Assembly: GCA_029210175.1 (NCBI GenBank) | Contig: JARGPL010000015.1 | Span: forward strand, 62,001-126,000 | DNA from: Minwuia sp. | GTDB lineage: Bacteria > Pseudomonadota > Alphaproteobacteria > Minwuiales > Minwuiaceae | Direction of reading: 5' to 3' | DNA: 64,000 nt | In this document: positions 1 through 64,000 of the stretch, piece by piece | Numbering within the stretch: the first letter of the stretch is position 1 | How the letters are laid out: every line of letters starts with the position of its first letter | The notes under the pieces: generated by a model | Databases searched by the model: none | What the model was told of the DNA's origin: nothing | What the model saw: only the letters and a program-made list of their open reading frames with translations | Position numbers and translations under genes: made by a program

Positions 1-1143
1 TTGCAGGGCGCGCGGATCGAGGCCACCTGGGCCGCGCCGCCGTCGGCGAAGGAAATCAATGAGCGCGATGACCAGCGCCTGCTCGAAGACCCGGCCCTGA
101 CGGAACCGGTTGCGGAAGAGGAAATGGCGTTTGCCAGCACGCTTCTGGCGGCGCATTCCCCGGAACAGGTTGCTGCGGCCTTTGTCCGACTGCATCGGTC
201 AGGCAAGTCCGCGCCCGAGGACCTGCAGGAGAACCCGAAGTTCGAACGCGGTGAGAGGAAGGCCGAGAAGCGCAAGCCCCGCACGGACTTCGAGGGGAGC
301 AACTGGTTCAAGCTGGCCGTCGGTCACCGTCAGAATGCCGAGACCCGCTGGTTGCTGCCAATGCTCTACAAGTCGGGCAACGTCGCCAAGGGGGATGTCG
401 GCGCGATCAAGGTCTATGGCAACGAGACCCATGTGGAAATCGCGGCCAGCAGTGTGGAGCGGTTCACGCAGGCCATTGGCCCGCACGGTGTGGTGGAGAA
501 GGGGATCAATGTCGTCGCCATAGACGGCACGCCCACCCGACCGGACGAAACGGGCAGCGCCCCGGCAGACACGCCGGCACGGCCCCCGTCCGCCAGGCCT
601 GCGGCTGCCCGGGCGGAGCGCCCGGCGCGTGAGAGTGACGATGACGCTGCCCCGCGCGATACCCCGCGCCCGCCGCGCAACAAGCCCTCAACCGAATCCA
701 CGGGCGCCTATGCGGGCAAGAAGCCCCGCAAGACCCGCGCCCATCGCGATGAACCCACCGGTGACAGACCGGAACGCAAGGTCAGACCGGACTACAAGCC
801 AGCGGAATATGATGCGATGGACGCGCCGCGTTCCAGGAAGTCCTACAAGCCGAAAGCGGCGCGCGATGACGCCGGCAGCAAGGGCGCTGACGCAACCAGC
901 CCGCGGAAGCCGTTCAAGGCCCGCTCTGACAAGCCTGGTTCTGACAAGTCCCGGTCCGAGAAACCGCACACCGACAAGCCCTATTCCGGCAAGCCCTATT
1001 CCGGCAAGCCCGCATCCGGCAAACCGAAATCGGGCAAGACAGGTCTGGGCAAGCCGGGCGGCAAGTTTCGCGGTGTTGCTGGCCGCAAGAAGGATGGGGC
1101 TGGGGGCAAGCCCTACAAGGGCAAGGGCCCGAAAACGGACTGA
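1..1143 (+). CDS. DEAD-box ATP-dependent RNA helicase, C-terminal part (truncated by window edge)
   Basis: The reading frame is already open at base 1, so the N-terminal helicase core (Walker and DEAD motifs) lies outside the window. What remains begins with the end of the second RecA lobe and linker (ARIEATWAAPPSA, residues 4-16). A DbpA/CsdA-type RNA-binding fold follows at about residues 100-172 (NWFKLAVGHRQNAETRWLLP, then VYGNETHVEIA). The tail from about 175 to 380 is disordered and rich in Lys, Arg, Pro and Gly, with a 5-residue repeat of the SGKPY type. This layout is known from DeaD/CsdA-like helicases that remodel ribosomal RNA or act in cold shock. The basic tail probably gives non-specific RNA binding. 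Which paralogue it is cannot be decided without the core. Confidence 0.85.
   Translation: MQGARIEATWAAPPSAKEINERDDQRLLEDPALTEPVAEEEMAFASTLLAAHSPEQVAAAFVRLHRSGKSAPEDLQENPKFERGERKAEKRKPRTDFEGSNWFKLAVGHRQNAETRWLLPMLYKSGNVAKGDVGAIKVYGNETHVEIAASSVERFTQAIGPHGVVEKGINVVAIDGTPTRPDETGSAPADTPARPPSARPAAARAERPARESDDDAAPRDTPRPPRNKPSTESTGAYAGKKPRKTRAHRDEPTGDRPERKVRPDYKPAEYDAMDAPRSRKSYKPKAARDDAGSKGADATSPRKPFKARSDKPGSDKSRSEKPHTDKPYSGKPYSGKPASGKPKSGKTGLGKPGGKFRGVAGRKKDGAGGKPYKGKGPKTD
926..1065 (+). repeat. 15-bp imperfect coding tandem repeat in the helicase tail
   Basis: Units of 15 bp encode a 5-residue repeat (SDKPG, SDKSR, SEKPH, TDKPY, SGKPY, SGKPY, SGKPA, SGKPK, SGKTG). The two units at 976-990 and 991-1005 are identical at DNA level (AAGCCCTATTCCGGC), and the flanking ones have diverged. 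The period is a multiple of three, so copy-number change would not shift the frame. This is a low-complexity tail and not a CRISPR or mobile repeat. Confidence 0.8.
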
Positions 1144-1215
1144 CCTTCCCAGACGGAACGGAACAGTCTGGCCGTCGACGAAGGCCGGACTGGCAATAGT
1201 GACAGGTAATTCGAG

Positions 1216-2457
1216 ATGCGTGAGACGGGCCGAACAAGCGAGCGGGATGCGCCCGGACTGCTCACCCTGATCTTGCTCAGCAGTCTCTCTGTCGTTTCGA
1301 TGAACCTGTTCCTGCCGTCGCTGCCGAACATGGCCCGCGATTTCGGGACCGATTACGCAACTGTCAGCCTGTCGATCGCCGGGTACTCCGCTGTTGCTGC
1401 GGTGCTGATCCTGATCGTTGGGCCGCTGTCGGACCGATATGGTCGGCGACCGGTGATCCTGACCGGGCTGGCGATCTTCTGCGTGGCGACCATCGGCTGT
1501 CTGCTGGCGACCGACATCACCACATTCCTCTGCTTCCGCATGTTGCAGGCATCGATCATTGCCGGTTTCGCCGTGTCGCGTGCGGTGATCAGTGACACGG
1601 CAGAGGCGGGGCAGGCCGCCAGTCTGATGGGCTACCTCGCCATGGCCTGGGCCATTGCGCCGATGCTGGGACCGGTGTTTGGCGGGGTGCTGGACGAGCT
1701 GTTCGGCTGGCGCGCCAGTTTCATGGCGTTCCTGGTGCTCGGCACCGCCCTCTTCCTGCTCTGCTGGGTCGATCTGGGGGAGACCAACCGGAACCCGTCC
1801 GAAACACTGCTGGCACAGGTCAGGTCCTATCCCGAGTTGCTGCGTTCCGGCCCCTTCTGGGGCTATGCGCTCTGCATCGCGTTCTCCACCGGGGCCTTCT
1901 ATGCCTTTCTGGGCGGCGCGCCGCTGGTCGCGGCTGTTGTCTTCGACATCTCCCCTGCAACGCTCGGCCTGGTCATCGGCAGCATCACCGGCGGCTTCAT
2001 GTTCGGCAGCTTTCTGGCGGGACGCTTCTCGACGCGCTACGCGCTGACCACGGTGATGATCGCGGGGCGTGTCGTTGCCTGTGCAGGGCTGTCAGCCGGT
2101 CTGCTGCTGGTCGCCCTTGGCCATGTCCACGAACTTACCCTGTTCGGTGCCTGCACCTTTGTCGGTATCGGCAATGGCATCAGCATGCCGAGCGCAAATG
2201 CAGGCTGCATGGCGGTCCGGCCACGTCTGGCGGGCAGTGCATCCGGCGTATCCGGTGCCATGACCAATGCGGGTGGTGCCGCCGTGGCGGCATTCACCGG
2301 GGCAGTGCTGACGGCAGGCAACGCCGCTTACGGATTGCTGGCCATCATGCTCGCCACGTCGGCGCTGGGGCTGGCCGCCGCCCTGTATGTGCGTGCAACG
2401 GCGCCGCGACCGGTGGAAGCGGCAGTCGAGGCACTGGGCGACGGTCGCGACCTATAG
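1216..2457 (+). CDS. Bcr/CflA-family drug-resistance MFS transporter
   Basis: A 413-residue integral membrane protein with about 12 hydrophobic segments. The MFS motif A between helices 2 and 3 is intact (GPLSDRYGRRPV, residues 69-80). The family members exchange protons for drugs such as bicyclomycin or for small metabolites across the inner membrane. The N-terminal pattern (MNLFLPSLPNMARDFG) matches Bcr/CflA/DHA1 exporters. The substrate cannot be read from sequence. The gene is monocistronic and converges on the alcohol dehydrogenase gene: both stop codons lie in the palindrome CTATAG at 2452-2457, so there is no intergenic spacer and any terminator must lie within the neighbouring gene. 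Confidence 0.85.
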   Translation: MRETGRTSERDAPGLLTLILLSSLSVVSMNLFLPSLPNMARDFGTDYATVSLSIAGYSAVAAVLILIVGPLSDRYGRRPVILTGLAIFCVATIGCLLATDITTFLCFRMLQASIIAGFAVSRAVISDTAEAGQAASLMGYLAMAWAIAPMLGPVFGGVLDELFGWRASFMAFLVLGTALFLLCWVDLGETNRNPSETLLAQVRSYPELLRSGPFWGYALCIAFSTGAFYAFLGGAPLVAAVVFDISPATLGLVIGSITGGFMFGSFLAGRFSTRYALTTVMIAGRVVACAGLSAGLLLVALGHVHELTLFGACTFVGIGNGISMPSANAGCMAVRPRLAGSASGVSGAMTNAGGAAVAAFTGAVLTAGNAAYGLLAIMLATSALGLAAALYVRATAPRPVEAAVEALGDGRDL

Positions 2458-3600
2458 AACGATCTCCAGGATTTCCTTCACCGCCTCCGGTCCGCTGATC
2501 GGGCGCGGGTTGCGGGGAATCCACGGGGTCAGCATCGCGTTTTCCGCGATGATGTCGAAATTGTCCCGTGACAGGCCGACCTCCGTCAACGACCGGGGCA
2601 TGCCCAGGCCGGAGATGAAGTCATGCAGCACGCTGGCTGCATCGTCACCCGGACGGCCCATGGCTGCGGAGACCTGTGCCTGCCTGTCGGCATTGGCGCT
2701 GTGGTTCCACTTCATCACGCCGGGCAGCATGATGCAGGACGTGTGGCCGTGCGGAATTCCGAAGACCGCGCCAAGCACATAACCGATCCCGTGGCTCGCG
2801 CCCATCGGCACCCCGGTGGCAAGCGGGCCCATCGACAGCCAGGTGCCCATCTGACAGTCCAGACGCGCCTGCAGGTCGCCCGGGTCGGCCTTGACGCGGT
2901 TCAGGCCGCGCGAGAGCAGTTCCAGCCCCTTGCAGGCCTGTGCATCGCCATAGGCATGCGCCTCGCCTGAGCAAAGCCCTTCCACGCAATGGTCGACGGC
3001 GCGGATGCCGGTGGATAGCCACAGCCATTCAGGCGTATGGACCGTCACGGCGGGATCGAGGATCGCAACCTGGGGGACCACCATCGGATGGGTCAGCATT
3101 TCCTTGCGCTTCGTCGCCTCGTTGGTGACGCCTGAAAGTGCGCTGAACTCGCCACCCGACAGGGTGGTGGGGACCGTGATCTGGCGAATGGTCGGCGGCT
3201 TCTGGATCGCAGGGCCACCGACAAGGCCGTCGATATCGGCTGCACTGCGCACATCGTTGGCGAGGCAGATCTGTACCGCCTTTGCCCCGTCGGTCAGGGA
3301 CCCGCCACCAAAGGTGACGATCAGATCGGCATCCGCTTCACGGGCCATCTCTGTCGCCGTGACGACCGCAGCGCGCGGGGTGTGGGGCGGCATCGCATCG
3401 AACTGCCCGGCATATCGGTCACCCAGTGCCTGGCGCAGCTTCGCGATCTCGTCGGTGTTGCGGTCCAGACTGCTGCTTACCATCAGGAAAACCCGCTTTG
3501 CGCCCTGGCGTTCGGCACAGGCCGCAACGCTTTCCGCCGCCGGTTTGCCGAAGATGACATCTTCGGTCTTGCCGAAGGTGATGTGCCCTGACGTTGTCAT
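2452..3600 (-). CDS. Iron-containing (group III) alcohol dehydrogenase / maleylacetate reductase-like
   Basis: 382 residues, the usual size for this family. The nucleotide-binding motif GGGSLTDGAKA is present, followed by the metal-binding His positions in DHCVEGL, GASHGIGY and PHGHTSC. Members reduce aldehydes or maleylacetate, or oxidise alcohols, with NAD(P)H and usually Fe2+ or Zn2+. The body resembles maleylacetate-reductase-like proteins, but no ring-cleavage or aromatic catabolism genes are nearby, so the substrate stays open. An AGGGGA ribosome binding site lies about 6 nt before the ATG. The gene is likely a single transcription unit and cytoplasmic. Confidence 0.8.
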   Translation of the reverse strand: MTTSGHITFGKTEDVIFGKPAAESVAACAERQGAKRVFLMVSSSLDRNTDEIAKLRQALGDRYAGQFDAMPPHTPRAAVVTATEMAREADADLIVTFGGGSLTDGAKAVQICLANDVRSAADIDGLVGGPAIQKPPTIRQITVPTTLSGGEFSALSGVTNEATKRKEMLTHPMVVPQVAILDPAVTVHTPEWLWLSTGIRAVDHCVEGLCSGEAHAYGDAQACKGLELLSRGLNRVKADPGDLQARLDCQMGTWLSMGPLATGVPMGASHGIGYVLGAVFGIPHGHTSCIMLPGVMKWNHSANADRQAQVSAAMGRPGDDAASVLHDFISGLGMPRSLTEVGLSRDNFDIIAENAMLTPWIPRNPRPISGPEAVKEILEIVL

Positions 3601-3648
3601 GCCATGTCCCCTGTTCGTGGTCGCGCTCGGGTATTGAATGTGCAGTCT

Positions 3649-4083
3649 TCAGACCGGTTCCGCAAGGAATACCGGGATCACGCGCGGCGCTTTCTTGCGG
3701 TAATCGTTATACGGGGGGAAGGCTGCGGCGGCGGCATCCCAGAGCTTGTCCCGTTCGGGTCCTTCAGGTACTTCGCGCACCCGCATCGGCCGGGCCTCAG
3801 TCCGGTCGCGAATCTCGACATCGGGGTTGGCGCGCAGATTGTGCACCCAGACCGGATCCTTGACCCGCCCGCCGTAGGAGCCGACCAGGACATATCCGTT
3901 GTCCACCTTGACCCGCATCAGCGGAATCTTGCGGATCCCGCCTGTCTTGTTGCCCTGGTGGGTGACGAGGATGCAGGGCAGGCCGGTATCGGCCAGCGTC
4001 GTGCCCTCGGTTCCGCCACTGCTCTCATAGAGTTCGACCTGCTTGCGGACCCAGTCGATCGCGGGTGGGATGTAGTCGGCCAT
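3649..4083 (-). CDS. Nitroreductase/deazaflavin (F420)-dependent oxidoreductase family protein
   Basis: The ORF is open further upstream to 4317, but the ATG at 4083 (MADYIPPAIDW) has a good GGGGGAG site just before it, and upstream residues run into the tRNA gene. The 144-residue product shows the split-barrel pattern of the DDN/PNPOx-like deazaflavin-dependent family: NKTGGIRKIPLMRV, YVLVGSYGGRV and the WVHNLRANPDVEI block. Actinobacterial members use F420. Alphaproteobacteria often lack F420, so the cofactor could be flavin or another molecule. The physiological substrate is unknown. Its direction matches the neighbouring dehydrogenase, but a 48-bp gap separates them and a shared transcript is uncertain. 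Confidence 0.75.
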   Translation of the reverse strand: MADYIPPAIDWVRKQVELYESSGGTEGTTLADTGLPCILVTHQGNKTGGIRKIPLMRVKVDNGYVLVGSYGGRVKDPVWVHNLRANPDVEIRDRTEARPMRVREVPEGPERDKLWDAAAAAFPPYNDYRKKAPRVIPVFLAEPV

Positions 4084-4278
4084 GATGCATTCTCCCCCAT
4101 GAGTCAGTCGTCCATGCCCGATCGCGAGCTGGCGACGGGACACATCGTGCACCAGATCACGTCGCAAGGGGAGGGTGGTCTTGCGCCAACGCGGTGCGCG
4201 CGGCGTGCCGGACTTCAGGTGCTGAATGGATGAGGTGCTGAATGGATGAGGTGCTGAATTCATGGGGTGTTGGGTGAA

Positions 4279-4355
4279 TGGTCGGAGCGGCGGGATTTGA
4301 ACCCACGACCCCCACACCCCCAGTATGGTGCGCTACCAGGCTGCGCTACGCTCCG
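4279..4355 (-). tRNA. tRNA-Pro (anticodon GGG)
   Basis: Read on the minus strand this folds as a 77-nt cloverleaf. The acceptor stem is CGGAGCG/CGCTCCG, the D arm GCGC-AGCCTGGTA-GCGC, the anticodon stem CCATA/TGTGG around the loop CTGGGGG, and the T arm contains GGTTCAAATCC. Loop positions 34-36 read GGG, which decodes CCC/CCU proline codons. The discriminator is A, and CCA is encoded in the genome (TGG at 4279-4281 on the plus strand). Confidence 0.95.
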
Positions 4356-4389
4356 ACGCGGCGGACCATAGTCGTTCCGCTGCCCCGGA

Positions 4390-4755
4390 TCAATCGCCAG
4401 TCGCGAGGGCCAGCAGACTTTTCCTCAGTTCGATCAGTTCACCGCGCGCATCTTCGATGGCGCGGCGCTGAACGACGGTGAGCGTATCGGCCTTGGGCGA
4501 CTTCTTCGGCGTGCTGCCCTGATCGCGAAACATCTGCTGCACACCCTTGATGGTGTACTTCTCATCATACAGCAAATGGCGGATACGTTGCAGCAGGGCG
4601 ACATCTTCGGGGCGGTAGTAGCGGCGGCCACCCCCGCGCTTCAGCGGCTGGATTTCGGGAAACTTGCTCTCCCAGAACCGCAGCACATGCTGCTGCACGT
4701 CCAGTTCGGTTGCGACTTCACTGATGGTACGAAAGGCTTCTGGTGACTTCGCCAA
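4390..4755 (-). CDS. MerR-family transcriptional regulator
   Basis: 121 residues. The winged helix-turn-helix spans about residues 8-75: [22 protein letters not shown], then the wing with [15 protein letters not shown] and [10 protein letters not shown]. The C-terminal part is short and lacks the metal-binding cysteines of true MerR/CueR sensors. This small MerR-like protein directly follows ihfA in many alphaproteobacterial genomes, and the same order is seen here. The annotated start is TTG (4755), because no ATG lies close upstream in frame. It may be cotranscribed with ihfA across the 75-bp gap. The targets are unknown. Confidence 0.85.
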
Positions 4756-4830
4756 GACAGATATCCGAAGGCTGGAAGGGAATTGGAACGGAACAGGATC
4801 GCCTGCCCGTCATCGGATGCCGGTTGTCGC

Positions 4831-5151
4831 TCAGTCCCCCTTTGCGGGGCGGCCGAGCAGGCCCTTGTTGATCTCGTCCTTCAGCACGTGACTGGCGCGA
4901 AAGACAAGCACGCGACGGGGCTCGATGGGCACTTCCTCACCGGTCTTGGGGTTGCGTCCGATACGGCCGCCCTTTTCCCGAACCTGAAAGCTGCCGAAGG
5001 AAGAAATCTTTACAGTCTCGCCATTTGCGAGGTGGTCTGCGATCTCCATCAGAACTGTATCAACCAGCTCCGATGACTCATTGCGTGACAGACCTACCTC
5101 CCGATAGACCGCCTCACTGAGATGCGCGCGGGTCACCGTCGAACCGCTCAT
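4831..5151 (-). CDS. ihfA: Integration host factor subunit alpha
   Basis: 106 residues, matching IhfA. The DNABII fold is clear: an N-terminal helical dimerisation region ([20 protein letters not shown]), then [12 protein letters not shown], then the DNA-intercalating arm with [10 protein letters not shown] and the conserved proline. The protein pairs with IhfB to bend DNA by about 160 degrees at promoters, origins and recombination sites. A GGGAG ribosome binding site sits 8 nt before the ATG. The gene lies in the usual alphaproteobacterial position between fabH and a MerR regulator. A candidate private promoter overlaps a hairpin just upstream. Confidence 0.95.
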
Positions 5152-5204
5152 TATCGTCGCTCCCCACTGCGATAGATATTCGTCTTGCTTTGTTGTTACG
5201 GCAC

Positions 5205-5233
5205 ATTACGCGCGAAATCTGATCCGGAGTCAA
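5205..5233 (-). promoter_or_regulatory. Candidate sigma70-type promoter of ihfA
   Basis: On the minus strand, TTGACT (plus-strand 5228-5233) is followed by a 17-bp spacer and CGTAAT (5205-5210), about 55 nt before the ihfA start. The -35 matches 5/6 and the -10 4/6 of the consensus. It would let ihfA be expressed independently of fabH. No transcript evidence is available. Confidence 0.4.
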
Positions 5234-5241
5234 AGCCGGAT
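5222..5241 (-). terminator. Inverted repeat after fabH (hairpin, possible attenuator/terminator)
   Basis: A perfect 6-bp inverted repeat ATCCGG-N8-CCGGAT lies 20 nt after the fabH stop and contains the predicted ihfA -35 box in its loop and right arm. No T-run follows (CAGATTT), so it would be a weak terminator at best. An alternative role is a protein operator. Confidence 0.35.
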
Positions 5242-5260
5242 AGCGCTCATGTGCGGTGCG

Positions 5261-6232
5261 TCACCAACGCACCAGGGCTGAGCCCCAGGTAAAGCCGCCG
5301 CCCATCGCCTCCAGCAGCAGCAGGTCGCCGCGCTTTATCCGCCCATCGCGGATCGCTTCCGTCATGGCCAGCGGTACCGACGCGGCGGAGGTATTGCCAT
5401 GCCGGTCAACCGTGACAACGACCTTCGCCGGGTCCAGTTTCAACTTGCGCGCCGTGCCATCCAGGATGCGCTTGTTCGCCTGATGCGGAATGACCCAGTC
5501 GATGTCATCGGCATTCAGCCCCGTGGCTTCCAGCGCTTCATTGATCACGGCAGCAAGGTTGACCACAGCATGCCGGAACACTTCCTTGCCCGACATACGC
5601 AGATGGCCAACGGTCTGCGTGCTGGACGGGCCACCATCGACATACAACAGATCATGGTGGCGACCGTCTGAATGCAGGTGGCTGGTCAGGATACCGCGAT
5701 CATCGCTGGTGCCTTCGCCCTGCTGGGCCTCCAGCACCACCGCGCCGGCACCATCCCCGAACAGGACGCAGGTTGTACGGTCTTCCCAGTCGAGAATGCG
5801 CGAGAAGGTCTCGGCACCGATGACCAGGGCGCGCTTGAACTGCCCGGCTTTCAGGAAGTTGTCAGCGGTGGCCAGGCCATAGATGAAACCGCTGCAGACC
5901 GCTTGCACGTCGAACGCCGCGCCATCACGGATACCAAGGCGCGCCTGCACGGACGTGGCGGTCGCGGGGAAGGTATTATCCGGGGTGGCTGTCGCCAGCA
6001 CGATCAGGTCGATGTCATTGGGTTCCAGACCTGCATGCCGCAACGCATCACGCGCTGCTGCCTCCGCCAGGTCTCCGGTGGTCTGACCATCGGCTGCGAT
6101 GTGCCTCTGGCGAATGCCACTGCGGGCAACAATCCATTCGTCAGACGTATCGACGATCTCGGCCAGGTCCGCGTTTGTCATCACGCGCTCGGGCAGATAG
6201 CTGCCACAGCCGACGATCACGGAACGTATCAT
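5261..6232 (-). CDS. fabH: Beta-ketoacyl-ACP synthase III
   Basis: 323 residues, the normal length. The catalytic triad is intact: Cys113 in [12 protein letters not shown], His250 in [10 protein letters not shown] and Asn280 in [10 protein letters not shown]. It condenses acetyl-CoA with malonyl-ACP to start type II fatty acid synthesis in the cytoplasm. The start ATG overlaps the plsX stop (ATGA at 6229-6232), so translation is probably coupled. The plsX-fabH pairing is the standard phospholipid/fatty acid supply module. The C-terminal [10 protein letters not shown] motif is also typical. Confidence 0.96.
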
Positions 6233-7275
6233 GCGTTGCCCGCTTTCTGCATATCCCCACCCAGAAGGTCGATAGTCTGACAGTCCTCCGCGATTCGTTC
6301 GATCATTCCGTCCTGAACCATGTCCGCGGCAAGGCGAATGGCGCTTGCCAGACCGGTCGCATTGGCGCTGCCATGGCTTTTCACCACCACCCCGTTCAGG
6401 CCGAGGAAGACGCCGCCATTGTAGCCGTTGGGGTCAAGGCGATCACTCAGGCGGCGGAACGCCCCGCGCGCGATCAGGTACCCCAGCTGGGCCAGCCACG
6501 AAGCGTTGATCGCCTGGCGCATGGTGTCGGTGACCATTCGTGCGGCACCCTCATGGCTCTTCAGCGCCACGTTGCCGCTGAACCCGTCCGTGACCACCAC
6601 ATCCACCACGCCCCGGGTGATGTCGTGACCTTCGACGAAGCCGTGATAGTGAAAACCAGCATCCTTGATGTTGCGCAGGCGCTCTGCGGCGGCGCGGACG
6701 ATCTCGTTGCCCTTCAGTTCTTCCTCACCGATGTTCAGAAGGCCGATTGTCGGGTGCACACGCCCCAGGACAGCCCGGCAGAAGGTCGCCCCCATCAGCG
6801 CGAACTGGACCAGGTTGTCTTCGTCGCAGACCACGTTGGCACCGAGGTCGAGCATCACGCTCTCCCCCCGCTGGGTCGGCATGAAGCCGGCGATGGCCGG
6901 CCGGTCTATACCGGCCTGGGGGCGCAGCGAGAAAAGCGCCATGGCCATCAGTGCGCCGGTATTGCCGCCGGAAACCACACCATCGGCATCGCCGTCACGC
7001 ACGGCATCGATGGCCATGCGCATGCTGGTGTCGCCGCCACGCCGCAAGGCCTGACTGGGTTTCTCATTGGAGCCGACGGTACGCGGGGCGTGCCTGACCT
7101 CGACGAAGTCAGCCATGTCGCCACGCACAAGCGGGTTTATCTGCGCCTCGTCACCGAAGAGCAGGAACCGAATTCCCGGATATTGCACGCGGACATGCCT
7201 GAGCCCTTCAACGACAACGCCGGGAGCGTGATCGCCGCCCATCGCGTCCAGAGAAAGTGTCAGGGGTCGGCTCAT
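6229..7275 (-). CDS. plsX: Phosphate acyltransferase PlsX
   Basis: 348 residues. The N-terminal [18 protein letters not shown] signature and the later [19 protein letters not shown] and [11 protein letters not shown] blocks are diagnostic. PlsX converts acyl-ACP to acyl-phosphate for PlsY in phosphatidic acid synthesis, acting at the inner face of the membrane. It lies 26 bp after rpmF and overlaps fabH by 4 nt, the classical rpmF-plsX-fabH order. Cotranscription links ribosome production with membrane lipid supply. Confidence 0.96.
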
Positions 7276-7301
7276 GCGCGTGCCTGTTCGGGTGACGTGG
7301 C

Positions 7302-7487
7302 TCAGATGGCCTCGTCAGCCTCGAACACCTCACGTTCCTTGTAGTGACCGCAGGCACCACAGACATGATGCGGCAACTTCATCTCACCGCACTTCGGGCA
7401 CTCATTGGCAGACGTCGCATTGAGCGAGTCGTGGGAACGGCGCTGGCCGCGACGGGACGTGGAAATCTTCTTCTTGGGGACTGCCAT
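7302..7487 (-). CDS. rpmF: 50S ribosomal protein L32
   Basis: 61 residues, the expected size. It starts [20 protein letters not shown] and has the zinc-ribbon pairs CPKC and CGAC around residues 31-48. This is a component of the large ribosomal subunit near the peptidyl-transferase rim. A strong AGGAG site precedes the ATG. It follows the DUF177/YceD gene by 36 bp, as in most bacteria, where yceD-rpmF are cotranscribed. Confidence 0.97.
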
Positions 7488-7523
7488 TTCAACTCCTTGG
7501 ATCGATCCGCCGATGCGGCCCGA

Positions 7524-8078
7524 TTATGTCTCTTCTCGCTTCAATTTCGCCAGCGCCGCGAACGGGCCGGTTGCTGCATGCTGTCCATCCAGAGCGGATG
7601 ACGGCAATTCAGCGTTTGCTTTCCTCGGGAACGGGTCAAGCGACAGCGCAAGATGCTCGGCCACCGCAGCACCGAGATCAAGCCTGTCACCGTCCAGAGG
7701 TTCTGGTGGGTCCTCTTCGTCCGCAATATCGACGATGCGGCTCGTTTCCCCCAGAACAGCCCGTGGCGTGTAATGCAACGTGACCATCTCGTCAACATCA
7801 CCCGCGACAGGTTCCAGTGTCACGACGCAGGGCTGCACCACTTGTGCTGTCAGGTGAAACTGCAAGGTCACACCCGCACCACGGGGCTGCAGGTCGGCCC
7901 GGACAGTCACCATGGGCAGATCAATCAGGTCGAACGCTTCAGCCAGGGTCGCGCGGGTCGGTTCGTCCAGGGTCAGGACGAGCTGTCGCCCGGTATCGGA
8001 CAGGTCGGATACATCCACCCAGTAACTGTACAGGGGCGGCGCAACCGGCAGATCGTCAGGGGATTCGTCGGCTTGCAT
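7524..8078 (-). CDS. YceD/DUF177 family protein
   Basis: 184 residues. The family signature is the position before rpmF and the C-terminal block GDRLDLGAAVAEHLALSLDPFPRK. There are no membrane segments. In other bacteria and plastids DUF177 proteins are implicated in 23S rRNA accumulation, so a ribosome assembly role is likely. One cysteine remains (QPCVVTLEP), without the CxxC pairs some homologues have. The start ATG shares a base with the stop of the upstream chaperone gene (TGATG), so the two are translationally coupled. Confidence 0.85.
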   Translation of the reverse strand: MQADESPDDLPVAPPLYSYWVDVSDLSDTGRQLVLTLDEPTRATLAEAFDLIDLPMVTVRADLQPRGAGVTLQFHLTAQVVQPCVVTLEPVAGDVDEMVTLHYTPRAVLGETSRIVDIADEEDPPEPLDGDRLDLGAAVAEHLALSLDPFPRKANAELPSSALDGQHAATGPFAALAKLKREET

Positions 8079-8626
8079 CAGCTTTCCTCCTGCGCCGGGG
8101 GCAAGAACGTGTGGGATCCCGTTACCAGGTCGGAGAAGGCCATGGCGGCCAGCACACGCCAGTTCTCACGGACATAGGCCGTCAGCCTGTCCAGAGTGGC
8201 CGGCGACACATCGCGGCCCCTGTAGACATTGCGGTGCAGGGCGTCCCGCAAGGCATCCATGTCCTCATCGTCCAGCGCAGCGTCATAGGCCGTGGCACGT
8301 CCGTAATAGGCGTGGGACATCTTCTTGACCCTGTGGCCAATGCCGATATCCCCGACGCCGGACAGGCGAAGGCCCTGATCCAGATCCTTCAGCATGACTT
8401 CAAACAGCATCTGCGCCAGCCGGGGCGCTGGTCGCGCCTCCACATTCGCGCGGCGGATCAGCAGGTGCACATGGATCAGCAACAGGTCAAAGCGCCCGTC
8501 AAAACTATCTTCGACCTGCCAGTCCGTATAGAACATGGGCAATCGCGCCTGTTCGCCCGCTGTCTGGTACAGACTGTGAGCGGCCTTGCGCATCGGGTCG
8601 GGCTTGATCAGGTCGAGCAGGGACAT
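8078..8626 (-). CDS. Ubiquinol-cytochrome c chaperone (CBP3/UQCC1-like)
   Basis: The ATG at 8626 (MSLLDLIKPDP) is preferred to one 48 nt further up, because homologues begin close to this hydrophobic stretch and the longer form would invade the divergent promoter region. The 182-residue product matches the bacterial form of the Cbp3/UQCC1 family: FYTDWQVEDSFDGRFDLLLIH, GDIGIGHRVKKMSHAYYGRA and ALRDALHRNVYRG. Mitochondrial relatives help cytochrome b assembly into complex III. The location beside DUF177 and bamE is usual in Rhodospirillales-like genomes. Confidence 0.85.
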   Translation of the reverse strand: MSLLDLIKPDPMRKAAHSLYQTAGEQARLPMFYTDWQVEDSFDGRFDLLLIHVHLLIRRANVEARPAPRLAQMLFEVMLKDLDQGLRLSGVGDIGIGHRVKKMSHAYYGRATAYDAALDDEDMDALRDALHRNVYRGRDVSPATLDRLTAYVRENWRVLAAMAFSDLVTGSHTFLPPAQEES

Positions 8627-8690
8627 GATATCCTGTGTCTTCCGCAGTTGACTCGGGCGTGATGGATCGGGCAATCGGAATGCAACAGCT

Positions 8691-8706
8691 AGGTTCGTGG
8701 GAACCT
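8691..8706. promoter_or_regulatory. Perfect palindrome in the divergent chaperone/bamE intergenic region
   Basis: AGGTTC-GTGG-GAACCT lies between the divergent starts at 8626 and 8746. A TTGACG hexamer on the minus strand (8712-8717) lies close by, so the palindrome could be an operator. It could equally be a hairpin in the bamE leader. No known regulator is assigned. Confidence 0.3.
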
Positions 8707-8745
8707 GCCGTCAATGGGCGGTCGTCTGAGGTTGGTGGAAACAGG

Positions 8746-9198
8746 ATGATTGGACGCAGCGGTATTCTGGTTCGAACGGGCGTTATGGCGGCCGTGCTGG
8801 CGCTATCGGTTGCCTGCACGCCGGACACACGGATCGAGGGCTATCACCTGGACCGTGACCGGATTGCCAACATCCAGCCTGGCGTGACCACACAGCAGCA
8901 GGTCGGCGACATCCTCGGCAGCCCGTCGAGCGTCGCGACGTTCCGGGAAAACGCTGATACCTGGTACTATATCTCGCGCCAGATCGAGAGCATCACCGAG
9001 CTGGATGCCGAAGTGGTGGGGCAGCAGGTCGTCGCCGTCGATTTCGACGAACTGGGGCGGGTCGAGAAGATTCGGGAGTACGGCCTGAAGGATGCGCGAG
9101 ACGTGGATGTCGCGTCTCGCAAGACGCCGACACAGGGCGAGAAACTCGGATTTTTCGAACAGCTCTTCGGCAACGGGTTCCTGGGCGGCGGCCAGTAG
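8746..9198 (+). CDS. bamE: Outer membrane protein assembly factor BamE (SmpA/OmlA)
   Basis: The ATG at 8746 (MIGRSGILVRTG) gives a 150-residue lipoprotein precursor. The hydrophobic signal ends in LSVAC, a lipobox. The mature part shows the BamE pattern: LDRDRIANIQPGVTTQQQVG, ILGSPSSVATF, WYYISRQIES and the VAVDFDELGRVEKI strand. BamE is an outer-membrane-anchored lipoprotein that stabilises the BamA-BamD complex for beta-barrel insertion. It is divergent from the cytochrome chaperone gene. An upstream in-frame extension to 8635 has no signal peptide at its N-terminus and was not used. Confidence 0.9.
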   Translation: MIGRSGILVRTGVMAAVLALSVACTPDTRIEGYHLDRDRIANIQPGVTTQQQVGDILGSPSSVATFRENADTWYYISRQIESITELDAEVVGQQVVAVDFDELGRVEKIREYGLKDARDVDVASRKTPTQGEKLGFFEQLFGNGFLGGGQ

Positions 9199-9220
9199 GG
9201 CAGCGGACTGTCGGGGCCAG

Positions 9221-9613
9221 TCAATCCGGACCCGAGCCATCGGGGCGCCTTGCAGGCAGATTGTGGGCATTCAGCACGGCAAGAATCTGATCCAGCGATG
9301 CCTCATCCATATCTGCGATCTCAGATGCCAGTCGATTGGCGATCAGTGTCGCCTGAACACTCAGGCCTGATGTGTCGATGACCACCCGCGGATGTGACAC
9401 GCGGGCCAGATCGCGCAAATCATCCGCATCTTCCCAGATCAGGTTGAAGTAATCGATGATCTGCTGCACCAGCGACCAGCTGGGCTTGCTGCGATGACCG
9501 TGTTCCAGCGCCGAGAGGTAGGCAGGCGTCAGTTCCAGATCGGCGGCCATGCGGCTGAGGGTCAGGTCCCTGGCTTGCCTGAGCGCCCGGACGCGTTCGC
9601 CGAATGGGGTCAT
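9221..9613 (-). CDS. XRE-family helix-turn-helix regulator
   Basis: The start at 9613 (MTPFGERVRALRQ) overlaps the Smr gene stop by 4 nt (ATGA). The product has 130 residues. A Cro/C1-type HTH lies at residues 4-60: FGERVRALRQARDLTLSRMA, LELTPAYLSALEHGHRSKPS. The C-terminal half (residues 65-130) has no recognised sensor domain. Small regulators after Smr proteins are common in alphaproteobacteria. Coupling to Smr suggests constitutive low-level coexpression. Targets unknown. Confidence 0.8.
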   Translation of the reverse strand: MTPFGERVRALRQARDLTLSRMAADLELTPAYLSALEHGHRSKPSWSLVQQIIDYFNLIWEDADDLRDLARVSHPRVVIDTSGLSVQATLIANRLASEIADMDEASLDQILAVLNAHNLPARRPDGSGPD

Positions 9614-10329
9614 GAGCGGTCTTCCCGCCTGCGCCTCAACAATATGTAAAGCGCGCCGCCACCGCCATCCCGCTGCGTCGCGGCCGCCGTCGACAGGATC
9701 ATCGGCGCAAGGTCCCCGCTGGCCAGCCAACCCGGCACTTCGCGTTTCAGCCGCCCGGGTGGTTCCGGTGTTGTGTAGGGATTGTCAGCTTCCGGTCTGC
9801 CACGCGCACCCTTGCCCGTGATGACGAGCAGGCATCGTTTTCCCGCGGCATGGCACTGGCGCACGAAAAGGCGCAAAGCCGCGTGAGCCTGTTCGCGGTT
9901 CAGGCCATGCAGATCAAGACGGCTGTCGATGGGAAGCGCGCCCTTGCGAAAGCGTTCGGCTGTTCGCCGGTCCAGACCTGCGACCCGCCCGCGTGCCTGT
10001 CGTGGCTCTGCAGGAGCGCTGTAATCGGGGGGCGGGGTGTAAGCGGCTGGACGTGACGGAGCAGGCAGAGGTGTCGGCTTCGACGGTGTGCTTGCTTTCT
10101 GCTTCGGAGCGCCCGTCACTCCCTTTGGTGGCTTCTGCCGTTTGGCGGGCTGCAGGGGGGGCCGGTCTTCTGTCAGCCGCGCGATCTCGTTCAGGCGTTC
10201 GGTGGTGGAGGGCAGGGGCGTGATTGTCTTTGCCACGCGGTCCCAGAGGTCGAGATCGGCCTCCCGACCTGGCTTGCCTGCGGACTTGCGGCCTGATGTG
10301 ACCGGCGATTTGCTGGTGGATCGGGCCAT
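9610..10329 (-). CDS. Smr-domain protein (MutS2 C-terminal-like)
   Basis: 239 residues. The first 115 residues are basic, Pro-rich and probably disordered. The Smr domain occupies the C-terminal half: LDLHGLNREQAHAALRLFV, CLLVITGKGARG, and RLKREVPGWL. The LDxHG and TGxG motifs of the endonuclease family are intact. Stand-alone Smr proteins nick DNA or cleave RNA, for example in collided-ribosome rescue. It starts 8 bp after the LutC-like gene and overlaps the XRE gene, so the three form a likely operon. Confidence 0.85.
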   Translation of the reverse strand: MARSTSKSPVTSGRKSAGKPGREADLDLWDRVAKTITPLPSTTERLNEIARLTEDRPPLQPAKRQKPPKGVTGAPKQKASTPSKPTPLPAPSRPAAYTPPPDYSAPAEPRQARGRVAGLDRRTAERFRKGALPIDSRLDLHGLNREQAHAALRLFVRQCHAAGKRCLLVITGKGARGRPEADNPYTTPEPPGRLKREVPGWLASGDLAPMILSTAAATQRDGGGGALYILLRRRREDRS

Positions 10330-10337
10330 TGTGGATG

Positions 10338-11021
10338 TCAGTCGTCGGTCACGTCATCGATCATCAGGATGTGGAGCCGCCGTGGGCCATGTGCGCCCAT
10401 GACGATCTTCTGCTCCACATCGCCGGTGCGCGACGGCCCGGAAACCAGGTTCAGCGCCCGGGGCATGACCCCGGTGCCAAAGCGCTCCCGGGCGGCGGAG
10501 AAGGCATCCTCCATCGCGCGCATGACCTGTGAACGGCGCATGACCACGATGTGATTGTCCGGCACGAAGTTCAGTGTCGGCGGTGTTTCCTTGCCGGATA
10601 CGAAGACCAGGGTGCCGGTTTCCGCAATCCCGGCAAACGCTGGCGTGACACCTGTCTGGTCGGTGATCTCTGCCGCTCCGGACGTGACCTCCAGCAGGGG
10701 CGCCTGGTCCCAGGGCAGGTCGGTGATCTCGGGGGACGGTGACAGCTTCAGCCGCCCGGGCAGGTTCAGCCCCTTCAGGTAATCCGCGATGGCGGCAGGG
10801 GCGGCGGCGTCGGTCGCGATCTCGTCAATGGTGACGGCAAGCTCCCGACATTTTTCCAGGAACAGGGCGTAACGCTCCGGCTCAGGCCCCCCTGCACGGG
10901 CTGGGATCAGGTTCCGCCTGGGATTGGCAATGCGCTCGACCAGTTCCCCGGCGGGGCGGCGCAATGGGTTGTCCTGATTGGCGGCGGCAATCTTTGCCAT
11001 CAATGCGTTTCTGCCAGACAT
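10338..11021 (-). CDS. LUD-domain protein (LutC/YkgG family)
   Basis: The ATG at 11021 (MSGRNALMAKI) has GGCGGAAG just upstream, giving 227 residues. The LutC signature is in the last third: VTPAFAGIAETGTLVF, LNFVPDNHIVVM and SGPSRTGDVEQKIVMGAHGP. LutC is one of three proteins of the LutABC L-lactate oxidase. No LutA (Fe-S CCG protein) or LutB lies nearby, so this is an orphan subunit here. Partners may be elsewhere on the chromosome, or it may act alone. Confidence 0.8.
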   Translation of the reverse strand: MSGRNALMAKIAAANQDNPLRRPAGELVERIANPRRNLIPARAGGPEPERYALFLEKCRELAVTIDEIATDAAAPAAIADYLKGLNLPGRLKLSPSPEITDLPWDQAPLLEVTSGAAEITDQTGVTPAFAGIAETGTLVFVSGKETPPTLNFVPDNHIVVMRRSQVMRAMEDAFSAARERFGTGVMPRALNLVSGPSRTGDVEQKIVMGAHGPRRLHILMIDDVTDD

Positions 11022-11130
11022 CTTCCGCCCCCAAACCAAGTCACCCAAGCAACAGAGATCAAGCTCTATCGGCAAAGCTGGTGTGCTGGCAAGCCGTCAG
11101 GCCCAGCACGGCGACAGTCAGGGGCAGGGA

Positions 11131-13458
11131 TCAGCCGCGTGGCCCGGCACTGCGTCCGGGACGCCAGTGTTCCATGGTGGCGTTCAGTTCCGCCTCATTG
11201 ATCGGCTTGGCGAGGTAGTCGTCCATGCCGGCATCAAGGCACATCTGCTTGTCTTCAGCCATGGCGTTGGCGGTCAGCGCGATGATCGGGATATCCAGCT
11301 TTCCGCCGTCCAGCGCGCGAATACGGCGGGTGGCTTCCAGTCCGTCGACCTCCGGCATGTGGATATCCATCAGCACCAGGTCGAAATCATTGTCACGCAC
11401 GGCAATCTCGGCCTCCGCGCCGTTCTCCACAGCGGTGACCTGGTGGCCATTCTTGCCCAGCAGCGCCAGCGCAAGCATCTGATTGATCTCGTTATCCTCA
11501 GCAAGCAGGATCTTGAGCGGTCCGGCAGATACGGCTTTCCTGGATGACGGCGCGTTGCCCTCGTCCCCTGCTTCATCGGTCTGGTCATCGACTTCCAGAT
11601 CAGGCGTCAGCAGACGGTAGAGCGAGCGACGGCGGATCGGCTTGGTCAGATACCCGTCAAATCCGGCCTGTTTCAGCGACTCGTTTTCGGTGCGACGGCT
11701 GACCGGCAGCATCACGATGGCGCGGATGCCGGACACGGTATCGTCGGCCCGCAAGGCCTCGATGAAATCCTTGGCCGAGAGGTCATCGAGAGCGCCATCG
11801 AACAGCACTGTGTCGAATGGCCTGTCCTCAGCCGCTGCCGCCTGCAGCATCTGCAGGGCCTCGGCACCTGTGGCTGCACGGTCTGCATCGCCGCCACCGT
11901 CATCGATCTGGTCCGAAAGGGCTCCGCGCGCGATCCTGTTGCCCTCCGCCACCAGAATCCGGTTGCCGTCGAGGCGCGGTTCCGGTTTCGGTGCGCTTGC
12001 GCCCTTCGCCTTGGCCAGTTCGATATCGAACCAGAACGTGCTGCCCTTGTCCTTCTCGCTTATCAGGCCGATCTCGCCGCCCATCTTCTCGACGATGCGG
12101 CGGGTGATCGCCAGACCAAGTCCGGTGCCGCCATAGCGACGCGAGACCGAGGAATCGACCTGGGTGAACTCCTCGAAAAGCTGTGCCTGCTTCTCCTCGG
12201 GGATGCCGATGCCGCTGTCGATGATCTCGACGCGGATAGCCGCCGAGTCGGGCCGGTCCTGCAGCAGTTTCAGCGCGATGACGACACCGCCTTCATGCGT
12301 GAACTTCACCGCGTTGCCCGCCAGATTGACGATGGCCTGGCGCAGGCGGCCGGGATCACCGATCAGGTGGCGCGGAATATTGGGATCTGCCATGGCCAGA
12401 ACCTCGATCCCGCGTTCGAACGCGCGCGGGGCCAGCAGTTCGGCAATCTTCTCGCTCAAGCCCGCCAGATCGACGTCAATGCTCTCGAATTCAAGGAAGC
12501 CGGCTTCGATCTTGGAAAAGTCGAGAATGTCGTTGATCAGCGTCAGCAGGGACTGCCCGGATTCCTGCACGGCATCGGCATAGTTCTGCTGTTCAGCCGT
12601 CAGGTTCGTGTCGAGCAGCAGGCTGGTCATGCCGAGCACGCCGTTCATCGGCGTGCGGATTTCATGGCTCATGGTGGCCAGGAAGCCGGACTTGGCGCGG
12701 TTCGCCGCCTCTGCCTCATCGCGGGCGAGGCCGAGCTCGTGCTCGGTTTCCTTGCGGTCGGTGATGTCACGCCCGACCCGCTGGATTTCGGTGATGCGAC
12801 CGTCCGGGTCCCGCAGGGCCACGTCTTCCCAGGCAATCCAGCGCCAGCCGTCGCGGGTCAGCACCCGCTGGTCATAGCTGGCGCGGTAAGGGGGCACGCT
12901 GATCCGCTGCAGATCGAACGGTTCGGATCCTTCCTGAACGGCGACATTGACGGTCATCGGTGCGCCGATGGCACCAGAGATGTCGATACCCAGGGTATTG
13001 CTCAGCGCCTCGTTCGCGAAGCTCAGCCTGCCACGGGAATCAAGACGCACGATCAGGTCATGCTGGGTCTCCACCAGGCCGCGATAACGTTCCTCGTTGG
13101 CGCGGAGGGTGGAGTTCATGTCGTTGAGCAGTTCGACCGTTTCCGACAGCCGGTCGGCCATTTCGGTCATCCGGTGGTTCTGGCTGTTCAGGCGCATGTA
13201 CTTGCGCCGCGCATCCTCGACCAGCACGCCGACGACCAGCACAACGATGATGACGAGGGCGCTGACGGACTTCGGACCGATGGCAATCTTGCCTTCGGTG
13301 GCAAACATGTCGGCATTGAAGATCAGCACAACGGCACCGACGCCGACAAGGGCGATAAGCGGCGCTGCATAGCGCAACCAGCCCTGTCCGATCTGTCGAC
13401 CCTGCCGTTCCGACCCGATGTCGATCACTCCCCAGACTCCAAAAAGCAATGCTCGCAT
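11131..13458 (-). CDS. Hybrid sensor histidine kinase with PAS and two receiver domains
   Basis: 775 residues. Two membrane helices (about 31-47 and 65-80) enclose a very short external loop, followed by a coiled coil (85-125) and a PAS domain (about 125-235, ending [12 protein letters not shown]). HisKA carries His265 ([11 protein letters not shown]). The ATPase has GNAVKF, DSGIGIP and GGTGLGLA. Receiver 1 (about 500-615) keeps Asp554 and Lys607 but has AEGN where the acidic pair should be (Gly506), so it may be inactive. Receiver 2 (648-770) is canonical, with Glu654, Asp655 and Asp698. No Hpt domain or response regulator is adjacent. It is likely an intracellular or membrane-state sensor feeding an unlinked phosphorelay. 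Confidence 0.9.
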
Positions 13459-13617
13459 GAAACCTGTGCCAAATCGTTACCGATCTGACTGCGAATTTAG
13501 TTAATCATCGCCGGTATGCAAGAAACATGCTGAACGATCGCGTTTCGCATCCTTTGGCTGAAACGTATCATTCGTCATTCGCCTGAGGGGTGGCCGCAAG
13601 GGCCAGCCGATGGCAGA

Positions 13618-14175
13618 TCAGGCATCGATGCTCTTGGCTTTCGGGCCGAGGTAGTAGTCGGGGTAATGCTCTTCCACCACGGGGCTGTAGTCGGCCCATG
13701 CGTGACAGGTGTTCAATATGCCCGGACGGCCATCAGCCTTGGTGTTCGTCATGTTCATGATTGGCCAGATGGTCTGCATCGTGGCCGTGGCCATCTGGGG
13801 CAACAGCTCCACGATATGGGTGCAACCGGCGGTGCCGCCGACCCGTTCGCGTGCCTTGCGGTTGAACCCGGCACCGATCTTCAGACCGGCAAGCGCGGCG
13901 AAGTTCGGCGCCACATCCCCGCACATCGTGTAGGGGGTGATTTCCGACCAGGCCTCCGCAGCGTGGATCAGGAAATCCGTATCGACGGTCAGGCGCAGCC
14001 ACATCTTGTGGACCATGCCGTCATCGCGCCGTTCCCTCATGATGCCATAGGGAGTCGGCTTGTGATCGGAAATCATGCCTTCCATGTCCCAGAGACCATC
14101 TTCGCGCTCGTAACCGCAAATCTCGATCTTCCGGGTATGGCGGTGGGCACGCTTGACTGGTTCGGACAGGGCCAT
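13618..14175 (-). CDS. DUF2889 domain-containing protein
   Basis: 185 residues, no signal or membrane segment. The pattern RKIEICGYEREDGLWDMEGMI, MWLRLTVDTDFLIHAAEAW, GDVAPNFAALAGLKIGAGF and GTAGCTHIVELL matches the DUF2889 family. A conserved Cys-His pair in GCTHIVELL and a later NTCHAW suggest a metal or catalytic site, but this is only inference. No biochemical function is established for the family. It stands alone between the sensor kinase and the P450 gene, with gaps of about 160 and 109 bp that hold no other gene. Confidence 0.75.
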   Translation of the reverse strand: MALSEPVKRAHRHTRKIEICGYEREDGLWDMEGMISDHKPTPYGIMRERRDDGMVHKMWLRLTVDTDFLIHAAEAWSEITPYTMCGDVAPNFAALAGLKIGAGFNRKARERVGGTAGCTHIVELLPQMATATMQTIWPIMNMTNTKADGRPGILNTCHAWADYSPVVEEHYPDYYLGPKAKSIDA

Positions 14176-14284
14176 CGGGAGTCTCCAACTGCATCACTCG
14201 GTTGTGGCGGAAGATACCAGCGATGGCCCCGGCGTCCAGCCCGTCAGATAGATCGGCAGGTCTGCTCTGCCGATATCAGCCGGG

Positions 14285-15511
14285 TCAGCCCCATGCGATG
14301 GGAAGGCTGGTCAGTCCACGCAGGGTGAACGTCGGGCGCCATTCCGCTGTGTCCGGTGCTTCCAGACGCATGTCGGGCAGGCGCGCCAGCAGGCTGCGGA
14401 ACGCGATGTCTGCCTCTACCCGGGCAAGCTGAGCACCCAGGCAGAAGTGGATGCCGCCACCGAAGGACATGGGACGCACGTCCTTGCGGTCGACGCGGAA
14501 ACTCTCTGCATCATCGAACGCGGCGTCATCGCGGTTCGCGGCCCCGAGCAGATTGATCACATGCTCCCCTTTCGGGATCGTGATGCCATTGATGTCGATG
14601 TCGACCATTGCGGTACGACCGGTCATCTGCACCGACGAGTCGAAACGCAGCATTTCCTCGATCGCGCCCGGAACCAGGTCCGGGTTGGCCCGCAGCTTGG
14701 CGTATTCATCGGGGTTCTGCAGCAGCGCGAACAGGCCGTTGCCCAGCAGGTTGACCGTGGTTTCATGTCCGGCCCCGAACAGCAGGATGACGTTGCCAAC
14801 CAGTTCCGCCTCCGACAGGCGATCACCCGCTTCCTCGGCCTGCACCAGAACAGTCGTCAGATCATCCCGTGGCTCCGCCCTGCGGCGGGCAAACAGGTCG
14901 CGGAAATATTCTGCCTGACCCGAGAAACCTTCGCGGATCTGCGTCAGTTCATCGTCGCTGACGGGGGTCGGGTCCAGCAACCGGCCCGAAATCTTTGACC
15001 CGAACTCGAACCTGCCACGTTCTGCCGCCGGAATGCCCAGCATGTCGCAGATCACGTTGAGGGGCAGCGGATAGGCAAACTCCTGAATGAAATCCATGCT
15101 GTTGCGACCCTCGACCCGATCCAGCAACTCATCGACCAGCTGCTGAATCTGCGGGCGCAATCCTTCGATCCGGCGCGCGGTGAAGGCTTTCGCGACCAGA
15201 CCGCGCAGGCGTGTGTGATCGGGGGGGTCCTGTACCAGCATCCAGGTCCGCATGTTGGCGTAGACGGGATTGTCGAAGACATCATCGCCGTTCCGCAGCT
15301 TCATGCGTTCCTCAAACCCCTTTCCGAACCGCTTGTCCTTCAGGATCATCTGCACATCGGCGTAGCGGCTGGCGACCCAGAACCCGAGTGGTGTCTTCAT
15401 CAAGGGCTGGTTTTCGCGCAGCAGCTGGAACGATGGATAAGGGTTCTGCAGGAACTCCGGCGAGAACGGGTTGAACAGTGGCGCGTCGGCCACCGGGGTC
15501 TGGTCGTTCAT
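14285..15511 (-). CDS. Cytochrome P450
   Basis: The ATG at 15511 (MNDQTPVADAPLF) gives 408 residues, typical of soluble bacterial class I P450s. The I-helix oxygen-binding motif AGHETT (247-252), the ExxR pair (Glu286, Arg289) and the heme-ligand loop FGGGIHFCLG with Cys357 are all present. It would hydroxylate a small hydrophobic molecule using electrons from a ferredoxin and its reductase, neither of which is encoded nearby. Resemblance is to CYP107/CYP109-like soluble enzymes in general, and the exact family cannot be assigned. The HAD gene lies 62 bp upstream on the same strand. Confidence 0.93.
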   Translation of the reverse strand: MNDQTPVADAPLFNPFSPEFLQNPYPSFQLLRENQPLMKTPLGFWVASRYADVQMILKDKRFGKGFEERMKLRNGDDVFDNPVYANMRTWMLVQDPPDHTRLRGLVAKAFTARRIEGLRPQIQQLVDELLDRVEGRNSMDFIQEFAYPLPLNVICDMLGIPAAERGRFEFGSKISGRLLDPTPVSDDELTQIREGFSGQAEYFRDLFARRRAEPRDDLTTVLVQAEEAGDRLSEAELVGNVILLFGAGHETTVNLLGNGLFALLQNPDEYAKLRANPDLVPGAIEEMLRFDSSVQMTGRTAMVDIDINGITIPKGEHVINLLGAANRDDAAFDDAESFRVDRKDVRPMSFGGGIHFCLGAQLARVEADIAFRSLLARLPDMRLEAPDTAEWRPTFTLRGLTSLPIAWG

Positions 15512-15573
15512 GATGTTCCTCCCTGACGCCTGGTGCTGTTTCTGACCGGCGTTCATTTATGTTTCGACGAAGG

Positions 15574-16233
15574 TTACATAGCCTTGACGATGGAGGGCAA
15601 GTCGATCATGTCCTGAAATATCTGGTCGGCGCCTGCATCCAGCAACATCTGGCGGTCGCGGTCATGGTTGCGATGACTGCCGCCGGTAAAGCCGAGCGCC
15701 TGCATGCCTGCTGCCCTGGCCGCCTGCAGGCCGAAGGGGCTGTCTTCCACGACCACACAGGTTTCAGGGCTTGCGCCACACTGTTCTGCCGCGAAGAGGA
15801 ACAGGTCCGGGGCCGGTTTTCCACGTTTCACCATGGTCGCGGAATACAGTCGGCCTTCGAACAGGTCCAGAATGCCGGTGGTGCCGAGGGTAAGCTGCAT
15901 CTTCGCGACCTCTCCCGATGACGCGACACAGGTCGGCCCGGGCAGCCCCCCGACCGCCTGTCGCACCCCGTCGATGGCCGTGACCTCCCGCGCCAGGACT
16001 TCGGCGGTCAGCCGCCGGATTTCGGGTACGAAGTCGTCAGGCAGGCGAACGCCGTATTTCTTCAGGGCGATCTCGGCGCAGGTGGTCAGGGAAAGGCCGA
16101 CGAAGGTTGCCTCTGTCTCATCGATGCCGATGTCGACGCCATGTGAATTGAGGTATCGGGCCAAGAGGCGGTTGGCAGGTCGCTCGCTGTCGACCAGCAC
16201 GCCATCACAATCGAAGATCACCAGCATGGTCAT
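15574..16233 (-). CDS. HAD-superfamily hydrolase (phosphoglycolate phosphatase/beta-phosphoglucomutase-like)
   Basis: 219 residues. Motif I is IFDCDGVLVDSE with the nucleophile Asp near residue 8 and the general acid two residues later. Motif II (VASSGEVAKMQ) carries Ser, motif III is the Lys in KRGKPAPDLF, and motif IV is VVEDSPFGLQAA. The small helical cap places it in subfamily I, with phosphosugar phosphatases or mutases. The ATG overlaps the stop of the upstream paraoxonase-like gene (ATGA at 16230-16233), so the two are cotranslated. The substrate is unknown. Confidence 0.85.
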   Translation of the reverse strand: MTMLVIFDCDGVLVDSERPANRLLARYLNSHGVDIGIDETEATFVGLSLTTCAEIALKKYGVRLPDDFVPEIRRLTAEVLAREVTAIDGVRQAVGGLPGPTCVASSGEVAKMQLTLGTTGILDLFEGRLYSATMVKRGKPAPDLFLFAAEQCGASPETCVVVEDSPFGLQAARAAGMQALGFTGGSHRNHDRDRQMLLDAGADQIFQDMIDLPSIVKAM

Positions 16234-17432
16234 TCACCGCATGCCGCCGGGCGGGGGGGGGACTTGCAGAGCAGCAGTCCGTCGTCGGTCACCGAACCCG
16301 CGATCAGCATGCCGCCGATCCTGAGGACGCCGGTGGCACCGCTGACCGGTTCGCCTGCCGGGTCATCGTGCAGCATCTCGCAGCCGTCATCACCCGAAAC
16401 ATCCAGGGAAACCAGTCGCGTCGGGGCGCTGCCAAACAAGGGCAAGCGCTTCATGTAGAAGAACAGGTCCGTGGTATCCGGATGCAGGGCCGTCAGCAGT
16501 TTCCCCCCCCCATCCAGCGACAGGTTGTCCGGCCCACCGGGCACGGCGAATGCTGTCGCTGGCCGTTTCAGGCGCCCGTCCACCAGTTCATAGCGCCGGA
16601 TGCTGTCGGCCTGGGACTCGGCGACATAGACTGCAGGGTTCTCGCCGCGCTGAATGATGATGCCGTTGGCGAACGCCATGCCATCATCCATCACGTCAGG
16701 TCCGTCGGGGCGGGTGATGTCGATGCGGACGACACTGGCGCGGTCCTGCCCGAGCACCAATTCCATGAAGCTGCCAAAACCACCGCAGGCGCCGCGGTCG
16801 AGCGTGACGAGTGCCGTGTTTTCATCCAGCGCATCCAGGTCATTGGCGGCGCAGATGCCGGTGTGCTGATAGGTGCCCTCGTGATCCAGCTCGCCATTTG
16901 GTGCGACGTGAAAATATTCGATGGTCGTGCCCGATGTACCGTCGGGCGCGCGTTCCTGCATTGGCGCCCGGTGATTGATGACCATCAGCCGCCCGATCTG
17001 CTTCCCGATCCTCTGGTCCAGAAATCCCGCTTTCGGCAGCGCCGGTTCCCACAGCGTGATGCCGTGCGGATGCAGCACGTTCTGTTCCTGGAACAGTTCG
17101 CTCAGGTTCGGGACAGGCAGGGCAATGTCGCGTGACAGCTCCCGGAACTCCCGTTTCAGGCGGGGAAATGAAAGGCCGTAAATACCGTTGGCCACTGGCC
17201 CGTCATCGTTCGGGTCCGCCCAGCGATCATGGGCCGACAGCAGGATGCGCTTGCTGGGTTCATGCCAGGCCATGTCCTCGATTCCACGCAGCACCGCGCC
17301 GGTGCTGGCATCTGTCAGATGGACCTCCCGACACTCCGCCGCCTGTGCCGGGCCGGATGACAGCATCCAGACAAGCATGACCACCATGCCAGATGCATGT
17401 GCACGGATGGGGTGCTGATATGTTTTCGACAT
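16230..17432 (-). CDS. Secreted paraoxonase/SMP-30-like six-bladed propeller
   Basis: The chosen start at 17432 (MSKTYQHPIRAHA) gives a clean signal peptide ending SSGPAQA-AEC. An ATG at 17480 would add 16 residues before it, and neither start has a strong ribosome binding site. The 400-residue product follows the paraoxonase pattern: NVLHPHGITLW, LMVINHR, CAANDLDALDENTALVT, FANGIIIQ, VYVAESQADSIRRYEL, PDNLSLDGGGKL. In PON1 the matching Asn/Asp residues bind catalytic calcium, and the enzymes hydrolyse lactones and aryl esters. A periplasmic lactonase or esterase is a reasonable inference. It is cotranslated with the HAD hydrolase and divergent from a DHA2 exporter. Confidence 0.7.
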   Translation of the reverse strand: MSKTYQHPIRAHASGMVVMLVWMLSSGPAQAAECREVHLTDASTGAVLRGIEDMAWHEPSKRILLSAHDRWADPNDDGPVANGIYGLSFPRLKREFRELSRDIALPVPNLSELFQEQNVLHPHGITLWEPALPKAGFLDQRIGKQIGRLMVINHRAPMQERAPDGTSGTTIEYFHVAPNGELDHEGTYQHTGICAANDLDALDENTALVTLDRGACGGFGSFMELVLGQDRASVVRIDITRPDGPDVMDDGMAFANGIIIQRGENPAVYVAESQADSIRRYELVDGRLKRPATAFAVPGGPDNLSLDGGGKLLTALHPDTTDLFFYMKRLPLFGSAPTRLVSLDVSGDDGCEMLHDDPAGEPVSGATGVLRIGGMLIAGSVTDDGLLLCKSPPRPAACGE

Positions 17433-17544
17433 GGTTGCGCCGATTTCCGTTTCTGCAGACGATAGGTACTCAGCCATCAAAGGATGACCGGATGCTTCGG
17501 CGGGTCAACCGGACAATCAGGCCTCCGTCAGGAAACACCGCCGC

Positions 17545-19062
17545 ATGACCGTAACACCATCCGTCATCACGCCGCCCCGGACATCCATGGGTCAGGCGCT
17601 GCTCGTCGGGACATTGACCATGTCCACGATGCTGTATGCCATGACAGTCACCATCGCCAATGTTGCCTTGCCGAAAATGCAGGGGGAATTCGCTGCGACG
17701 CAGGACCAGATTGCCTGGGTGGTGACGTTCAACATCGTCGCCACGGCGGTCATGACGCCACTGACCGGCTGGCTGATTGCCCGGCTGGGACAGCGCAAGG
17801 TAATGGTGTTCTCCGTCGCCGGTTTCGCTGTCTCCACCCTGCTTTGCGGCATGGCAACGTCCCTGACAGAGATTGTGATCTATCGCATCTTTCAGGGGGT
17901 GTGCGGCGCGCCGATGGTCCCGACCAGCCAATCCATCGTCCTGCAGTCCTTCACGAAGGACAAGCAGGCCAGTGTGATGTCGATCTTTGGCATGGGCGTT
18001 GTCATGGGCCCGATCATCGCGCCGACACTGGGTGGTTACCTGTCGGAGGAATATGGTTGGCGCTGGGTGTTCTTCATGATCGTGCCTTGCGCGATGGTAG
18101 CCCTGACCGGTGTCCTGTTATTTGTCCGCGACCTGGCCACGCCGGGCAAGATCCGGCTGGACTGGACCGGCTTCATCAGCCTGTCGATCGCCGTTGCCGC
18201 AACCCAGCTCATGCTTGATCGGGGGGAGCGCCAGGACTGGTTTGAGTCCCTGGAGATCGCGCTGACGGCGGCACTGGCGGCATTGGCGTTCTATATCTTC
18301 ATTGCGCATAGCCTTACGTCGAAAAAGCCGTTCCTGAACTTCAGCCTGTTTCGTGACAGAAACTATGCGTTCGGCATGCTGTTCATCCTGATCTTCGGCA
18401 TGCTGAACTTCACGCCGATGGTCCTGTTCCCGCCGCTGCTGCAGCACCTGCGCGGGTTCCCCGATACCGATATCGGCTGGTTGCTGGCCACGCGTGGCGT
18501 CGGCACCTTGATCGCCTTCACCGCCATGGTCTGGTTGTCGAAGTACGATCCCCGCAGATGGATGACCATCGGTTTCGCAATTCAGGGTTTCGCAGGCCTC
18601 TACATCGCCGGTTTCAGCATCAATCTGACCGCGTTCGACGTTGCCTGGACCAGCGTGCTGCAAGGGTTCGGTGTCGGAATGACCTGGGTGCCGACAACGC
18701 AGATTGCCTTTGCGACCCTTGATCCGAAGGACGCGGGGGAGGGCAGTGCGGTGTTCCATCTGGTGCGAAACTTCGGCTCCAGCCTGTTCATTTCCATCAG
18801 CATTGCCGTGGTCATCCGTACCAGCAATGTGACCTATTCCGACCTGACCGCGCATGCGTCGCCGTTCAACGAAAACTTCCTGTACTCGTCATCGGCCGGG
18901 GCATGGAACCTCGACAGCCTGGCTGGGATTGCCGCCTTTGCCGGCGAAATCGGACGTCAGTCTTCCATGATCGGGTATCTGAATGCCTTCTGGCTGTTCG
19001 GAATTGTTTCTCTGGCCGTCATACCATTCCTCTGGATGGTTCGCTGGGAGGGCAACAAGTAG
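17545..19062 (+). CDS. DHA2-family (EmrB/QacA-type) MFS exporter
   Basis: 505 residues with about 14 hydrophobic helices. The N-terminus has the DHA2 pattern TIANVALPKMQGEFAATQDQ with WVVTFN, and motif A is present as GWLIARLGQRKVMV. Motif C in helix 5 appears as GVVMGPIIAPTLGGYL. These proteins export drugs or metabolites by proton antiport, often through an EmrA-type membrane fusion protein. No emrA is adjacent, so export to the periplasm alone or use of an unlinked partner is possible. It is divergent from the paraoxonase-like gene. Confidence 0.9.
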   Translation: MTVTPSVITPPRTSMGQALLVGTLTMSTMLYAMTVTIANVALPKMQGEFAATQDQIAWVVTFNIVATAVMTPLTGWLIARLGQRKVMVFSVAGFAVSTLLCGMATSLTEIVIYRIFQGVCGAPMVPTSQSIVLQSFTKDKQASVMSIFGMGVVMGPIIAPTLGGYLSEEYGWRWVFFMIVPCAMVALTGVLLFVRDLATPGKIRLDWTGFISLSIAVAATQLMLDRGERQDWFESLEIALTAALAALAFYIFIAHSLTSKKPFLNFSLFRDRNYAFGMLFILIFGMLNFTPMVLFPPLLQHLRGFPDTDIGWLLATRGVGTLIAFTAMVWLSKYDPRRWMTIGFAIQGFAGLYIAGFSINLTAFDVAWTSVLQGFGVGMTWVPTTQIAFATLDPKDAGEGSAVFHLVRNFGSSLFISISIAVVIRTSNVTYSDLTAHASPFNENFLYSSSAGAWNLDSLAGIAAFAGEIGRQSSMIGYLNAFWLFGIVSLAVIPFLWMVRWEGNK

Positions 19063-19098
19063 GCGTATGATGCACAGGTTACGGGTGCAGACCGACGG

Positions 19099-19127
19099 TT
19101 GACGGACAAGATCGTACGCATGATCAT
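19099..19127 (+). promoter_or_regulatory. Candidate promoter of the transglutaminase-like gene
   Basis: TTGACG (19099-19104), a 17-bp spacer and GATCAT (19122-19127) lie about 30 nt before the ATG at 19154. The -35 is good and the -10 weak. The -10 sits in the palindrome ATGATCAT. Confidence 0.3.
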
Positions 19128-19153
19128 CATTTTCCTATCCGGGGAGGGACGAC

Positions 19154-19840
19154 ATGACCGAGCAGAATGATGCATCTGTGGCCGATTGCCTGAAGTCAAC
19201 TGACATGATTGATTCAGATCATCCTGAGATCGTTGCATTTTCCAGGCGTGCTGTGGGCGATGAAAGCGATACAAAGGCCAAGGCGATCAAGCTCTACTAC
19301 GCCGTCCGGGATGCATTCTACTATGACCCCTATGGCGTGCGGATGACCCGCGACCACTTCCGTGCCAGCGCCTGCATCGACCGGCAAGCCGGGTTCTGCA
19401 TCACCAAGGCGGGGTTTCTGGCGGCAGCGGCGCGGGCGCAAGGCATTCCGGCGCGTCTCGGCTTTGCCGACGTGCGCAATCATGTCTCGACCAAGCGCAT
19501 GACGGAACAGATGGGTACTGACGTGTTCCACTATCACGGCTTCACCGAACTGCTGATCGACGGCAAATGGGTGAAGGCGACCCCGGCATTCAACATCGAA
19601 CTGTGTGACAAGTTCGGAATCCTGCCGCTGGAATTCGATGGCGAGAACGACTCGGTCTTTCACCCGTTCACGGCAGACGGGTCGCGTCACATGGAGTATG
19701 TGCTGGAGCGCGGGCACCGCGATGACATGCCATTTGACGAGATTCGCGACTGTTTCCGCGAGAAGTATCCCCACATGTTCGATGACGAGACCGCGATTGA
19801 CGGTGACTTCGCCCAGGAAGCTGCGGCGGAGAACGCCTGA
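19154..19840 (+). CDS. Transglutaminase-like cysteine peptidase family protein
   Basis: 228 residues, with no signal peptide. The papain-like core has Cys82 in [19 protein letters not shown] and His128 in [12 protein letters not shown]. The third catalytic position falls in KATPAFN, where many transglutaminases have Asp, so the triad may use another residue (Asn147 is a candidate). Bacterial members are proteases, amidases or cross-linking enzymes. The N-terminal region ([20 protein letters not shown]) matches the usual helix before the core. It stands alone, with a GGGGAGGGA ribosome binding site, followed by a 209-bp gap before guaB in which no gene is seen. Confidence 0.8.
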
Positions 19841-19929
19841 ATCGCAAGGGGTTGCGCCAATGGGGCGGGGCTGCGGCGCTTCGTCCGGGGCGCGGCGTCA
19901 TCGCGGAACTGGTTGCCTTGGCGCTCTGA

Positions 19930-21519
<1,590 letters not shown>

Positions 21520-21564
21520 CGCGGTCGCGCTGACGCGGCGCGCTTTTCCAGGGAATTTCGGCGC

Positions 21565-22863
21565 ATGACCCCGACTGCCCGACTGCAGGCTGCGATCGAC
21601 CTGCTGGACCGGATCGAGACCGAAGCACCGGCGGCCGACTGGATCATGCGCGATTATTTCCGTCGTCGTCGCTATGCCGGTTCGGGGGACCGTCGTGCCG
21701 TGGGGCAGGCGGTATTTTCCGTCCTCCGCCAGCGCGGCATTCTTGACTGGCGCCTGCAGCGCGCCGGTCTTCCAGCGGACAACCGCTTGCGGCTTTTCCT
21801 GTCGACGGTGATGGCGGCGGATGGCCATCCCCTGCCGCAGTCGGATGCACCCCACGGCCCCGTGCCTGTCACTGCACCTGAGGCCGAGGCGCTGTCCGTG
21901 GCGACAGCCTGTGATCCTGCGGATGCACCGCTGCCTTCACGCACCAGTTTTCCTGACCATATTCTGGATGATCTGACCGCAACGTTCGGTGATGATCTGG
22001 GACAGGCCATGCAGGCACAGATGCAGGATGTCGCCGCGGTGGACATCCGCGTCAATGCCCAGGTGACGGACCGCGAGACAGTTCTGGCCCGGCTGAAGGT
22101 GGACGGCATTGACGCTGAACCGTTCGGCTGGACCGACTGCAGCATTCGGCTGGCAGGCAGACCCAATCTCAACGATCACCCGCTGATGACGGAGGGAAAG
22201 ATCGAGATTCAGGATGCGGGCAGCCAGCTTGTTGCCGCACTGGTTTCCGTCGCGCCGGGTGAGCAGGTCGTGGACTTCTGTGCCGGGGCAGGGGGCAAGG
22301 CCCTCGCCATGGGTGCGCAGATGGCCAACAAGGGTGAGCTGCATGCGCTTGATGTCGATGTCAGGCGGCTGGAGCGGTTGCGGACCCGGGCCACACGCGC
22401 TGGCGTGCGCAATATCCAGACCCGCAGGATCGAGCCGTCAGGGGATCTGCCTGAGCAACTGGTGGGCCGCATGGACCGTGTGCTGGTGGATGCACCCTGT
22501 TCCGGCAGTGGCACCTGGCGGCGTCAGCCGGAACAGCGCTGGCGGCTGGATGAGGCCCGGCTGGCCCAGCACCAGGCGCGCCAGATAGAGATTGCGGAAC
22601 GTGCGGCGTCGCTGCTGCGCCCCGGTGGATTGCTGGTCTATGTCACCTGTTCCATCCTTCGGGTCGAGAATGAGATGGTGATCACAGAACTGCTGCGGCG
22701 GGTTCCCCATCTTGCGCGCGTCGATTGTCGTGACATCGCACAACAGTGCGGTCTGGACCTGCCGGAAGGGTCGGTCAACGCAGCGGGTGAGCTTCGCCTG
22801 TCACCACATTGTCACGAGGTTGACGGGTTTTTTGCGGCTGCCCTGCGCAGGGATATCAGTTAA
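21565..22863 (+). CDS. RsmB/NOP2-family RNA (cytosine-C5) methyltransferase
   Basis: 432 residues. An N-terminal NusB-like helical region (about 1-150) precedes the Rossmann methyltransferase. The SAM motif is DFCAGAGGKA (237-246), and the two cysteines typical of m5C enzymes are Cys312 in DAPCSGSGTWRR and Cys362 in VYVTCSIL. The catalytic base Cys362 and the release Cys312 are both present. RsmB modifies C967 of 16S rRNA. This protein belongs to that family, although the exact target is not proven. It follows guaB by 45 bp on the same strand. Confidence 0.88.
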   Translation: MTPTARLQAAIDLLDRIETEAPAADWIMRDYFRRRRYAGSGDRRAVGQAVFSVLRQRGILDWRLQRAGLPADNRLRLFLSTVMAADGHPLPQSDAPHGPVPVTAPEAEALSVATACDPADAPLPSRTSFPDHILDDLTATFGDDLGQAMQAQMQDVAAVDIRVNAQVTDRETVLARLKVDGIDAEPFGWTDCSIRLAGRPNLNDHPLMTEGKIEIQDAGSQLVAALVSVAPGEQVVDFCAGAGGKALAMGAQMANKGELHALDVDVRRLERLRTRATRAGVRNIQTRRIEPSGDLPEQLVGRMDRVLVDAPCSGSGTWRRQPEQRWRLDEARLAQHQARQIEIAERAASLLRPGGLLVYVTCSILRVENEMVITELLRRVPHLARVDCRDIAQQCGLDLPEGSVNAAGELRLSPHCHEVDGFFAAALRRDIS

Positions 22864-22909
22864 CCTCAGGCCAGCCCGGTCACGATCAAATCACGTGAAG
22901 GAGTACATG

Positions 22910-23404
22910 ATGTCGAAGTTCACGCGCGGCGTTGCAGTGGCGCTCACCATGGGTGCACTTGCCCTTACCCCCGTTGCCGTTTCAGCCATGGGGTCCAGCT
23001 CCAGCGACGACTCCTCGTCGTCCAGTGCTGCCAAGGCGAAGCCTTCCAACGCCGCCTATGATCGCGGTGTGGCCGCAGTCGAGGCGCAGAACTGGAAGAT
23101 CGCGATCACCAATCTGGAACTGGCCACGGCCAAGGATCCGGGAAATGCAGATGCCCACAACTACCTGGGCTATGCGTATCGCAAGAGCGGCAATCACCTG
23201 GACGCCCTGTCGTCCTATCGCACCGCGCTGGAGATCAATCCGGAGCACAAGGGTGCGCATGAGTACATTGGCCAGGCATATCTGGAGATCGGCAACCTGG
23301 GCGAAGCCGAGAAGCATCTGGCGCGCCTCGATTCGATCTGCACGTTTGGTTGCGCCGAATACACGTCCCTCAAGAAGGCAGTTGCCCGCGTAAAGGGCTC
23401 CTGA
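22910..23404 (+). CDS. Exported TPR-repeat protein
   Basis: Two adjacent ATGs occur at 22907 and 22910. The AAGGAG at 22898-22903 is better spaced for 22910. The 164-residue product has a signal peptide (MSKFTRGVAVALTMGALALT to about AVSA), a Ser-rich spacer (SSSSDDSSSSS), and TPR repeats at about residues 50-140 (YDRGVAAVEAQNWKIAITNL, AHNYLGYAYRKSGNHLDALS, AHEYIGQAYLEIGNLGEAEK). Two cysteines at the end (ICTFGC) may form a disulfide. It is probably a periplasmic protein-protein adaptor. The partner is unknown. Confidence 0.85.
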   Translation: MSKFTRGVAVALTMGALALTPVAVSAMGSSSSDDSSSSSAAKAKPSNAAYDRGVAAVEAQNWKIAITNLELATAKDPGNADAHNYLGYAYRKSGNHLDALSSYRTALEINPEHKGAHEYIGQAYLEIGNLGEAEKHLARLDSICTFGCAEYTSLKKAVARVKGS

Positions 23405-23505
23405 CCGCGCTCGTGACTGCCGATCAAGTCAGCATTCTGCGCGACCTTGCAGGATGACATTCAAGTCCGCTGGACAAGTCATGGCCATCCGCGTATCGGG
23501 TGACC

Positions 23506-25053
23506 ATGACTGACAGCGTTCTGATCGTCGATTTCGGCTCCCAGGTAACCCAGCTGATCGCACGGCGTGTGCGAGAGGCTGGCGTGTTCTGTGAAGTCGT
23601 GCCATTCGACAAGACCACCGAAGGGCTGGCGCGCTTGCAGCCCAAGGGGATCATCCTCTCTGGCGGCCCGGCCTCCGTTACCTTTGATGACACGCCCCGC
23701 GCACCTGATGCGGTGTTCGACGCGGGCCTGCCGATCCTGGGTATCTGCTATGGCCAGCAGACCCTTGCACAACAGCTCGGCGGCTCGGTTTCCTCAAGCG
23801 AGGAAAAGGAGTTCGGTCGTGCGGACATCGAGGTTGTCGATGGCTGTGCGCTGTTCGATGGCGTCTGGTCGGCTGGCGGCACCTATCGCGTGTGGATGAG
23901 CCACGGTGACCATGTCACCGGCCTGCCCCCCGGGTTCCGGGTTGTCGCAAGCTCAGCCAATGCCCCCATCGCGGCCATCGCCAACGAAGCCCGCCAGATT
24001 TTCGGGCTGCAATTCCACCCTGAAGTGGCGCACACGCCTGATGGTGCGCGCCTGCTGGCCAATTTCTGCCTTGGCGTCTGCAATTGCGCAGGCGACTGGA
24101 CGATGGCCGCATTCAAGGAAGATTCCATTGCCCGCATCCGCAAACAGGTCGGCGATGGCCGGGTGATCTGCGGCCTTTCCGGCGGCGTGGACTCGGCAGT
24201 GACCGCAGTCCTGATTCATGAGGCCATCGGCGAGCAGCTGACCTGCGTCTTCGTTGATACGGGTCTGATGCGGATGGGGGAGGCTGATGAGGTCGTCAAC
24301 CTGTTCCGCGACCATTACAACATCACGCTGGTGCATCGGAACGCCGAAAGCCTGTTCATGGGCGCGCTGGAAGGGGTCACGGACCCGGAGACCAAGCGCA
24401 AGGTGATTGGCAAGCTGTTCATCGACGTGTTCGAGGAAGAGGCGAAGCGGGTTGGCGGCGCTGACTTCCTGGCGCAGGGCACGCTTTACCCGGATGTGAT
24501 CGAGTCGGTGTCCTTTGCCGGCGGGCCCAGCGTCACGATAAAGTCCCACCACAATGTCGGTGGTCTGCCAGAGCGGATGAACATGCAGCTGGTGGAGCCG
24601 CTGCGCGAACTGTTCAAGGATGAGGTCCGTGCCCTTGGGCGCGAACTTGGTCTGCCCGAGGTCTTCGTCGGGCGTCACCCGTTCCCCGGCCCCGGCCTGG
24701 CGATCCGCATTCCCGGTGAGATCACCAAGGAGAGGGCGGACACCCTGCGCAAGGCTGATGCGATCTATCTCGACGAGATCCGCAAGGCCGGGTTCTACGA
24801 CGACATCTGGCAGGCGTTTGCTGTGCTGCTGCCGGTGAAAACCGTTGGTGTGATGGGCGATGAGCGCACGTACGAGAGCGTGCTCGCCATACGCGCCGTG
24901 AATTCCACCGATGGCATGACGGCGGATTTCTATCCGTTCCCGCATGATTTCCTGGGGAAGGTCGCGACACGGATCATCAACGAAGTGCGCGGTGTCAATC
25001 GCGTGGTCTATGACGTGACATCGAAACCACCGGGCACCATTGAATGGGAATGA
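23506..25053 (+). CDS. guaA: GMP synthase (glutamine-hydrolysing)
   Basis: 515 residues from the ATG at 23506. A GTG two codons earlier is also possible. The class I glutaminase has Cys81 ([15 protein letters not shown]) and the His171/Glu173 pair (FHPEV). The ATP-pyrophosphatase P-loop is SGGVDS (225-230), and the C-terminal dimerisation domain ends PPGTIEWE. It aminates XMP to GMP, the step after guaB. The 3' end of guaA is a known integration site for genomic islands in many bacteria. Here the sequence just after the stop is decayed and of different composition, which fits a past insertion. Confidence 0.98.
25040..25051 (+). repeat. Possible attachment-site core at the guaA 3' end (left copy)
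   Basis: TTGAATGGGAAT spans the last guaA codons. A 10/12 match, TTGAATGAGCAT, occurs at 27533-27544, just beyond the acyltransferase gene. A second gapped lookalike, CATTGGATTGGAAAATGATC, lies at 25397-25416. Short imperfect matches like these can arise by chance, so the att interpretation is weak. Confidence 0.25.
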
Positions 25054-25390
25054 TCCTGTCCTCTTGAAGGCGTCACGGCTCCGGTTCAGATCGATGCGAA
25101 GCGTCAGGAATGGCTAGCTGACGGGTGGGGCGACATCGACGTCTCGTGAAACAGTCAAGAAGCGCGCTGAAAGAACATTTTCGGCACCGGGTTCGATTGG
25201 TGAACATTCAGACCCGATCCGCGTCAGACCCAGTGAAATCGTCGGCGATACGAAAGCTGAGGGCGGATGCCTTGCGCTTGTTGACTCCGTGCCTCTTTAT
25301 GTGGATGACGATCAACAATCGGAATCTGGTGTCCAATTCGTGATTGATGACATCATCAAAGAGCTCAGGGCTAGGGGTGATTGGCAGTGA
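25054..25390 (+). pseudogene. Decayed, frameshifted reading frame after guaA
   Basis: This is the only stretch of more than 300 bases in the window without an intact gene. Two coherent pieces of coding sequence lie in consecutive frames. The first, in the guaA frame after its stop, reads VQIDAKRQEWLADGWGDIDV and hits TGA at 25147-25149. The second is open from 25118 to TGA at 25388 and continues sensibly as RETVKKRAERTFSAPG, then CLALVDSVPLYVDDD and VIDDIIKELRARGDWQ. Joining them near 25145 with a small indel gives about 107 residues. No ATG, GTG or TTG start exists for either piece. Composition is less GC-rich than guaA. The parent family is not recognised. Confidence 0.4.
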
Positions 25391-25439
25391 TGTGTTCATT
25401 GGATTGGAAAATGATCATTTGTTGCCAGAGACCTGACGC

Positions 25440-27449
25440 ATGACCTTGTATTATCGCCCGGAAATTGACGGACTGCGTGCTGTTGCGGTTGTCGCCGTGA
25501 TCCTGTTTCACGCCGGTTTCGAGACCTTCAGTGGCGGGTATGTCGGGGTCGACGTCTTCTTCGTCATCAGTGGTTATCTGATCGCCGGAATCATCGTTGC
25601 AGACCTGAAGGCAGGCAGATTCAGCATCCTGCATTTCTACGAGCGCCGGGCGCGGCGGATACTGCCGGCACTGTTCCTCGTCATGCTGGCCTGTGTACCG
25701 TTCGCCTGGCTCTGGTTACTGCCCAATGACCTTCTCGATTTTTCACAGAGTCTGGCGGCAGTGTCGGTATTTGCATCCAACCTGCTGTTCTTCCAGGAAA
25801 GCGGATACTTCGGCACCACGAATGACGTGAAGCCATTGATCCACACCTGGAGCCTGGCGGTAGAAGAGCAATATTACGTATTCTTTCCAGTCCTGCTGGC
25901 GCTCTTCTGGCGCAGGACAAGGGTAATTGCAGCGCTCTTGATCGTGATTTTCGCAGGCAGCCTCGCGATCAGCATCTACGCATCCTACAAGTATCCGGAA
26001 TTCGGTTTCTACTTCATCATTACACGGGCTTGGGAACTGCTGGCTGGGTCTTTCCTGGCCATCTACAGCCAGCGGCTTGAAGGGATACGCAGCAATCGGG
26101 TTGCCTGCACGATCCTTGGCCCCCTCGGCGTCGCGTGCATCATTTTGGCGGTTCTGCTGTTTGATGATGAAACGCCGTTCCCCGGGTTCTACGCCGCGCT
26201 GCCTGTCGGTGGGACGATGCTGATCATCCTGTTCAGCAATCCTGGGACACTGGTTGGCAAGGTGCTGGGCAGCAGGGCTTTCGTCGGTATCGGTCTGATC
26301 AGCTACAGCCTTTATCTGTGGCACCAGCCCCTGTTCGCCTTTCTGCGGCAGAAGAGTGTTGACAGCCCGGACATGGTTGCGTTGTTCACTGCAGTCGCTG
26401 CGGCGTTTGCACTTGCCTGGGGGAGCTATCGGTTCGTCGAGCGGCCATTCCGCGACCGAAACCGCTTCTCCCGGTGGCAGATATTCGCGATGGCCGCCGT
26501 TGGCAGCGCCCTTTTTCTGGCGCTCGGCGTGATCGGTCATGTCAACCGCGGATTTCCTGACCGTGTTGACCCGCGTATCATGGTATTGTCCATGATGGGG
26601 AGCTATCAACTGGAGCAGCAGCAGACTGCATGCTGGGACCGAGTCAAGCAACGCAACATTGCTGAAGCCGGATGCCCCATCGGGGCGACGGATCAGAAGC
26701 CGTCGTTTGCCCTGATTGGCGACAGTCACGCGGCAGCAATGTCCGTCGCCATCGACCAGGTCGCGCGGGAGAATGGCCTGTCAGGTCGCGCCTATACCTT
26801 CGTCAGCTGCACCCCGTTGACGGGTGCGCGTATCCCTGACTCGCTGGAGTTTTCGAGTGATTGCAATTGGCTGCGCGGGCAGATTTTCGATACCCTGCTG
26901 CCAGGGGAAACCCTTCCCGACACGCTGATCGTTTCCGCGCGCTGGCCCTGGTACGTCCTCGGCTGGCCCAGCGATAATGGTGAAGGAGGGCGTGAGAAGG
27001 GGCCAGGCTGGAAGTGGTTGCCCGATGACACCGCATCCGATTACACGGCCGCCATGACGGCAGTCTATCAGAACTCCATCCGCGCCATGCTCGACAGTGG
27101 CCGCAAGGTGATACTTGTCTATCCCGTGCCGGAAATGAGCTGGCAGGTCCCCAAGCGGCTGGTAAAGGCCCATGTCGCAAATGGTGAACTCGCGCCAGAT
27201 GATGGGTCCATATCCCATGCTTCGTTCCTCGAACGCAGCACGCCTGCGATTGCGGCTCTGGATGGCATTGGTGAGCACGAGAACCTGGTTCGTATCCGGC
27301 CGGATCGGATGTTTTGTGATTCGCTGCTGCCGGGCCGCTGTGTTGCGCATATCGCGCGTGATCCGGTCTACCTTGATGATGATCACTTGTCAGACTTCGG
27401 CTCGGCGATTGTGGCGAAGGAAATTTTCAGCCACATCCGCAGCAAATAG
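25440..27449 (+). CDS. OafA/YrhL-type acyltransferase with C-terminal SGNH domain
   Basis: 669 residues. The N-terminal acyltransferase-3 domain (about 1-350) has some 10 membrane helices and the motifs YRPEIDGLRAVAVV, FHAG, GGYVGVDVFFVISGYL and HTWSLAVEEQYY. A periplasmic SGNH hydrolase-like domain follows, with Ser429 in LIGDSHAAAM and the Asp-His pair near the end in DDDHLSDFG. This fusion is known from O-antigen, peptidoglycan and exopolysaccharide O-acetylation: the membrane part takes acyl groups across and the SGNH part transfers them. Base composition is visibly less GC-rich than its neighbours, and it sits at the guaA 3' end, so acquisition by transfer is plausible. The acceptor glycan is unknown. 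Confidence 0.88.
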   Translation: MTLYYRPEIDGLRAVAVVAVILFHAGFETFSGGYVGVDVFFVISGYLIAGIIVADLKAGRFSILHFYERRARRILPALFLVMLACVPFAWLWLLPNDLLDFSQSLAAVSVFASNLLFFQESGYFGTTNDVKPLIHTWSLAVEEQYYVFFPVLLALFWRRTRVIAALLIVIFAGSLAISIYASYKYPEFGFYFIITRAWELLAGSFLAIYSQRLEGIRSNRVACTILGPLGVACIILAVLLFDDETPFPGFYAALPVGGTMLIILFSNPGTLVGKVLGSRAFVGIGLISYSLYLWHQPLFAFLRQKSVDSPDMVALFTAVAAAFALAWGSYRFVERPFRDRNRFSRWQIFAMAAVGSALFLALGVIGHVNRGFPDRVDPRIMVLSMMGSYQLEQQQTACWDRVKQRNIAEAGCPIGATDQKPSFALIGDSHAAAMSVAIDQVARENGLSGRAYTFVSCTPLTGARIPDSLEFSSDCNWLRGQIFDTLLPGETLPDTLIVSARWPWYVLGWPSDNGEGGREKGPGWKWLPDDTASDYTAAMTAVYQNSIRAMLDSGRKVILVYPVPEMSWQVPKRLVKAHVANGELAPDDGSISHASFLERSTPAIAALDGIGEHENLVRIRPDRMFCDSLLPGRCVAHIARDPVYLDDDHLSDFGSAIVAKEIFSHIRSK

Positions 27450-27493
27450 GCGGCAGCAGATAACGTGGCAAGCCTGCCGCCGAGGTGGATGTG

Positions 27494-27510
27494 TTTACCC
27501 AAGATTTACC
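27494..27510 (+). promoter_or_regulatory. CtrA-box-like direct repeat upstream of the 27562 gene
   Basis: TTTACC-N5-TTTACC gives TTTA-N7-TTTA, the spacing of the alphaproteobacterial CtrA site TTAA-N7-TTAA, with one mismatch in each half. It lies 52 nt before the start of the small unknown gene. A match of this quality needs genome-wide comparison before it can be trusted. Confidence 0.3.
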
Positions 27511-27532
27511 ATCGACGCGTAGCTTGGCCATG

Positions 27533-27544
27533 TTGAATGAGCAT
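27533..27544 (+). repeat. Possible attachment-site core (right copy)
   Basis: TTGAATGAGCAT matches the guaA-end sequence TTGAATGGGAAT at 10 of 12 positions, in the same orientation. Together the two copies would bound a segment of about 2.5 kb containing the decayed frame and the acyltransferase. Chance occurrence cannot be excluded. Confidence 0.22.
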
Positions 27545-27561
27545 TTTATCGGGGTACGCAG

Positions 27562-27930
27562 ATGGTGACGGTCATTCCAAGGACGGATCTGGACGAATTC
27601 ACGGATGCTGAGCGGTGGCAGGCTGATGATCTCGTCCGCCAGCATGGTGACGGCGCGGAAAACGTGACGACGGAGCGGATCATTGTCGCGCTTGAGGGTG
27701 GCAATATCGAACGGATCGTCTCCGCCGTTCGTGTGCGCCGTTGCGTGCGCACCGTGATGCAGAAAGACCCCTACATGCGTCGCCTGTCAGACAAGATCGC
27801 GGCAGCCGTGGAACAGGCCATGGAACAGGGGCGTGTTCAACTTGCCCAGCGCCTGCAACCGGCCTTCGCCGCGGCGCGTGAGGCTGAAAAGCAGTTCGTC
27901 AGCGATCGCCGCCAGAGGGTTTCGAACTGA
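27562..27930 (+). CDS. Small protein of unknown function
   Basis: 122 residues, not recognised. It is soluble, with no signal peptide or membrane segment. The N-terminal half reads TDLDEFTDAERWQADDLVRQ and then has a likely strand-helix stretch (ERIIVALEGGNIERIVSAVR). The C-terminal half is strongly helical and charged (SDKIAAAVEQAMEQGRVQLA, AFAAAREAEKQF). One or two cysteines (RRCVRTV) are present. Codon use matches the neighbours. The GGGG before the ATG is a plausible ribosome binding site, and a CtrA-like direct repeat lies upstream. It converges on the amidohydrolase gene 35 bp away. Confidence 0.65.
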   Translation: MVTVIPRTDLDEFTDAERWQADDLVRQHGDGAENVTTERIIVALEGGNIERIVSAVRVRRCVRTVMQKDPYMRRLSDKIAAAVEQAMEQGRVQLAQRLQPAFAAAREAEKQFVSDRRQRVSN

Positions 27931-27965
27931 CGCCATCGGCGACCGCTTCAGACTGAACCCGAAAT

Positions 27966-28991
27966 TCAGATGTCCAGTCGATAGGTCCGCTTGGCCGTAT
28001 CGTGGAACAGGCTCTGGCGTTCCGTTTCCGAATAGGCGGCAGCGATCAACTTGAAGGCATTCCACAGCACCGGATAGGACACAGACAGCTTGTCGACGGG
28101 GAAGTTGCTTTCGAACATGCAGCGATCCGGGCCGAAACAGTCGATGGCGTGGGCGTACCAGTCGCCGGTGGCCGCGACCAGCTCCTGCGCGGTCGGAGGC
28201 ATTGCGCGCTGGTGCCAGCCGAAGCCGTTGATGCTCATGTTGATGCCGCCCAGCTTCGCGACAACATTGGGACAGGCAGCCAGCTCGGCGAAGTCCTTCT
28301 TCCAGACTTCGAAGATCTCTTCGCGCTTGCCCTCATAGGGGCCGATGCCGACGGGTCCGATGAAATGATCGGCGATGATCGTGGTTTGCGGAAACGCCCG
28401 TGCCAGCGCGGTCACTTCCGGCACCTGGTGATGATAGGCCCAGGCTTCGAATGTCAGTCCACGTGGCGCAAGGCAGGCGAAACCTTCGCGGAATGTCGGG
28501 TCCGACAGCATGCCGGGGAACGGATTGGTGTGGGAGTTGCGGACGTTGTCGTCAGGGTCGAACCCTGCCGCGTGCCGGATGCCGCGAAACCGCGCCGGGG
28601 CAGCTTTCTGATGCGCCTCCAGCACCTCATCGACGGCCTTGCCCAGGTTCAGGTCGGCCAGGCTGACAATGCCTGCGCAGGCGCGGATCGGACCATAGTT
28701 GCCAGATGCGGACATGGCCGCGACACCGTTGACGAACTCGGTCTCACCCACGGGCCGTAGTGCCTCGGGTCCGGCAGCGCGATACATGACCCCGCATTCG
28801 ATGAACACGGTGGCGACGATGTTGTGGCCGCTGCTGGTGTCGGCCAGCAGTTCGTCCAGCAGATATCGGTTGCCGGGCAGGGCCCTCACGGCGGGGCGGT
28901 CCCACAGGTGGTGATGCGGATCAATGATCGGGCGATCCGGCTCGATTATTTCCTCATCCACCAGCGCCAGCCAGTCGTCGTTGATTGCCAT
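27966..28991 (-). CDS. Amidohydrolase-family (TIM-barrel) metal-dependent hydrolase
   Basis: The ATG at 28991 (MAINDDWLALVDEE) follows GGGGAGGATGACAG, and the longer upstream frame has no support. The 341-residue product has the amidohydrolase-2 start motif IIDPHHHLWDRP, the middle block ARFRGIRHAAGFDPDD, IIADHFIGPVGIGPY, and the C-terminal FGPDRCMFESNFPVD with the metal-binding Asp/Glu region. Relatives include 2-pyrone-4,6-dicarboxylate lactonase and L-rhamnono- or fucono-lactonases. The substrate here is unknown, and no catabolic operon surrounds it. It is divergent from the Anbu gene, with starts about 120 bp apart. Confidence 0.85.
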   Translation of the reverse strand: MAINDDWLALVDEEIIEPDRPIIDPHHHLWDRPAVRALPGNRYLLDELLADTSSGHNIVATVFIECGVMYRAAGPEALRPVGETEFVNGVAAMSASGNYGPIRACAGIVSLADLNLGKAVDEVLEAHQKAAPARFRGIRHAAGFDPDDNVRNSHTNPFPGMLSDPTFREGFACLAPRGLTFEAWAYHHQVPEVTALARAFPQTTIIADHFIGPVGIGPYEGKREEIFEVWKKDFAELAACPNVVAKLGGINMSINGFGWHQRAMPPTAQELVAATGDWYAHAIDCFGPDRCMFESNFPVDKLSVSYPVLWNAFKLIAAAYSETERQSLFHDTAKRTYRLDI

Positions 28992-29108
28992 GCTGTCATC
29001 CTCCCCGATCATCAGCAGTTGCCATTTGAGTCTCTGGGCGATCATGCCATGCTCAGTCCGCTGGTGCACCGTTCCAGCGCCCCGAACAACACGATGGAGC
29101 CTGCGCCG

Positions 29109-29849
29109 ATGACCTATGGTCTTGGTCTGTTTCTGGATGACGGCCTGGTCATCACGACCGATACCCGCACCAATGCCGGCGTGGATCATGTTGCCACGGT
29201 GCGGAAGCTGAACCTGTTCCAGCGCCCGGGCCAGTCGATCATGATGCTGGCCAGTGCCGGAAATCTGGCGACAACCCAGGCGGTTGCGACTTTGCTGGAA
29301 CAGCGGTCATCGCATGCCGGGCATCCGCACAATCTCTTCGAAGCGCCAACGATGTTCGACGCCGCAAACATGGTTGGCGGTGTGTTGCGAGAGGTCATGA
29401 TGGCCAACGCCGACTATGTGAAGGGCTATGGCGACCCGAGTGCCAGCATGCTGTTCGGCGGCCAGATCGCAGGGGCAGGGCACTGCCTGTTCCTCATCTA
29501 CTCGGCCGGAAACTTCATTCAGGCGACGGCTGACACCTGTTTCCTGCAGGTCGGTGAACTGAAGTACGGCAAGCCGATCCTCGACCGGGCCTTTCGCTAC
29601 GGTACGACCAGCATGGCGGATGCGGTGAAGCTTTCGCTGCTGTCGTTCGATGCGACGGTGCGGTCAAACCTTTCGGTCGCGCCCCCGTTCGACATGATCT
29701 GTTATCGCGCCGATTCGCTTGAGGCCGTGCAGATCCGCCGATTTGAAAAGCAGGATGCCTATTATTCCGACGTCCGCCGCAGTTACAGCAGGTCGCTTCG
29801 GGAAACGGTTGCCAACCTGCCGGTCGTGGATTGGCCAGGGGTGATCTGA
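29109..29849 (+). CDS. Anbu-type (ancestral beta subunit) proteasome-like peptidase
   Basis: The ATG at 29109 is preferred because homologues begin MTYxxG: removal of Met exposes Thr as the N-terminal nucleophile. The 246-residue product reads TYGLGLFLDDGLVITTDTRT, then LNLFQRPGQSIMMLASAGNLAT and GDPSASMLFGGQIAG. This is the pattern of the HslV/20S-related Anbu family (COG3484). Anbu forms open-ring or helical assemblies and usually sits in an operon with a transglutaminase-like protease, an alpha-E protein and an ATP-grasp protein. None of these is adjacent here. An ATG at 29094 would bury the Thr and is less likely. Confidence 0.85.
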   Translation: MTYGLGLFLDDGLVITTDTRTNAGVDHVATVRKLNLFQRPGQSIMMLASAGNLATTQAVATLLEQRSSHAGHPHNLFEAPTMFDAANMVGGVLREVMMANADYVKGYGDPSASMLFGGQIAGAGHCLFLIYSAGNFIQATADTCFLQVGELKYGKPILDRAFRYGTTSMADAVKLSLLSFDATVRSNLSVAPPFDMICYRADSLEAVQIRRFEKQDAYYSDVRRSYSRSLRETVANLPVVDWPGVI

Positions 29850-29859
29850 GCGCCGGGAC

Positions 29860-31377
29860 TCATCCGCCCGGCTTGCAGATCTCGGCCACCATGGTGGCGA
29901 ACTTCGCCGCGTCATTGGTAACGCGTGGAACCTTGTGCTGCCCCCCGAGCTTGCCCTGCGCAGCCATCCAGCGATCAAAGCTCTTGGGGGGCAGGAACCG
30001 GATCACCGGCGGGTTCATGCCCGTGTCGTTGATCCTGTGGGCCAGATAGTCCTCGTTCATGTCGCGCAGCACCGCATCGACGCAATCGGCAAACCTGCGG
30101 GCCTGACCGTCATCCGGCGCTCCGGTGGTTTCGACCAGATAGAGATGATGGCCAACGCCGCGCGGGCTGTCGGGCAGTTCTGCGCCGACCATATAGTCAT
30201 TGACCGACAGGCCGGTCACCTCCGCCGCGCGGTTGACAGCGCTGTCCAGTTCACTGCCGATCAGATGCTCCCCGAAAGCGGACAGCATGTAGGACGTGCG
30301 GCCGGTGATCAGCAGGCGTGGCGGCGACCGGTCAACGAACCTGACCGTATCGCCGATCTGGTAGGCGAACATGCCGGAATTGCATGACAGGATGATCGCA
30401 TAGTCGATGTCCGTCTGGACGTTGCCCACCCAATGACGGGTCGGGTTCTTGCTGCCCAGTTCGGAAAGGGGCACGAATTCGAAGAAGATGCCATTGTCCA
30501 GGATCAGGCGCATCCCCTCGGCGTCCCCCCGGTCGGCAATGGCGATGAAGCCCTCGCTTGCCGGATAGACTTCCCGCGTGGCGGCGCGGGTCTGGGCCAG
30601 AAACGGCTTCATGCGGTCGCGGTACAGATCCCAGGCGACGCCACCGTGCACCAGCAATTCCAGATCGGGGTAGGGTGCGGCACCGTCCGTCATCTCATGC
30701 AGACGCTGGAACAGGATCAGCAGCCATGGCGGCGTGCCGGATATCATGCTGATGCGCGTCTTCAGGGACAGATGCGTCAGGCGCTCCAGCTTCTCCTCCC
30801 AGTCCTCAAGCAATGCCAGATCTGGCGGGGGGAAGGAGAACGGGCGCATCCAGCGGGATTGATCCTTCACCGCGATGCCGGACAGGTCACCACTCAGGAC
30901 GCCTTGCCCCTGATCGCGCAAAGCGGTTGATCCGCCCAGCATGAAGGTCTTGCCGCGCAGCAGGCGGCTTTCCGGATGATGTGCCAGATGGTGGACGGCG
31001 ATGTCGATTGCTGCCCGCTTGTTTGATCGCATCATGTCGTTGGTGATGGGCAGGTACTTGTTGGCACCCGTCGTGGTGCCGGAACTGACACCCAGATATG
31101 GCGTCTTTCCAGGCCAGGTCTGGTCGGTCAGATCAGGGAACGGGCCTGACCAGTAGTCCCGCCAGAAATCCTCGTAGGACCGGATCGGCACCCGCGCCTG
31201 AAACTCGGCGATCGTGCTGATCCGGTCGAAACCATGGTCCCTGCCAAATCTGGTGCCCGCGGCCTTCCGCAGCAGGCTGCGCAGTTGCGCTTCCTGTGTT
31301 GCAACCGGGTCCTGGGCCGCCAGCAAGGCAAGGCGGCGGCGGGCATGGAGCTTCAACAGTGGCGAGGGGTCGAACAT
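29860..31377 (-). CDS. GH3-family acyl-adenylating amide synthetase-like protein
   Basis: 505 residues. It matches bacterial members of the family named after plant GH3 proteins: an N-terminal LLRKAAGTRFGRDHGF, the ATP-binding loop LGVSSGTTTGANKYLPIT, HGGVAWDLY, the YPASEGFIAI block, and the C-terminal TGRTSYMLSAFGEHLIGSEL. Plant enzymes join auxin, jasmonate or benzoates to amino acids through an acyl-AMP. Bacterial substrates are generally unknown. It lies 19 bp after the molybdopterin oxidase gene on the same strand and is probably cotranscribed. It converges on the Anbu gene with a 10-bp gap. Confidence 0.85.
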   Translation of the reverse strand: MFDPSPLLKLHARRRLALLAAQDPVATQEAQLRSLLRKAAGTRFGRDHGFDRISTIAEFQARVPIRSYEDFWRDYWSGPFPDLTDQTWPGKTPYLGVSSGTTTGANKYLPITNDMMRSNKRAAIDIAVHHLAHHPESRLLRGKTFMLGGSTALRDQGQGVLSGDLSGIAVKDQSRWMRPFSFPPPDLALLEDWEEKLERLTHLSLKTRISMISGTPPWLLILFQRLHEMTDGAAPYPDLELLVHGGVAWDLYRDRMKPFLAQTRAATREVYPASEGFIAIADRGDAEGMRLILDNGIFFEFVPLSELGSKNPTRHWVGNVQTDIDYAIILSCNSGMFAYQIGDTVRFVDRSPPRLLITGRTSYMLSAFGEHLIGSELDSAVNRAAEVTGLSVNDYMVGAELPDSPRGVGHHLYLVETTGAPDDGQARRFADCVDAVLRDMNEDYLAHRINDTGMNPPVIRFLPPKSFDRWMAAQGKLGGQHKVPRVTNDAAKFATMVAEICKPGG

Positions 31378-31396
31378 GCGCTGGATATAGGCGATC

Positions 31397-33682
31397 TCAG
31401 CCCGAATTCAGCATGCGCCAGACAGACTCGGCCAGAAATGGTGCATCCAGGTCATCGGTGATGCCGCGCTGGCGCAGCACATCATGCACGGCGTTGTTGA
31501 TCGCCGCCGGTGCGCCGTTCGCCCCCAGTTCACCGATGCCGCGGACGCCCAGCAGATTGGTGGCGGAATGGGTTTCCAGGTAATGGGTGTCGATGGCGGG
31601 CAGATCGTCCGCCCGGGGCATGCAGTAATCCATGAAGGATCCGCTGAGCAGCTGACCGCTGTCAGGATCGTAGACCGCATTCTCCAGCATGATCGCGCCC
31701 ATCCCTTGTGCCAGCGCCCCCTGGGCCTGTCCCGCCAGCAGGGCCGGATTGATCACGCGCCCCGCGTCATCCACTGACCCCAGCCGGTCCAGATGCACAT
31801 GGCCGGTGGCCGGATCGATCTCAACCTCGGCGATCACGATGCCATGGGGAAACGAAGCCACGGAATCAGCGAAATCCTGCTGGGCGCTCAAGGGTTCATC
31901 CACGGCCAGATCAAACAGGCTGACCTGACGATCGGTGCCGGTGACATGAAAGGCACCGGCGGAGAATTCGATGTCTTCCTCCGCGGTTTCCAGCCTGTCT
32001 GCTGCCCGCTGGCGACCGATACGGATCACTTCATCCGCCGTGCGGGACAGTGTGGCGCCGGAGATGGCGGTGGATGATGAACCACCGGTGCCGCCGCCAC
32101 GTTTCAACCGGTCGGTGTCGCCCTGGCGCACGTCAATCAGATCGACCGCGACACCCAGGCGATCGGCCAGAACCTGTGCGAATACCGTCTGGTGCCCCTG
32201 ACCGGACGATTGCGTACCCGTCCAGGCTTCGATCCGCCCGGTCGCGGCATCCACGATCACTTCACTGGTTTCGGCGGCAACGCCGCCGACCGGGTGCAGG
32301 TTGCAGGCAAGACCCAGCCCGCGGAGCAGCCCCCGCGCCTCGGTGGCCTGCTTTCGTCCTGCGAAACCCTGCCAGTCCAGCCTGTCAAGCGCATGCGCCA
32401 GGATCGCGGGATAGTCGCCGCCGTCATAGGTGAAACCCAGAGGGGTGCGCCAGGGCATGTCCTGTGGTTGCACCAGATTGCGGCGACGGATTTCGTCAGG
32501 CGTCAGGCCCAATGCGTGGGCGGCCTTGTCCACCAGGCGTTCCAGGGCAATCACCATCGGTGGCTTGCCGGCGCCGCGATAGGCGTCCACGGGCACGGTG
32601 TTGGTGTAATAGCCCCGTGACCGGATGGCGATATGGGGCAGGGCGTAAAGGCCGCTAGCCACCTTGGCCATGCTGTCTGTCGGATTACCGGGACCGAAGG
32701 TGGACAGGAACGCCCCCATGTCGGCGACCGCATCCACCGCCAGTGCGCGGAAACGGCCATCTGCATCGAATGCCAGCGTGGCATCTGTGACCTGTGGCCG
32801 GGCATGGGTTTCCGACACGAAACTTTCCGTGCGGCTTGACGTCCACCGCACGGTGCGCTTCAGCTTCCAGGCTGCCCAGACCACGGCGGCCTGTTCAGGG
32901 TAGGCGAAGAACTTCGGCCCGAAACCGCCACCGACGTCATGCGTGACAACCCGCAGCCTCTCTTTCGGCCAATGCATGGCATTGCGGGTAATCTGGTAGT
33001 GCAGCAGATGCACGCCCTGACTGGCGCTGGTCAGGACAATCCTGTCGCCCGCTGCATCGTAGGCCGCAGAGACCACGCGACCTTCCAGCGGTGCGCCGCA
33101 GATGCGCTGGGACCGCAACCGGACCTGCACCTGGTGTGGCGCGGCCTCAACCGCCGCTTCAGTCGCCGTTGCATCGCCGGTGCCCCAGTCGAAGATCATG
33201 TTGTCGTGCGCCGTGTCGTGCAGCGCAGGGCTTTCCGTCCCGGCTTCGGTCACGGCACCGAGATCATCGATATCGAAACTCGCCAGGTCGGCAGCGTCCT
33301 GCGCCGCGACCATGCTTTCGGCAACGATCAGCGCCAGCGGCTGCCCGACGTGGTGGACATGGGTCAGCGGCAGGATGGGGCGCGGTGCCTCAACCATCGT
33401 GCTGCCGTCGCGATTGGTGATCGGGACTGTTGTGGTCAGTGTACCCAGGTCATCGTCTGCCGCATCCTGACCGGAAAGGATGGCCACAACGCCGGGCACG
33501 GCGCGCGCCGCATCCAGGTCAACGCTGCGGATCCGGCCATGGGCGACTTCCGACCGGATGAACAGGCCATGCAAGGCGCCCGGTTCGGCCAGATCGTCGG
33601 TATAGCGACCTTCGCCGCGTAGGAACCGGTTGTCTTCCAGCCGAACGGTTCGGCTGCCGATACGGGCATGCTGGTCGCTCAT
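31397..33682 (-). CDS. Xanthine dehydrogenase/CO dehydrogenase-family molybdopterin-binding subunit
   Basis: 761 residues, the length of CoxL-like large subunits. Blocks seen are RTVRLEDNRFLRGEGRYTDD, GGFGPKFFAYPEQAAVVWAA, the active-site loop VDAYRGAGKPPMV, TQSSGQGHQTVFAQ, GGGTGGSSSTAISG, and the catalytic-Glu region GIGELGANGAPAAINNAV. The loop is AYRGAG, as in aldehyde/xanthine-type enzymes, and lacks the AYRCSFR of true CO dehydrogenase. The FAD (CoxM) and 2Fe-2S (CoxS) subunits are not adjacent, which is unusual. The ATG overlaps the stop of the DUF1194 gene (ATGA), so translation is coupled to a secreted VWA-like protein. Substrate unknown. Confidence 0.88.
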   Translation of the reverse strand: MSDQHARIGSRTVRLEDNRFLRGEGRYTDDLAEPGALHGLFIRSEVAHGRIRSVDLDAARAVPGVVAILSGQDAADDDLGTLTTTVPITNRDGSTMVEAPRPILPLTHVHHVGQPLALIVAESMVAAQDAADLASFDIDDLGAVTEAGTESPALHDTAHDNMIFDWGTGDATATEAAVEAAPHQVQVRLRSQRICGAPLEGRVVSAAYDAAGDRIVLTSASQGVHLLHYQITRNAMHWPKERLRVVTHDVGGGFGPKFFAYPEQAAVVWAAWKLKRTVRWTSSRTESFVSETHARPQVTDATLAFDADGRFRALAVDAVADMGAFLSTFGPGNPTDSMAKVASGLYALPHIAIRSRGYYTNTVPVDAYRGAGKPPMVIALERLVDKAAHALGLTPDEIRRRNLVQPQDMPWRTPLGFTYDGGDYPAILAHALDRLDWQGFAGRKQATEARGLLRGLGLACNLHPVGGVAAETSEVIVDAATGRIEAWTGTQSSGQGHQTVFAQVLADRLGVAVDLIDVRQGDTDRLKRGGGTGGSSSTAISGATLSRTADEVIRIGRQRAADRLETAEEDIEFSAGAFHVTGTDRQVSLFDLAVDEPLSAQQDFADSVASFPHGIVIAEVEIDPATGHVHLDRLGSVDDAGRVINPALLAGQAQGALAQGMGAIMLENAVYDPDSGQLLSGSFMDYCMPRADDLPAIDTHYLETHSATNLLGVRGIGELGANGAPAAINNAVHDVLRQRGITDDLDAPFLAESVWRMLNSG

Positions 33683-34446
33683 TGCACCTGTGACTCCGTC
33701 TGCTGGTCGTTGTCATTCATTGCCATGGGATTGCCGATGATCTCCCGCACCAGTTTCAGGCGGATGGCACGGGCGAAATCCACATAGTCAGTGGCCGTGA
33801 TCAGGAACGATCCGGGCCCCACAATCAGATCGGACGTGTAATAGACGTCCAGCCGGGGTTCCTCGTTCAGGATTGCCACGCCATTCACAGTCACGCGCGC
33901 GGCCCGCGCCTGCTCCCGGGCGGTACGCGGCAGAATCCCGTCATTGCTGCCGCCATCGCCTGAAACATCGATGACGCGCCGCCGTGGCTGCCAGGGCAGG
34001 CTGTCGAACAGGTCGATCCCGCTTGTCACCGCTTCACCAAGGGCGGTGCGCCCCCCCCTTATCATGCGCGGCGCGTCGGCAATCCTGTCGGCCAGCGCCT
34101 CGACATCTTCATCTGTCTGCAACAGGGTCCAGGGCACGACCTGCACACGTTCATTGCGTCCGGACCACTGCATCAGGGTAACAGCCATGCCCAGTGGCGC
34201 ACCGGTGCGCATGGCATAGCGCACCGATTCATGGCGGAATCCGTTGGCAAGACCCAGCATCTGCAGCCGGAATTCGCCATTGTCGACGCTGGTCGAGGTG
34301 TCGACGGCCAGCACGAGTGCCAGATCAATCCGCCCTTCCAGCTGGGCCTGTTGGGCCTGGGCATCAGCGGGATGCAGCAGGGCGCTGACACCGAGCCAGC
34401 AGCCGAACGCCAGCATCGCAGTACGTTGGACGGATGAGATTGTCAT
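33679..34446 (-). CDS. DUF1194 (VWA-like) secreted protein
   Basis: 255 residues. A signal peptide (about 1-31, ending ADAQA) precedes a von Willebrand A-like domain with a MIDAS-type DTSTSV motif (LALVLAVDTSTSVDNGEF), a TALGEAVTSGIDL segment carrying the Thr, and IDVSGDGGSNDG. This is the DUF1194 pattern. VWA domains bind a divalent cation and mediate protein contacts. The stop overlaps the molybdopterin oxidase start. It has no known partner, but tight coupling to the oxidase suggests a role in that enzyme's maturation or in a shared process. That is inference. Confidence 0.8.
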   Translation of the reverse strand: MTISSVQRTAMLAFGCWLGVSALLHPADAQAQQAQLEGRIDLALVLAVDTSTSVDNGEFRLQMLGLANGFRHESVRYAMRTGAPLGMAVTLMQWSGRNERVQVVPWTLLQTDEDVEALADRIADAPRMIRGGRTALGEAVTSGIDLFDSLPWQPRRRVIDVSGDGGSNDGILPRTAREQARAARVTVNGVAILNEEPRLDVYYTSDLIVGPGSFLITATDYVDFARAIRLKLVREIIGNPMAMNDNDQQTESQVQ

Positions 34447-34507
34447 GATGGGGGAGTGTCGCCTCCGACCCCCGACGGGGTCCAGCGGTTTCTGGCCTGA
34501 AAGACGG

Positions 34508-36406
34508 TCAGACGGTCAGGTCGTAGCGGCGCAGGAACAGTTCCAGTGTCACCAGTGTCCAGATCAGTTTCTCGTGGTTCTGGCGGCCGCGATTGTGGTC
34601 CCCCAGAATACGCGACAGTTCACCGGAATCGTAGAGGTCGCGGCTGCGGGAATCGGTGCCCGTCAGATGGTCATGCACCCAGTCGCGCATGGTGGTGCGG
34701 AACCAGTCGTTGACCGGCACACGAAACCCGACCTTGGGTCGATCCAGAATCTCGGCAGGCAGGATACGGCGCATCCCCTGCCGCAGCAGCCACTTGTCCT
34801 GACGGCCCCTGATGCGGCAGTTGTCGGGCAGGCGCGCGACAAGTTCCGCCAGTTCATGATCCATGAAGGGCATCCGGCCCTCGATCGACGCCGCCATGGT
34901 CATGCGGTCGCCGCGTTCCAGCAGGTTGTCGGGCAGCCAGGATGTCTGGTCGAAATATTGCAATTGCCGCAATGGACTTGTGCCTGGCGCGGTATCGAAC
35001 GGCAGGTTGTCCGGCTGGGTCGCCTGAATGTCAGCCGCTGCCGACCCGGCCAGCAACCGCGCCCGGGCGGCGGGGCCAAGCACCCCGAACCAGCGGGGAA
35101 ACCGGTCCTGGACAGCGCGCTGGTCCAGGCTGTCGAACAGCGTCTTCACCCGGCGGAACCGATAGGGCAGGGCATTGACCAGCGGGCGCATAAGCCCCTT
35201 GTGCAGCGCATCCGGCATCATCGCGTGATAGCGCGCTGCGTACCGTTCATAGCGGTGCTTGGGGTATCCGGCGATGATCTCGTCCGATCCTTCACCGGTC
35301 AGCACCATCTTCACCGTGCGCCCGGCCTCCACCGACAGCAGATAGATCGGGATGTCGGATGGTTCGGACACCGGGGCGTCGCGGAACCCGATCAGATCGG
35401 GCAGATGGTCCATCAGCGTATCGGCAGACACCTCCAGTTCATGGTGGCCGGTATGGAACTGCTCGGCGATGTCGCGTGCATAGCGCAACTCACTGTACGC
35501 GCCTTCCTTGAACCCGACGGAGAAGGTGCGCACCGGCAGATCGCTGACGCCCGCCATCAGGGCGACGATGGCCGATGAATCGATGCCACCTGACAGGAAC
35601 GCGCCAAACGGCACGTCGGATGCCATCCGCAGGCTGACGGATTCCTGCAGCACATTCATGAATTCGGAAACCGGATCCTGGGTAATCAGTGGCTCCTGCG
35701 CCGCACCGTCCGGTGGCAGCCAATAGCGCCGGATGTCCATATGGCCGTCCCGCCAGACCGCCACGGAAGCAGGCGGCAGCTTCTCGATGCCTTCGAAGAA
35801 CGTGTCGGGGCCCGGCACATAGCGATAGTTCAGATAGGCGGGGATGACGGCCTTGTTCAGGCGTGGTTCGACCCCCGGGACCGCAAGCAGCGCCTTGATC
35901 TCCGAAGCGAAATAGGTGTCGTTGCCCCGACGCAGCATGAACACGGGTTTCTTGCCGAACCGGTCACGCGCCACCGTCAGGCGCTCGATATCATGTTCCC
36001 AGATCATGTGGGCAAACATGCCGCGCAGGTGAGACACGGCATCGGGGCCCCAATGCGCGTGTGCGGCCATGACGACTTCGGTGTCGGAAGTGGTCTCGAA
36101 CCGATAGCCGACGGCCTTCAGTTCTTCGCGCAGGGTGACGTAGTTGTAGACTTCCCCATTGAACACCATCGACAGGCGGCGCCCGTCCGGGGTCGTGTAG
36201 TGCATGGGCTGATCGCCGGTGGTCAGATCGATGATGGCAAGCCGTCGATGGCCCAGGCCGGCCTGAAACCGACCGTCAGCCGTGTCGCAGAACAGCTGGC
36301 CCGCCCCATCAGGGCCGCGATGCGCAATGCGATCCGTCATGGCCCGCAGCACCGACGCAGTCGGGCCGCCCGAACGTGCCGTGATCCAGCCCGCTATCCC
36401 GCACAT
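34508..36406 (-). CDS. asnB: Asparagine synthase (glutamine-hydrolysing)
   Basis: 632 residues. Cys2 is exposed after Met removal (MCGIAGWI), and the class II glutaminase has RIAHRGPDGAG and RLAIIDL. The synthetase domain has the ATP motif LSGGIDSSAIVAL and later TGEGSDEIIAGYPKHRYERY. Some AsnB-like proteins make free asparagine, while others amidate peptides, sugars or natural products. Here the gene is the last of a long minus-strand array with glycosyltransferases and a peptide-type ABC importer, 27 bp after a permease. A dedicated amidotransferase role is therefore as likely as housekeeping asparagine synthesis. About 60 bp separate it from DUF1194. Confidence 0.88.
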   Translation of the reverse strand: MCGIAGWITARSGGPTASVLRAMTDRIAHRGPDGAGQLFCDTADGRFQAGLGHRRLAIIDLTTGDQPMHYTTPDGRRLSMVFNGEVYNYVTLREELKAVGYRFETTSDTEVVMAAHAHWGPDAVSHLRGMFAHMIWEHDIERLTVARDRFGKKPVFMLRRGNDTYFASEIKALLAVPGVEPRLNKAVIPAYLNYRYVPGPDTFFEGIEKLPPASVAVWRDGHMDIRRYWLPPDGAAQEPLITQDPVSEFMNVLQESVSLRMASDVPFGAFLSGGIDSSAIVALMAGVSDLPVRTFSVGFKEGAYSELRYARDIAEQFHTGHHELEVSADTLMDHLPDLIGFRDAPVSEPSDIPIYLLSVEAGRTVKMVLTGEGSDEIIAGYPKHRYERYAARYHAMMPDALHKGLMRPLVNALPYRFRRVKTLFDSLDQRAVQDRFPRWFGVLGPAARARLLAGSAAADIQATQPDNLPFDTAPGTSPLRQLQYFDQTSWLPDNLLERGDRMTMAASIEGRMPFMDHELAELVARLPDNCRIRGRQDKWLLRQGMRRILPAEILDRPKVGFRVPVNDWFRTTMRDWVHDHLTGTDSRSRDLYDSGELSRILGDHNRGRQNHEKLIWTLVTLELFLRRYDLTV

Positions 36407-36433
36407 GGGACAGCGGAACCGGTCAGGCGCTGG

Positions 36434-37609
36434 TTACTTGTAGGGATCAGCCGCGTCACGCAATCCATCACCCAGGAAGTTGAACGCCAGCACGACGATG
36501 ATCACCGGCACCATTGGCCACAGCAGCCAGGGCGTCAGCACGACGGCGTTGAGGTTCTGCGCTTCGTTCAGCAGAACACCCCATGACGTTATCGGTGGTC
36601 TCAAGCCAATGCCAAGGAACGACAGCGCTGTTTCACCCAGGATCATGGCCGGGATGGACAGGGATGCGGACGCGATCAGATGGCTCATGAAACTCGGCAG
36701 CAGGTGGCGACCGATGATCCGTGTGGGACTTGCCCCCATCAACTGCGCGGCGACCGTGAAGTCTTCTTCCCGCAGCGCCAGCAGCTTCGATCTGACGGCG
36801 CGCGCCAGTGATGGCCAGTCGAACAGGGCCAATATGACCGTGATGCCGAAATAGATGAACAGGGGTGACCAGTTGGCGGGCAGGGCCGCCGACAGTGCCA
36901 TCCAGAGCGGCAGTTCCGGGAAGCTGCGGATCATTTCGATGATCCGCTGGATGATGTTGTCGACCCAGCCGCCGTAGTAGCCGGAAATACCGCCCATCAC
37001 GAGACCCATGATGAACGACAGGGTGATGCCGATCAGGCCGACGGTCAGCGAAATGCGTGCGCCATAGATGATGCGACTGAAGATGTCGCGACCCAGTCTG
37101 TCGGTCCCGAGCAGGAAGAACGTTCCGCCCTCCGCCGGGCAGACAAAGTGGAAGCTGCCGTCGATCAGGCCGAGGTAAGTGTACTCGTCACCCAGGCAGA
37201 AGAATCGCAGCGGCTGGACCTGGGTCTTGTCCTCCGTATAGATGCGCTGGCGCATCACCTGGTCCTTGGTCAGTTCGTAGCCATAGACGAACGGCCCGAC
37301 GAACTCCCCTTCATGGAACAGGTTGATCGACTGCGGCGGTGCCAGGATGTGCTTCGCATCGCGGGTGTGCAGATCGTAAGGCGCAATCATCTCACTGATG
37401 ATGACCGAGAAATAGAACACCAGCAGGATGATGCCCGCGACGACGGCTACCTTGTGGCGCTTGAACTTCCACCACATCAGCTGCCACTGGGACGCCAGGT
37501 AGAATTTCTCCTGCTCCGGCGTCAGGGTTTCGCGCGACTGGGGATCGAACGGGCGGTCGTCGACCCAGTGATCCAGCTGCTGCTTGTCGTCCTGATCGGT
37601 GACACTCAT
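36434..37609 (-). CDS. Peptide-type ABC transporter permease (DppC/OppC family)
   Basis: 391 residues, longer than OppC (about 300). The extra length is a soluble insert between helix 1 (VAVVAGIILLVFYFSVII) and helix 2, including FFCLGDEYTYLGLIDGSFHF and FLLGTDRLGRDIFSRI. The permease core has five further helices and the EAA loop FTVAAQLMGASPTRIIGRHLLP. Similar inserts occur in a subgroup of oligopeptide/oligosaccharide importers. The start overlaps the stop of the partner permease (ATGA at 37606-37609). The insert may contact the large binding protein. The substrate could be peptide or oligosaccharide. Confidence 0.9.
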   Translation of the reverse strand: MSVTDQDDKQQLDHWVDDRPFDPQSRETLTPEQEKFYLASQWQLMWWKFKRHKVAVVAGIILLVFYFSVIISEMIAPYDLHTRDAKHILAPPQSINLFHEGEFVGPFVYGYELTKDQVMRQRIYTEDKTQVQPLRFFCLGDEYTYLGLIDGSFHFVCPAEGGTFFLLGTDRLGRDIFSRIIYGARISLTVGLIGITLSFIMGLVMGGISGYYGGWVDNIIQRIIEMIRSFPELPLWMALSAALPANWSPLFIYFGITVILALFDWPSLARAVRSKLLALREEDFTVAAQLMGASPTRIIGRHLLPSFMSHLIASASLSIPAMILGETALSFLGIGLRPPITSWGVLLNEAQNLNAVVLTPWLLWPMVPVIIVVLAFNFLGDGLRDAADPYK

Positions 37610-38631
37610 TTCGCGACACCTCCGCCAAGACGAATTCGGGGATCAAGCGCTGCCAGCAACAGGTCCGAAATCAGCATGCCGATAACCGTCAGGCCCGCGA
37701 GGAACATCAGGATCGAACCGGCGAGATACTGATCCTGGCTCTGCAGTGCCTGCAGCAGGATCGGTCCCAGGGTCGGCAGCTGCATGACAACGGCAACGAT
37801 TGCGGACCCGGATACGATGGACGGCAGCAGATTGCCGATGTCGGCGATGAACGGGTTCAGGGCCATGCGCACCGGGTATTTCATGATCAGCTTGCCCCGC
37901 GGCACGCCCTTGGCGCGGGCGGTGACAACATACTGACGCTGCAGTTCATCCAGCAGATTGGCGCGCAGGCGACGGATCATGCCCGCGGTGCCAGAGGTGC
38001 CGATGACAATCACCGGCGCGACGAGGTGGGCAAGCACGGACCCTAACTTGCCCCAGGACCAGTCCTGGCCAAGATATTCCGGGTCCATCAGGCCGCCGAT
38101 GGACACGCCGAACCAGAGGTTGGCGAAATACATCATGATCAGCGCCAGCAGGAAGTTCGGTGTCGCCAGACCAAGGTAGCCGAGGAAGGTGAAGCCATAG
38201 TCACCGATGGAATACTGCCGCGTCGCGGAATAGACCCCGATCGGGAACGACACAAGGTAGATGAAGAAGATGGTGGTGAAGTTCAGGATGCAGGACAGCA
38301 GCACACGGTCGCCGACCACGTCCGACACCGGCATGTCCTGTTCGAACGCCCAGCCCCAGTTGCCCTGCAACAGGCCATTGAAGCCGGCCGGACCGGGCCA
38401 GAAGCCCATCCACATGCCGTACTGGATGATCTCCGGCTGATCCAGGCCATATTGCTGGCGCAGGAACTCGACCTTTTCCAGTGCCGCTGCCTCGCCCTGT
38501 GCCTGAAGTTCCTGCACAAGGTTCGACAGGTAGTCGCCCTCTGGCAGCTGAATGATCACGAACGTGATCACGGAAATCGCGATCAACGTCGGGATCATGA
38601 TCAGCAGGCGATGAATGATGTAGGTGAACAT
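37606..38631 (-). CDS. Peptide-type ABC transporter permease (DppB/OppB family)
   Basis: 341 residues with six helices. The N-terminal MFTYIIHRLLIMIPTLIAIS is the OppB signature, followed by a periplasmic loop (residues 30-130) containing LRQQYGLDQPEIIQYGMWM. The EAA loop near residues 230-255 reads VVTARAKGVPRGKLIMKYPV. It pairs with the OppC-like permease. It follows the binding-protein gene by 23 bp and overlaps the next permease by 4 nt. An inner membrane protein of a binding-protein-dependent importer. Confidence 0.9.
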   Translation of the reverse strand: MFTYIIHRLLIMIPTLIAISVITFVIIQLPEGDYLSNLVQELQAQGEAAALEKVEFLRQQYGLDQPEIIQYGMWMGFWPGPAGFNGLLQGNWGWAFEQDMPVSDVVGDRVLLSCILNFTTIFFIYLVSFPIGVYSATRQYSIGDYGFTFLGYLGLATPNFLLALIMMYFANLWFGVSIGGLMDPEYLGQDWSWGKLGSVLAHLVAPVIVIGTSGTAGMIRRLRANLLDELQRQYVVTARAKGVPRGKLIMKYPVRMALNPFIADIGNLLPSIVSGSAIVAVVMQLPTLGPILLQALQSQDQYLAGSILMFLAGLTVIGMLISDLLLAALDPRIRLGGGVAK

Positions 38632-38654
38632 CCGCTTTTACATCTTTCCGACGG

Positions 38655-40595
38655 TCAGGACCGGTTGCGCAGTTCTTCTGGCTCGTACCAGAAGCTGTCG
38701 GGGCGATAGAGCCCGAAATACGCACCGGGGTCCCAGTGATAGATACCTTCGCGAGGCACATTCCGAAGGCCACGCCGAACGACGATGGGTTGGGGAACGG
38801 AAGAAAGAATGCCGATCGAATAGATCTCTTTGGCATTGATCTCCAGAATCTGTTCCCAGATCTGCTTCTTGACGACGGGGTCGGCGGCCAGGTTCCACTG
38901 CTCGACCAGGCTGACCAGGCGTGCAGGGGTCTCCATGTCCGGGGCTTCGCCCATGGTGCCGCCGGATTCGTAATACAGACCCCATTTCGGCCACTGCAGG
39001 CCCAGCTGGCTGGTGGGCGCGAGCTCTTCCGGGCTTGTCTGTGCGGTCGCCAGCCCGGCCTGAATGCCGGTGGAGACCGAAATCTGTGCCAGACCGGCGT
39101 AGACGCGGTTGCGGAAGGTGTCGCGCTGGGATGGCTTGATGAACATCTTGACGCCGACTTCGCGCCAGGTTTCCTCGATCAGCTCCAGGATGTCCGTCAG
39201 CTGCGGGTCTTCGCCCGATGTCTCGACAATCAGTTCGAGCTTCCGGCCATCAGGCAGGATGCGGATGCCGCCCGGGCCCTTCTTCGACAACCCGATTTCA
39301 TCCAGCAGGCGACGGGCTTCCTTCTTGGAATAGCGCGTCCATTCGCCAGCGTATTCGGGCTTGTAGAGCGGGCTGCGCTTCAGAACCAGGTTATTGGCGG
39401 ACGCCGCATCGCCAAAGAAGACCACTTCGTTGATCAGGTCACGGTCAATCGCCAGTGACAGGGCACGGCGGAATCGCACATCCCGGAACAGTTCCCGGTA
39501 AACCGGGTCATCGTAGTTCAGGTTCGGGTACATGGCGACCGTGGCACCCATTGCCTGCCGCCAGGCGTAGGTATCGTAATTGCCACGATCCTCCGCCTGT
39601 TTCAGGAATGTCCAGTCGGTCAGGGCCAGACCCAGTGCCTGCAGATCGGTCTGGCCGGAACCGGCCTGGGCCGCGATCAGGGCAGGGGCAGCAACGGTCA
39701 GGATGAAACGGTCGACATAGGGCAACTGGCGACCGTTCTCGTCGACCTTGTGATAATAGGGATTGCGCAGTCCGACATAGCGGCCCGACGACTTGCTCTT
39801 GGATGAATTCTTCCAGGGCTGCAGGGTCGGCTGCTTGATGTTGTCGAAACGGTACATCCGGTCGCGCCGGTTGTGCAGCGAGGCCCAGCTTGGTCTGCGA
39901 CTGTCCTCCAGCGCCTGAGCCAGCTTGTCCGGGTCAGCATAATTGACATGGAACTGCCGCAGGTAATGCGCCGGACGATAGATGAACAGCGGCGAGGCAC
40001 CGGCAATCCGGGGCAGGAAGTACGGGTTCGGTTTCGGCCAGGAATAGCGGACGGTCAAACTGTCGGGAAATTCGACGACCGGCGGGGAGCCATCGACCAG
40101 CATGTAGGCCGGGATGCCGCCGGGGTTCAGTTCCTCATTCAGGACCACGTCCTGCCACCAGTAGCGGAAGTCCTCTGACGTGAAGGGCTTGCCATCGGAC
40201 CATTTGTGTCCGCGCCGCAGGTGGAAAGTGAAGATACGTCCCTCATCCACATCCAGCTCACGCACCAGATCAGCGTTCAGGTCGTAGTTCTCATCATAGC
40301 CGACGAGCCGCGCGTAACTGTAGACCACCATGTGGCGCAGATAGCGTGCGCGGGGGATCAGCATGTTGATGTCGCCACCATGCAGTCCGGGCGCGCCGTT
40401 GCCACTGGCAAAGCTGACTCTCAATGGCTCGTCCGGAACCCGTTCCTGGACAGGCGGCAGTTCACCGTTCTGCACGGCCTCCATCAGCAGCGGTGTTTCG
40501 ATCAGGGTCTGCGCGTGTGCGGGCAGGGATGTGCCTGCCGCGACGCTCAGGGCCACGACAGCGCTCAAGACCATGCCGGATGCCCGGAACATCAT
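38655..40595 (-). CDS. Family 5 extracellular solute-binding protein (ABC importer)
   Basis: 646 residues, at the long end for this family. The signal peptide ([20 protein letters not shown], then GTSLPAHA) leads to the periplasm. Typical blocks are TFHLRRGHKWSDGKPFTSED near residue 130, FRDVRFRRALSLAIDRDLIN near 370, and LDEIGLSKKGPGGIRILPDG. The large size fits peptide, oligosaccharide or antibiotic-like cargo, as in DppA/OppA/YejA relatives. The start overlaps the stop of the double-ATPase gene (ATGA), so all four transporter genes are expressed together. Confidence 0.92.
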   Translation of the reverse strand: MMFRASGMVLSAVVALSVAAGTSLPAHAQTLIETPLLMEAVQNGELPPVQERVPDEPLRVSFASGNGAPGLHGGDINMLIPRARYLRHMVVYSYARLVGYDENYDLNADLVRELDVDEGRIFTFHLRRGHKWSDGKPFTSEDFRYWWQDVVLNEELNPGGIPAYMLVDGSPPVVEFPDSLTVRYSWPKPNPYFLPRIAGASPLFIYRPAHYLRQFHVNYADPDKLAQALEDSRRPSWASLHNRRDRMYRFDNIKQPTLQPWKNSSKSKSSGRYVGLRNPYYHKVDENGRQLPYVDRFILTVAAPALIAAQAGSGQTDLQALGLALTDWTFLKQAEDRGNYDTYAWRQAMGATVAMYPNLNYDDPVYRELFRDVRFRRALSLAIDRDLINEVVFFGDAASANNLVLKRSPLYKPEYAGEWTRYSKKEARRLLDEIGLSKKGPGGIRILPDGRKLELIVETSGEDPQLTDILELIEETWREVGVKMFIKPSQRDTFRNRVYAGLAQISVSTGIQAGLATAQTSPEELAPTSQLGLQWPKWGLYYESGGTMGEAPDMETPARLVSLVEQWNLAADPVVKKQIWEQILEINAKEIYSIGILSSVPQPIVVRRGLRNVPREGIYHWDPGAYFGLYRPDSFWYEPEELRNRS

Positions 40596-42490
40596 GCTGC
40601 AAGCTCCTTCGGGTCAGCGGACGTGGACGCGCGCACGAAGTGTTCTTCCCCCAGATCGATCAGGGCCATCGGGCTGGAACCATCGACCGTGAAGGGCGCA
40701 GGCCATTCGGAGGGAATGGATGCCTTGCCCTCCATCAGGGCCGTCAGGTCGAGGCGGTCAGAGGGATCGGGCTTCGGCACCGCCTTCAGCAGTGCCCGCG
40801 TATAGGGATGCACCGGATTGCGGAAAAGTTCGGCCCGCGGCGCGGTTTCCACCAGCCGTCCCTGACACATGACAGCGATCCGGTCGGCCATGTAATCGAT
40901 GACCGCCAGATTGTGCGACACGAACAGATAGGTCAGACCCATCTTTTCCTTCAGGTCCTTCAGCAGGTTCAGCACCTGCGCCTGGATGGACACATCCAGC
41001 GCCGACACCGGCTCGTCACAGATCAGCAATTCAGGCTGCAGGGCCAGTGCGCGCGCGATGCCGATCCGCTGTCGCTGACCACCGGAGAAGCTGTGCGGAT
41101 AGCGGCGCAGGAAACGCACGTCCAGCCCGACGAGCGACATCAGTTCCTTCACCCGCTCGACGCGCTCTTCCTTGTTGGCGACCTTGTGGATCACCAGCGG
41201 CTCCGAGATGATATCGAACACGGTCATGCGCGGGTTCAGCGACCCGAACGGATCCTGGAACATGAACTGCACCTTGCGGCGATAGTCGAACAGCTTCGAC
41301 CCGCGCAGCTTCAGCACCTCCACCTGGGTGCCGTTTTCGTTGAACAGGACATCGCCGCTGTCGGGACCCAGCGCACGCATGATGACCTTTGACGTCGTGG
41401 TCTTGCCGCAACCGGATTCACCAACCAGCCCCAGGCATTCGCCCTTGTTGATATGGAATGAAACATCATCAACGGCCAGGATGCGCTTGCCTTCCTTCGG
41501 CGAAAGGATGCCCGTCTTGCGGGTGCCGTAACTCTTGGTCAGGCCGCGTACTTCCAGCAGCGGCTTGTGCGCGTCAGGCGCATTTTCGGGCCAGGGCTTG
41601 CGGGGCTGCAACAGGGCGCCATCCAGCTGGGCCTTGATTTCCCGGATCGGCACCAGCCGTTCCCCTTCCGCCATGTCGAAGCGGGGGACAGCACGCAGCA
41701 GGGCCTGAAGGTAGGGATGCTTCGGCGCGGCAAACAGGTCCTTCAGGGTGCCGCTTTCCATCACACGCCCGTGGTACATGACGACGATCTCGTCAGCCAT
41801 GTTGGCCACCACACCCAGATCATGCGTGATCATCAGGATGGCCATCCCCAGTTCCTTCTGGAGGTCGTTCATCAGTTTCAGGATCTGGGCCTGAATGGTC
41901 ACATCCAGGGCGGTCGTCGGCTCATCCGCGATCAGCAGGGCAGGGCGGCAGACCAGTGCCATGGCAATCACGGCGCGCTGGCGCAGGCCGCCCGACAGTT
42001 CGAACGGGTAGGTGTTCAGGGCCTTCTTCGGGTCAGGAAACCCGACGAGGCGCAGCATTTCCTCGGAAATCTCCAGGCCCTGCTTGATGTTGGATCGTCC
42101 GTGAACACGCAGGGCTTCCGATACCTGATCACCAACGGTGTGCAGCGGTGACAGGCTGGTCATCGGTTCCTGGAACACGATGGAAATCCGGTTGCCCCGG
42201 ATGTTGCGCATTTCCTGGCCGTCGCGCTTCAATTTGGTGATGTCGACGAAGCTGCCGCGCTTTTGCGTGTCGAACAGCAGGATCTCGCCCTGATTGATCT
42301 GCGCCGCCTTTGGCAGGATGCCCATCAGAGCCTGCGAAATGACAGTCTTGCCGGACCCTGATTCCCCCACGAGGGCCACGGTCTTGCCTTCCGGCACGCG
42401 GAACGAAACGCCATCGACAGCCTTGACCACGCCCTCAGGCACATGGAATTCGACCTTGAGATCGCGAACGCGCAAAACGTTCGTGCTCAT
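40592..42490 (-). CDS. Double ATPase of peptide-type ABC importer (OppDF fused)
   Basis: 632 residues holding two complete nucleotide-binding domains, equivalent to OppD plus OppF in one chain. Domain 1 has Walker A GESGSGKT (41-48 region), signature LSGGLRQR and Walker [13 protein letters not shown]. Domain 2 has [24 protein letters not shown] and [12 protein letters not shown]. Each has the ROCK-type C-terminal extension ([24 protein letters not shown]). It energises the two permeases. The ATG overlaps the stop of the small PH-like gene, placing the transporter in the same coupled array as the glycosyltransferases. Confidence 0.93.
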
Positions 42491-42996
42491 GTTTCTTCGT
42501 CTCCCGGTTCGGTCGGCAGGTTCAGCCCGATCGCTTCGGCATTGTGCCGTGAGACGCCATCCAGACGTGCCCCATGGGCCAGAGCCCTGCGGCAGACGAT
42601 GTCGGCAAATGCCGGAAAACCGTCAAGCGTCTGGTCGACGCGGATCGTGGTGCCGCCCCCCTTGATGACCAGTTGCATCCAACCTGCCGAGCGGTCTCGC
42701 CAGGTCGAATAATATCTTATTCGCACATCCCTTATGGCATCCCAGGTAACGGAACGATGAAAGGTGCCAGCGATTCTGATGGTCGCTTCATCCACCTCGA
42801 TCCGGCTCAGGTGCCGCATCGCCGTCCGTATCCCGTATGCCGCAAAGAGGGCTGCAAGCCCCCCAAGCAGGGAAAACATGACAGAAGAGAGTTCGACAAA
42901 CAATGCCGGTGCACCGAATGTTGTGAGGCCGATCACGGCGCGCCCATAATCGCGAAACATGGCCCGACCGGGGTATCGCCAGGTTCGTGGTGTCAT
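42487..42996 (-). CDS. Small membrane protein with PH-like domain, function unknown
   Basis: 169 residues. Two closely spaced hydrophobic segments (about residues 19-33 and 38-60, with SSVMFSLLGGLAALFAAYGI) anchor it. A likely PH/YdbT-like beta domain follows (IEVDEATIRIAGTFHRSVTW, DIRDVRIRYYSTW-like, and a GWMQLVIKGGGTTIRV strand pair). The C-terminal tail is acidic. It starts 4 nt inside the COG4671-like glycosyltransferase gene end and ends 4 nt inside the ABC ATPase gene. No function is recognised. Membrane organisation of the glycosyltransferase/transporter group is conceivable. Confidence 0.7.
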   Translation of the reverse strand: MTPRTWRYPGRAMFRDYGRAVIGLTTFGAPALFVELSSVMFSLLGGLAALFAAYGIRTAMRHLSRIEVDEATIRIAGTFHRSVTWDAIRDVRIRYYSTWRDRSAGWMQLVIKGGGTTIRVDQTLDGFPAFADIVCRRALAHGARLDGVSRHNAEAIGLNLPTEPGDEET

Positions 42997-44132
42997 GGCG
43001 CTACACCCCGCAGAATCCGTGATGTTGCTTGCCGCCCATCGTCCAGCGTGACGCGGTGTTTCACGGGCTGGGCAAGGGCTGCGCCCAGATCAACCGCCCG
43101 CGACAGGCTTTCCGGCGAAAGCCGGTCCTCCGGCACGATCGGATACCCGAGACGCGCGAAGCTGTCAGCCCGGCGGGTCTGCTCGGTCTCCGACCCGCCG
43201 GCGAATGGCACCAGAACCGCCGGCGTGCCGGTGGCAAGCAGTTCGGCCGCCGTGTTGTAGCCGATCTGGCAGATGGCCAGACGGGCCGCCGCCAGTCGGT
43301 TCGTGAAATCCGGGGCGACAGGTTCGAATATCGCGCCTGCACCCGCAAGTTCACGCCAGCGATCCAGATTTGCCCCGGGTTCGTCGCGCCCGTGCCGGAA
43401 CCGCCAGGGCAGATGCGCCAGCTGCGTGGTGTTGCGGGCTGCGGCCGCCGCTTCGAACAATGCCGCACCCACGGCACCGCCGCCAGCGCTCACCAGCACC
43501 TCCTGCGGTTCATCGTTCCCGGTGCCGCAACTGGCGATCGCGTTCGTCAGATAGCCGGTATGAAACAGGTCGCCCCGGAAGTGATCCATGAAGGGTGCGC
43601 TGTCGGCAAAGGGAATGAAATCCTGATCACCATGCACGACGACACACCGATAATACCGGTTCAGCCATTCCAGCATTTCGCCCTGCCGATGCGGGCGCTG
43701 GTTGACGATGTCGCGCACGGAGCAGGCGATGGTGTGACAGTGACGATCCCGCCGCGCCAATTCGAGCAGTGGCAGAAGTTCGAATCGCAACTGTCTGCGG
43801 CCAAAGGGAAACAGTTCGGTGACCAGGACCTCAGGGCGGATATCTTCATACAGATTGAGCAGCCTGTTGCACCGGTCCCGCCGGAAGTTGTCATCGATTG
43901 CCTGACCGTCAGCATCGACCAGACTGCTGAACGAAACATCGGCGGCACGCAGTGAAGGCAATTGCATCCGCCGCACCCCGGGGCGCGTGACGATCTGCGG
44001 TGCCGGACGCCCACCGGATACCAGCGCCACGTCCTTGCCGGCCCTGTCCAGTGCGTTGGCAAGTTGCGCCGCCCGGCTCAGGTGGCCGACACCCAGCAGG
44101 TGCTGGACATGGATCATCACCCGTCCGCTCAT
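42993..44132 (-). CDS. COG4671-like predicted glycosyltransferase (MurG-like fold)
   Basis: 379 residues, no signal peptide. The N-terminus VMIHVQHLLGVGHLSRAAQL is the hallmark of the COG4671 predicted glycosyltransferases, followed by LVSGGRPAPQ and ELFPFGRRQLRFELLPLLE. The C-terminal donor-binding half contains AICQIGYNTAAELLATGTPA and VLVPFAGGSETEQTRRADSF, like MurG. Donor and acceptor are unknown. It overlaps the histidine phosphatase gene by 4 nt upstream and the PH-like gene by 4 nt downstream. The set of two glycosyltransferases plus a phosphatase points to synthesis of a glycoconjugate or a small glycosylated metabolite. Confidence 0.8.
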   Translation of the reverse strand: MSGRVMIHVQHLLGVGHLSRAAQLANALDRAGKDVALVSGGRPAPQIVTRPGVRRMQLPSLRAADVSFSSLVDADGQAIDDNFRRDRCNRLLNLYEDIRPEVLVTELFPFGRRQLRFELLPLLELARRDRHCHTIACSVRDIVNQRPHRQGEMLEWLNRYYRCVVVHGDQDFIPFADSAPFMDHFRGDLFHTGYLTNAIASCGTGNDEPQEVLVSAGGGAVGAALFEAAAAARNTTQLAHLPWRFRHGRDEPGANLDRWRELAGAGAIFEPVAPDFTNRLAAARLAICQIGYNTAAELLATGTPAVLVPFAGGSETEQTRRADSFARLGYPIVPEDRLSPESLSRAVDLGAALAQPVKHRVTLDDGRQATSRILRGVAP

Positions 44133-44725
44133 CGCGCTGCATCCTGTCGCCTGATCAGCGGAACATTCAGGCGTTCAACCGTCAGTTCGTCCCCATCAAA
44201 GTGAAAGGTCTGTGCCATCTGCCAGGCAATCTTCTCCGGCGGTGACCCGGACATGTCCCAGCCGGTGGCGCGTGCCAGTGCCGCCCGGATCATGCCCTTG
44301 TGGCTGACCAGCACCAGCGCATCCTCGTTTCTGGACCGAAGCAGGTCCAGCAGCCGCGCGCCCACTTCTGCCGGTGTTTCCCCACCAGGGGCGCGCATGT
44401 GGATGCCCAGGCGTTCAAGCCGCGCCATACCCGCCGCGTCCTGGCGCATCAGTTCGGCGTGGGTGTGACCTTCCCAGTCACCAAAATTCATTTCAATCAG
44501 ACGGTTGTCGGTGAATATTGACTGGTGAGATGAGATGATTCGCGCTGTTTCCATTGCCCGGGTGAGCGGGCTGCTGATCCAGGTTGGCGCATCCAGGTCC
44601 GGCGGCAGAGCCAGGCCGGTCAGCGCTGTACGCCCGGCTTCAGACAGTGGAACATCGGTCCGCCCCTGGATGCGCTTTTCTGCATTCCAGGCGGTCTTTC
44701 CGTGGCGGAGCATCACGACCCGCAC
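44129..44725 (-). CDS. Histidine phosphatase (phosphoglycerate mutase-like) family protein
   Basis: 198 residues. The catalytic RHG motif is in MLRHGKTAWNAEKRIQGRTD, the second Arg in SSPLTRAMETA, Glu in MNFGDWEG, and the second His in LVSHKGMIRAAL. Such enzymes dephosphorylate sugars, nucleotide-loop intermediates (CobC) or phosphoproteins. No cobalamin genes are nearby, and the position between two glycosyltransferase genes (13-nt and 4-nt overlaps) favours a sugar-phosphate substrate. That assignment is inference. Confidence 0.88.
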   Translation of the reverse strand: MRVVMLRHGKTAWNAEKRIQGRTDVPLSEAGRTALTGLALPPDLDAPTWISSPLTRAMETARIISSHQSIFTDNRLIEMNFGDWEGHTHAELMRQDAAGMARLERLGIHMRAPGGETPAEVGARLLDLLRSRNEDALVLVSHKGMIRAALARATGWDMSGSPPEKIAWQMAQTFHFDGDELTVERLNVPLIRRQDAAR

Positions 44726-45810
44726 GATGCACCTGTCACGTTGCGGATGATCCGGTCGATCCTGCGCGTGGCGCCATCGAAGCCATGCAGGCGTGACGCA
44801 CGTCGCCAGGCGGCACTGCCGAGGCGTTGCCGCTGCTGCGGATTCCGGATCATGCTGGCAATGGCCTGTCGCAAGGCATGATCATTCTCCGGTGGTACCA
44901 GAATTCCGGTTTCAGCGTGTGCCACGACATCTGGCACGCCACCAACACGTCCGGCGACGATGGGCAGGCCATGGCAGCATGCTTCCACCAGTGCCATGCC
45001 AAACGCCTCATTCACCGCTGGCCATACCATGAGGTCATGGTCGGCGATGATCCGCCCAAGGTGGGATGGCGGCATGGTCCCGGTCCAGGTCACGCGTTCC
45101 CGCACGGGCTGGAACGCGGCGCGGATTCGTCGGGACATCGGGCCACCCCCGACAATGGTCAGGTGCCAGTCCGATGCGCGCAACCCACGGACAGCGCGTG
45201 CCAGGGCGCGATAGGATTGCAGCTTGTCGCCGCCGCGCATCATGCCGATGGCCAGCAGCCGGACAGGTCCTGCGGCGTGCTTTCGTCTGCCGGGCCTGAC
45301 GCGACCGCGAATGAACGGGTGCAGGTGATGCAGTCTTTCCGGGACCACCAGCCCGCCCAGCCCGTCCATGTCTGCACGGTTGAGCGCGATGACAGCACCA
45401 GCCTGGATGATCGCCTGCAGCGCCGTTTCGGCGAATATGGCCCAGGGGCCTTGCATCCGCTTCCCGGCATGGCTGGCTTCCGCCACGACATAGGGAATGC
45501 CAAGTGCACGACAGACCGATGGTCCGATCAGATCAGGCGCCTTGTAGTAGAGATGATAGGTAAACCAGAGATCAGGCGGCGCGGTCTTGTACAACGCGAG
45601 CAATCGCGCGACTTCCTGTTTGCCCATGTCCAGCAGGTCGGCCTGCGTCTGGCTGTTTCCGGCCGGTTCACGCGTCCGCAGCTGCGAAGCGACATCTACC
45701 TGATGCCCGGCATGTCGCAAGGCCGCGATCAGCAGGCGGGCGATCTGCCGGTCGCCGGACGGCACCGGGTTGTCGGGCGGCTTCAGCGGGGCATGAAAGG
45801 CGATGCGCAA
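44713..45810 (-). CDS. GT4-family glycosyltransferase
   Basis: 365 residues. It begins MRIAFHAPLKPPDNPVPSGD, with the Gly-rich acceptor-side loop, and ends with the GT-B donor motif region NEAFGMALVEACCHGLPIVA, then GGVPDVVAHAETGILVPP, where the EX7E motif is complete. It is predicted to be cytoplasmic or membrane-associated. Substrates are unknown. It starts 12 bp after the coq7 gene and overlaps the phosphatase gene by 13 nt. It is the first of the glyco-genes in the minus-strand array. Confidence 0.88.
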   Translation of the reverse strand: MRIAFHAPLKPPDNPVPSGDRQIARLLIAALRHAGHQVDVASQLRTREPAGNSQTQADLLDMGKQEVARLLALYKTAPPDLWFTYHLYYKAPDLIGPSVCRALGIPYVVAEASHAGKRMQGPWAIFAETALQAIIQAGAVIALNRADMDGLGGLVVPERLHHLHPFIRGRVRPGRRKHAAGPVRLLAIGMMRGGDKLQSYRALARAVRGLRASDWHLTIVGGGPMSRRIRAAFQPVRERVTWTGTMPPSHLGRIIADHDLMVWPAVNEAFGMALVEACCHGLPIVAGRVGGVPDVVAHAETGILVPPENDHALRQAIASMIRNPQQRQRLGSAAWRRASRLHGFDGATRRIDRIIRNVTGASCGS

Positions 45811-45822
45811 GCGACCAGCGAT

Positions 45823-46377
45823 TCAGATACGGCTCGACAGCCAGATCGCCAGCCGTGACCCGGCCTTGATCCCGCCGGTCAGCACGCCGTAGCCCGGTGC
45901 GTCTGCTGCGTCATGAGCCCGGGCGATATCGCGGTGTTCCACCTCTTCGGCGCGGAAGGTCTCGATGGTTTCCTGCAGTTCCGGTTCCACACCATCGGCG
46001 GCCAGTTCAGCGGTCTGCCGGGCATAGTGGGCGTCGATCACTTCCTCGACCGCTTCCGTGCAGGCCATCGCCGCCTTCTCGCCCATGAGGGCCGTGCCAG
46101 CGCCCAGCGCGTACCCGGCCACGTGCCAGAGTGGCGACAGCAGTGTCGGGCGGACCTGGCGTTCGTTCAGCAGGTCATCGAAGGTCCGCAGGTGTTTCTC
46201 TTCCTGCGCCGCCATATGCCGGATCGTGTCACCGGCTGGCTTGTGGCCAAGAACCGCAAGCTGCCCCTGATAGATACGCCGGGCACCGTATTCACCGGCC
46301 TGGTCGACGCGCAGGATTCGTTCCAGCCGGGTCTTCCGATCCATGTCGCCTGGCAGGTGGGCGGCTGTTGGTTGCAT
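45823..46377 (-). CDS. coq7: Demethoxyubiquinone hydroxylase family protein (Coq7-type)
   Basis: 184 residues. The di-iron carboxylate ligands of the Coq7/CLK-1 family are visible: EYGARRIYQGQL, MAAQEEKHLRTF, ACTEAVEEVIDAHY and FRAEEVEHRDIA. It would hydroxylate demethoxyubiquinone in the penultimate step of aerobic ubiquinone synthesis, at the inner membrane. A polyprenyl diphosphate synthase for the quinone side chain lies at 60.6 kb. The ATG shares a base with the dsbB stop, so dsbB and coq7 are coupled. Whether it belongs functionally with the glyco-genes downstream is unclear. Confidence 0.92.
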   Translation of the reverse strand: MQPTAAHLPGDMDRKTRLERILRVDQAGEYGARRIYQGQLAVLGHKPAGDTIRHMAAQEEKHLRTFDDLLNERQVRPTLLSPLWHVAGYALGAGTALMGEKAAMACTEAVEEVIDAHYARQTAELAADGVEPELQETIETFRAEEVEHRDIARAHDAADAPGYGVLTGGIKAGSRLAIWLSSRI

Positions 46378-46943
46378 CAGTTGCTCCTGATCCTCAGGGC
46401 GGCAAGATACAGCATCAATATCGCCGCCAGGGTGCCGAACACGGCGTTCCAGCCCGCGATCGAAAGACCCAGAAACGCAAAGGGTATCTGGTCACAACGG
46501 GCGGGCTGCGCCCCCATGATCTGGGCCTTCAGATCTGCCAGGGTATCCGGCGTGGAGATGGCGCTGCAGGACTCCAGCCCCTTCCAGAGCCCCTGTTCGA
46601 CGCCCGCATGAAACATGCCGACACCTGCCGAGGTCGCAAAGGCCACAGCCGCAAGCAGCAACAGCGCTGCGCCGCCACGCGGCATGGCAAAGGCCACCAG
46701 ACCCAGTGCGATGGCCACCACATAGGGCCAGCGTTGCCAGACGCAAAGCGGGCAGGGCGGCAGGGCAAACCCGTACTGGGCCAGCATCGCCATGCCAAGC
46801 GCAATGGCCGGTGGCACCACGATGGCGATCGCGGGCCGGGCCGCGAGATATGTCAGGACGGATCGCATCGAAGAACCATGAACGCTGCCCGACAGGCGGG
46901 CAACGACATCGTTGTCGCGGCGCGGCTTGATGGTTTCATTCAT
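46377..46943 (-). CDS. Disulfide bond formation protein B (DsbB)
   Basis: 188 residues with four membrane helices. The first redox pair is CPLC in FALPPCPLCVWQRWPY, and the second pair is the spaced cysteines of LESCSAIS and QPARCDQIPFAF. DsbB reoxidises DsbA and passes electrons to quinone, so its coupling to the quinone gene coq7 makes functional sense. The gene starts the minus-strand array and is divergent from the cysteine-rich CHASE2 protein gene, 64 bp away. The N-terminal 25 residues before helix 1 are longer than usual. Confidence 0.9.
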   Translation of the reverse strand: MNETIKPRRDNDVVARLSGSVHGSSMRSVLTYLAARPAIAIVVPPAIALGMAMLAQYGFALPPCPLCVWQRWPYVVAIALGLVAFAMPRGGAALLLLAAVAFATSAGVGMFHAGVEQGLWKGLESCSAISTPDTLADLKAQIMGAQPARCDQIPFAFLGLSIAGWNAVFGTLAAILMLYLAALRIRSN

Positions 46944-47007
46944 GATCGTTCCGTGTGTAATCTCGGTATGGAAAACAACCTCAGCGTGATTGAATCAGGT
47001 AGTGAAC

Positions 47008-49158
47008 ATGGAACAGGACGACGCTCACGCACATGTACCACGGCAACTGCGGCGACACCGGACCGTCGATCTGGGTGATCTCGCGTTGCGCAGGATCGTG
47101 CTGGCGCTGCTGGCCTTTCTGCTGATCGCGACCTTCAACCCCCTGGGCGTGAAACGTAACAGTGAAATGGCGACGCAGGACTTCTTCGAAACGATTTTTG
47201 CGTCGGTCTTGCCGCGCGCTGCCTTGACCACCCCGGAAGATGCCTATCGCCACATCCTGAACCACGGGCCGTTGCCCAATTGGGCAGAGAGCGAAGCGGC
47301 TGCCGCGCGTTTCATGCAGCAGCTGGCGGTGACGGACTGGTCAGACGAGCAGGCCCTGAGAGCCAACGACCCGCACAAGGCCAAACCGTGGGCACCGATC
47401 CACATTCTTCGTTTCGACGACACGGTGATGGCGAAGATCGATCCACCGAAGGTCGGTGAGTATCGCAGATTCGGACGCCACCAACTGCCGCTGGACAAGG
47501 TCACGGTGATGTTGCGGTTGCTGTCCCGCCTGAAGGTCTCGGTCGTCTTCCTGGACATCCGGTTCCTCGCCGATACCGTGCCGGACGGCAGGTTCTGCGA
47601 CAGTGAGGTGCATGAATGGGCCAGATACACACAACATCCAGGCAATGCGGATCAAGCAGGTACCATTGACGGAGCGTTGAGCGGGAAACCGTTCCTGTTC
47701 CTCGCGGGGCTTTCTGCCGGCCATGCCTTGCGGGCGCAAGTGGCTGAGGCCATGGATGCCGGTTCACTGGATTCAGCACAGGAAAACCCGCTGCAGGCAG
47801 ATGCAGTGACCGCAGGCCAAGGGTCAGGGGCTGATCGGCGCACCCGCAATGATCGGTTCTGGCTGCCCAGACGGTTCGAATGCCTGCGGGAGATCGGTCA
47901 GTTGGTGCCGGTCCAGTGGGTTGGGACGGACTATCCCATCGCGATCGATGCAGCGGAGTCCGTGCATCAGCCGCGTACGATCCGGCAGTTGGGAACGTTT
48001 GCCAGGGGCGGCGACCCTGCTGGTGCGCAAACGGTCCCGCTCACCGGCCCGGCCAACGCGCTGATGCCCTCACCCGCGGCCGAGCTGTTCGCGGCATGGT
48101 GCCTCCATCCGGCATCCCTCGTGCGCGAATTTCCGCAGTGCAATCCGCGTTTCCTGAAGGTCGCTTACCCGGACATCGTCGACAGCGCGCGCAGAACGGC
48201 CATTCGGGCCGCGCTTGGTGTCAGGCCACCGGGCAGCGCCGATGCGTCAGAACCCTGGCGTCTTGCCGTGCGGCCCTACGCACGTACGCCCAAGGTCTAT
48301 CTGTCGCTTCCCGACAGCACGGACCCTGAGATCACCGAAGCGAATGGTGAACCGCTGAAAGGCATGGTCGCTGTTCATGGTTGCCGACCGGAAGACGCGT
48401 TCCTCGATGATCATGATATCTTCAGTTGGCCCGCAGCCCTCCTCCACGGCAAGTACGTGATCAGGCGTCTCGGTGATGAACTGATCGGCAACCGCGCCGG
48501 AACGGACGGGGCCTATGCGCGTGGCTGCTCCAACATCGCGATGCATGAAGCGTTCTTCTCACCCGCCCACTGGCCGCAGGCCGGCAATTGGCGATGGGCC
48601 AGCTTCGTGAAGCAATCCTTCGTCGGATCGGCCGTCATCGTCGCCGGGAATTTCGACAATGCGCCAGACACCGTTTCATCGAGCCTGTTCGGCAACAAGG
48701 TGGGGGCATTTCTGCATGCGGAGGCACTGCAATGCCTTGTCTGGTACGGGGACCACTGTCCCCGGCGGGCACAGGGAATTATCTGGGAACTCGACCGCAT
48801 GGATCTCGTGGAGCTGGGGATCCTGCTGCTGCTGATGGCCATGAGCCGAGGGATCATTCGGAAGGCGCACCTCTCGCAACCCAGTCCGACCCATAGGCCC
48901 CGGGCGCGGCGGTTCCTCTGCCTCAGGGTCCATCGCGAATACGCGCTGGGTTACCAGCGCGCCCTCGTCGCATGCATTCCGGTGGCGCTGCTGGCAACCA
49001 TTCTCGGCATGGTATTCCTGCCCTATCCATCCGCCGACCTGCTGGCCCTCGTACTCGTTCTGGGCGTCATCTTCCGTGAAGGGGCCGTCGGGCTGGTTCA
49101 GCGGTTCCTTTGGCGGATATCGGAACAGGTTTCGTTGCGCTTGCTCGGGCGCAGCTGA
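47008..49158 (+). CDS. CHASE2-domain membrane protein without cytoplasmic output domain
   Basis: Start candidates are TTG 46990, GTG 47002 and ATG 47008, and the ATG is used, giving 716 residues. Helix 1 (RIVLALLAFLLIATFNPLG) is followed by an extracytoplasmic CHASE2 domain with ILRFDDTVMAKIDP, PLDKVTVMLRLL, VVFLDIRFLAD and, at its far end, SAVIVAGNFDNAP, SLFGNKVGAFLHAEALQCLV. Three C-terminal helices end the protein. CHASE2 normally sits in front of a kinase or cyclase, and here no output domain exists. The external part has at least eight cysteines and a long insert (about residues 225-440). It heads a co-directional group with a small secreted protein and an M48 lipoprotein. Confidence 0.78.
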   Translation: MEQDDAHAHVPRQLRRHRTVDLGDLALRRIVLALLAFLLIATFNPLGVKRNSEMATQDFFETIFASVLPRAALTTPEDAYRHILNHGPLPNWAESEAAAARFMQQLAVTDWSDEQALRANDPHKAKPWAPIHILRFDDTVMAKIDPPKVGEYRRFGRHQLPLDKVTVMLRLLSRLKVSVVFLDIRFLADTVPDGRFCDSEVHEWARYTQHPGNADQAGTIDGALSGKPFLFLAGLSAGHALRAQVAEAMDAGSLDSAQENPLQADAVTAGQGSGADRRTRNDRFWLPRRFECLREIGQLVPVQWVGTDYPIAIDAAESVHQPRTIRQLGTFARGGDPAGAQTVPLTGPANALMPSPAAELFAAWCLHPASLVREFPQCNPRFLKVAYPDIVDSARRTAIRAALGVRPPGSADASEPWRLAVRPYARTPKVYLSLPDSTDPEITEANGEPLKGMVAVHGCRPEDAFLDDHDIFSWPAALLHGKYVIRRLGDELIGNRAGTDGAYARGCSNIAMHEAFFSPAHWPQAGNWRWASFVKQSFVGSAVIVAGNFDNAPDTVSSSLFGNKVGAFLHAEALQCLVWYGDHCPRRAQGIIWELDRMDLVELGILLLLMAMSRGIIRKAHLSQPSPTHRPRARRFLCLRVHREYALGYQRALVACIPVALLATILGMVFLPYPSADLLALVLVLGVIFREGAVGLVQRFLWRISEQVSLRLLGRS

Positions 49159-49285
49159 GCGGGCATCCGGCGCTGTCTGCTCCATTTGAGTGTATTTATT
49201 TCCAGGGATGCTCGCATGAATGATTGTGTTGACCTGCATTCTCTCGCACAATCGGGCCACGCAAGAGCTGGATGGGGATCACGGC

Positions 49286-49669
49286 GTGAGAAAAAAAATT
49301 GGTCTTGCTGCCCTCGCGTTGCTTGGCAGCCTTCTCAACTCCGGTGCCATGGCCTGCGAAACAGGTCGCACCTTTTGTGTCCTGGACAATGCGACGACAG
49401 ATCGCCTGGACCGGAATTACGACGTCGTGGGAACCGGCAAACCTGGCAGCATGACGGCGGGTAAGGGGGTTCAACCGACCCCCGACGGTATGGTCGAAGT
49501 CTTTGCGGTCGATGGCAAGGGCTGCCGGGTAGCGGGCGGCGAAGCGTTCTTCATGTACCCGGAAGTCTTCGCATTTGATCCGCCGAAACGCCTGCCGTCG
49601 CTTGCGGGAAGTATCACTTCCGGGGCGTCTTACGGCTCTGGCGGTGGTGGTGGGGCGATCTGCAAGTAG
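49286..49669 (+). CDS. Small secreted four-cysteine protein, function unknown
   Basis: The GTG at 49286 (VRKKIGLAALALLGS) is chosen because it gives a signal peptide ending GAMA-CET. The ATG 66 nt upstream would bury it. The mature part has about 103 residues and four cysteines (ACETGRTFC, GKGCRVAGG, GGGGGAICK), compatible with two disulfides. It has one strand-rich core (DGMVEVFAVDGKGC, EAFFMYPEVFAF) and a Gly/Ser-rich tail. A lipoprotein is less likely because the residue at -3 is Ala and there is no Leu. No family is recognised. It lies between the CHASE2 and M48 genes and is presumably exported with them. Confidence 0.65.
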   Translation: MRKKIGLAALALLGSLLNSGAMACETGRTFCVLDNATTDRLDRNYDVVGTGKPGSMTAGKGVQPTPDGMVEVFAVDGKGCRVAGGEAFFMYPEVFAFDPPKRLPSLAGSITSGASYGSGGGGGAICK

Positions 49670-49704
49670 GCAGCGTCGGGATCGGGAAATCTGGGAAATT
49701 GTTC

Positions 49705-51672
49705 ATGCGTGTTTTTGTGAAGTTGGTTCTGGCATCGTGCATCTTGCTGGCAGGCTGCAACGGTAATGACGGGGAGCCGCCGATCACGACGCAGTTCTCG
49801 CATGCCCTGTTCGGTGACCCCAAGGAAGTCGGCCTGAAGCGCGATGAGGCGTTCCAGGAACAGGTGAAGGCACTCGTTGGGGGTACGCGCCTGGTCATGA
49901 CGGACCCGCCGTTGGTCAACCCCCGACTGCCTGCACGCCTGGACGGTGGTGCAACCATCGTCGACATGCCGGTGTCACGTGCCTACCTGCGCAATCTCGC
50001 CGAGAAATTGCTGGGCTATTTCCCGCCGACACTGAATGCGCGCGAGATCGATGTCTTCGTCATTTCCGGTGGCGGGTACGAAGCGTTTGCGAATGAACAG
50101 GGTGACATCTTCGTATCAGCACGCTGGTTCGTTGATGCGATGGATCCGGAAACGGGGGGCGAAATCCTCAGCGAAGACAGTCTGGCCTTCCTGCTGGCGC
50201 ATGAGATTGCTCATGTGCACCTGAACCACTTCAAGGACAATGAGAGTTTTCTGGATCTGGAAACACTGCTGGATACGGTGCAGGAAGCGATCAGCATCTA
50301 CAGTCAGGTGAAGCGTTCCGGATTGTCAGGTGAATCCGGCATGACGCCGGAACAGCGGCGCAGCCATCGCGCGGTCAACCGCAGGGTGGAGGCTTCCTTC
50401 AGCGCCATCAAGGCCATGCAGGTTGGCGGGCTTGAGCCGATCCTGTGGCGCGACAACGAGCTGGATGCCGATACGCTGGCCGTCCGCGTGATGACCGTCG
50501 CAGGATATCAGCCACGCCTGACCAACCCGACCTTCAACCGCCTGGGGGAAGCCCAGAAGAAGGTGATGCAGGACCTTATCCATCAACTGGAAATCGTCGG
50601 AATTGCCATCAAAGCTCTGGCCGAATTGAGCAGTGAAAACAAACTGATAACAGTTGTTCAGGCACAGGGCGTGGACCTTTCGATCCGCGCCGCCCTGGCC
50701 TTGTTCCGCGAATGGTCGGAAACCCATCCGCCAATCGCGCAGCGCAAGGCGTCTTCCGCCCTGCTTTATCGTGAACGGCTCTACAAGGAAATACCGGGCG
50801 CGCGCCGCCAGATGCCAAAGGCCGTTCCGGAAGATATAGCGACAGAAACCGCCAAGCTGCGCAGCGTTCTGAAGGCGTCGGATGTGCACGCCTGCCTGAT
50901 CTTTCACAAGGACGAGCACAAGAATATCGATGACGACATTGTTCTCGTCAGCGCGGACGGGACGAAACGGGTAACCTGGCAGGAGATGCGGGTCGCCGCG
51001 TCCGATGTTGAATATACGCCGGACGAGAGTTACCAGGCAGGAACGAAACCGAAGTCATACAAGTCCCTGGCTGAACAGCCGACGCCCCCGTCGAAACGAA
51101 AGCCAAGCGCGTCCTGTCCCTTCAGTGATGCGCCTTTGCAGCCCAATGACATGTCGATCCTGGCCGAAAGGATCCGTGGTGAGATCAGGTCGTTCCGGGG
51201 GGAGCGCACGGCACCGGGTTATCTCTGGTACGTGTTCGGCGCGATCCGGCAGGCACAGGGGCGTCTGGACGATTTCCACGAGAATCTCGAGCGCGGCTAC
51301 CGCAGTGCGCATGCCGAACCCCTGTTGATGCGTGAACAGGCGCTGGGTGCCATAGAGCAGGACGCCTTTGGCATCGCAGATCGCAGGATATCGGAAATCG
51401 AGGAGACCTTCGGCACTGTCTGGGGCATGGATTTGCGTGCCAATGTTTCCCTGAAGCAGGGGAACGTCGTGGAACTTGCCCGGACACTGAGTGCCTGCGA
51501 GGACACGAACAACCGGACGGTTGAAAGCCGGTGCGATGTCGTGGAACTGAAAGCGCGTCAGGCTGGCGTGACGCAAGCCTCATCGTCAGGGGCAACCGGG
51601 CAGCAGATCGAGCAGGGATCGGAAAAGAGTCAGAGTCTGTTCGGCAAGATATTCAACGGCCTGACGAACTGA
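49705..51672 (+). CDS. M48-family zinc metalloprotease lipoprotein
   Basis: The ATG at 49705 gives 655 residues with a lipobox (ILLAGC, Cys18). The peptidase domain spans about residues 85-370: VSRAYLRNLAEKLLGYF, AFANEQGDIFVSARW, the zinc motif HEIAH (166-170) and the distal Glu ligand in NELDAD (Glu252). An insert of about 80 residues separates these motifs. The C-terminal half (residues 370-655) includes a helical, TPR-like section (DLRANVSLKQGNVVELARTL). BepA-type M48 lipoproteins with TPRs control outer-membrane protein and LPS-assembly quality, so a periplasmic quality-control or signalling protease is plausible. It is the last gene of the CHASE2 group. Confidence 0.85.
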   Translation: MRVFVKLVLASCILLAGCNGNDGEPPITTQFSHALFGDPKEVGLKRDEAFQEQVKALVGGTRLVMTDPPLVNPRLPARLDGGATIVDMPVSRAYLRNLAEKLLGYFPPTLNAREIDVFVISGGGYEAFANEQGDIFVSARWFVDAMDPETGGEILSEDSLAFLLAHEIAHVHLNHFKDNESFLDLETLLDTVQEAISIYSQVKRSGLSGESGMTPEQRRSHRAVNRRVEASFSAIKAMQVGGLEPILWRDNELDADTLAVRVMTVAGYQPRLTNPTFNRLGEAQKKVMQDLIHQLEIVGIAIKALAELSSENKLITVVQAQGVDLSIRAALALFREWSETHPPIAQRKASSALLYRERLYKEIPGARRQMPKAVPEDIATETAKLRSVLKASDVHACLIFHKDEHKNIDDDIVLVSADGTKRVTWQEMRVAASDVEYTPDESYQAGTKPKSYKSLAEQPTPPSKRKPSASCPFSDAPLQPNDMSILAERIRGEIRSFRGERTAPGYLWYVFGAIRQAQGRLDDFHENLERGYRSAHAEPLLMREQALGAIEQDAFGIADRRISEIEETFGTVWGMDLRANVSLKQGNVVELARTLSACEDTNNRTVESRCDVVELKARQAGVTQASSSGATGQQIEQGSEKSQSLFGKIFNGLTN

Positions 51673-51673
51673 C

Positions 51674-51697
51674 CCGGTGCGGGCGTACCCGCACCGG
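51674..51697. terminator. Perfect 10-bp hairpin between convergent genes
   Basis: CCGGTGCGGG-CGTA-CCCGCACCGG is a perfect inverted repeat with a 4-nt loop, starting 1 nt after the M48 stop and ending 19 nt before the globin-relic stop. There is no T-run on either side. It could act as a transcript-end stabiliser or a bidirectional terminator. Confidence 0.55.
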
Positions 51698-51716
51698 ACA
51701 ATGCAGCGTTGATGCT

Positions 51717-52033
51717 TCAGCGGATGAGCACGGCATCCCGCAAGCCGCCTGCAGCACCCATGACCACGGCAGCGATCTCAGGCGGCACGGACAATTCGAC
51801 CCGCGTCGCGTCCACGTGAGGGGCAACGGCGTCGAAGTGGGCATCACTGATGCCCTTTTGCTTCACCAGGTCGGCGTGGGCAGGGCGCATATAGGCGTCC
51901 ACGTGCGATGCCTCGCTCCTGAACAGGGCCGTGAAGAACGCGCGCTGCTTGCCTTCTGGAAACCAGAAAATGCTCTTCGGTGCAAAAAAGGTACGGGTAT
52001 CCAGAAAAATCCCGCAGTACGGGTATCGGACAT
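51717..52033 (-). pseudogene. Truncated-haemoglobin relic, frameshifted near its start
   Basis: The readable frame contains FWFPEGKQRAFFTALF, HVDAYMRPAHADLVKQKGIS and SDAHFDAVAPHVDATR, then PPEIAAVVMGAAGGLRDAVL. This matches the C-terminal two thirds of group I/II truncated globins, including the proximal-His region. An ATG at 52033 overlaps the desaturase stop (TGATG) but is in the wrong frame. An 11-bp direct repeat (GATACCCGTAC) lies 26 nt apart just after it. Deleting one 26-bp unit would join MSDTRTFFAP to the globin frame. Even then helices A and B are missing, so the gene is probably dead. An in-frame start further up would overlap the desaturase by about 95-140 nt. Confidence 0.6.
51991..52027. 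repeat. 11-bp direct repeat with 26-bp period, causing a frameshift
   Basis: GTACGGGTATC occurs on the plus strand at 51991-52001 and 52017-52027. The 26-bp period is not a multiple of three. It lies at the 5' end of the globin relic and looks like a slippage-type partial tandem duplication. Confidence 0.75.
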
Positions 52034-52935
52034 CACGACTTGCGGTGGTCGGCGACCTGTTGTCGTTCCTCGGCCCGGATGGCGGCTGATGTCCGCCCGG
52101 TACCGTCAGGCCGCCAGCCAGGGGCATGGAAAAGGTATCCTGCAGCGGTGCGCAGATCAGGTGCCTGGCGCGCATCGCGGATCATGTCCACCCACTCGTG
52201 GAAAGCGATCCGGATGGGGTTGAAGGTCGCGATCTGGCGGACGATGCCATAACGGCAGGGCTCGGCGGGATCTTCCGGGACAAAGGTGCCGAACAGGCGG
52301 TCCCAGATGATCAGGATGCCGGCGTAGTTGCGGTCAAGGTATCGGGGGTTGGTCGCATGGTGCACCCGGTGGTGAGACGGGGTGTTGAATATCCATTCGA
52401 TGGGGCGGGGCAGGCGGCCCACGGCCTCCGTATGGATCCAGAACTGGTAGACCAGACTGATGCCCATCGAGAAGGCGACGAGCTTCAGTGGAAAACCCAG
52501 CAGGGGCAAGGGCGTGTAGACAATGAACGTGCCCGCGACATTGCCGGTCCAGGTCTGGCGCAGCGCGGTGGACAGGTTGTAGTGCTGTGACGAGTGGTGG
52601 TTGATGTGCGACGCCCACCAGAACCGGTGTTCGTGGCTCAACCTGTGAAACCAGTAATAGCAGAGGTCCTGGGCAAAGAAGATCGCGACGAACGCCCACC
52701 ACTGGAAACCGATGTCGAACAGGCGGTATTGATGGATCCAGGCGAAGAGTCCGTAGACCACCACAACGAACGGAATGCCCGTCGCCAGATTGCCGACCCC
52801 CATGATCAGGCTGGCTGTCGTGTCCTTCAGTTCGTATCGCACCGCGCGAACCCGGAAGTATCCAAGCGCCAGTTCCATGATCATCAGGACGATGAAGGCG
52901 GGAATGGCGAGTTGCACCGGTTGTGGCAGGTTCAT
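52033..52935 (-). CDS. Sterol desaturase / fatty acid hydroxylase family protein
   Basis: 300 residues with four or five membrane segments. The di-iron histidine boxes are HRLSHEHRFW, HINHHSSQH and HRVHHATNPRYLD. Members hydroxylate or desaturate sterols, carotenoids, fatty acids or ether lipids in the membrane. The start overlaps the stop of the small membrane protein upstream (ATGA at 52932-52935), and the stop overlaps the ATG of the globin relic. The C-terminal 35 residues after the last block are variable and charged. The lipid substrate is unknown. Confidence 0.9.
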   Translation of the reverse strand: MNLPQPVQLAIPAFIVLMIMELALGYFRVRAVRYELKDTTASLIMGVGNLATGIPFVVVVYGLFAWIHQYRLFDIGFQWWAFVAIFFAQDLCYYWFHRLSHEHRFWWASHINHHSSQHYNLSTALRQTWTGNVAGTFIVYTPLPLLGFPLKLVAFSMGISLVYQFWIHTEAVGRLPRPIEWIFNTPSHHRVHHATNPRYLDRNYAGILIIWDRLFGTFVPEDPAEPCRYGIVRQIATFNPIRIAFHEWVDMIRDARQAPDLRTAAGYLFHAPGWRPDGTGRTSAAIRAEERQQVADHRKS

Positions 52936-53366
52936 GATCCAGTGTGCCTCCGCGTTGCCAGTTCGCCGTAGAGCATCAGCACCTTGCGCCAGCGATCCAG
53001 CGATTCCGGATCGTTCAGGGCGATTGCGAAGGGCGGTTGCCCATATGACCTGAAGCGGACCTGAAGTCGCGGAGGGTCACCATTGATGACAATGCCCCGG
53101 ATGTCGTCCGGTCCCGGCACCAGAATGGCAGGATGGTCGCCCATGCTGCGCAGGATCGCCAGCGCATTGCGTCCTTCCAGCCAGGCGAGAGCCGTATGTC
53201 CGTCATCCGCCACGGTCACTGTGGCAGCCTCGTAGCCTTCGGCCGCCAGTGCTTCGCGTACCCCTTCGCGGGTCAGCGTAACGGTCCGCTGTCCACCGGA
53301 AAGCCAGACCAGCAGAACGATCAGGGCAATACCGATCAGCGGCAGGATGAATTCAGTCGGATCCAC
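52932..53366 (-). CDS. Small membrane-anchored protein of unknown function
   Basis: 144 residues, GTG start. One N-terminal helix (FILPLIGIALIVLLVWLSG) is followed by a soluble domain of about 115 residues with alternating strands (VTLTREGVREALAAEGYEAA, ALAILRSMGDHPAILVPGPD, LQVRFRSYGQPPFAIAL). No family is recognised. It overlaps the GFA gene by 14 nt upstream and the desaturase by 4 nt downstream, so all three are translated together. A helper role for the membrane desaturase is possible but unproven. Confidence 0.7.
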   Translation of the reverse strand: MDPTEFILPLIGIALIVLLVWLSGGQRTVTLTREGVREALAAEGYEAATVTVADDGHTALAWLEGRNALAILRSMGDHPAILVPGPDDIRGIVINGDPPRLQVRFRSYGQPPFAIALNDPESLDRWRKVLMLYGELATRRHTGS

Positions 53367-53784
53367 GGACGAATGGTTCCCCCTCGCGTTCCTCCCGCGG
53401 CCAGGCCGTCAGGTCGGGCAGGATGCCGGGCCAGTGCGCTGCAGCGGTCGACCAGATCTGATCGACCGGGGTCAGCACTGATGGGTCATCCAGCGTCATC
53501 AGCGCGATGTCGAAATACTCCGGTTCGCGATCCCCCTTCCAGTACAGCGGCGTGCCGCAGGCACCGCAATGGGACCGTACCGCGATGTCGGACGACCGCC
53601 ACTCCACCGGCTGACCCTGCCAGGTGATCTCGGTTGCCCTGACGGAGAACGCCATGAAGAACGGCGCACCGTTCCAGCGCTGGCACATGCGACAGTGACA
53701 GACGCTGGCGTGGGGCTTTTCCGACCGTGTTGTGTAGCGCACGGCACCGCACAGGCAGCCGCCACTCAATGCCATCTCACTCAT
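53353..53784 (-). CDS. GFA-family protein (glutathione-dependent formaldehyde-activating enzyme-like)
   Basis: The ATG at 53784 (MSEMALSGGCLCGAVRY) gives 143 residues. The zinc-binding cysteines are in place: GCLCGAVRY, SVCHCRMCQRW and HCGACGTPLYW. The family covers S-hydroxymethylglutathione synthase-like and CENP-V-like proteins. Most have no proven substrate, and the true Gfa enzyme is only one branch. It is the first gene of a coupled group with the small membrane protein and the desaturase. Confidence 0.9.
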   Translation of the reverse strand: MSEMALSGGCLCGAVRYTTRSEKPHASVCHCRMCQRWNGAPFFMAFSVRATEITWQGQPVEWRSSDIAVRSHCGACGTPLYWKGDREPEYFDIALMTLDDPSVLTPVDQIWSTAAAHWPGILPDLTAWPREEREGEPFVRGSD

Positions 53785-53864
53785 CAGAACTCCTCGCTGC
53801 CCAGTCGGACCCAATGCTCTGGCAGGGTGTCTTCGGGGCGCAACCAACTCAAGCGGTCAGGTGC

Positions 53865-53905
53865 AAAAAAAAACGCCGGGCCGCCCCCTCCCGCAGGCGA
53901 TTGCA
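53865..53905 (-). terminator. Candidate rho-independent terminator after xth
   Basis: On the minus strand, the G/C-rich segment after the xth stop (CGCCTGCGGGAGGGGGCGGC, then CCGGCG) is followed by nine T residues (plus-strand A9 at 53865-53873). The stem is imperfect (CGCC/GGCG plus CGGG/CCCG with mismatches), but the T-tract is the longest in this part of the window. Confidence 0.45.
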
Positions 53906-53909
53906 GTGA

Positions 53910-54686
53910 TCACGGACTTTCCTGCAGTTCGACCCAGACTGGTGTGTGGTCGGATGGGCGCTCTCCGGCACGCGGGTCCTTGTCCACGCCACTTGCGATC
54001 AGCCGGTCAGCGGCGGCGGGGGACAACAGCAGGTGATCGATCCTGAGGCCGTTGTCCTTCTGCCAGGCACCGCCGGTGTAGTCCCAGTAAGTGTAGAAAT
54101 GCGGTTGCGGATGAAACGCCCGGATGCCGTCGGTCAGCCCCATGTTGATCAGCTGCCGGAAACGATTGCGCGATTCGGGGCGGCAGAGCGCATCATCCTG
54201 CCAGCCTTCCGGATTGTAGACATCACCATCGGTCGGACAGACGTTGTAGTCACCGGCCAGAACGAATGTTTCACCGTCCGCCAGCAGTTGCCGCGTGCGA
54301 TCGATCAGACGATCCATCCATCCAAGCTTGTAGTCGAATTTCGGCCCGGGTGCCGGATTGCCATTCGGCAGATACAGACCACCGACACGCACGGTGTCGA
54401 TGGTTGCCTCGATATAGCGGGCCTGTTCGTCACCATCATCGCCGGGCAGACCGACCATCACATCCTCGATGGGGCGCTTCGACAGCAGTGCCACACCATT
54501 GTAGGTCTTCTGACCGTGAACCGAGATGTTGTAGCCGAGGTCCTCTATCGGCTCGGCGGGGAACTTGTGATCTTCGCACTTCAGTTCCTGCAGGCAGACA
54601 ACATCAGGCTGCGCCGTGCTCAGCCACTCGATCACGCGGGGCAGGCGGGCATTGATTGAATTGACGTTGAAAGTGGCGATGCGCAT
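53910..54686 (-). CDS. xth: Exodeoxyribonuclease III
   Basis: The ATG at 54686 has GGAG 8 nt upstream, giving 258 residues. The endonuclease/exonuclease/phosphatase fold is complete: MRIATFNVNSINARLPRVIE, CLQELKCED with the metal-binding Glu, HGQKTYNGVALLSK, LAGDYNVCPTDGDV with the catalytic Asp-Asn, YWDYTGGAW, and the final SDHTPVW with the catalytic His. It removes 3' blocks and cleaves AP sites in base excision repair. It is divergent in function from its neighbours and probably monocistronic, with a T-rich terminator just after it. Confidence 0.96.
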   Translation of the reverse strand: MRIATFNVNSINARLPRVIEWLSTAQPDVVCLQELKCEDHKFPAEPIEDLGYNISVHGQKTYNGVALLSKRPIEDVMVGLPGDDGDEQARYIEATIDTVRVGGLYLPNGNPAPGPKFDYKLGWMDRLIDRTRQLLADGETFVLAGDYNVCPTDGDVYNPEGWQDDALCRPESRNRFRQLINMGLTDGIRAFHPQPHFYTYWDYTGGAWQKDNGLRIDHLLLSPAAADRLIASGVDKDPRAGERPSDHTPVWVELQESP

Positions 54687-54766
54687 CACGGAATCTCCGG
54701 CTCGAAGGAGTCACCGTCTACCATGCCACGGGCCGCGTTACATAACGCAGAACGCCGGACGACGTC

Positions 54767-55123
54767 TTACATGACGGAGAACGAGGTTCCGCAGCCGCAG
54801 GATGCCGTCGCATTCGGGTTCTTCACCTGGAACGAGGAACCGATCAGCTCCTCGACATAATCGAATTCCGAACCCTTCAGATATTCCATGCTGACAGGGT
54901 CGACGAGCACGGTGACCCCGTCCTTTTCGATCTTCAGGTCCTCGTCACCCACTTCCGGGTCGAAGCCGAAGTCATACTGAAAGCCCGAACAGCCGCCGCC
55001 CAGCACCTGGACACGCAGCTTCAGATCTTCACGCCCGTCGTCCTTGATCAGGTCCGCAACGCGCTGGAACGCAGCATCGGTGACGCGGAACTCGGGCAGT
55101 TCTGTTGCAATGTTCTCGGTCAT
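54767..55123 (-). CDS. erpA: Iron-sulfur cluster insertion protein ErpA
   Basis: 118 residues, A-type carrier. The three conserved cysteines are present, one in [12 protein letters not shown] and two in the C-terminal SCGCGTSF. The [13 protein letters not shown] and [20 protein letters not shown] blocks are typical of ErpA/IscA. It hands 4Fe-4S clusters to apoproteins such as IspG/IspH and respiratory complexes. It is divergent from argS, with 200 bp between starts. This arrangement, with xth just downstream, is common in alphaproteobacteria. Confidence 0.92.
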
Positions 55124-55323
55124 GGTCCGTCAATCATACAGGTTATTCACGGTGCGCGCACTTGCGCCGGATACCTGAGGGATTTAGACCGCGCAGGGCA
55201 TTTGTCAATCGATCCCCGCCGCATTGGGGTGGAGAGGGTGGACGATGCCGACAACAACGATCAGCCAGACACCGACACCAGACTTGCGCTAGCATCCGGT
55301 TTCCTCAGTACAAGCGAATCGCC

Positions 55324-57072
55324 ATGAACCTGTTCCGTCATTTCAATGATCTGATCAGGGAGGCTGCGGCCTCTCTTGAAGGCGCGCCTGCCGACATCAA
55401 TGTCGCGCCGATCACGGTCGAACCGCCACGCGACGCCGCGCACGGTGATCTGGCGACCAACGCCGCCATGGTGCTGGCCAAGCCGCTGCGCCGGAAACCA
55501 CGCGACATCGCCGAGATGCTGGCACCGGTGATCGCCGATATGGACGGTGTGGCGTCTGTGGAAATCGCCGGCCCCGGTTTCATCAACATCAGGCTGGCGG
55601 ACGGTTTCTGGCAGGCGCGACTGGCCGAGATCCTGCGCCGCGGTGTCAGCTATGGTGATTCCGATCTGGGGCAGGGGCAGGCGATCAACGTCGAATATGT
55701 CAGTGCCAACCCGACCGGTCCGATGCATGTGGGGCACGCCCGTGGCGCGGTCTTTGGCGACGCGCTCGCCAGCTTGCTGGACAAGGCCGGATGGGATGTC
55801 ACCCGCGAATATTACATCAATGATGCCGGCTCGCAGGTGGAGGTCCTGGCCCGCTCGCTGCATCATCGCTATCGGGAGGCGCTGGGGCAGAACCCCGGAC
55901 CTCTGGCAGACGGCCTGTATCCCGGCGACTATCTGATCCAGCCCGCGCGGGACCTGGCGGAGCGTGATCAGGATCGGTGGCTGGATGCGGCCGAGGCGGA
56001 ATGGCTACCCGTGTTTCAGGACTATGCGGTGGATCGGATGATGGGACTCATCCGCGATGATCTGCATGCGCTGGGCGTGAAGCATGAGGTCTTCACCTCG
56101 GAACGTGCCCTGCATGCCGACGGACGGGTGGAAGAGGCTGTCCGGGACCTGGAAGAGCGCGGCATGGTCTATACCGGTGTGCTGGAACCGCCAAAGGGCA
56201 AGTTGCCCGATGACTGGGAACCGCGCCCGCAGCTGCTGTTCCGCGCCACCGAATGGGGCGACGATGTTGACCGGCCGCTGAAGAAATCCGACGGATCATG
56301 GACCTATTTCGCTGCTGACATTGCCTATCACTTCGACAAGTTCAAACGTGGCTTTCCCTTGATGGTCGACGTTCTGGGCGCCGACCACGGCGGTTATGTG
56401 AAGCGCATGGTCTCCGCAACCCGGGCGATCACGGGGGCCAACTCAGGCGGGCTGACCATCAAGCTCTGCCAGATGGTGCAACTGCTGGAAGATGGTGAGC
56501 CGGTGAAGATGTCGAAGCGGTCCGGCACGTTCGTCACCTTGCGCGACGTGGTGGACAGGGTCGGGCGCGACGCGGTCCGGTTCATGCTGCTGACCCGCAA
56601 GAACGAGGCACCCATCGATTTCGATTTCGCCAAGGTGACGGAACAGTCGCGCGACAATCCCGTCTGGTACGTGCAGTACGCCCACGCCCGCTGCTGTTCG
56701 ATCTATCGCAATGCCGAGAATGACATGCCGGGCCTGAACACATCGGCAGAGGCCATACGGGCCGCCGACCTGAGCATTCTGATCCATCCGCAGGAACTGG
56801 CCCTGATCCGCCTGATGACGTCCTGGCCGCGACTGGTGGAACAGGCGGCGGAAACATCGGAACCGCACCGGATCGCCTTTTACCTCAACGATATCGCATC
56901 GGCGTTCAACGGCTTCTGGACCCTGGGCAAGGATGCAGAGGAATTGCGGTTCATCCATCCCGACAACCATGATCTCACCATGGCCCGTCTGGCCCTGGTC
57001 GGTGGTGTACGCACCATCATCCAGAGCGGCCTGAAGGTGCTGGGTGTGACTCCGGTGGAGGAATTGCGCTGA
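55324..57072 (+). CDS. argS: Arginyl-tRNA synthetase
   Basis: The ATG at 55324 ([15 protein letters not shown]) is the real start, and an open frame up to 55105 overlaps erpA and has no homologous sequence. 582 residues. The class I HIGH-like motif is [17 protein letters not shown]. The KMSKS equivalent is KMSKRSGTF. An N-terminal Add1 domain (about 1-105) and a C-terminal DALR anticodon-binding domain are both recognisable. It charges tRNA-Arg. It begins the operon argS-SPOR-nagZ-scpA-scpB, with its stop overlapping the next ATG. Confidence 0.97.
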
Positions 57073-57950
57073 TGGCCCGGGGCGACAGCTCGCTGGAGAC
57101 ACCGAATCCGGGCCGCTGGCGGATGATTGCCGGTTTTGCGGTCCTGCTGGCGCTCGCCGTCTTCGTGCTGGTGATGTGGTTCGTGTTTCAGGACGACAAG
57201 GTAACCGGTGACGGTGGCGGCGCGACCTCCGTGCCTGTGGTGCGCGCGCCGGATGGTCCGGACCGTCAGCGCCCGGATGAACCGGGGGGCGCACCTGTCC
57301 CCGACCGCGACAAGTCTGTGTTCGAAACGTTCAACAGGGACGGCGACAACAATGACGATGTAGTCGAGCGTTTGTTGCCGGCTCCTGAATCCGCACTGCC
57401 CGACACGGTGCCCCCGGCGCGTCCCGACAGCGAGATAGTGGCCGCCGATGCAGATGCCGAACCTGACACCAGCGCTGTGATCGATGTTTCCGAGCGTCCT
57501 GCCCCGGTGCCGCCGCCGGACGATGCGACGACGGAAACCGCCACGGGCGCGGCGAAACCGGCCCAGAGCATCGCCGATCTGGTGGCGCGGACGGAACAGA
57601 AGCTTGCCGAAACCGCCCCCGCCAAACCAGTGCCCTCAAAGTCAGCCCCCTCAGAGTCAGCCCCCACAAAGCCGGCCCCTGCCAGCTCAGCAGCTGCGTC
57701 CGGTGACTGGCAGGCTCAGCTTGCCGCCTTTCGCGATGACGCCAGCGCCCGCCAGGCGTGGGATACGGCGCGCGGGAAATGGCCCGATCTGCTGGAGCGC
57801 ATGACACCCGACATCGTGCGTGCCGATCTGGGGGATCGGGGCATCTATTACCGGCTGCGGACAGGAGATTTCGCCAGCAAGCAGGCAGCGGAATCGTTCT
57901 GCAAGGGGCTGGTGGCCAAGGGGCAGGGTTGCATCGCCGCGAAGCGCTGA
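57072..57950 (+). CDS. SPOR-domain membrane protein
   Basis: 292 residues. One N-terminal helix (MIAGFAVLLALAVFVLVMWF) is followed by a long Pro/Ala/Ser/Asp-rich periplasmic linker (about 48-210) with a KPVPSKSAPSESAP-like repeat. The C-terminal SPOR domain (about 213-290) reads DWQAQLAAFRDDASARQAWD and YYRLRTGDFASKQAAESFCK. SPOR domains bind denuded peptidoglycan at division sites. The position between argS and nagZ is the usual one in alphaproteobacteria. It overlaps argS by one base. Confidence 0.88.
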   Translation: MARGDSSLETPNPGRWRMIAGFAVLLALAVFVLVMWFVFQDDKVTGDGGGATSVPVVRAPDGPDRQRPDEPGGAPVPDRDKSVFETFNRDGDNNDDVVERLLPAPESALPDTVPPARPDSEIVAADADAEPDTSAVIDVSERPAPVPPPDDATTETATGAAKPAQSIADLVARTEQKLAETAPAKPVPSKSAPSESAPTKPAPASSAAASGDWQAQLAAFRDDASARQAWDTARGKWPDLLERMTPDIVRADLGDRGIYYRLRTGDFASKQAAESFCKGLVAKGQGCIAAKR

Positions 57951-57956
57951 TTTGGG

Positions 57957-58961
57957 ATGGCTTTCATGAAACCTGTGATCTTCGGCCTGTCCGGAACCAC
58001 GCTGACAGACGATGAACGAGCCCTGTTTCGCGACGCCAACCCGGTGGGCTTCATCCTGTTCCGGCGCAATGTCGATACGCCGGATCAGGTTCGGGCGCTG
58101 AATGAAAGTCTCCGCGATCTGACCGGACGAGCCGATCTGCCTCTGCTTGTGGATCAGGAGGGTGGTCGGGTGCAGCGCCTGCAGTCACCGCACTGGATGA
58201 CGCTTCCCGCGCAGCAGTCCATTGGCGCATTGCCCCTGGACGGCGCGAAACGCGCGGCCTGGCTGCTTGGGCGGCTGATCGCCCATGATGTGATCGATGC
58301 AGGCTTCAACGTGCCCTGTGCGCCCTGTCTGGACCTTCGACAGCCGGAGACCCACGATGTGATCGGCGACCGCGCCTTCTCTGCCGATGCCGGACGTGTT
58401 GCGGCGCTGGGGGCGGAAGTGATTTCCGGTCTGCGTGCCGGTGGCGCCCTGCCGGTCATCAAGCATCTGCCGGGGCACGGGCGTGCGACCAGTGACAGTC
58501 ACCTGCATCTGCCGGTCATCGATTGCGGTGTCGATGAACTGAAACTGACTGATTTTCTGCCGTTTCGGAAACTGGCACGGCAGGCCCCTTTCGCCATGAC
58601 CGGGCATCTGCTGTTTCCCGCGATCGATGAAACGCGCCCGTCCACGCTGTCGCCTGTCGTGATCGGGGAGGTCATTCGCATGTTCTGCAACTTCGATGGC
58701 TTTCTGATGTCGGACGACATTGACATGAAGGCACTGCCAGGATCATTGGCGGATAGGGCGCTGGGGTCGCTCGACGCAGGCTGCGATGCGGTCCTGCAAT
58801 GTTCCGGTGACTTCGCCGCCATGCGGCAGGTGGTCGATGCCGTGCCGGATATCACCGATCAGGCCCGGACCCGCCTGACGCTGGCGATGGCCACATTGCA
58901 GCGACCGAAGGACTTTGACGCCGTCACCGGCCTGGCCGAGCTGGAGGGTTTGCTCGCCTGA
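57957..58961 (+). CDS. nagZ: Beta-N-acetylhexosaminidase NagZ
   Basis: 334 residues. The family 3 glycoside hydrolase motifs are LPLLVDQEGGRVQRL, KHLPGHGRATSDSHLHLPVI with the catalytic His, and FLMSDDIDMKAL with the nucleophile Asp. It cleaves GlcNAc from anhydro-muropeptides in cytoplasmic peptidoglycan recycling. It lies 6 bp after the SPOR gene, so cell-wall binding and recycling genes are cotranscribed. The ATG at 57966 is an alternative start. Confidence 0.94.
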   Translation: MAFMKPVIFGLSGTTLTDDERALFRDANPVGFILFRRNVDTPDQVRALNESLRDLTGRADLPLLVDQEGGRVQRLQSPHWMTLPAQQSIGALPLDGAKRAAWLLGRLIAHDVIDAGFNVPCAPCLDLRQPETHDVIGDRAFSADAGRVAALGAEVISGLRAGGALPVIKHLPGHGRATSDSHLHLPVIDCGVDELKLTDFLPFRKLARQAPFAMTGHLLFPAIDETRPSTLSPVVIGEVIRMFCNFDGFLMSDDIDMKALPGSLADRALGSLDAGCDAVLQCSGDFAAMRQVVDAVPDITDQARTRLTLAMATLQRPKDFDAVTGLAELEGLLA

Positions 58962-59005
58962 TCCGGCATCGGCTATGCTTTTTCTTTTGCCGTCTGGCGC
59001 AGCCC

Positions 59006-59809
59006 ATGAATGAACCACCGCGACCATCACCGGATTTCGAGGAAGACCTGCCGGGACAGGACACCGGTGGGCGGCTGGTCGTGGACCTGGGGGCGTATGA
59101 GGGGCCGCTGGACCTGCTGCTCGACCTCGCCCGGGAGCAGAAGGTTGATCTGGCGCGTATCTCCATCCTGCGGCTTGCTGACCAGTTCGTCGCCTTCATT
59201 GAATCCGCGCATCACCTGAAGATCGAGGTCGCGGCGGATTACCTGGTGATGGCTGCGTGGCTGGCCTATCTGAAATCCCGCCTGTTGCTGCCGAACCCCG
59301 AACCGGAGGATGAACCGAGCGGTGCGGAAATGGCTGCCCGCCTTGGCTGGCAGTTGCGTCGGCTGGAGGCGATGCGCAAGGCCGGTGAACGCCTGTTTGG
59401 ACGCGAACGCGAAGGACAGGATTTCTTTCGCCGTGGCGCGCCGGAGGGCGTGCGCGTGCTGCGGCGCTCGGCCTGGGAGTGCGATCTCTACGACCTGCTG
59501 CGGGCCTACGCTGCCCATCGGGAGGTGCAGGGCGAGAGTGAGCCGCTGCGGGTGCGCCGGACCAATGTCTATTCCGTCGAGCAGGCTTTGGCGCGCATGC
59601 GCAAGCTGCTGGGGGCCATGCCGGACTGGTCCAGCCTGCAGGCCTATCTGCCCGGCACGAGCACCGATCCCTTCACCCGGCGCTCCGCCACCGCTTCGAC
59701 GCTGCTCGCGGCGCTGGAAATGGCGAAGCAGGGAGAGGTGGAGATCAGGCAGGGGCGGACATTCGGCCCGATCTACGTCCGTGGCCGCCGCAACGAGCCT
59801 TCGTCATGA
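59006..59809 (+). CDS. scpA: Segregation and condensation protein A
   Basis: 267 residues. The N-terminal region binds the SMC neck: YEGPLDLLLDLAREQKVDLA, ISILRLADQFVAFIESAH, and VAADYLVMAAWLAYLKSRLL. The C-terminal winged helix ends EVEIRQGRTFGPIYVRG. It is the kleisin subunit of SMC-ScpAB, which organises and segregates the chromosome. It overlaps scpB by 4 nt. The pair follows nagZ, as is normal for this class. Confidence 0.95.
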   Translation: MNEPPRPSPDFEEDLPGQDTGGRLVVDLGAYEGPLDLLLDLAREQKVDLARISILRLADQFVAFIESAHHLKIEVAADYLVMAAWLAYLKSRLLLPNPEPEDEPSGAEMAARLGWQLRRLEAMRKAGERLFGREREGQDFFRRGAPEGVRVLRRSAWECDLYDLLRAYAAHREVQGESEPLRVRRTNVYSVEQALARMRKLLGAMPDWSSLQAYLPGTSTDPFTRRSATASTLLAALEMAKQGEVEIRQGRTFGPIYVRGRRNEPSS

Positions 59810-60396
59810 CGATCGACCGCGAACATGTGCGGATCGCGGAGGCACTGCTGTTCGCAGCCAACGAACCCCTGGGTCTGGATCGTCTGAAACAGCGCTTGCC
59901 CGACGATGTCGATGCCGAAGCGGTGATGGCCGCACTGGTTGCCGATTATCAGGGCAGGGGCGTCGAACCGGTACGTGTCGCCGGTCGCTGGATGTTCCGC
60001 ACTGCGCCTGATCTGGCTGAAGTGCTGGAGGAAGAACGCGTGGCCGTGCGCCGCCTGTCGCGCGCTGCCGTCGAAACCCTGGCCATCATTGCCTATCACC
60101 AGCCGACCACCCGGGCGGAGGTGGAGGAATTGCGCGGTGTTGCCGTGTCCAAGGGCACGATGGATGTGTTGATGGAAACCGGCTGGATTCGGCCACGTGG
60201 AAGGCGACAGACACCGGGCCGGCCCGTGACCTGGGGCACGACGGATGAATTCCTCATCCATTTCGGTCTCGACGACCTGAGCGACCTGCCGGGTCTGGAC
60301 GAACTGAAGGCGACAGGGTTGCTCAGTTCCGACCCGCAGGAACCGGGCCTTTTCGATGCGCAGGTGAACGCGGACAGGGCCGGGAAAGCAGACTGA
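59806..60396 (+). CDS. scpB: Segregation and condensation protein B
   Basis: 196 residues. Two winged-helix domains are seen: VRIAEALLFAANEPLGLDRL near the start and RLSRAAVETLAIIAYHQPTT in the middle, followed by VEELRGVAVSKGTMDVLMET and GWIRPRGRRQTPGRPVTWGT. It dimerises and binds ScpA in the SMC complex. The translational overlap with scpA supports stoichiometric expression. It is the last gene of the operon, followed by a small hairpin and a tRNA gene in reverse orientation. Confidence 0.95.
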   Translation: MTIDREHVRIAEALLFAANEPLGLDRLKQRLPDDVDAEAVMAALVADYQGRGVEPVRVAGRWMFRTAPDLAEVLEEERVAVRRLSRAAVETLAIIAYHQPTTRAEVEELRGVAVSKGTMDVLMETGWIRPRGRRQTPGRPVTWGTTDEFLIHFGLDDLSDLPGLDELKATGLLSSDPQEPGLFDAQVNADRAGKAD

Positions 60397-60413
60397 GTAC
60401 TGCCCAACAGGGG

Positions 60414-60433
60414 CCGCCGAAGGCGGTGATTTT
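60414..60433 (+). terminator. Short hairpin after scpB
   Basis: CCGCC-GAA-GGCGG (60414-60426) followed by TGATTTT lies 18 nt after the scpB stop. The stem is only 5 bp and the T-run four bases. It may end both the scpB transcript and the opposing tRNA transcript. Confidence 0.4.
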
Positions 60434-60446
60434 CACATGCAGAAAA

Positions 60447-60523
60447 TGGTCGGGGAGAGAGGATTCGAACCTCCGGCCCCCGCCTCCCGAAGACGGTGCT
60501 CTACCAGGCTGAGCTACTCCCCG
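60447..60523 (-). tRNA. tRNA-Pro (anticodon CGG)
   Basis: A 77-nt cloverleaf on the minus strand. The acceptor stem is CGGGGAG/CTCCCCG, the D arm GCTC-AGCCTGGTA-GAGC, the anticodon stem CCGTC/GGCGG around TTCGGGA, and the T arm GGAGGTTCGAATCCTC. Anticodon positions 34-36 read CGG, decoding CCG, the commonest proline codon in this GC-rich DNA. CCA is genomically encoded (TGG at 60447-60449 on the plus strand). Confidence 0.95.
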
Positions 60524-60592
60524 ACCGTTCCTTCGGCCAAGAGGCTGTGAGGGCGAGCGGGTTATAGCTGTGGGGTGCGGCGGCGGCAAGGA

Positions 60593-61612
60593 TCAATATG
60601 CGCGCTCGATGGTGAATTCGACGGCATCAATCAAAGCGGACTTCATGACACCGTCCGGGAAGATCGCGAGGGCGTCCCGCGCCTTGGCACCATAATGGCG
60701 CGCACGCTCTATCGTATCGGCCAGGGCGGCATGGCGCTGCATCAGTTCCTGAGCATGATCGAGGTCGCCGTCGTTCTGCTCCATCTCCTCCAGGCAACGG
60801 CGCCAGAACTGCCGTTCCTCAGGCGTGCCCCTGCGGAAAGCGAGCACGATGGGCAGGGTGATCTTGCCTTCCTTGAAGTCATCACCGACCGATTTGCCCA
60901 GCGTTGACTGGTGGGCGGAATAGTCCAGCGCGTCGTCGATCAACTGGAATGCGATACCCAGATTGCGACCAAAGGAATCCAGTGCCTCGATCTCGGCTTT
61001 CGGGGCATCCGCGACAATCGCGCCCACCCTGCAGGCGGCGGAGAAAAGCGCGGCGGTCTTGGCCGAGATGACGTCCAGATAGGCGTCTTCCGTTGTTTCG
61101 GTGTCATTGGTGGTGATCAGCTGCAGCACTTCGCCTTCGGCGATGACCGCAGATGCCTTGGACAGGATCGCCAGCACCTCAAGTGACCCGTCAGCGACCA
61201 TCAACTGAAACGCCCGGCTGAACAGGAAGTCCCCGACCAGCACGCTGGCCTGGTTGCCGAACACGGCGTTGGCTGTGGCATTGCCGCGACGGAGGTCGCT
61301 TTCGTCCACCACGTCGTCATGCAGCAGGGTGGCGGTGTGAATGAACTCGACGCAGGCGGCCAGGCTCACCTGCCGGTCGCCCTCATAGCCACAGAGGTCG
61401 GCCGCAGCCAGGGTCAGCATCGGTCGCAGCCGCTTGCCGCCCGCCGCGATGATGTGGCTGGCCAGTTGCGGGATCAGCGCCACTTCCGACTGCATCTTGT
61501 CCATGATCACGTGGTTCACGCGATCCATGTCCTGCGTCACAAGTGCCTTCAGCCGATCAAGCCCTGCAGAGGCCTTGGCTGCTTCGTCCTTGAGGGATAC
61601 CACGTTGGACAC
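60593..61612 (-). CDS. Polyprenyl (octaprenyl/decaprenyl) diphosphate synthase
   Basis: The GTG at 61612 (VSNVVSLKDEAAKAS) has GGAG 8 nt upstream and matches the family start. The upstream frame to 61756 overlaps the divergent DUF2007 gene. 339 residues. The first Asp-rich motif is LLHDDVVDESDLRRGN, the second QLIDDALDYS, and KRLRPML binds substrate. It makes the long isoprenoid side chain of ubiquinone, supplying the same pathway as the Coq7-type gene at 46 kb. Chain length is not decided by motif reading alone. Confidence 0.92.
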   Translation of the reverse strand: MSNVVSLKDEAAKASAGLDRLKALVTQDMDRVNHVIMDKMQSEVALIPQLASHIIAAGGKRLRPMLTLAAADLCGYEGDRQVSLAACVEFIHTATLLHDDVVDESDLRRGNATANAVFGNQASVLVGDFLFSRAFQLMVADGSLEVLAILSKASAVIAEGEVLQLITTNDTETTEDAYLDVISAKTAALFSAACRVGAIVADAPKAEIEALDSFGRNLGIAFQLIDDALDYSAHQSTLGKSVGDDFKEGKITLPIVLAFRRGTPEERQFWRRCLEEMEQNDGDLDHAQELMQRHAALADTIERARHYGAKARDALAIFPDGVMKSALIDAVEFTIERAY

Positions 61613-61733
61613 GCCGGTTGCTCCTTCACGCTTCGACTGGCGGATTACATGCGCCGAGAATAGATTGGGTGCCCGGCCCGTCAAGCGGTGGTGCCGGGAC
61701 GTGTTGTCGCCTCTGACGGAGTCCAGTTGCACC

Positions 61734-61940
61734 ATGATTGAAGTCTTCCGGACCAATGATCTGGTGGAATTCTCCTTCGCTGAAGCGGTGCTGAAGGGGG
61801 AGGGGATCGGCTACTTCGGCTTCGATCAGAACATGAGCATCATGGAAGGCTCCATCGGCATCTTTCCCCGACGGCTGATGGTGGAGGATACGGATGAGGC
61901 ACGCGCCATCTCCATCCTGCAGGCGGCGGGGTTGATCTGA
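61734..61940 (+). CDS. DUF2007 (putative signal transducer) family protein
   Basis: 68 residues from the ATG at 61734 (MIEVFRTNDLVEFSFAEAVL). The pattern of a GlnB-like small fold is clear: LKGEGIGYFGFDQ, then RRLMVEDTDEARAISILQAAG. DUF2007 proteins are small, often next to tRNA- or RNA-modifying enzymes, and their function is not established. It is 6 bp before trmN6 and divergent from the polyprenyl synthase gene. Longer ORF versions starting at 61434 are shadows of that gene. Confidence 0.85.
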   Translation: MIEVFRTNDLVEFSFAEAVLKGEGIGYFGFDQNMSIMEGSIGIFPRRLMVEDTDEARAISILQAAGLI

Positions 61941-61946
61941 CAGCAC

Positions 61947-62702
61947 ATGCAGGATGTTACCAATGATCTGATCCTTGGTGGCCGGGTGCACCTGCGCCAG
62001 CCGGTCGATGGATTTCGCAGTGGCTCTGACGCCGTGATGCTGGCAGCGGCCTGCGATCCGCCCTCAGGCGCGCGCGTGCTGGAACTCGGCTGCGGGACCG
62101 GGTTGCCCATGCTCTCGCTGGCTGCGCGACGGTTGGATGTTCGTTTCACGGGCATGGAGATACAGCCGGAGATCGCCCGCCTCGCCGTGATCAACATTGC
62201 GTCAAATGGCTGGGCGGACCGCGGGCAGGTGGTCGTTGGCGATGTCAGCAGGCCGCCTTTCGGATCCGCCTGTTTCGACATGGTGCTGGCCAATCCGCCC
62301 TATTTCGACCCCGCCCGCTCGCGCCGGTCGCCGAACATCGCGCGCGATCTGGCCCGTGCCGACAGCGCGGTACCATTGAGGCACTGGATTGCCACGGCGA
62401 CGGATCTGCTGGTGTCGGGTGGGCACGCGGTCCTGATTGTCCGTCGGGAGCGTCTGGACGACGTGCAGGCGGCCTTGCCGAACGGGTCGGCCATGGACAT
62501 CCTGCCGCTGGGCGGTCGGCCCGGACGACCCGCCAAGCGGCTGTTGCTGCGAATCCACCCCGATGGCGACGGGCGGCGGCGGGAACTGCCGACGGTCGTG
62601 CTGCATGAGGCAGATGGTGCCGACACCCCCCTTGCCAGTGCGATCATGCGTGATGCCGCACCGATCGAATGGCCGCCTTCGCCCGCTTCCGAAACATTTT
62701 GA
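61947..62702 (+). CDS. tRNA1(Val) (adenine(37)-N6)-methyltransferase-like protein
   Basis: 251 residues. The N-terminal VTNDLILGGRVHLRQPVDGF and FRSGSDAVMLAAA signature is that of TrmN6/YfiC. The SAM motif I is LELGCGTGLPMLSLA, and the N6-adenine catalytic motif IV is LANPPYFDPARS (NPPY). It is predicted to methylate A37 of tRNA-Val or a related RNA. It follows DUF2007 by 6 bp and precedes the S49 peptidase gene, the usual alphaproteobacterial neighbourhood. Confidence 0.88.
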   Translation: MQDVTNDLILGGRVHLRQPVDGFRSGSDAVMLAAACDPPSGARVLELGCGTGLPMLSLAARRLDVRFTGMEIQPEIARLAVINIASNGWADRGQVVVGDVSRPPFGSACFDMVLANPPYFDPARSRRSPNIARDLARADSAVPLRHWIATATDLLVSGGHAVLIVRRERLDDVQAALPNGSAMDILPLGGRPGRPAKRLLLRIHPDGDGRRRELPTVVLHEADGADTPLASAIMRDAAPIEWPPSPASETF

Positions 62703-62750
62703 GACATTGGTGGGCTTGCAAGCTCCATCTGCCTGCCGCACATCTATCCA

Positions 62751-63614
62751 ATGAGCAAAAAAACCGGATTTCTTCATCGTCCCCTGGCACGGTTCAGGAA
62801 GTGGCGGCAAACCCCGACTGTTTCCGTGCTGCGGTTGCAGGGCGTCATTTCATCTGGCGGTGGCGGCCCATTGCGTGCGGCTTCGCTGAACTTTGCATCG
62901 CTGGAAAGCTGCATTGCGCAGGCGTTCCGCCCAAAGCGCCTGGCGGCCGTTGTGCTGGTCGTCAACAGCCCCGGTGGATCGCCGGTGCAGTCGGCGCTGA
63001 TTGCCCGCGCGATCCGGGCCCAGGCTGACGAGAAAAAGGTGCCGGTCCTGGCCTTTGCCGAGGATGTGGCTGCGTCAGGCGGATACTGGCTGATGACCGC
63101 AGGGGACGAACTCTATGCTGATAGGGCCTCCATTCTCGGTTCCATCGGTGTCATATCGGCGAGTTTCGGTTTCACCGGCCTGATCGAGAAGCTGGGGGTG
63201 GATCGCCGGATCCACACGGCCGGGGAAAACAAGTCCTTCCTTGATCCCTTCTCGGTGGAGCGTGACGAGGACATCACCCGGCTCAAGGAAATCCAGGGGC
63301 AGATCCATGACACCTTCATGAACCAGGTCAAGTCCCGCCGCGGCGACAAGCTGAATCGCAGGCGCTACAAGGAGATATTCTCCGGCGACGTCTTCCTGGG
63401 TGAGGAGGCGGAGAAGATGGGACTGATCGACGGCATTGCGGATATGCCAACGCTGCTGAAGGAACGCTTCGGCAAGGATGTGCGCATGCGCCAGATCGGT
63501 GTGCGTCGCTCGCCCCTGCGCGGTCTGCTGCGCGGCGGGTCTGCCGCGGAGGCCACACGCGAGGTCATTGCCGGGATCGAAGACAGGCTGCACTGGAGCC
63601 GCTACGGTCTCTGA
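62751..63614 (+). CDS. S49-family peptidase (SppA/SohB-like)
   Basis: 287 residues, short form with one protease domain. Blocks seen are VSVLRLQGVISSGGGG, VVLVVNSPGGSPVQSALIAR, the nucleophile Ser in AEDVAASGGYWLMTA, and ASILGSIGVISASFGF. The general-base Lys of SppA is on a second domain or partner molecule. Members degrade signal peptides or act in the cytoplasm, and no clear N-terminal membrane helix is present. It follows trmN6 by 48 bp on the same strand. Confidence 0.88.
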   Translation: MSKKTGFLHRPLARFRKWRQTPTVSVLRLQGVISSGGGGPLRAASLNFASLESCIAQAFRPKRLAAVVLVVNSPGGSPVQSALIARAIRAQADEKKVPVLAFAEDVAASGGYWLMTAGDELYADRASILGSIGVISASFGFTGLIEKLGVDRRIHTAGENKSFLDPFSVERDEDITRLKEIQGQIHDTFMNQVKSRRGDKLNRRRYKEIFSGDVFLGEEAEKMGLIDGIADMPTLLKERFGKDVRMRQIGVRRSPLRGLLRGGSAAEATREVIAGIEDRLHWSRYGL

Positions 63615-63650
63615 ACGGAGCGGACATCCAATTCGGGGAGGGATTGAGGG

Positions 63651-63986
63651 ATGGACATACTTGCGACCCTGGCGAAGGCGCAGACCACGCCCCCCGGCGA
63701 AGGGCGGCGTTCAGCGCTGCTGATGGAACATGGCACCATGACGCTGCGCTTCTACGCGCCGCGCGGCACGGACCCGCAGACCCCGCATGATCAGGATGAA
63801 CTGTATGTCGTCGCCAGGGGGACAGGCACGTTCTTCATGGATGGTCGGCGGGTGGCCTTCAGTCCCGGTGACGTGCTGTTCGCACCAGCGGGCGCGGAAC
63901 ACCGGTTCGAGGATTTCTCGGATGACTTTGAAACCTGGGTCGTGTTCTACGGCGCAGAAGGCGGCGAGGGGAGTGCAGCCACATGA
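63651..63986 (+). CDS. Cupin-domain protein
   Basis: 111 residues. A single cupin fold: LRFYAPRGTDPQTPHDQDEL supplies the first metal motif (PHDQDELY with His and Glu), and PGDVLFAPAGAEHRFEDF supplies the second with its His. Such proteins are small enzymes or ligand sensors. Metal-binding residues are largely intact. Its stop overlaps an ATG at 63983 that may start the next gene. The GGGAGGGATTGAGG region before the ATG is a plausible ribosome binding site. The substrate is unknown. Confidence 0.85.
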   Translation: MDILATLAKAQTTPPGEGRRSALLMEHGTMTLRFYAPRGTDPQTPHDQDELYVVARGTGTFFMDGRRVAFSPGDVLFAPAGAEHRFEDFSDDFETWVVFYGAEGGEGSAAT

Positions 63987-64000
63987 TGGGTAACAAGGGT
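63983..64000 (+). CDS. Possible start of the next gene (cut by window edge)
   Basis: An ATG at 63983 overlaps the cupin stop (ATGA) and reads MMGNKG to the window end. The coupled arrangement is typical in this DNA. Too short to identify. Confidence 0.3.

Follow-up and report, generated by a model that had tools for sequence, protein, structure and literature searches.

Comparison of gene neighbourhoods indicates that three adjacent genes in the window (the whole stretch of Minwuia sp. DNA that was analysed, 64,000 nucleotides) are inherited together as one unit, encoding a CHASE2-type membrane protein, a small secreted protein and an M48 zinc metallopeptidase. Their open reading frames have the coordinates and the shared strand that a first-pass annotation of the same DNA had given, and all three products are predicted to be located in the envelope, as had also been proposed. 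The features of the locus are:

47008..49158, + strand: gene of the CHASE2-type membrane protein, 716 aa from the ATG at 47008 (open reading frame, profile comparison and hydropathy)
49286..49669, + strand: gene of the small secreted protein, start at GTG 49286, product of 127 aa, a relative of the module's SH3-like small proteins
49705..51672, + strand: gene of the M48 zinc metallopeptidase, a predicted lipoprotein with a putatively TPR-like C-terminal part beyond its peptidase domain (Pfam and motifs)
50200..50214, + strand: zinc site of the protease, HEIAH (motif reading)
50458..50472, + strand: ELDAD, whose Glu is read as the third zinc ligand (motif reading)
51674..51697, + strand: GC-rich hairpin, perfect over 10 bp, with no T tract; it separates the triad from a convergent gene

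The gaps within the triad are 127 nt between the CHASE2 and small genes and 35 nt between the small and M48 genes. The hairpin that had been taken to close the unit is present (61-nt fold of -25.5 kcal/mol, z -2.98, with 2 of 200 shuffles equally good), but it lacks a T tract and is absent from the list returned by a terminator scan. A scan for sigma-70-like promoters over 46300–52300 was uninformative, zero being found against 1.5 expected by chance.

That the three genes form one unit was borne out by their recurrence as neighbours in other genomes, with less similar proteases serving as control. The triad lies side by side in Alpha-, Beta- and Gammaproteobacteria. CHASE2 adjoins M48 in 32 of the 34 named loci whose M48 resembles that of the window (the strong tier), whereas this is so in only 3 of 46 loci with a less similar M48 (the weak tier). 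Likewise, a profile of the small protein built from 14 other loci matched the ORF next to the protease at E ≤ 1e-3 in 30 of the 34 strong-tier loci, and in all 34 at E ≤ 1, but matched ORFs in none of the 46 weak-tier loci at E ≤ 1; the three weak-tier loci with CHASE2 encode a secreted bacterial SH3 protein in place of the module small protein. Within the window's class, all but one of the 18 best-scoring genomes have CHASE2 next to M48 (17), against 1 of the next 7, and the adjacency of CHASE2 and M48 survived single-gene inversion at L061, L062, L071, L085 and L092. Taken alone, the window would be compatible with unrelated genes that are neighbours by chance. However, the recurrence over distant genomes, orders and orientations, together with the neighbourhood counts in the strong versus the weak tier, led us to reject this explanation, to which we assign next to no probability.

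The presence of the unit is patchy, and one congener has an empty site where the triad would sit. At L101, the small gene and the protease have no CHASE2 gene in the 2.7 kb that precede them or the 0.8 kb that follow. CHASE2 occurs in 195 of the 387 genomes searched, and the window's own genome has three further CHASE2 loci, with no module M48 within the stretches of 17.7–20 kb examined there. A contig scan with the window protease alone as query found nothing. The same triad, in the same order and direction, occurs in Tistrella mobilis pTM1 (TMO_RS20615/20620/29800) and in Paroceanicella profunda pD4M1B (FDP22_RS20915/20920/20925), where the records annotate the genes singly and without a system name. 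Full-text searches of open-access papers yielded no described system combining CHASE2, the small protein and M48, in agreement with the first-pass annotation, to which no such system was known.

A Pfam scan of the window CHASE2 protein returned no family at E ≤ 1, PF05226 included. Among the 48 CHASE2 proteins of equivalent loci, 47 matched PF05226 at E ≤ 0.01, the sole miss being the window copy; that of L070 scores just below the cut-off. Comparison by hhalign with a profile of 11 relatives gave a probability of 95.3% and E 2.1e-8, for a match that spans only 128 columns in the C-terminal part. The protein is labelled CHASE2 because of this homology and its same position in an equivalent gene cluster, and the original identification thus holds although Pfam misses this copy. 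Solved-structure searches gave no match with the CHASE2 profile and one weak match (E 0.47) with the window protein. Judged by hydropathy only, the protein has hydrophobic segments at residues 30–48, 599–617, 653–671 and 672–690, that is, an N-terminal transmembrane segment, a large periplasmic part with a long insert and three C-terminal segments. Since only 26 residues follow the last segment and Pfam finds no kinase, cyclase or other output, the protein lacks an output domain, as had been noted. It has ten cysteines, eight of them in the part that separates segment one from segment two, consistent with the at least eight periplasmic cysteines counted earlier. Pfam output domains are likewise missing from 43 of the 48 CHASE2 proteins, and the output-less ones have at most 77 residues beyond the last transmembrane segment.

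The small protein has a signal-peptide-like N-terminus, cysteines at positions 24, 31, 80 and 126, and a glycine-rich tail ending in Cys-Lys. It lacks the Trp and the first Cys that are near-invariant in other members. Pfam SH3 domains were found in none of 29 module small proteins, the window copy included, at E ≤ 0.1; SH3_3 exceeded its cut-off only in L140 and L146, both outlying triads, and came just below it in L134. Alignment of the small protein with the outlying SH3 proteins was weak (hhalign, 15.8%), and the AlphaFold model of the window copy was poor (pLDDT 67). Assignment as SH3b from its own sequence was therefore rejected. The model of the relative L087 reached pLDDT ≥ 90 at 58 of 125 residues, and SH3 or wall-enzyme entries made up most of the PDB matches listed for it (Foldseek best E 1.7e-2; Z up to 7.6, where values below 8 may reflect a common arrangement). 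Seen through this relative, the fold of the window protein may be SH3-like. The SH3 fold is common among cell-wall-binding proteins. The description as a small secreted four-cysteine protein is correct for the window, but the four cysteines are a local trait, and a putative SH3-like fold with a Cys tail at the C-terminus characterises the family better.

CHASE2 receptors (PF05226) with a kinase or cyclase share with the window protein the transmembrane segment, periplasmic CHASE2 and three further transmembrane segments, whereas the window protein and its output-less counterparts (43/48) lack a cytoplasmic output and are encoded next to M48 and the small secreted protein. A further related arrangement is the BiofilmReg operon, which, in the part of the source available, comprises a CHASE2 histidine kinase, a secreted LysM-FecR protein, a response regulator and sometimes a DUF4136 protein, the kinase having the same order of N-terminal transmembrane segment, periplasmic CHASE2 and three transmembrane segments (PMC5192318). 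In both systems the gene of a CHASE2 membrane protein is co-directional with that of a secreted partner whose domain is of cell-wall type in the operon and putatively so in the triad. In that part of the source, however, the operon has a kinase and response regulator, a LysM-FecR partner and no protease, whereas the triad's partner looks SH3-like. No histidine kinase or response regulator was found among the six window proteins scanned, namely the triad and the flanking genes.

The window protease matches Pfam PF01435 (E=4e-11, 43.5 bits against a cut-off of 20.3), and this match, the HExxH motif and the third-ligand Glu argue for a zinc peptidase. Zinc motifs are intact in 34/34 strong-tier named loci and in 18 of 19 earlier-collected module members, and a C-terminal Cys pair is invariant across 18 aligned members. 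In the protease of G233 the first zinc His is gone (LEVAH), the locus being kept nonetheless; its joining the window protease in the M48 tree (96/93) involves long branches and carries no weight. A solved-structure search with the window protease gave one weak match (E 0.81).

An unlikely explanation is that the triad serves envelope quality control, with a BepA-like protease, CHASE2 as its own membrane anchor, the small protein as substrate adaptor and no signalling. The NCBIfam BepA model (NF052400) matches residues 87–177 of the window protease weakly (19 bits, E 4.8e-4), and a lipobox-like motif, LLAGC in the window, occurs in 31 of 48 module proteases by a loose pattern. However, the score is far below the cut-off of 570 bits and membership was rejected; the triad M48 shares the zinc site with BepA but adds the C-terminal Cys pair and the linkage to CHASE2, which weak-tier M48s mostly lack (43/46). 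Fusions of cyclase and TIR also point to signalling.

Such outputs are carried by a few relatives. Four of the 48 CHASE2 proteins bear a cyclase and one a TIR domain (N-terminal TIR_2 in L098, E 4.2e-21), so the module, although it commonly lacks an output, is not defined by this. Roseospirillum parvum is a species with the cyclase-bearing form. At L069 an nSTAND1/DUF4062-TPR gene directly follows M48 (E 8.2e-85). Among PADLOC models, that of a Pycsar cyclase matched the cyclase part of L085 (1.2e-25), and PDC-S60 matched the STAND protein of L069 (3.3e-8). These matches, the TIR domain, the patchy presence and the empty site would suit an anti-invader or cell-fate module, in which a periplasmic sensor triggers TIR, cyclase, STAND or, if no effector is attached, the protease. 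We nevertheless consider this reading very improbable: PADLOC gave no match for the three window proteins (E ≤ 0.01) or the three proteins of L084, TIR and STAND occur once each, the cyclase matches may merely reflect a shared cyclase domain, and one M48 member had no match in phage.

The cyclase- and TIR-bearing members retain the small protein and an intact M48 zinc motif. The two secreted proteins are thus constant partners of CHASE2 that do not simply substitute for a lost output, and the role of the protease may lie in sensing and not in output. A real, if lesser, possibility is that the small protein and M48 act upstream of the receptor, capturing or cutting an envelope or incoming signal and passing it to CHASE2. 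The membrane helices of CHASE2 would then relay the signal to a cytoplasmic partner encoded elsewhere or, in the relatives concerned, to the receptor's cyclase or TIR domain. Known CHASE2 receptors indeed have extracytoplasmic accessories, LysM-FecR (PMC5192318) and NsrA (PMC13001267), according to the available parts of these sources. The short cytoplasmic tails of output-less receptors speak against it, as does a BLAST comparison (E ≤ 1e-8) of the 1338 ORFs of at least 100 aa that flank 50 loci, in which no well-conserved fourth gene was seen. Three loose clusters, each common to 3–4 taxon groups, have the look, by sequence, of a zinc dehydrogenase, a short-chain dehydrogenase and the ATPase of an ABC transporter. 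It should be underlined that this search was insensitive, often covering only about 2–4 kb before CHASE2; it missed the divergent small gene, and a divergent fourth gene or a distant partner could therefore escape it.

The reading that we favour, if hesitantly, is a receptor-controlled periplasmic protease. CHASE2 would be the membrane receptor or scaffold, the SH3-like protein either its adaptor in the periplasm or the component that is acted on, and M48 the enzymatic arm. An output-less receptor would have its state read out by switching or positioning M48 in the periplasm, and some relatives also carry a cytoplasmic cyclase or TIR. The protease may thus be the output, as the first-pass annotation had proposed, and the small protein may, as also proposed there, be its substrate or inhibitor. 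The linkage counts, intact zinc motifs, scarcity of CHASE2 outputs and absence of a well-conserved fourth gene from the flanks searched favour protease control; counting against it are the retention of M48 and the small protein in cyclase- and TIR-bearing relatives, the zinc His loss in G233, L101 without a nearby CHASE2, the insensitivity of the fourth-gene search, and the window small protein with its missing conserved residues and poor model. A wider reading, possible though doubtful, takes CHASE2-SH3-M48 for a periplasmic plug-in cassette: the transmembrane sensor would control an outer-side protease, and periplasmic proteolysis would be the receptor's primary output. Inner effectors would then be interchangeable (none, cyclase, TIR, perhaps STAND in trans), with the protease acting instead of or besides them.

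The factors sensed by CHASE2 were not known as of 2016, according to the available part of PMC5192318; in 2026 the plant ribosomal protein uL2 was described, in the part of PMC13001267 available, as sensed via NsrA for the CHASE2 cyclases of S. meliloti. Ligands of CHASE2 thus being poorly known, a compact triad that links the receptor to a protease and a small secreted protein offers a tractable route to the signals, and its output-less, cyclase-bearing and TIR-bearing forms allow one to ask whether the protease acts upstream or downstream of the receptor. Genomes that have been annotated gene by gene thereby gain a three-gene unit that is recognisable, if patchy in distribution.

The three genes that the first-pass annotation had grouped into one unit were confirmed as open reading frames at the positions it gave:

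47008-49158, + strand, CHASE2-type gene, ATG start at 47008
49286-49669, + strand, small secreted protein gene, GTG start at 49286
49705-51672, + strand, M48 gene, ATG start at 49705 (TTG at 49699 is a possible alternative start)

The intergenic distances are 127 nt between the CHASE2-type and small-protein genes and 35 nt between the small-protein and M48 genes. A perfect GC-rich hairpin without a T tract (51674-51697) separates two convergent genes. The M48 assignment of the protease is clear (Pfam, 4e-11), and both HEIAH and ELDAD are retained. Pfam gave no CHASE2 match at all for the CHASE2-type protein, and its reading as CHASE2 is based on relatives: its alignments with the proteins of the congeners G001 and G002 show 49 and 47% identity, a joint window/congener profile matched a profile of 11 CHASE2 proteins (95.3%, E 2.1e-8, across 128 columns, all in the C-terminal region), and Pfam recognised CHASE2 in 47 of 48 proteins from equivalent loci, the sole miss being that of the window. 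Hydropathy indicates one transmembrane segment, a large outer part, three transmembrane segments and a 26-residue tail; there is no cytoplasmic domain, in agreement with the earlier description of a CHASE2 protein without output domain. The CHASE2 protein of one congener locus (L022:7364-10300) is about 260 residues longer than that of the window and shows a weak coiled-coil match (LIP-1, E 0.0013, residues 469-578).

In a first survey, each window protein was searched in 96 genomes, its own included. Relatives of the CHASE2 and small proteins were found in three (own, G001 and G002), where all three genes are adjacent, and relatives of the protease in six, the extra ones (G008, G041 and G043) lying outside the genus. 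In these extra genomes a Pfam CHASE2 gene and a small secreted gene adjoin the protease, and since the loci were picked by the protease alone, this adjacency is independent evidence. A five-sequence protease profile was then applied to 387 genomes of the class, of which 105 matched at ≤1e-10, mostly through other M48s, and neighbourhoods were examined for the 25 top-scoring genomes. CHASE2 adjoins the protease in 17 of the 18 genomes at E ≤8.5e-24, and in one of the next seven (G374, whose match is in two pieces). The remaining genome of the 18, G188 (locus L069), has its protease next to the small gene at the end of a contig, and CHASE2 may lie past that end or be absent. The CHASE2 gene runs in the opposite direction at L061, L062 and L071.

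Contigs of named genomes were scanned with six module proteases as queries, and because only the best 80 of 375 relatives were kept, the resulting counts are not a census. Local profile scores split the 80 loci with a wide gap into a strong tier of 34 (E ≤4e-54) and a weak tier of 46 (≥1.1e-33). CHASE2 was adjacent in 32 of 34 strong-tier loci versus 3 of 46 weak-tier loci, some of these 46 being on short contigs. As to the two strong-tier loci without CHASE2, the contig of L103 starts just upstream of the small gene, and L101, whose small-M48 pair has no CHASE2 in the 2.7 kb upstream or the 0.8 kb downstream, is a genuine exception at the distance covered. Eleven of the 34 loci are from Pseudomonas, and L084 shows the triad of G008, a profile seed, and is thus not independent. 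The small gene was identified by reading in all 34; a profile built on the small proteins of 14 class loci outside the 80 (G350 left out), run on all ORFs, found the same ORF in 30 of them at E≤1e-3 and in all 34 at E≤1, and matched none of the 46 weak-tier loci at E≤1. The strong tier includes Thalassospira, Kiloniellaceae, Minwuiaceae, Roseospirillum, Defluviicoccus, Arenibaculum, Azoarcus, Pseudomonas, Stutzerimonas, Vibrio and Methylotuvimicrobium. Annotated triads occur in Tistrella mobilis pTM1 and Paroceanicella profunda pD4M1B, and an unannotated one in Photobacterium sp. DA100. These neighbourhood counts show that the genes are co-inherited, as the proposal of a three-gene unit had implied.

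Gene order was determined for 36 loci (33 strong-tier and three outlying). CHASE2-small-M48 prevails (29 loci, one with two M48 genes), followed by small-M48-CHASE2 (three), small-M48 with reversed CHASE2 (two), small-CHASE2-M48 (one) and small-M48 without CHASE2 (L101). A tandem pair of M48 genes lies inside one triad at L104:3939-7106. No fourth well-conserved gene was found in the flanks examined, with a test of too low sensitivity to recover even the small gene. Within the genus the triad is present in three of seven genomes (G000, G001 and G002), flanked by a DsbB gene and a fatty-acid-hydroxylase gene; in G003 the matches to these two genes are separated by 560 nt, too short to hold a triad, so G003 lacks one at this site.

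The small proteins share one near-invariant Trp and two near-invariant Cys (29 aligned), frequently with an RGLGxGC-like tail, and a Cys lies close to the C-terminus in 32 of the 33 listed from the strong tier. The exception, from Azoarcus indigens (L091:5606-6001), has no cysteine and retains a GTRAIG stretch near its end. In the window protein Phe replaces the Trp and Ala the first Cys; the final Cys is kept, and the structure model of this protein was poor. No Pfam SH3 family matched the 29 aligned small proteins at E≤0.1. The model of a relative, L087, was better defined in part (mean pLDDT 75; 58 of 125 residues ≥90, roughly 31-100), and the PDB matches listed for it are mostly SH3 domains or cell-wall enzymes, the latter carrying such a domain. 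Its best Foldseek E was 1.7e-2 and Z reached 7.6; since such Z values can mean a common arrangement, the match supports, but does not prove, an SH3-like fold.

Pfam was run on all 48 CHASE2 proteins that accompany a module M48. No output domain was found in 43, four carry a C-terminal cyclase (L061, L062, L085 and L092), and one, L098, an N-terminal TIR_2. The four cyclase loci group together in the M48 tree (support 100/100). The TIR_2 protein is from Defluviicoccus (L098:3289-5322, E 4.2e-21), in an otherwise ordinary triad. At L069:2108-5986 a gene encoding nSTAND1, DUF4062 and TPR directly follows the small gene and M48, with no CHASE2 along the stretch read. In PADLOC, the cyclase portion of L085 matched Pycsar cyclases (1.2e-25) and the STAND protein of L069 matched PDC-S60 (3.3e-8); there was no match for the three window proteins or the three of L084. 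In all six of these loci (cyclase, TIR and L069) the small gene is present and the M48 zinc motif intact; the secreted pair are thus constant partners, not merely a substitute for a lost output. The G233 protease (L070:6284-8080) has LEVAH instead of HExxH and is thus probably inactive, though kept in its locus. That of G008 (L026:8886-11036) bears its own C-terminal SH3_3 (E 1.7e-10) besides a separate small gene.

The three CHASE2-bearing loci of the weak tier, L134 (WOR-3), L140 (Sabulitectum) and L146 (Fermentibacteria), each also encode a secreted bacterial SH3-domain protein, with SH3_3 above the cut-off in L140 and L146 and slightly below it in L134. These proteins have no cysteine and no Cys tail of the main group. 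A cyclase is fused to CHASE2 in L140 and L146; the CHASE2 protein of L134 is truncated by the contig end. The candidate-phylum triads L140:3315-6867 and L146:3099-6663, with CHASE2 cyclase, clear SH3 protein and short M48 (322-326 aa), are possibly an older form.

The triad is not described in the parts covered of PMC4439547, PMC13001267, PMC8195603 and PMC5192318, nor did full-text searches on CHASE2, which covered chiefly open-access papers, bring a description to light; absence is not thereby proved. To that extent the first-pass view that no such system had been described stands. Co-inheritance, predicted export, the zinc motif and, in the window, the lack of a cytoplasmic domain were observed for the triad. 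We infer that the CHASE2 protein would be the receptor, the small protein an adaptor and the M48 protein the enzyme. By analogy with known CHASE2 systems that have extracytoplasmic accessory proteins (PMC5192318 and PMC13001267, as far as covered), the protease could plausibly act before or after the receptor. We tentatively prefer, at somewhat below even chances, that the protease would act after the receptor; action before it seems somewhat less likely.
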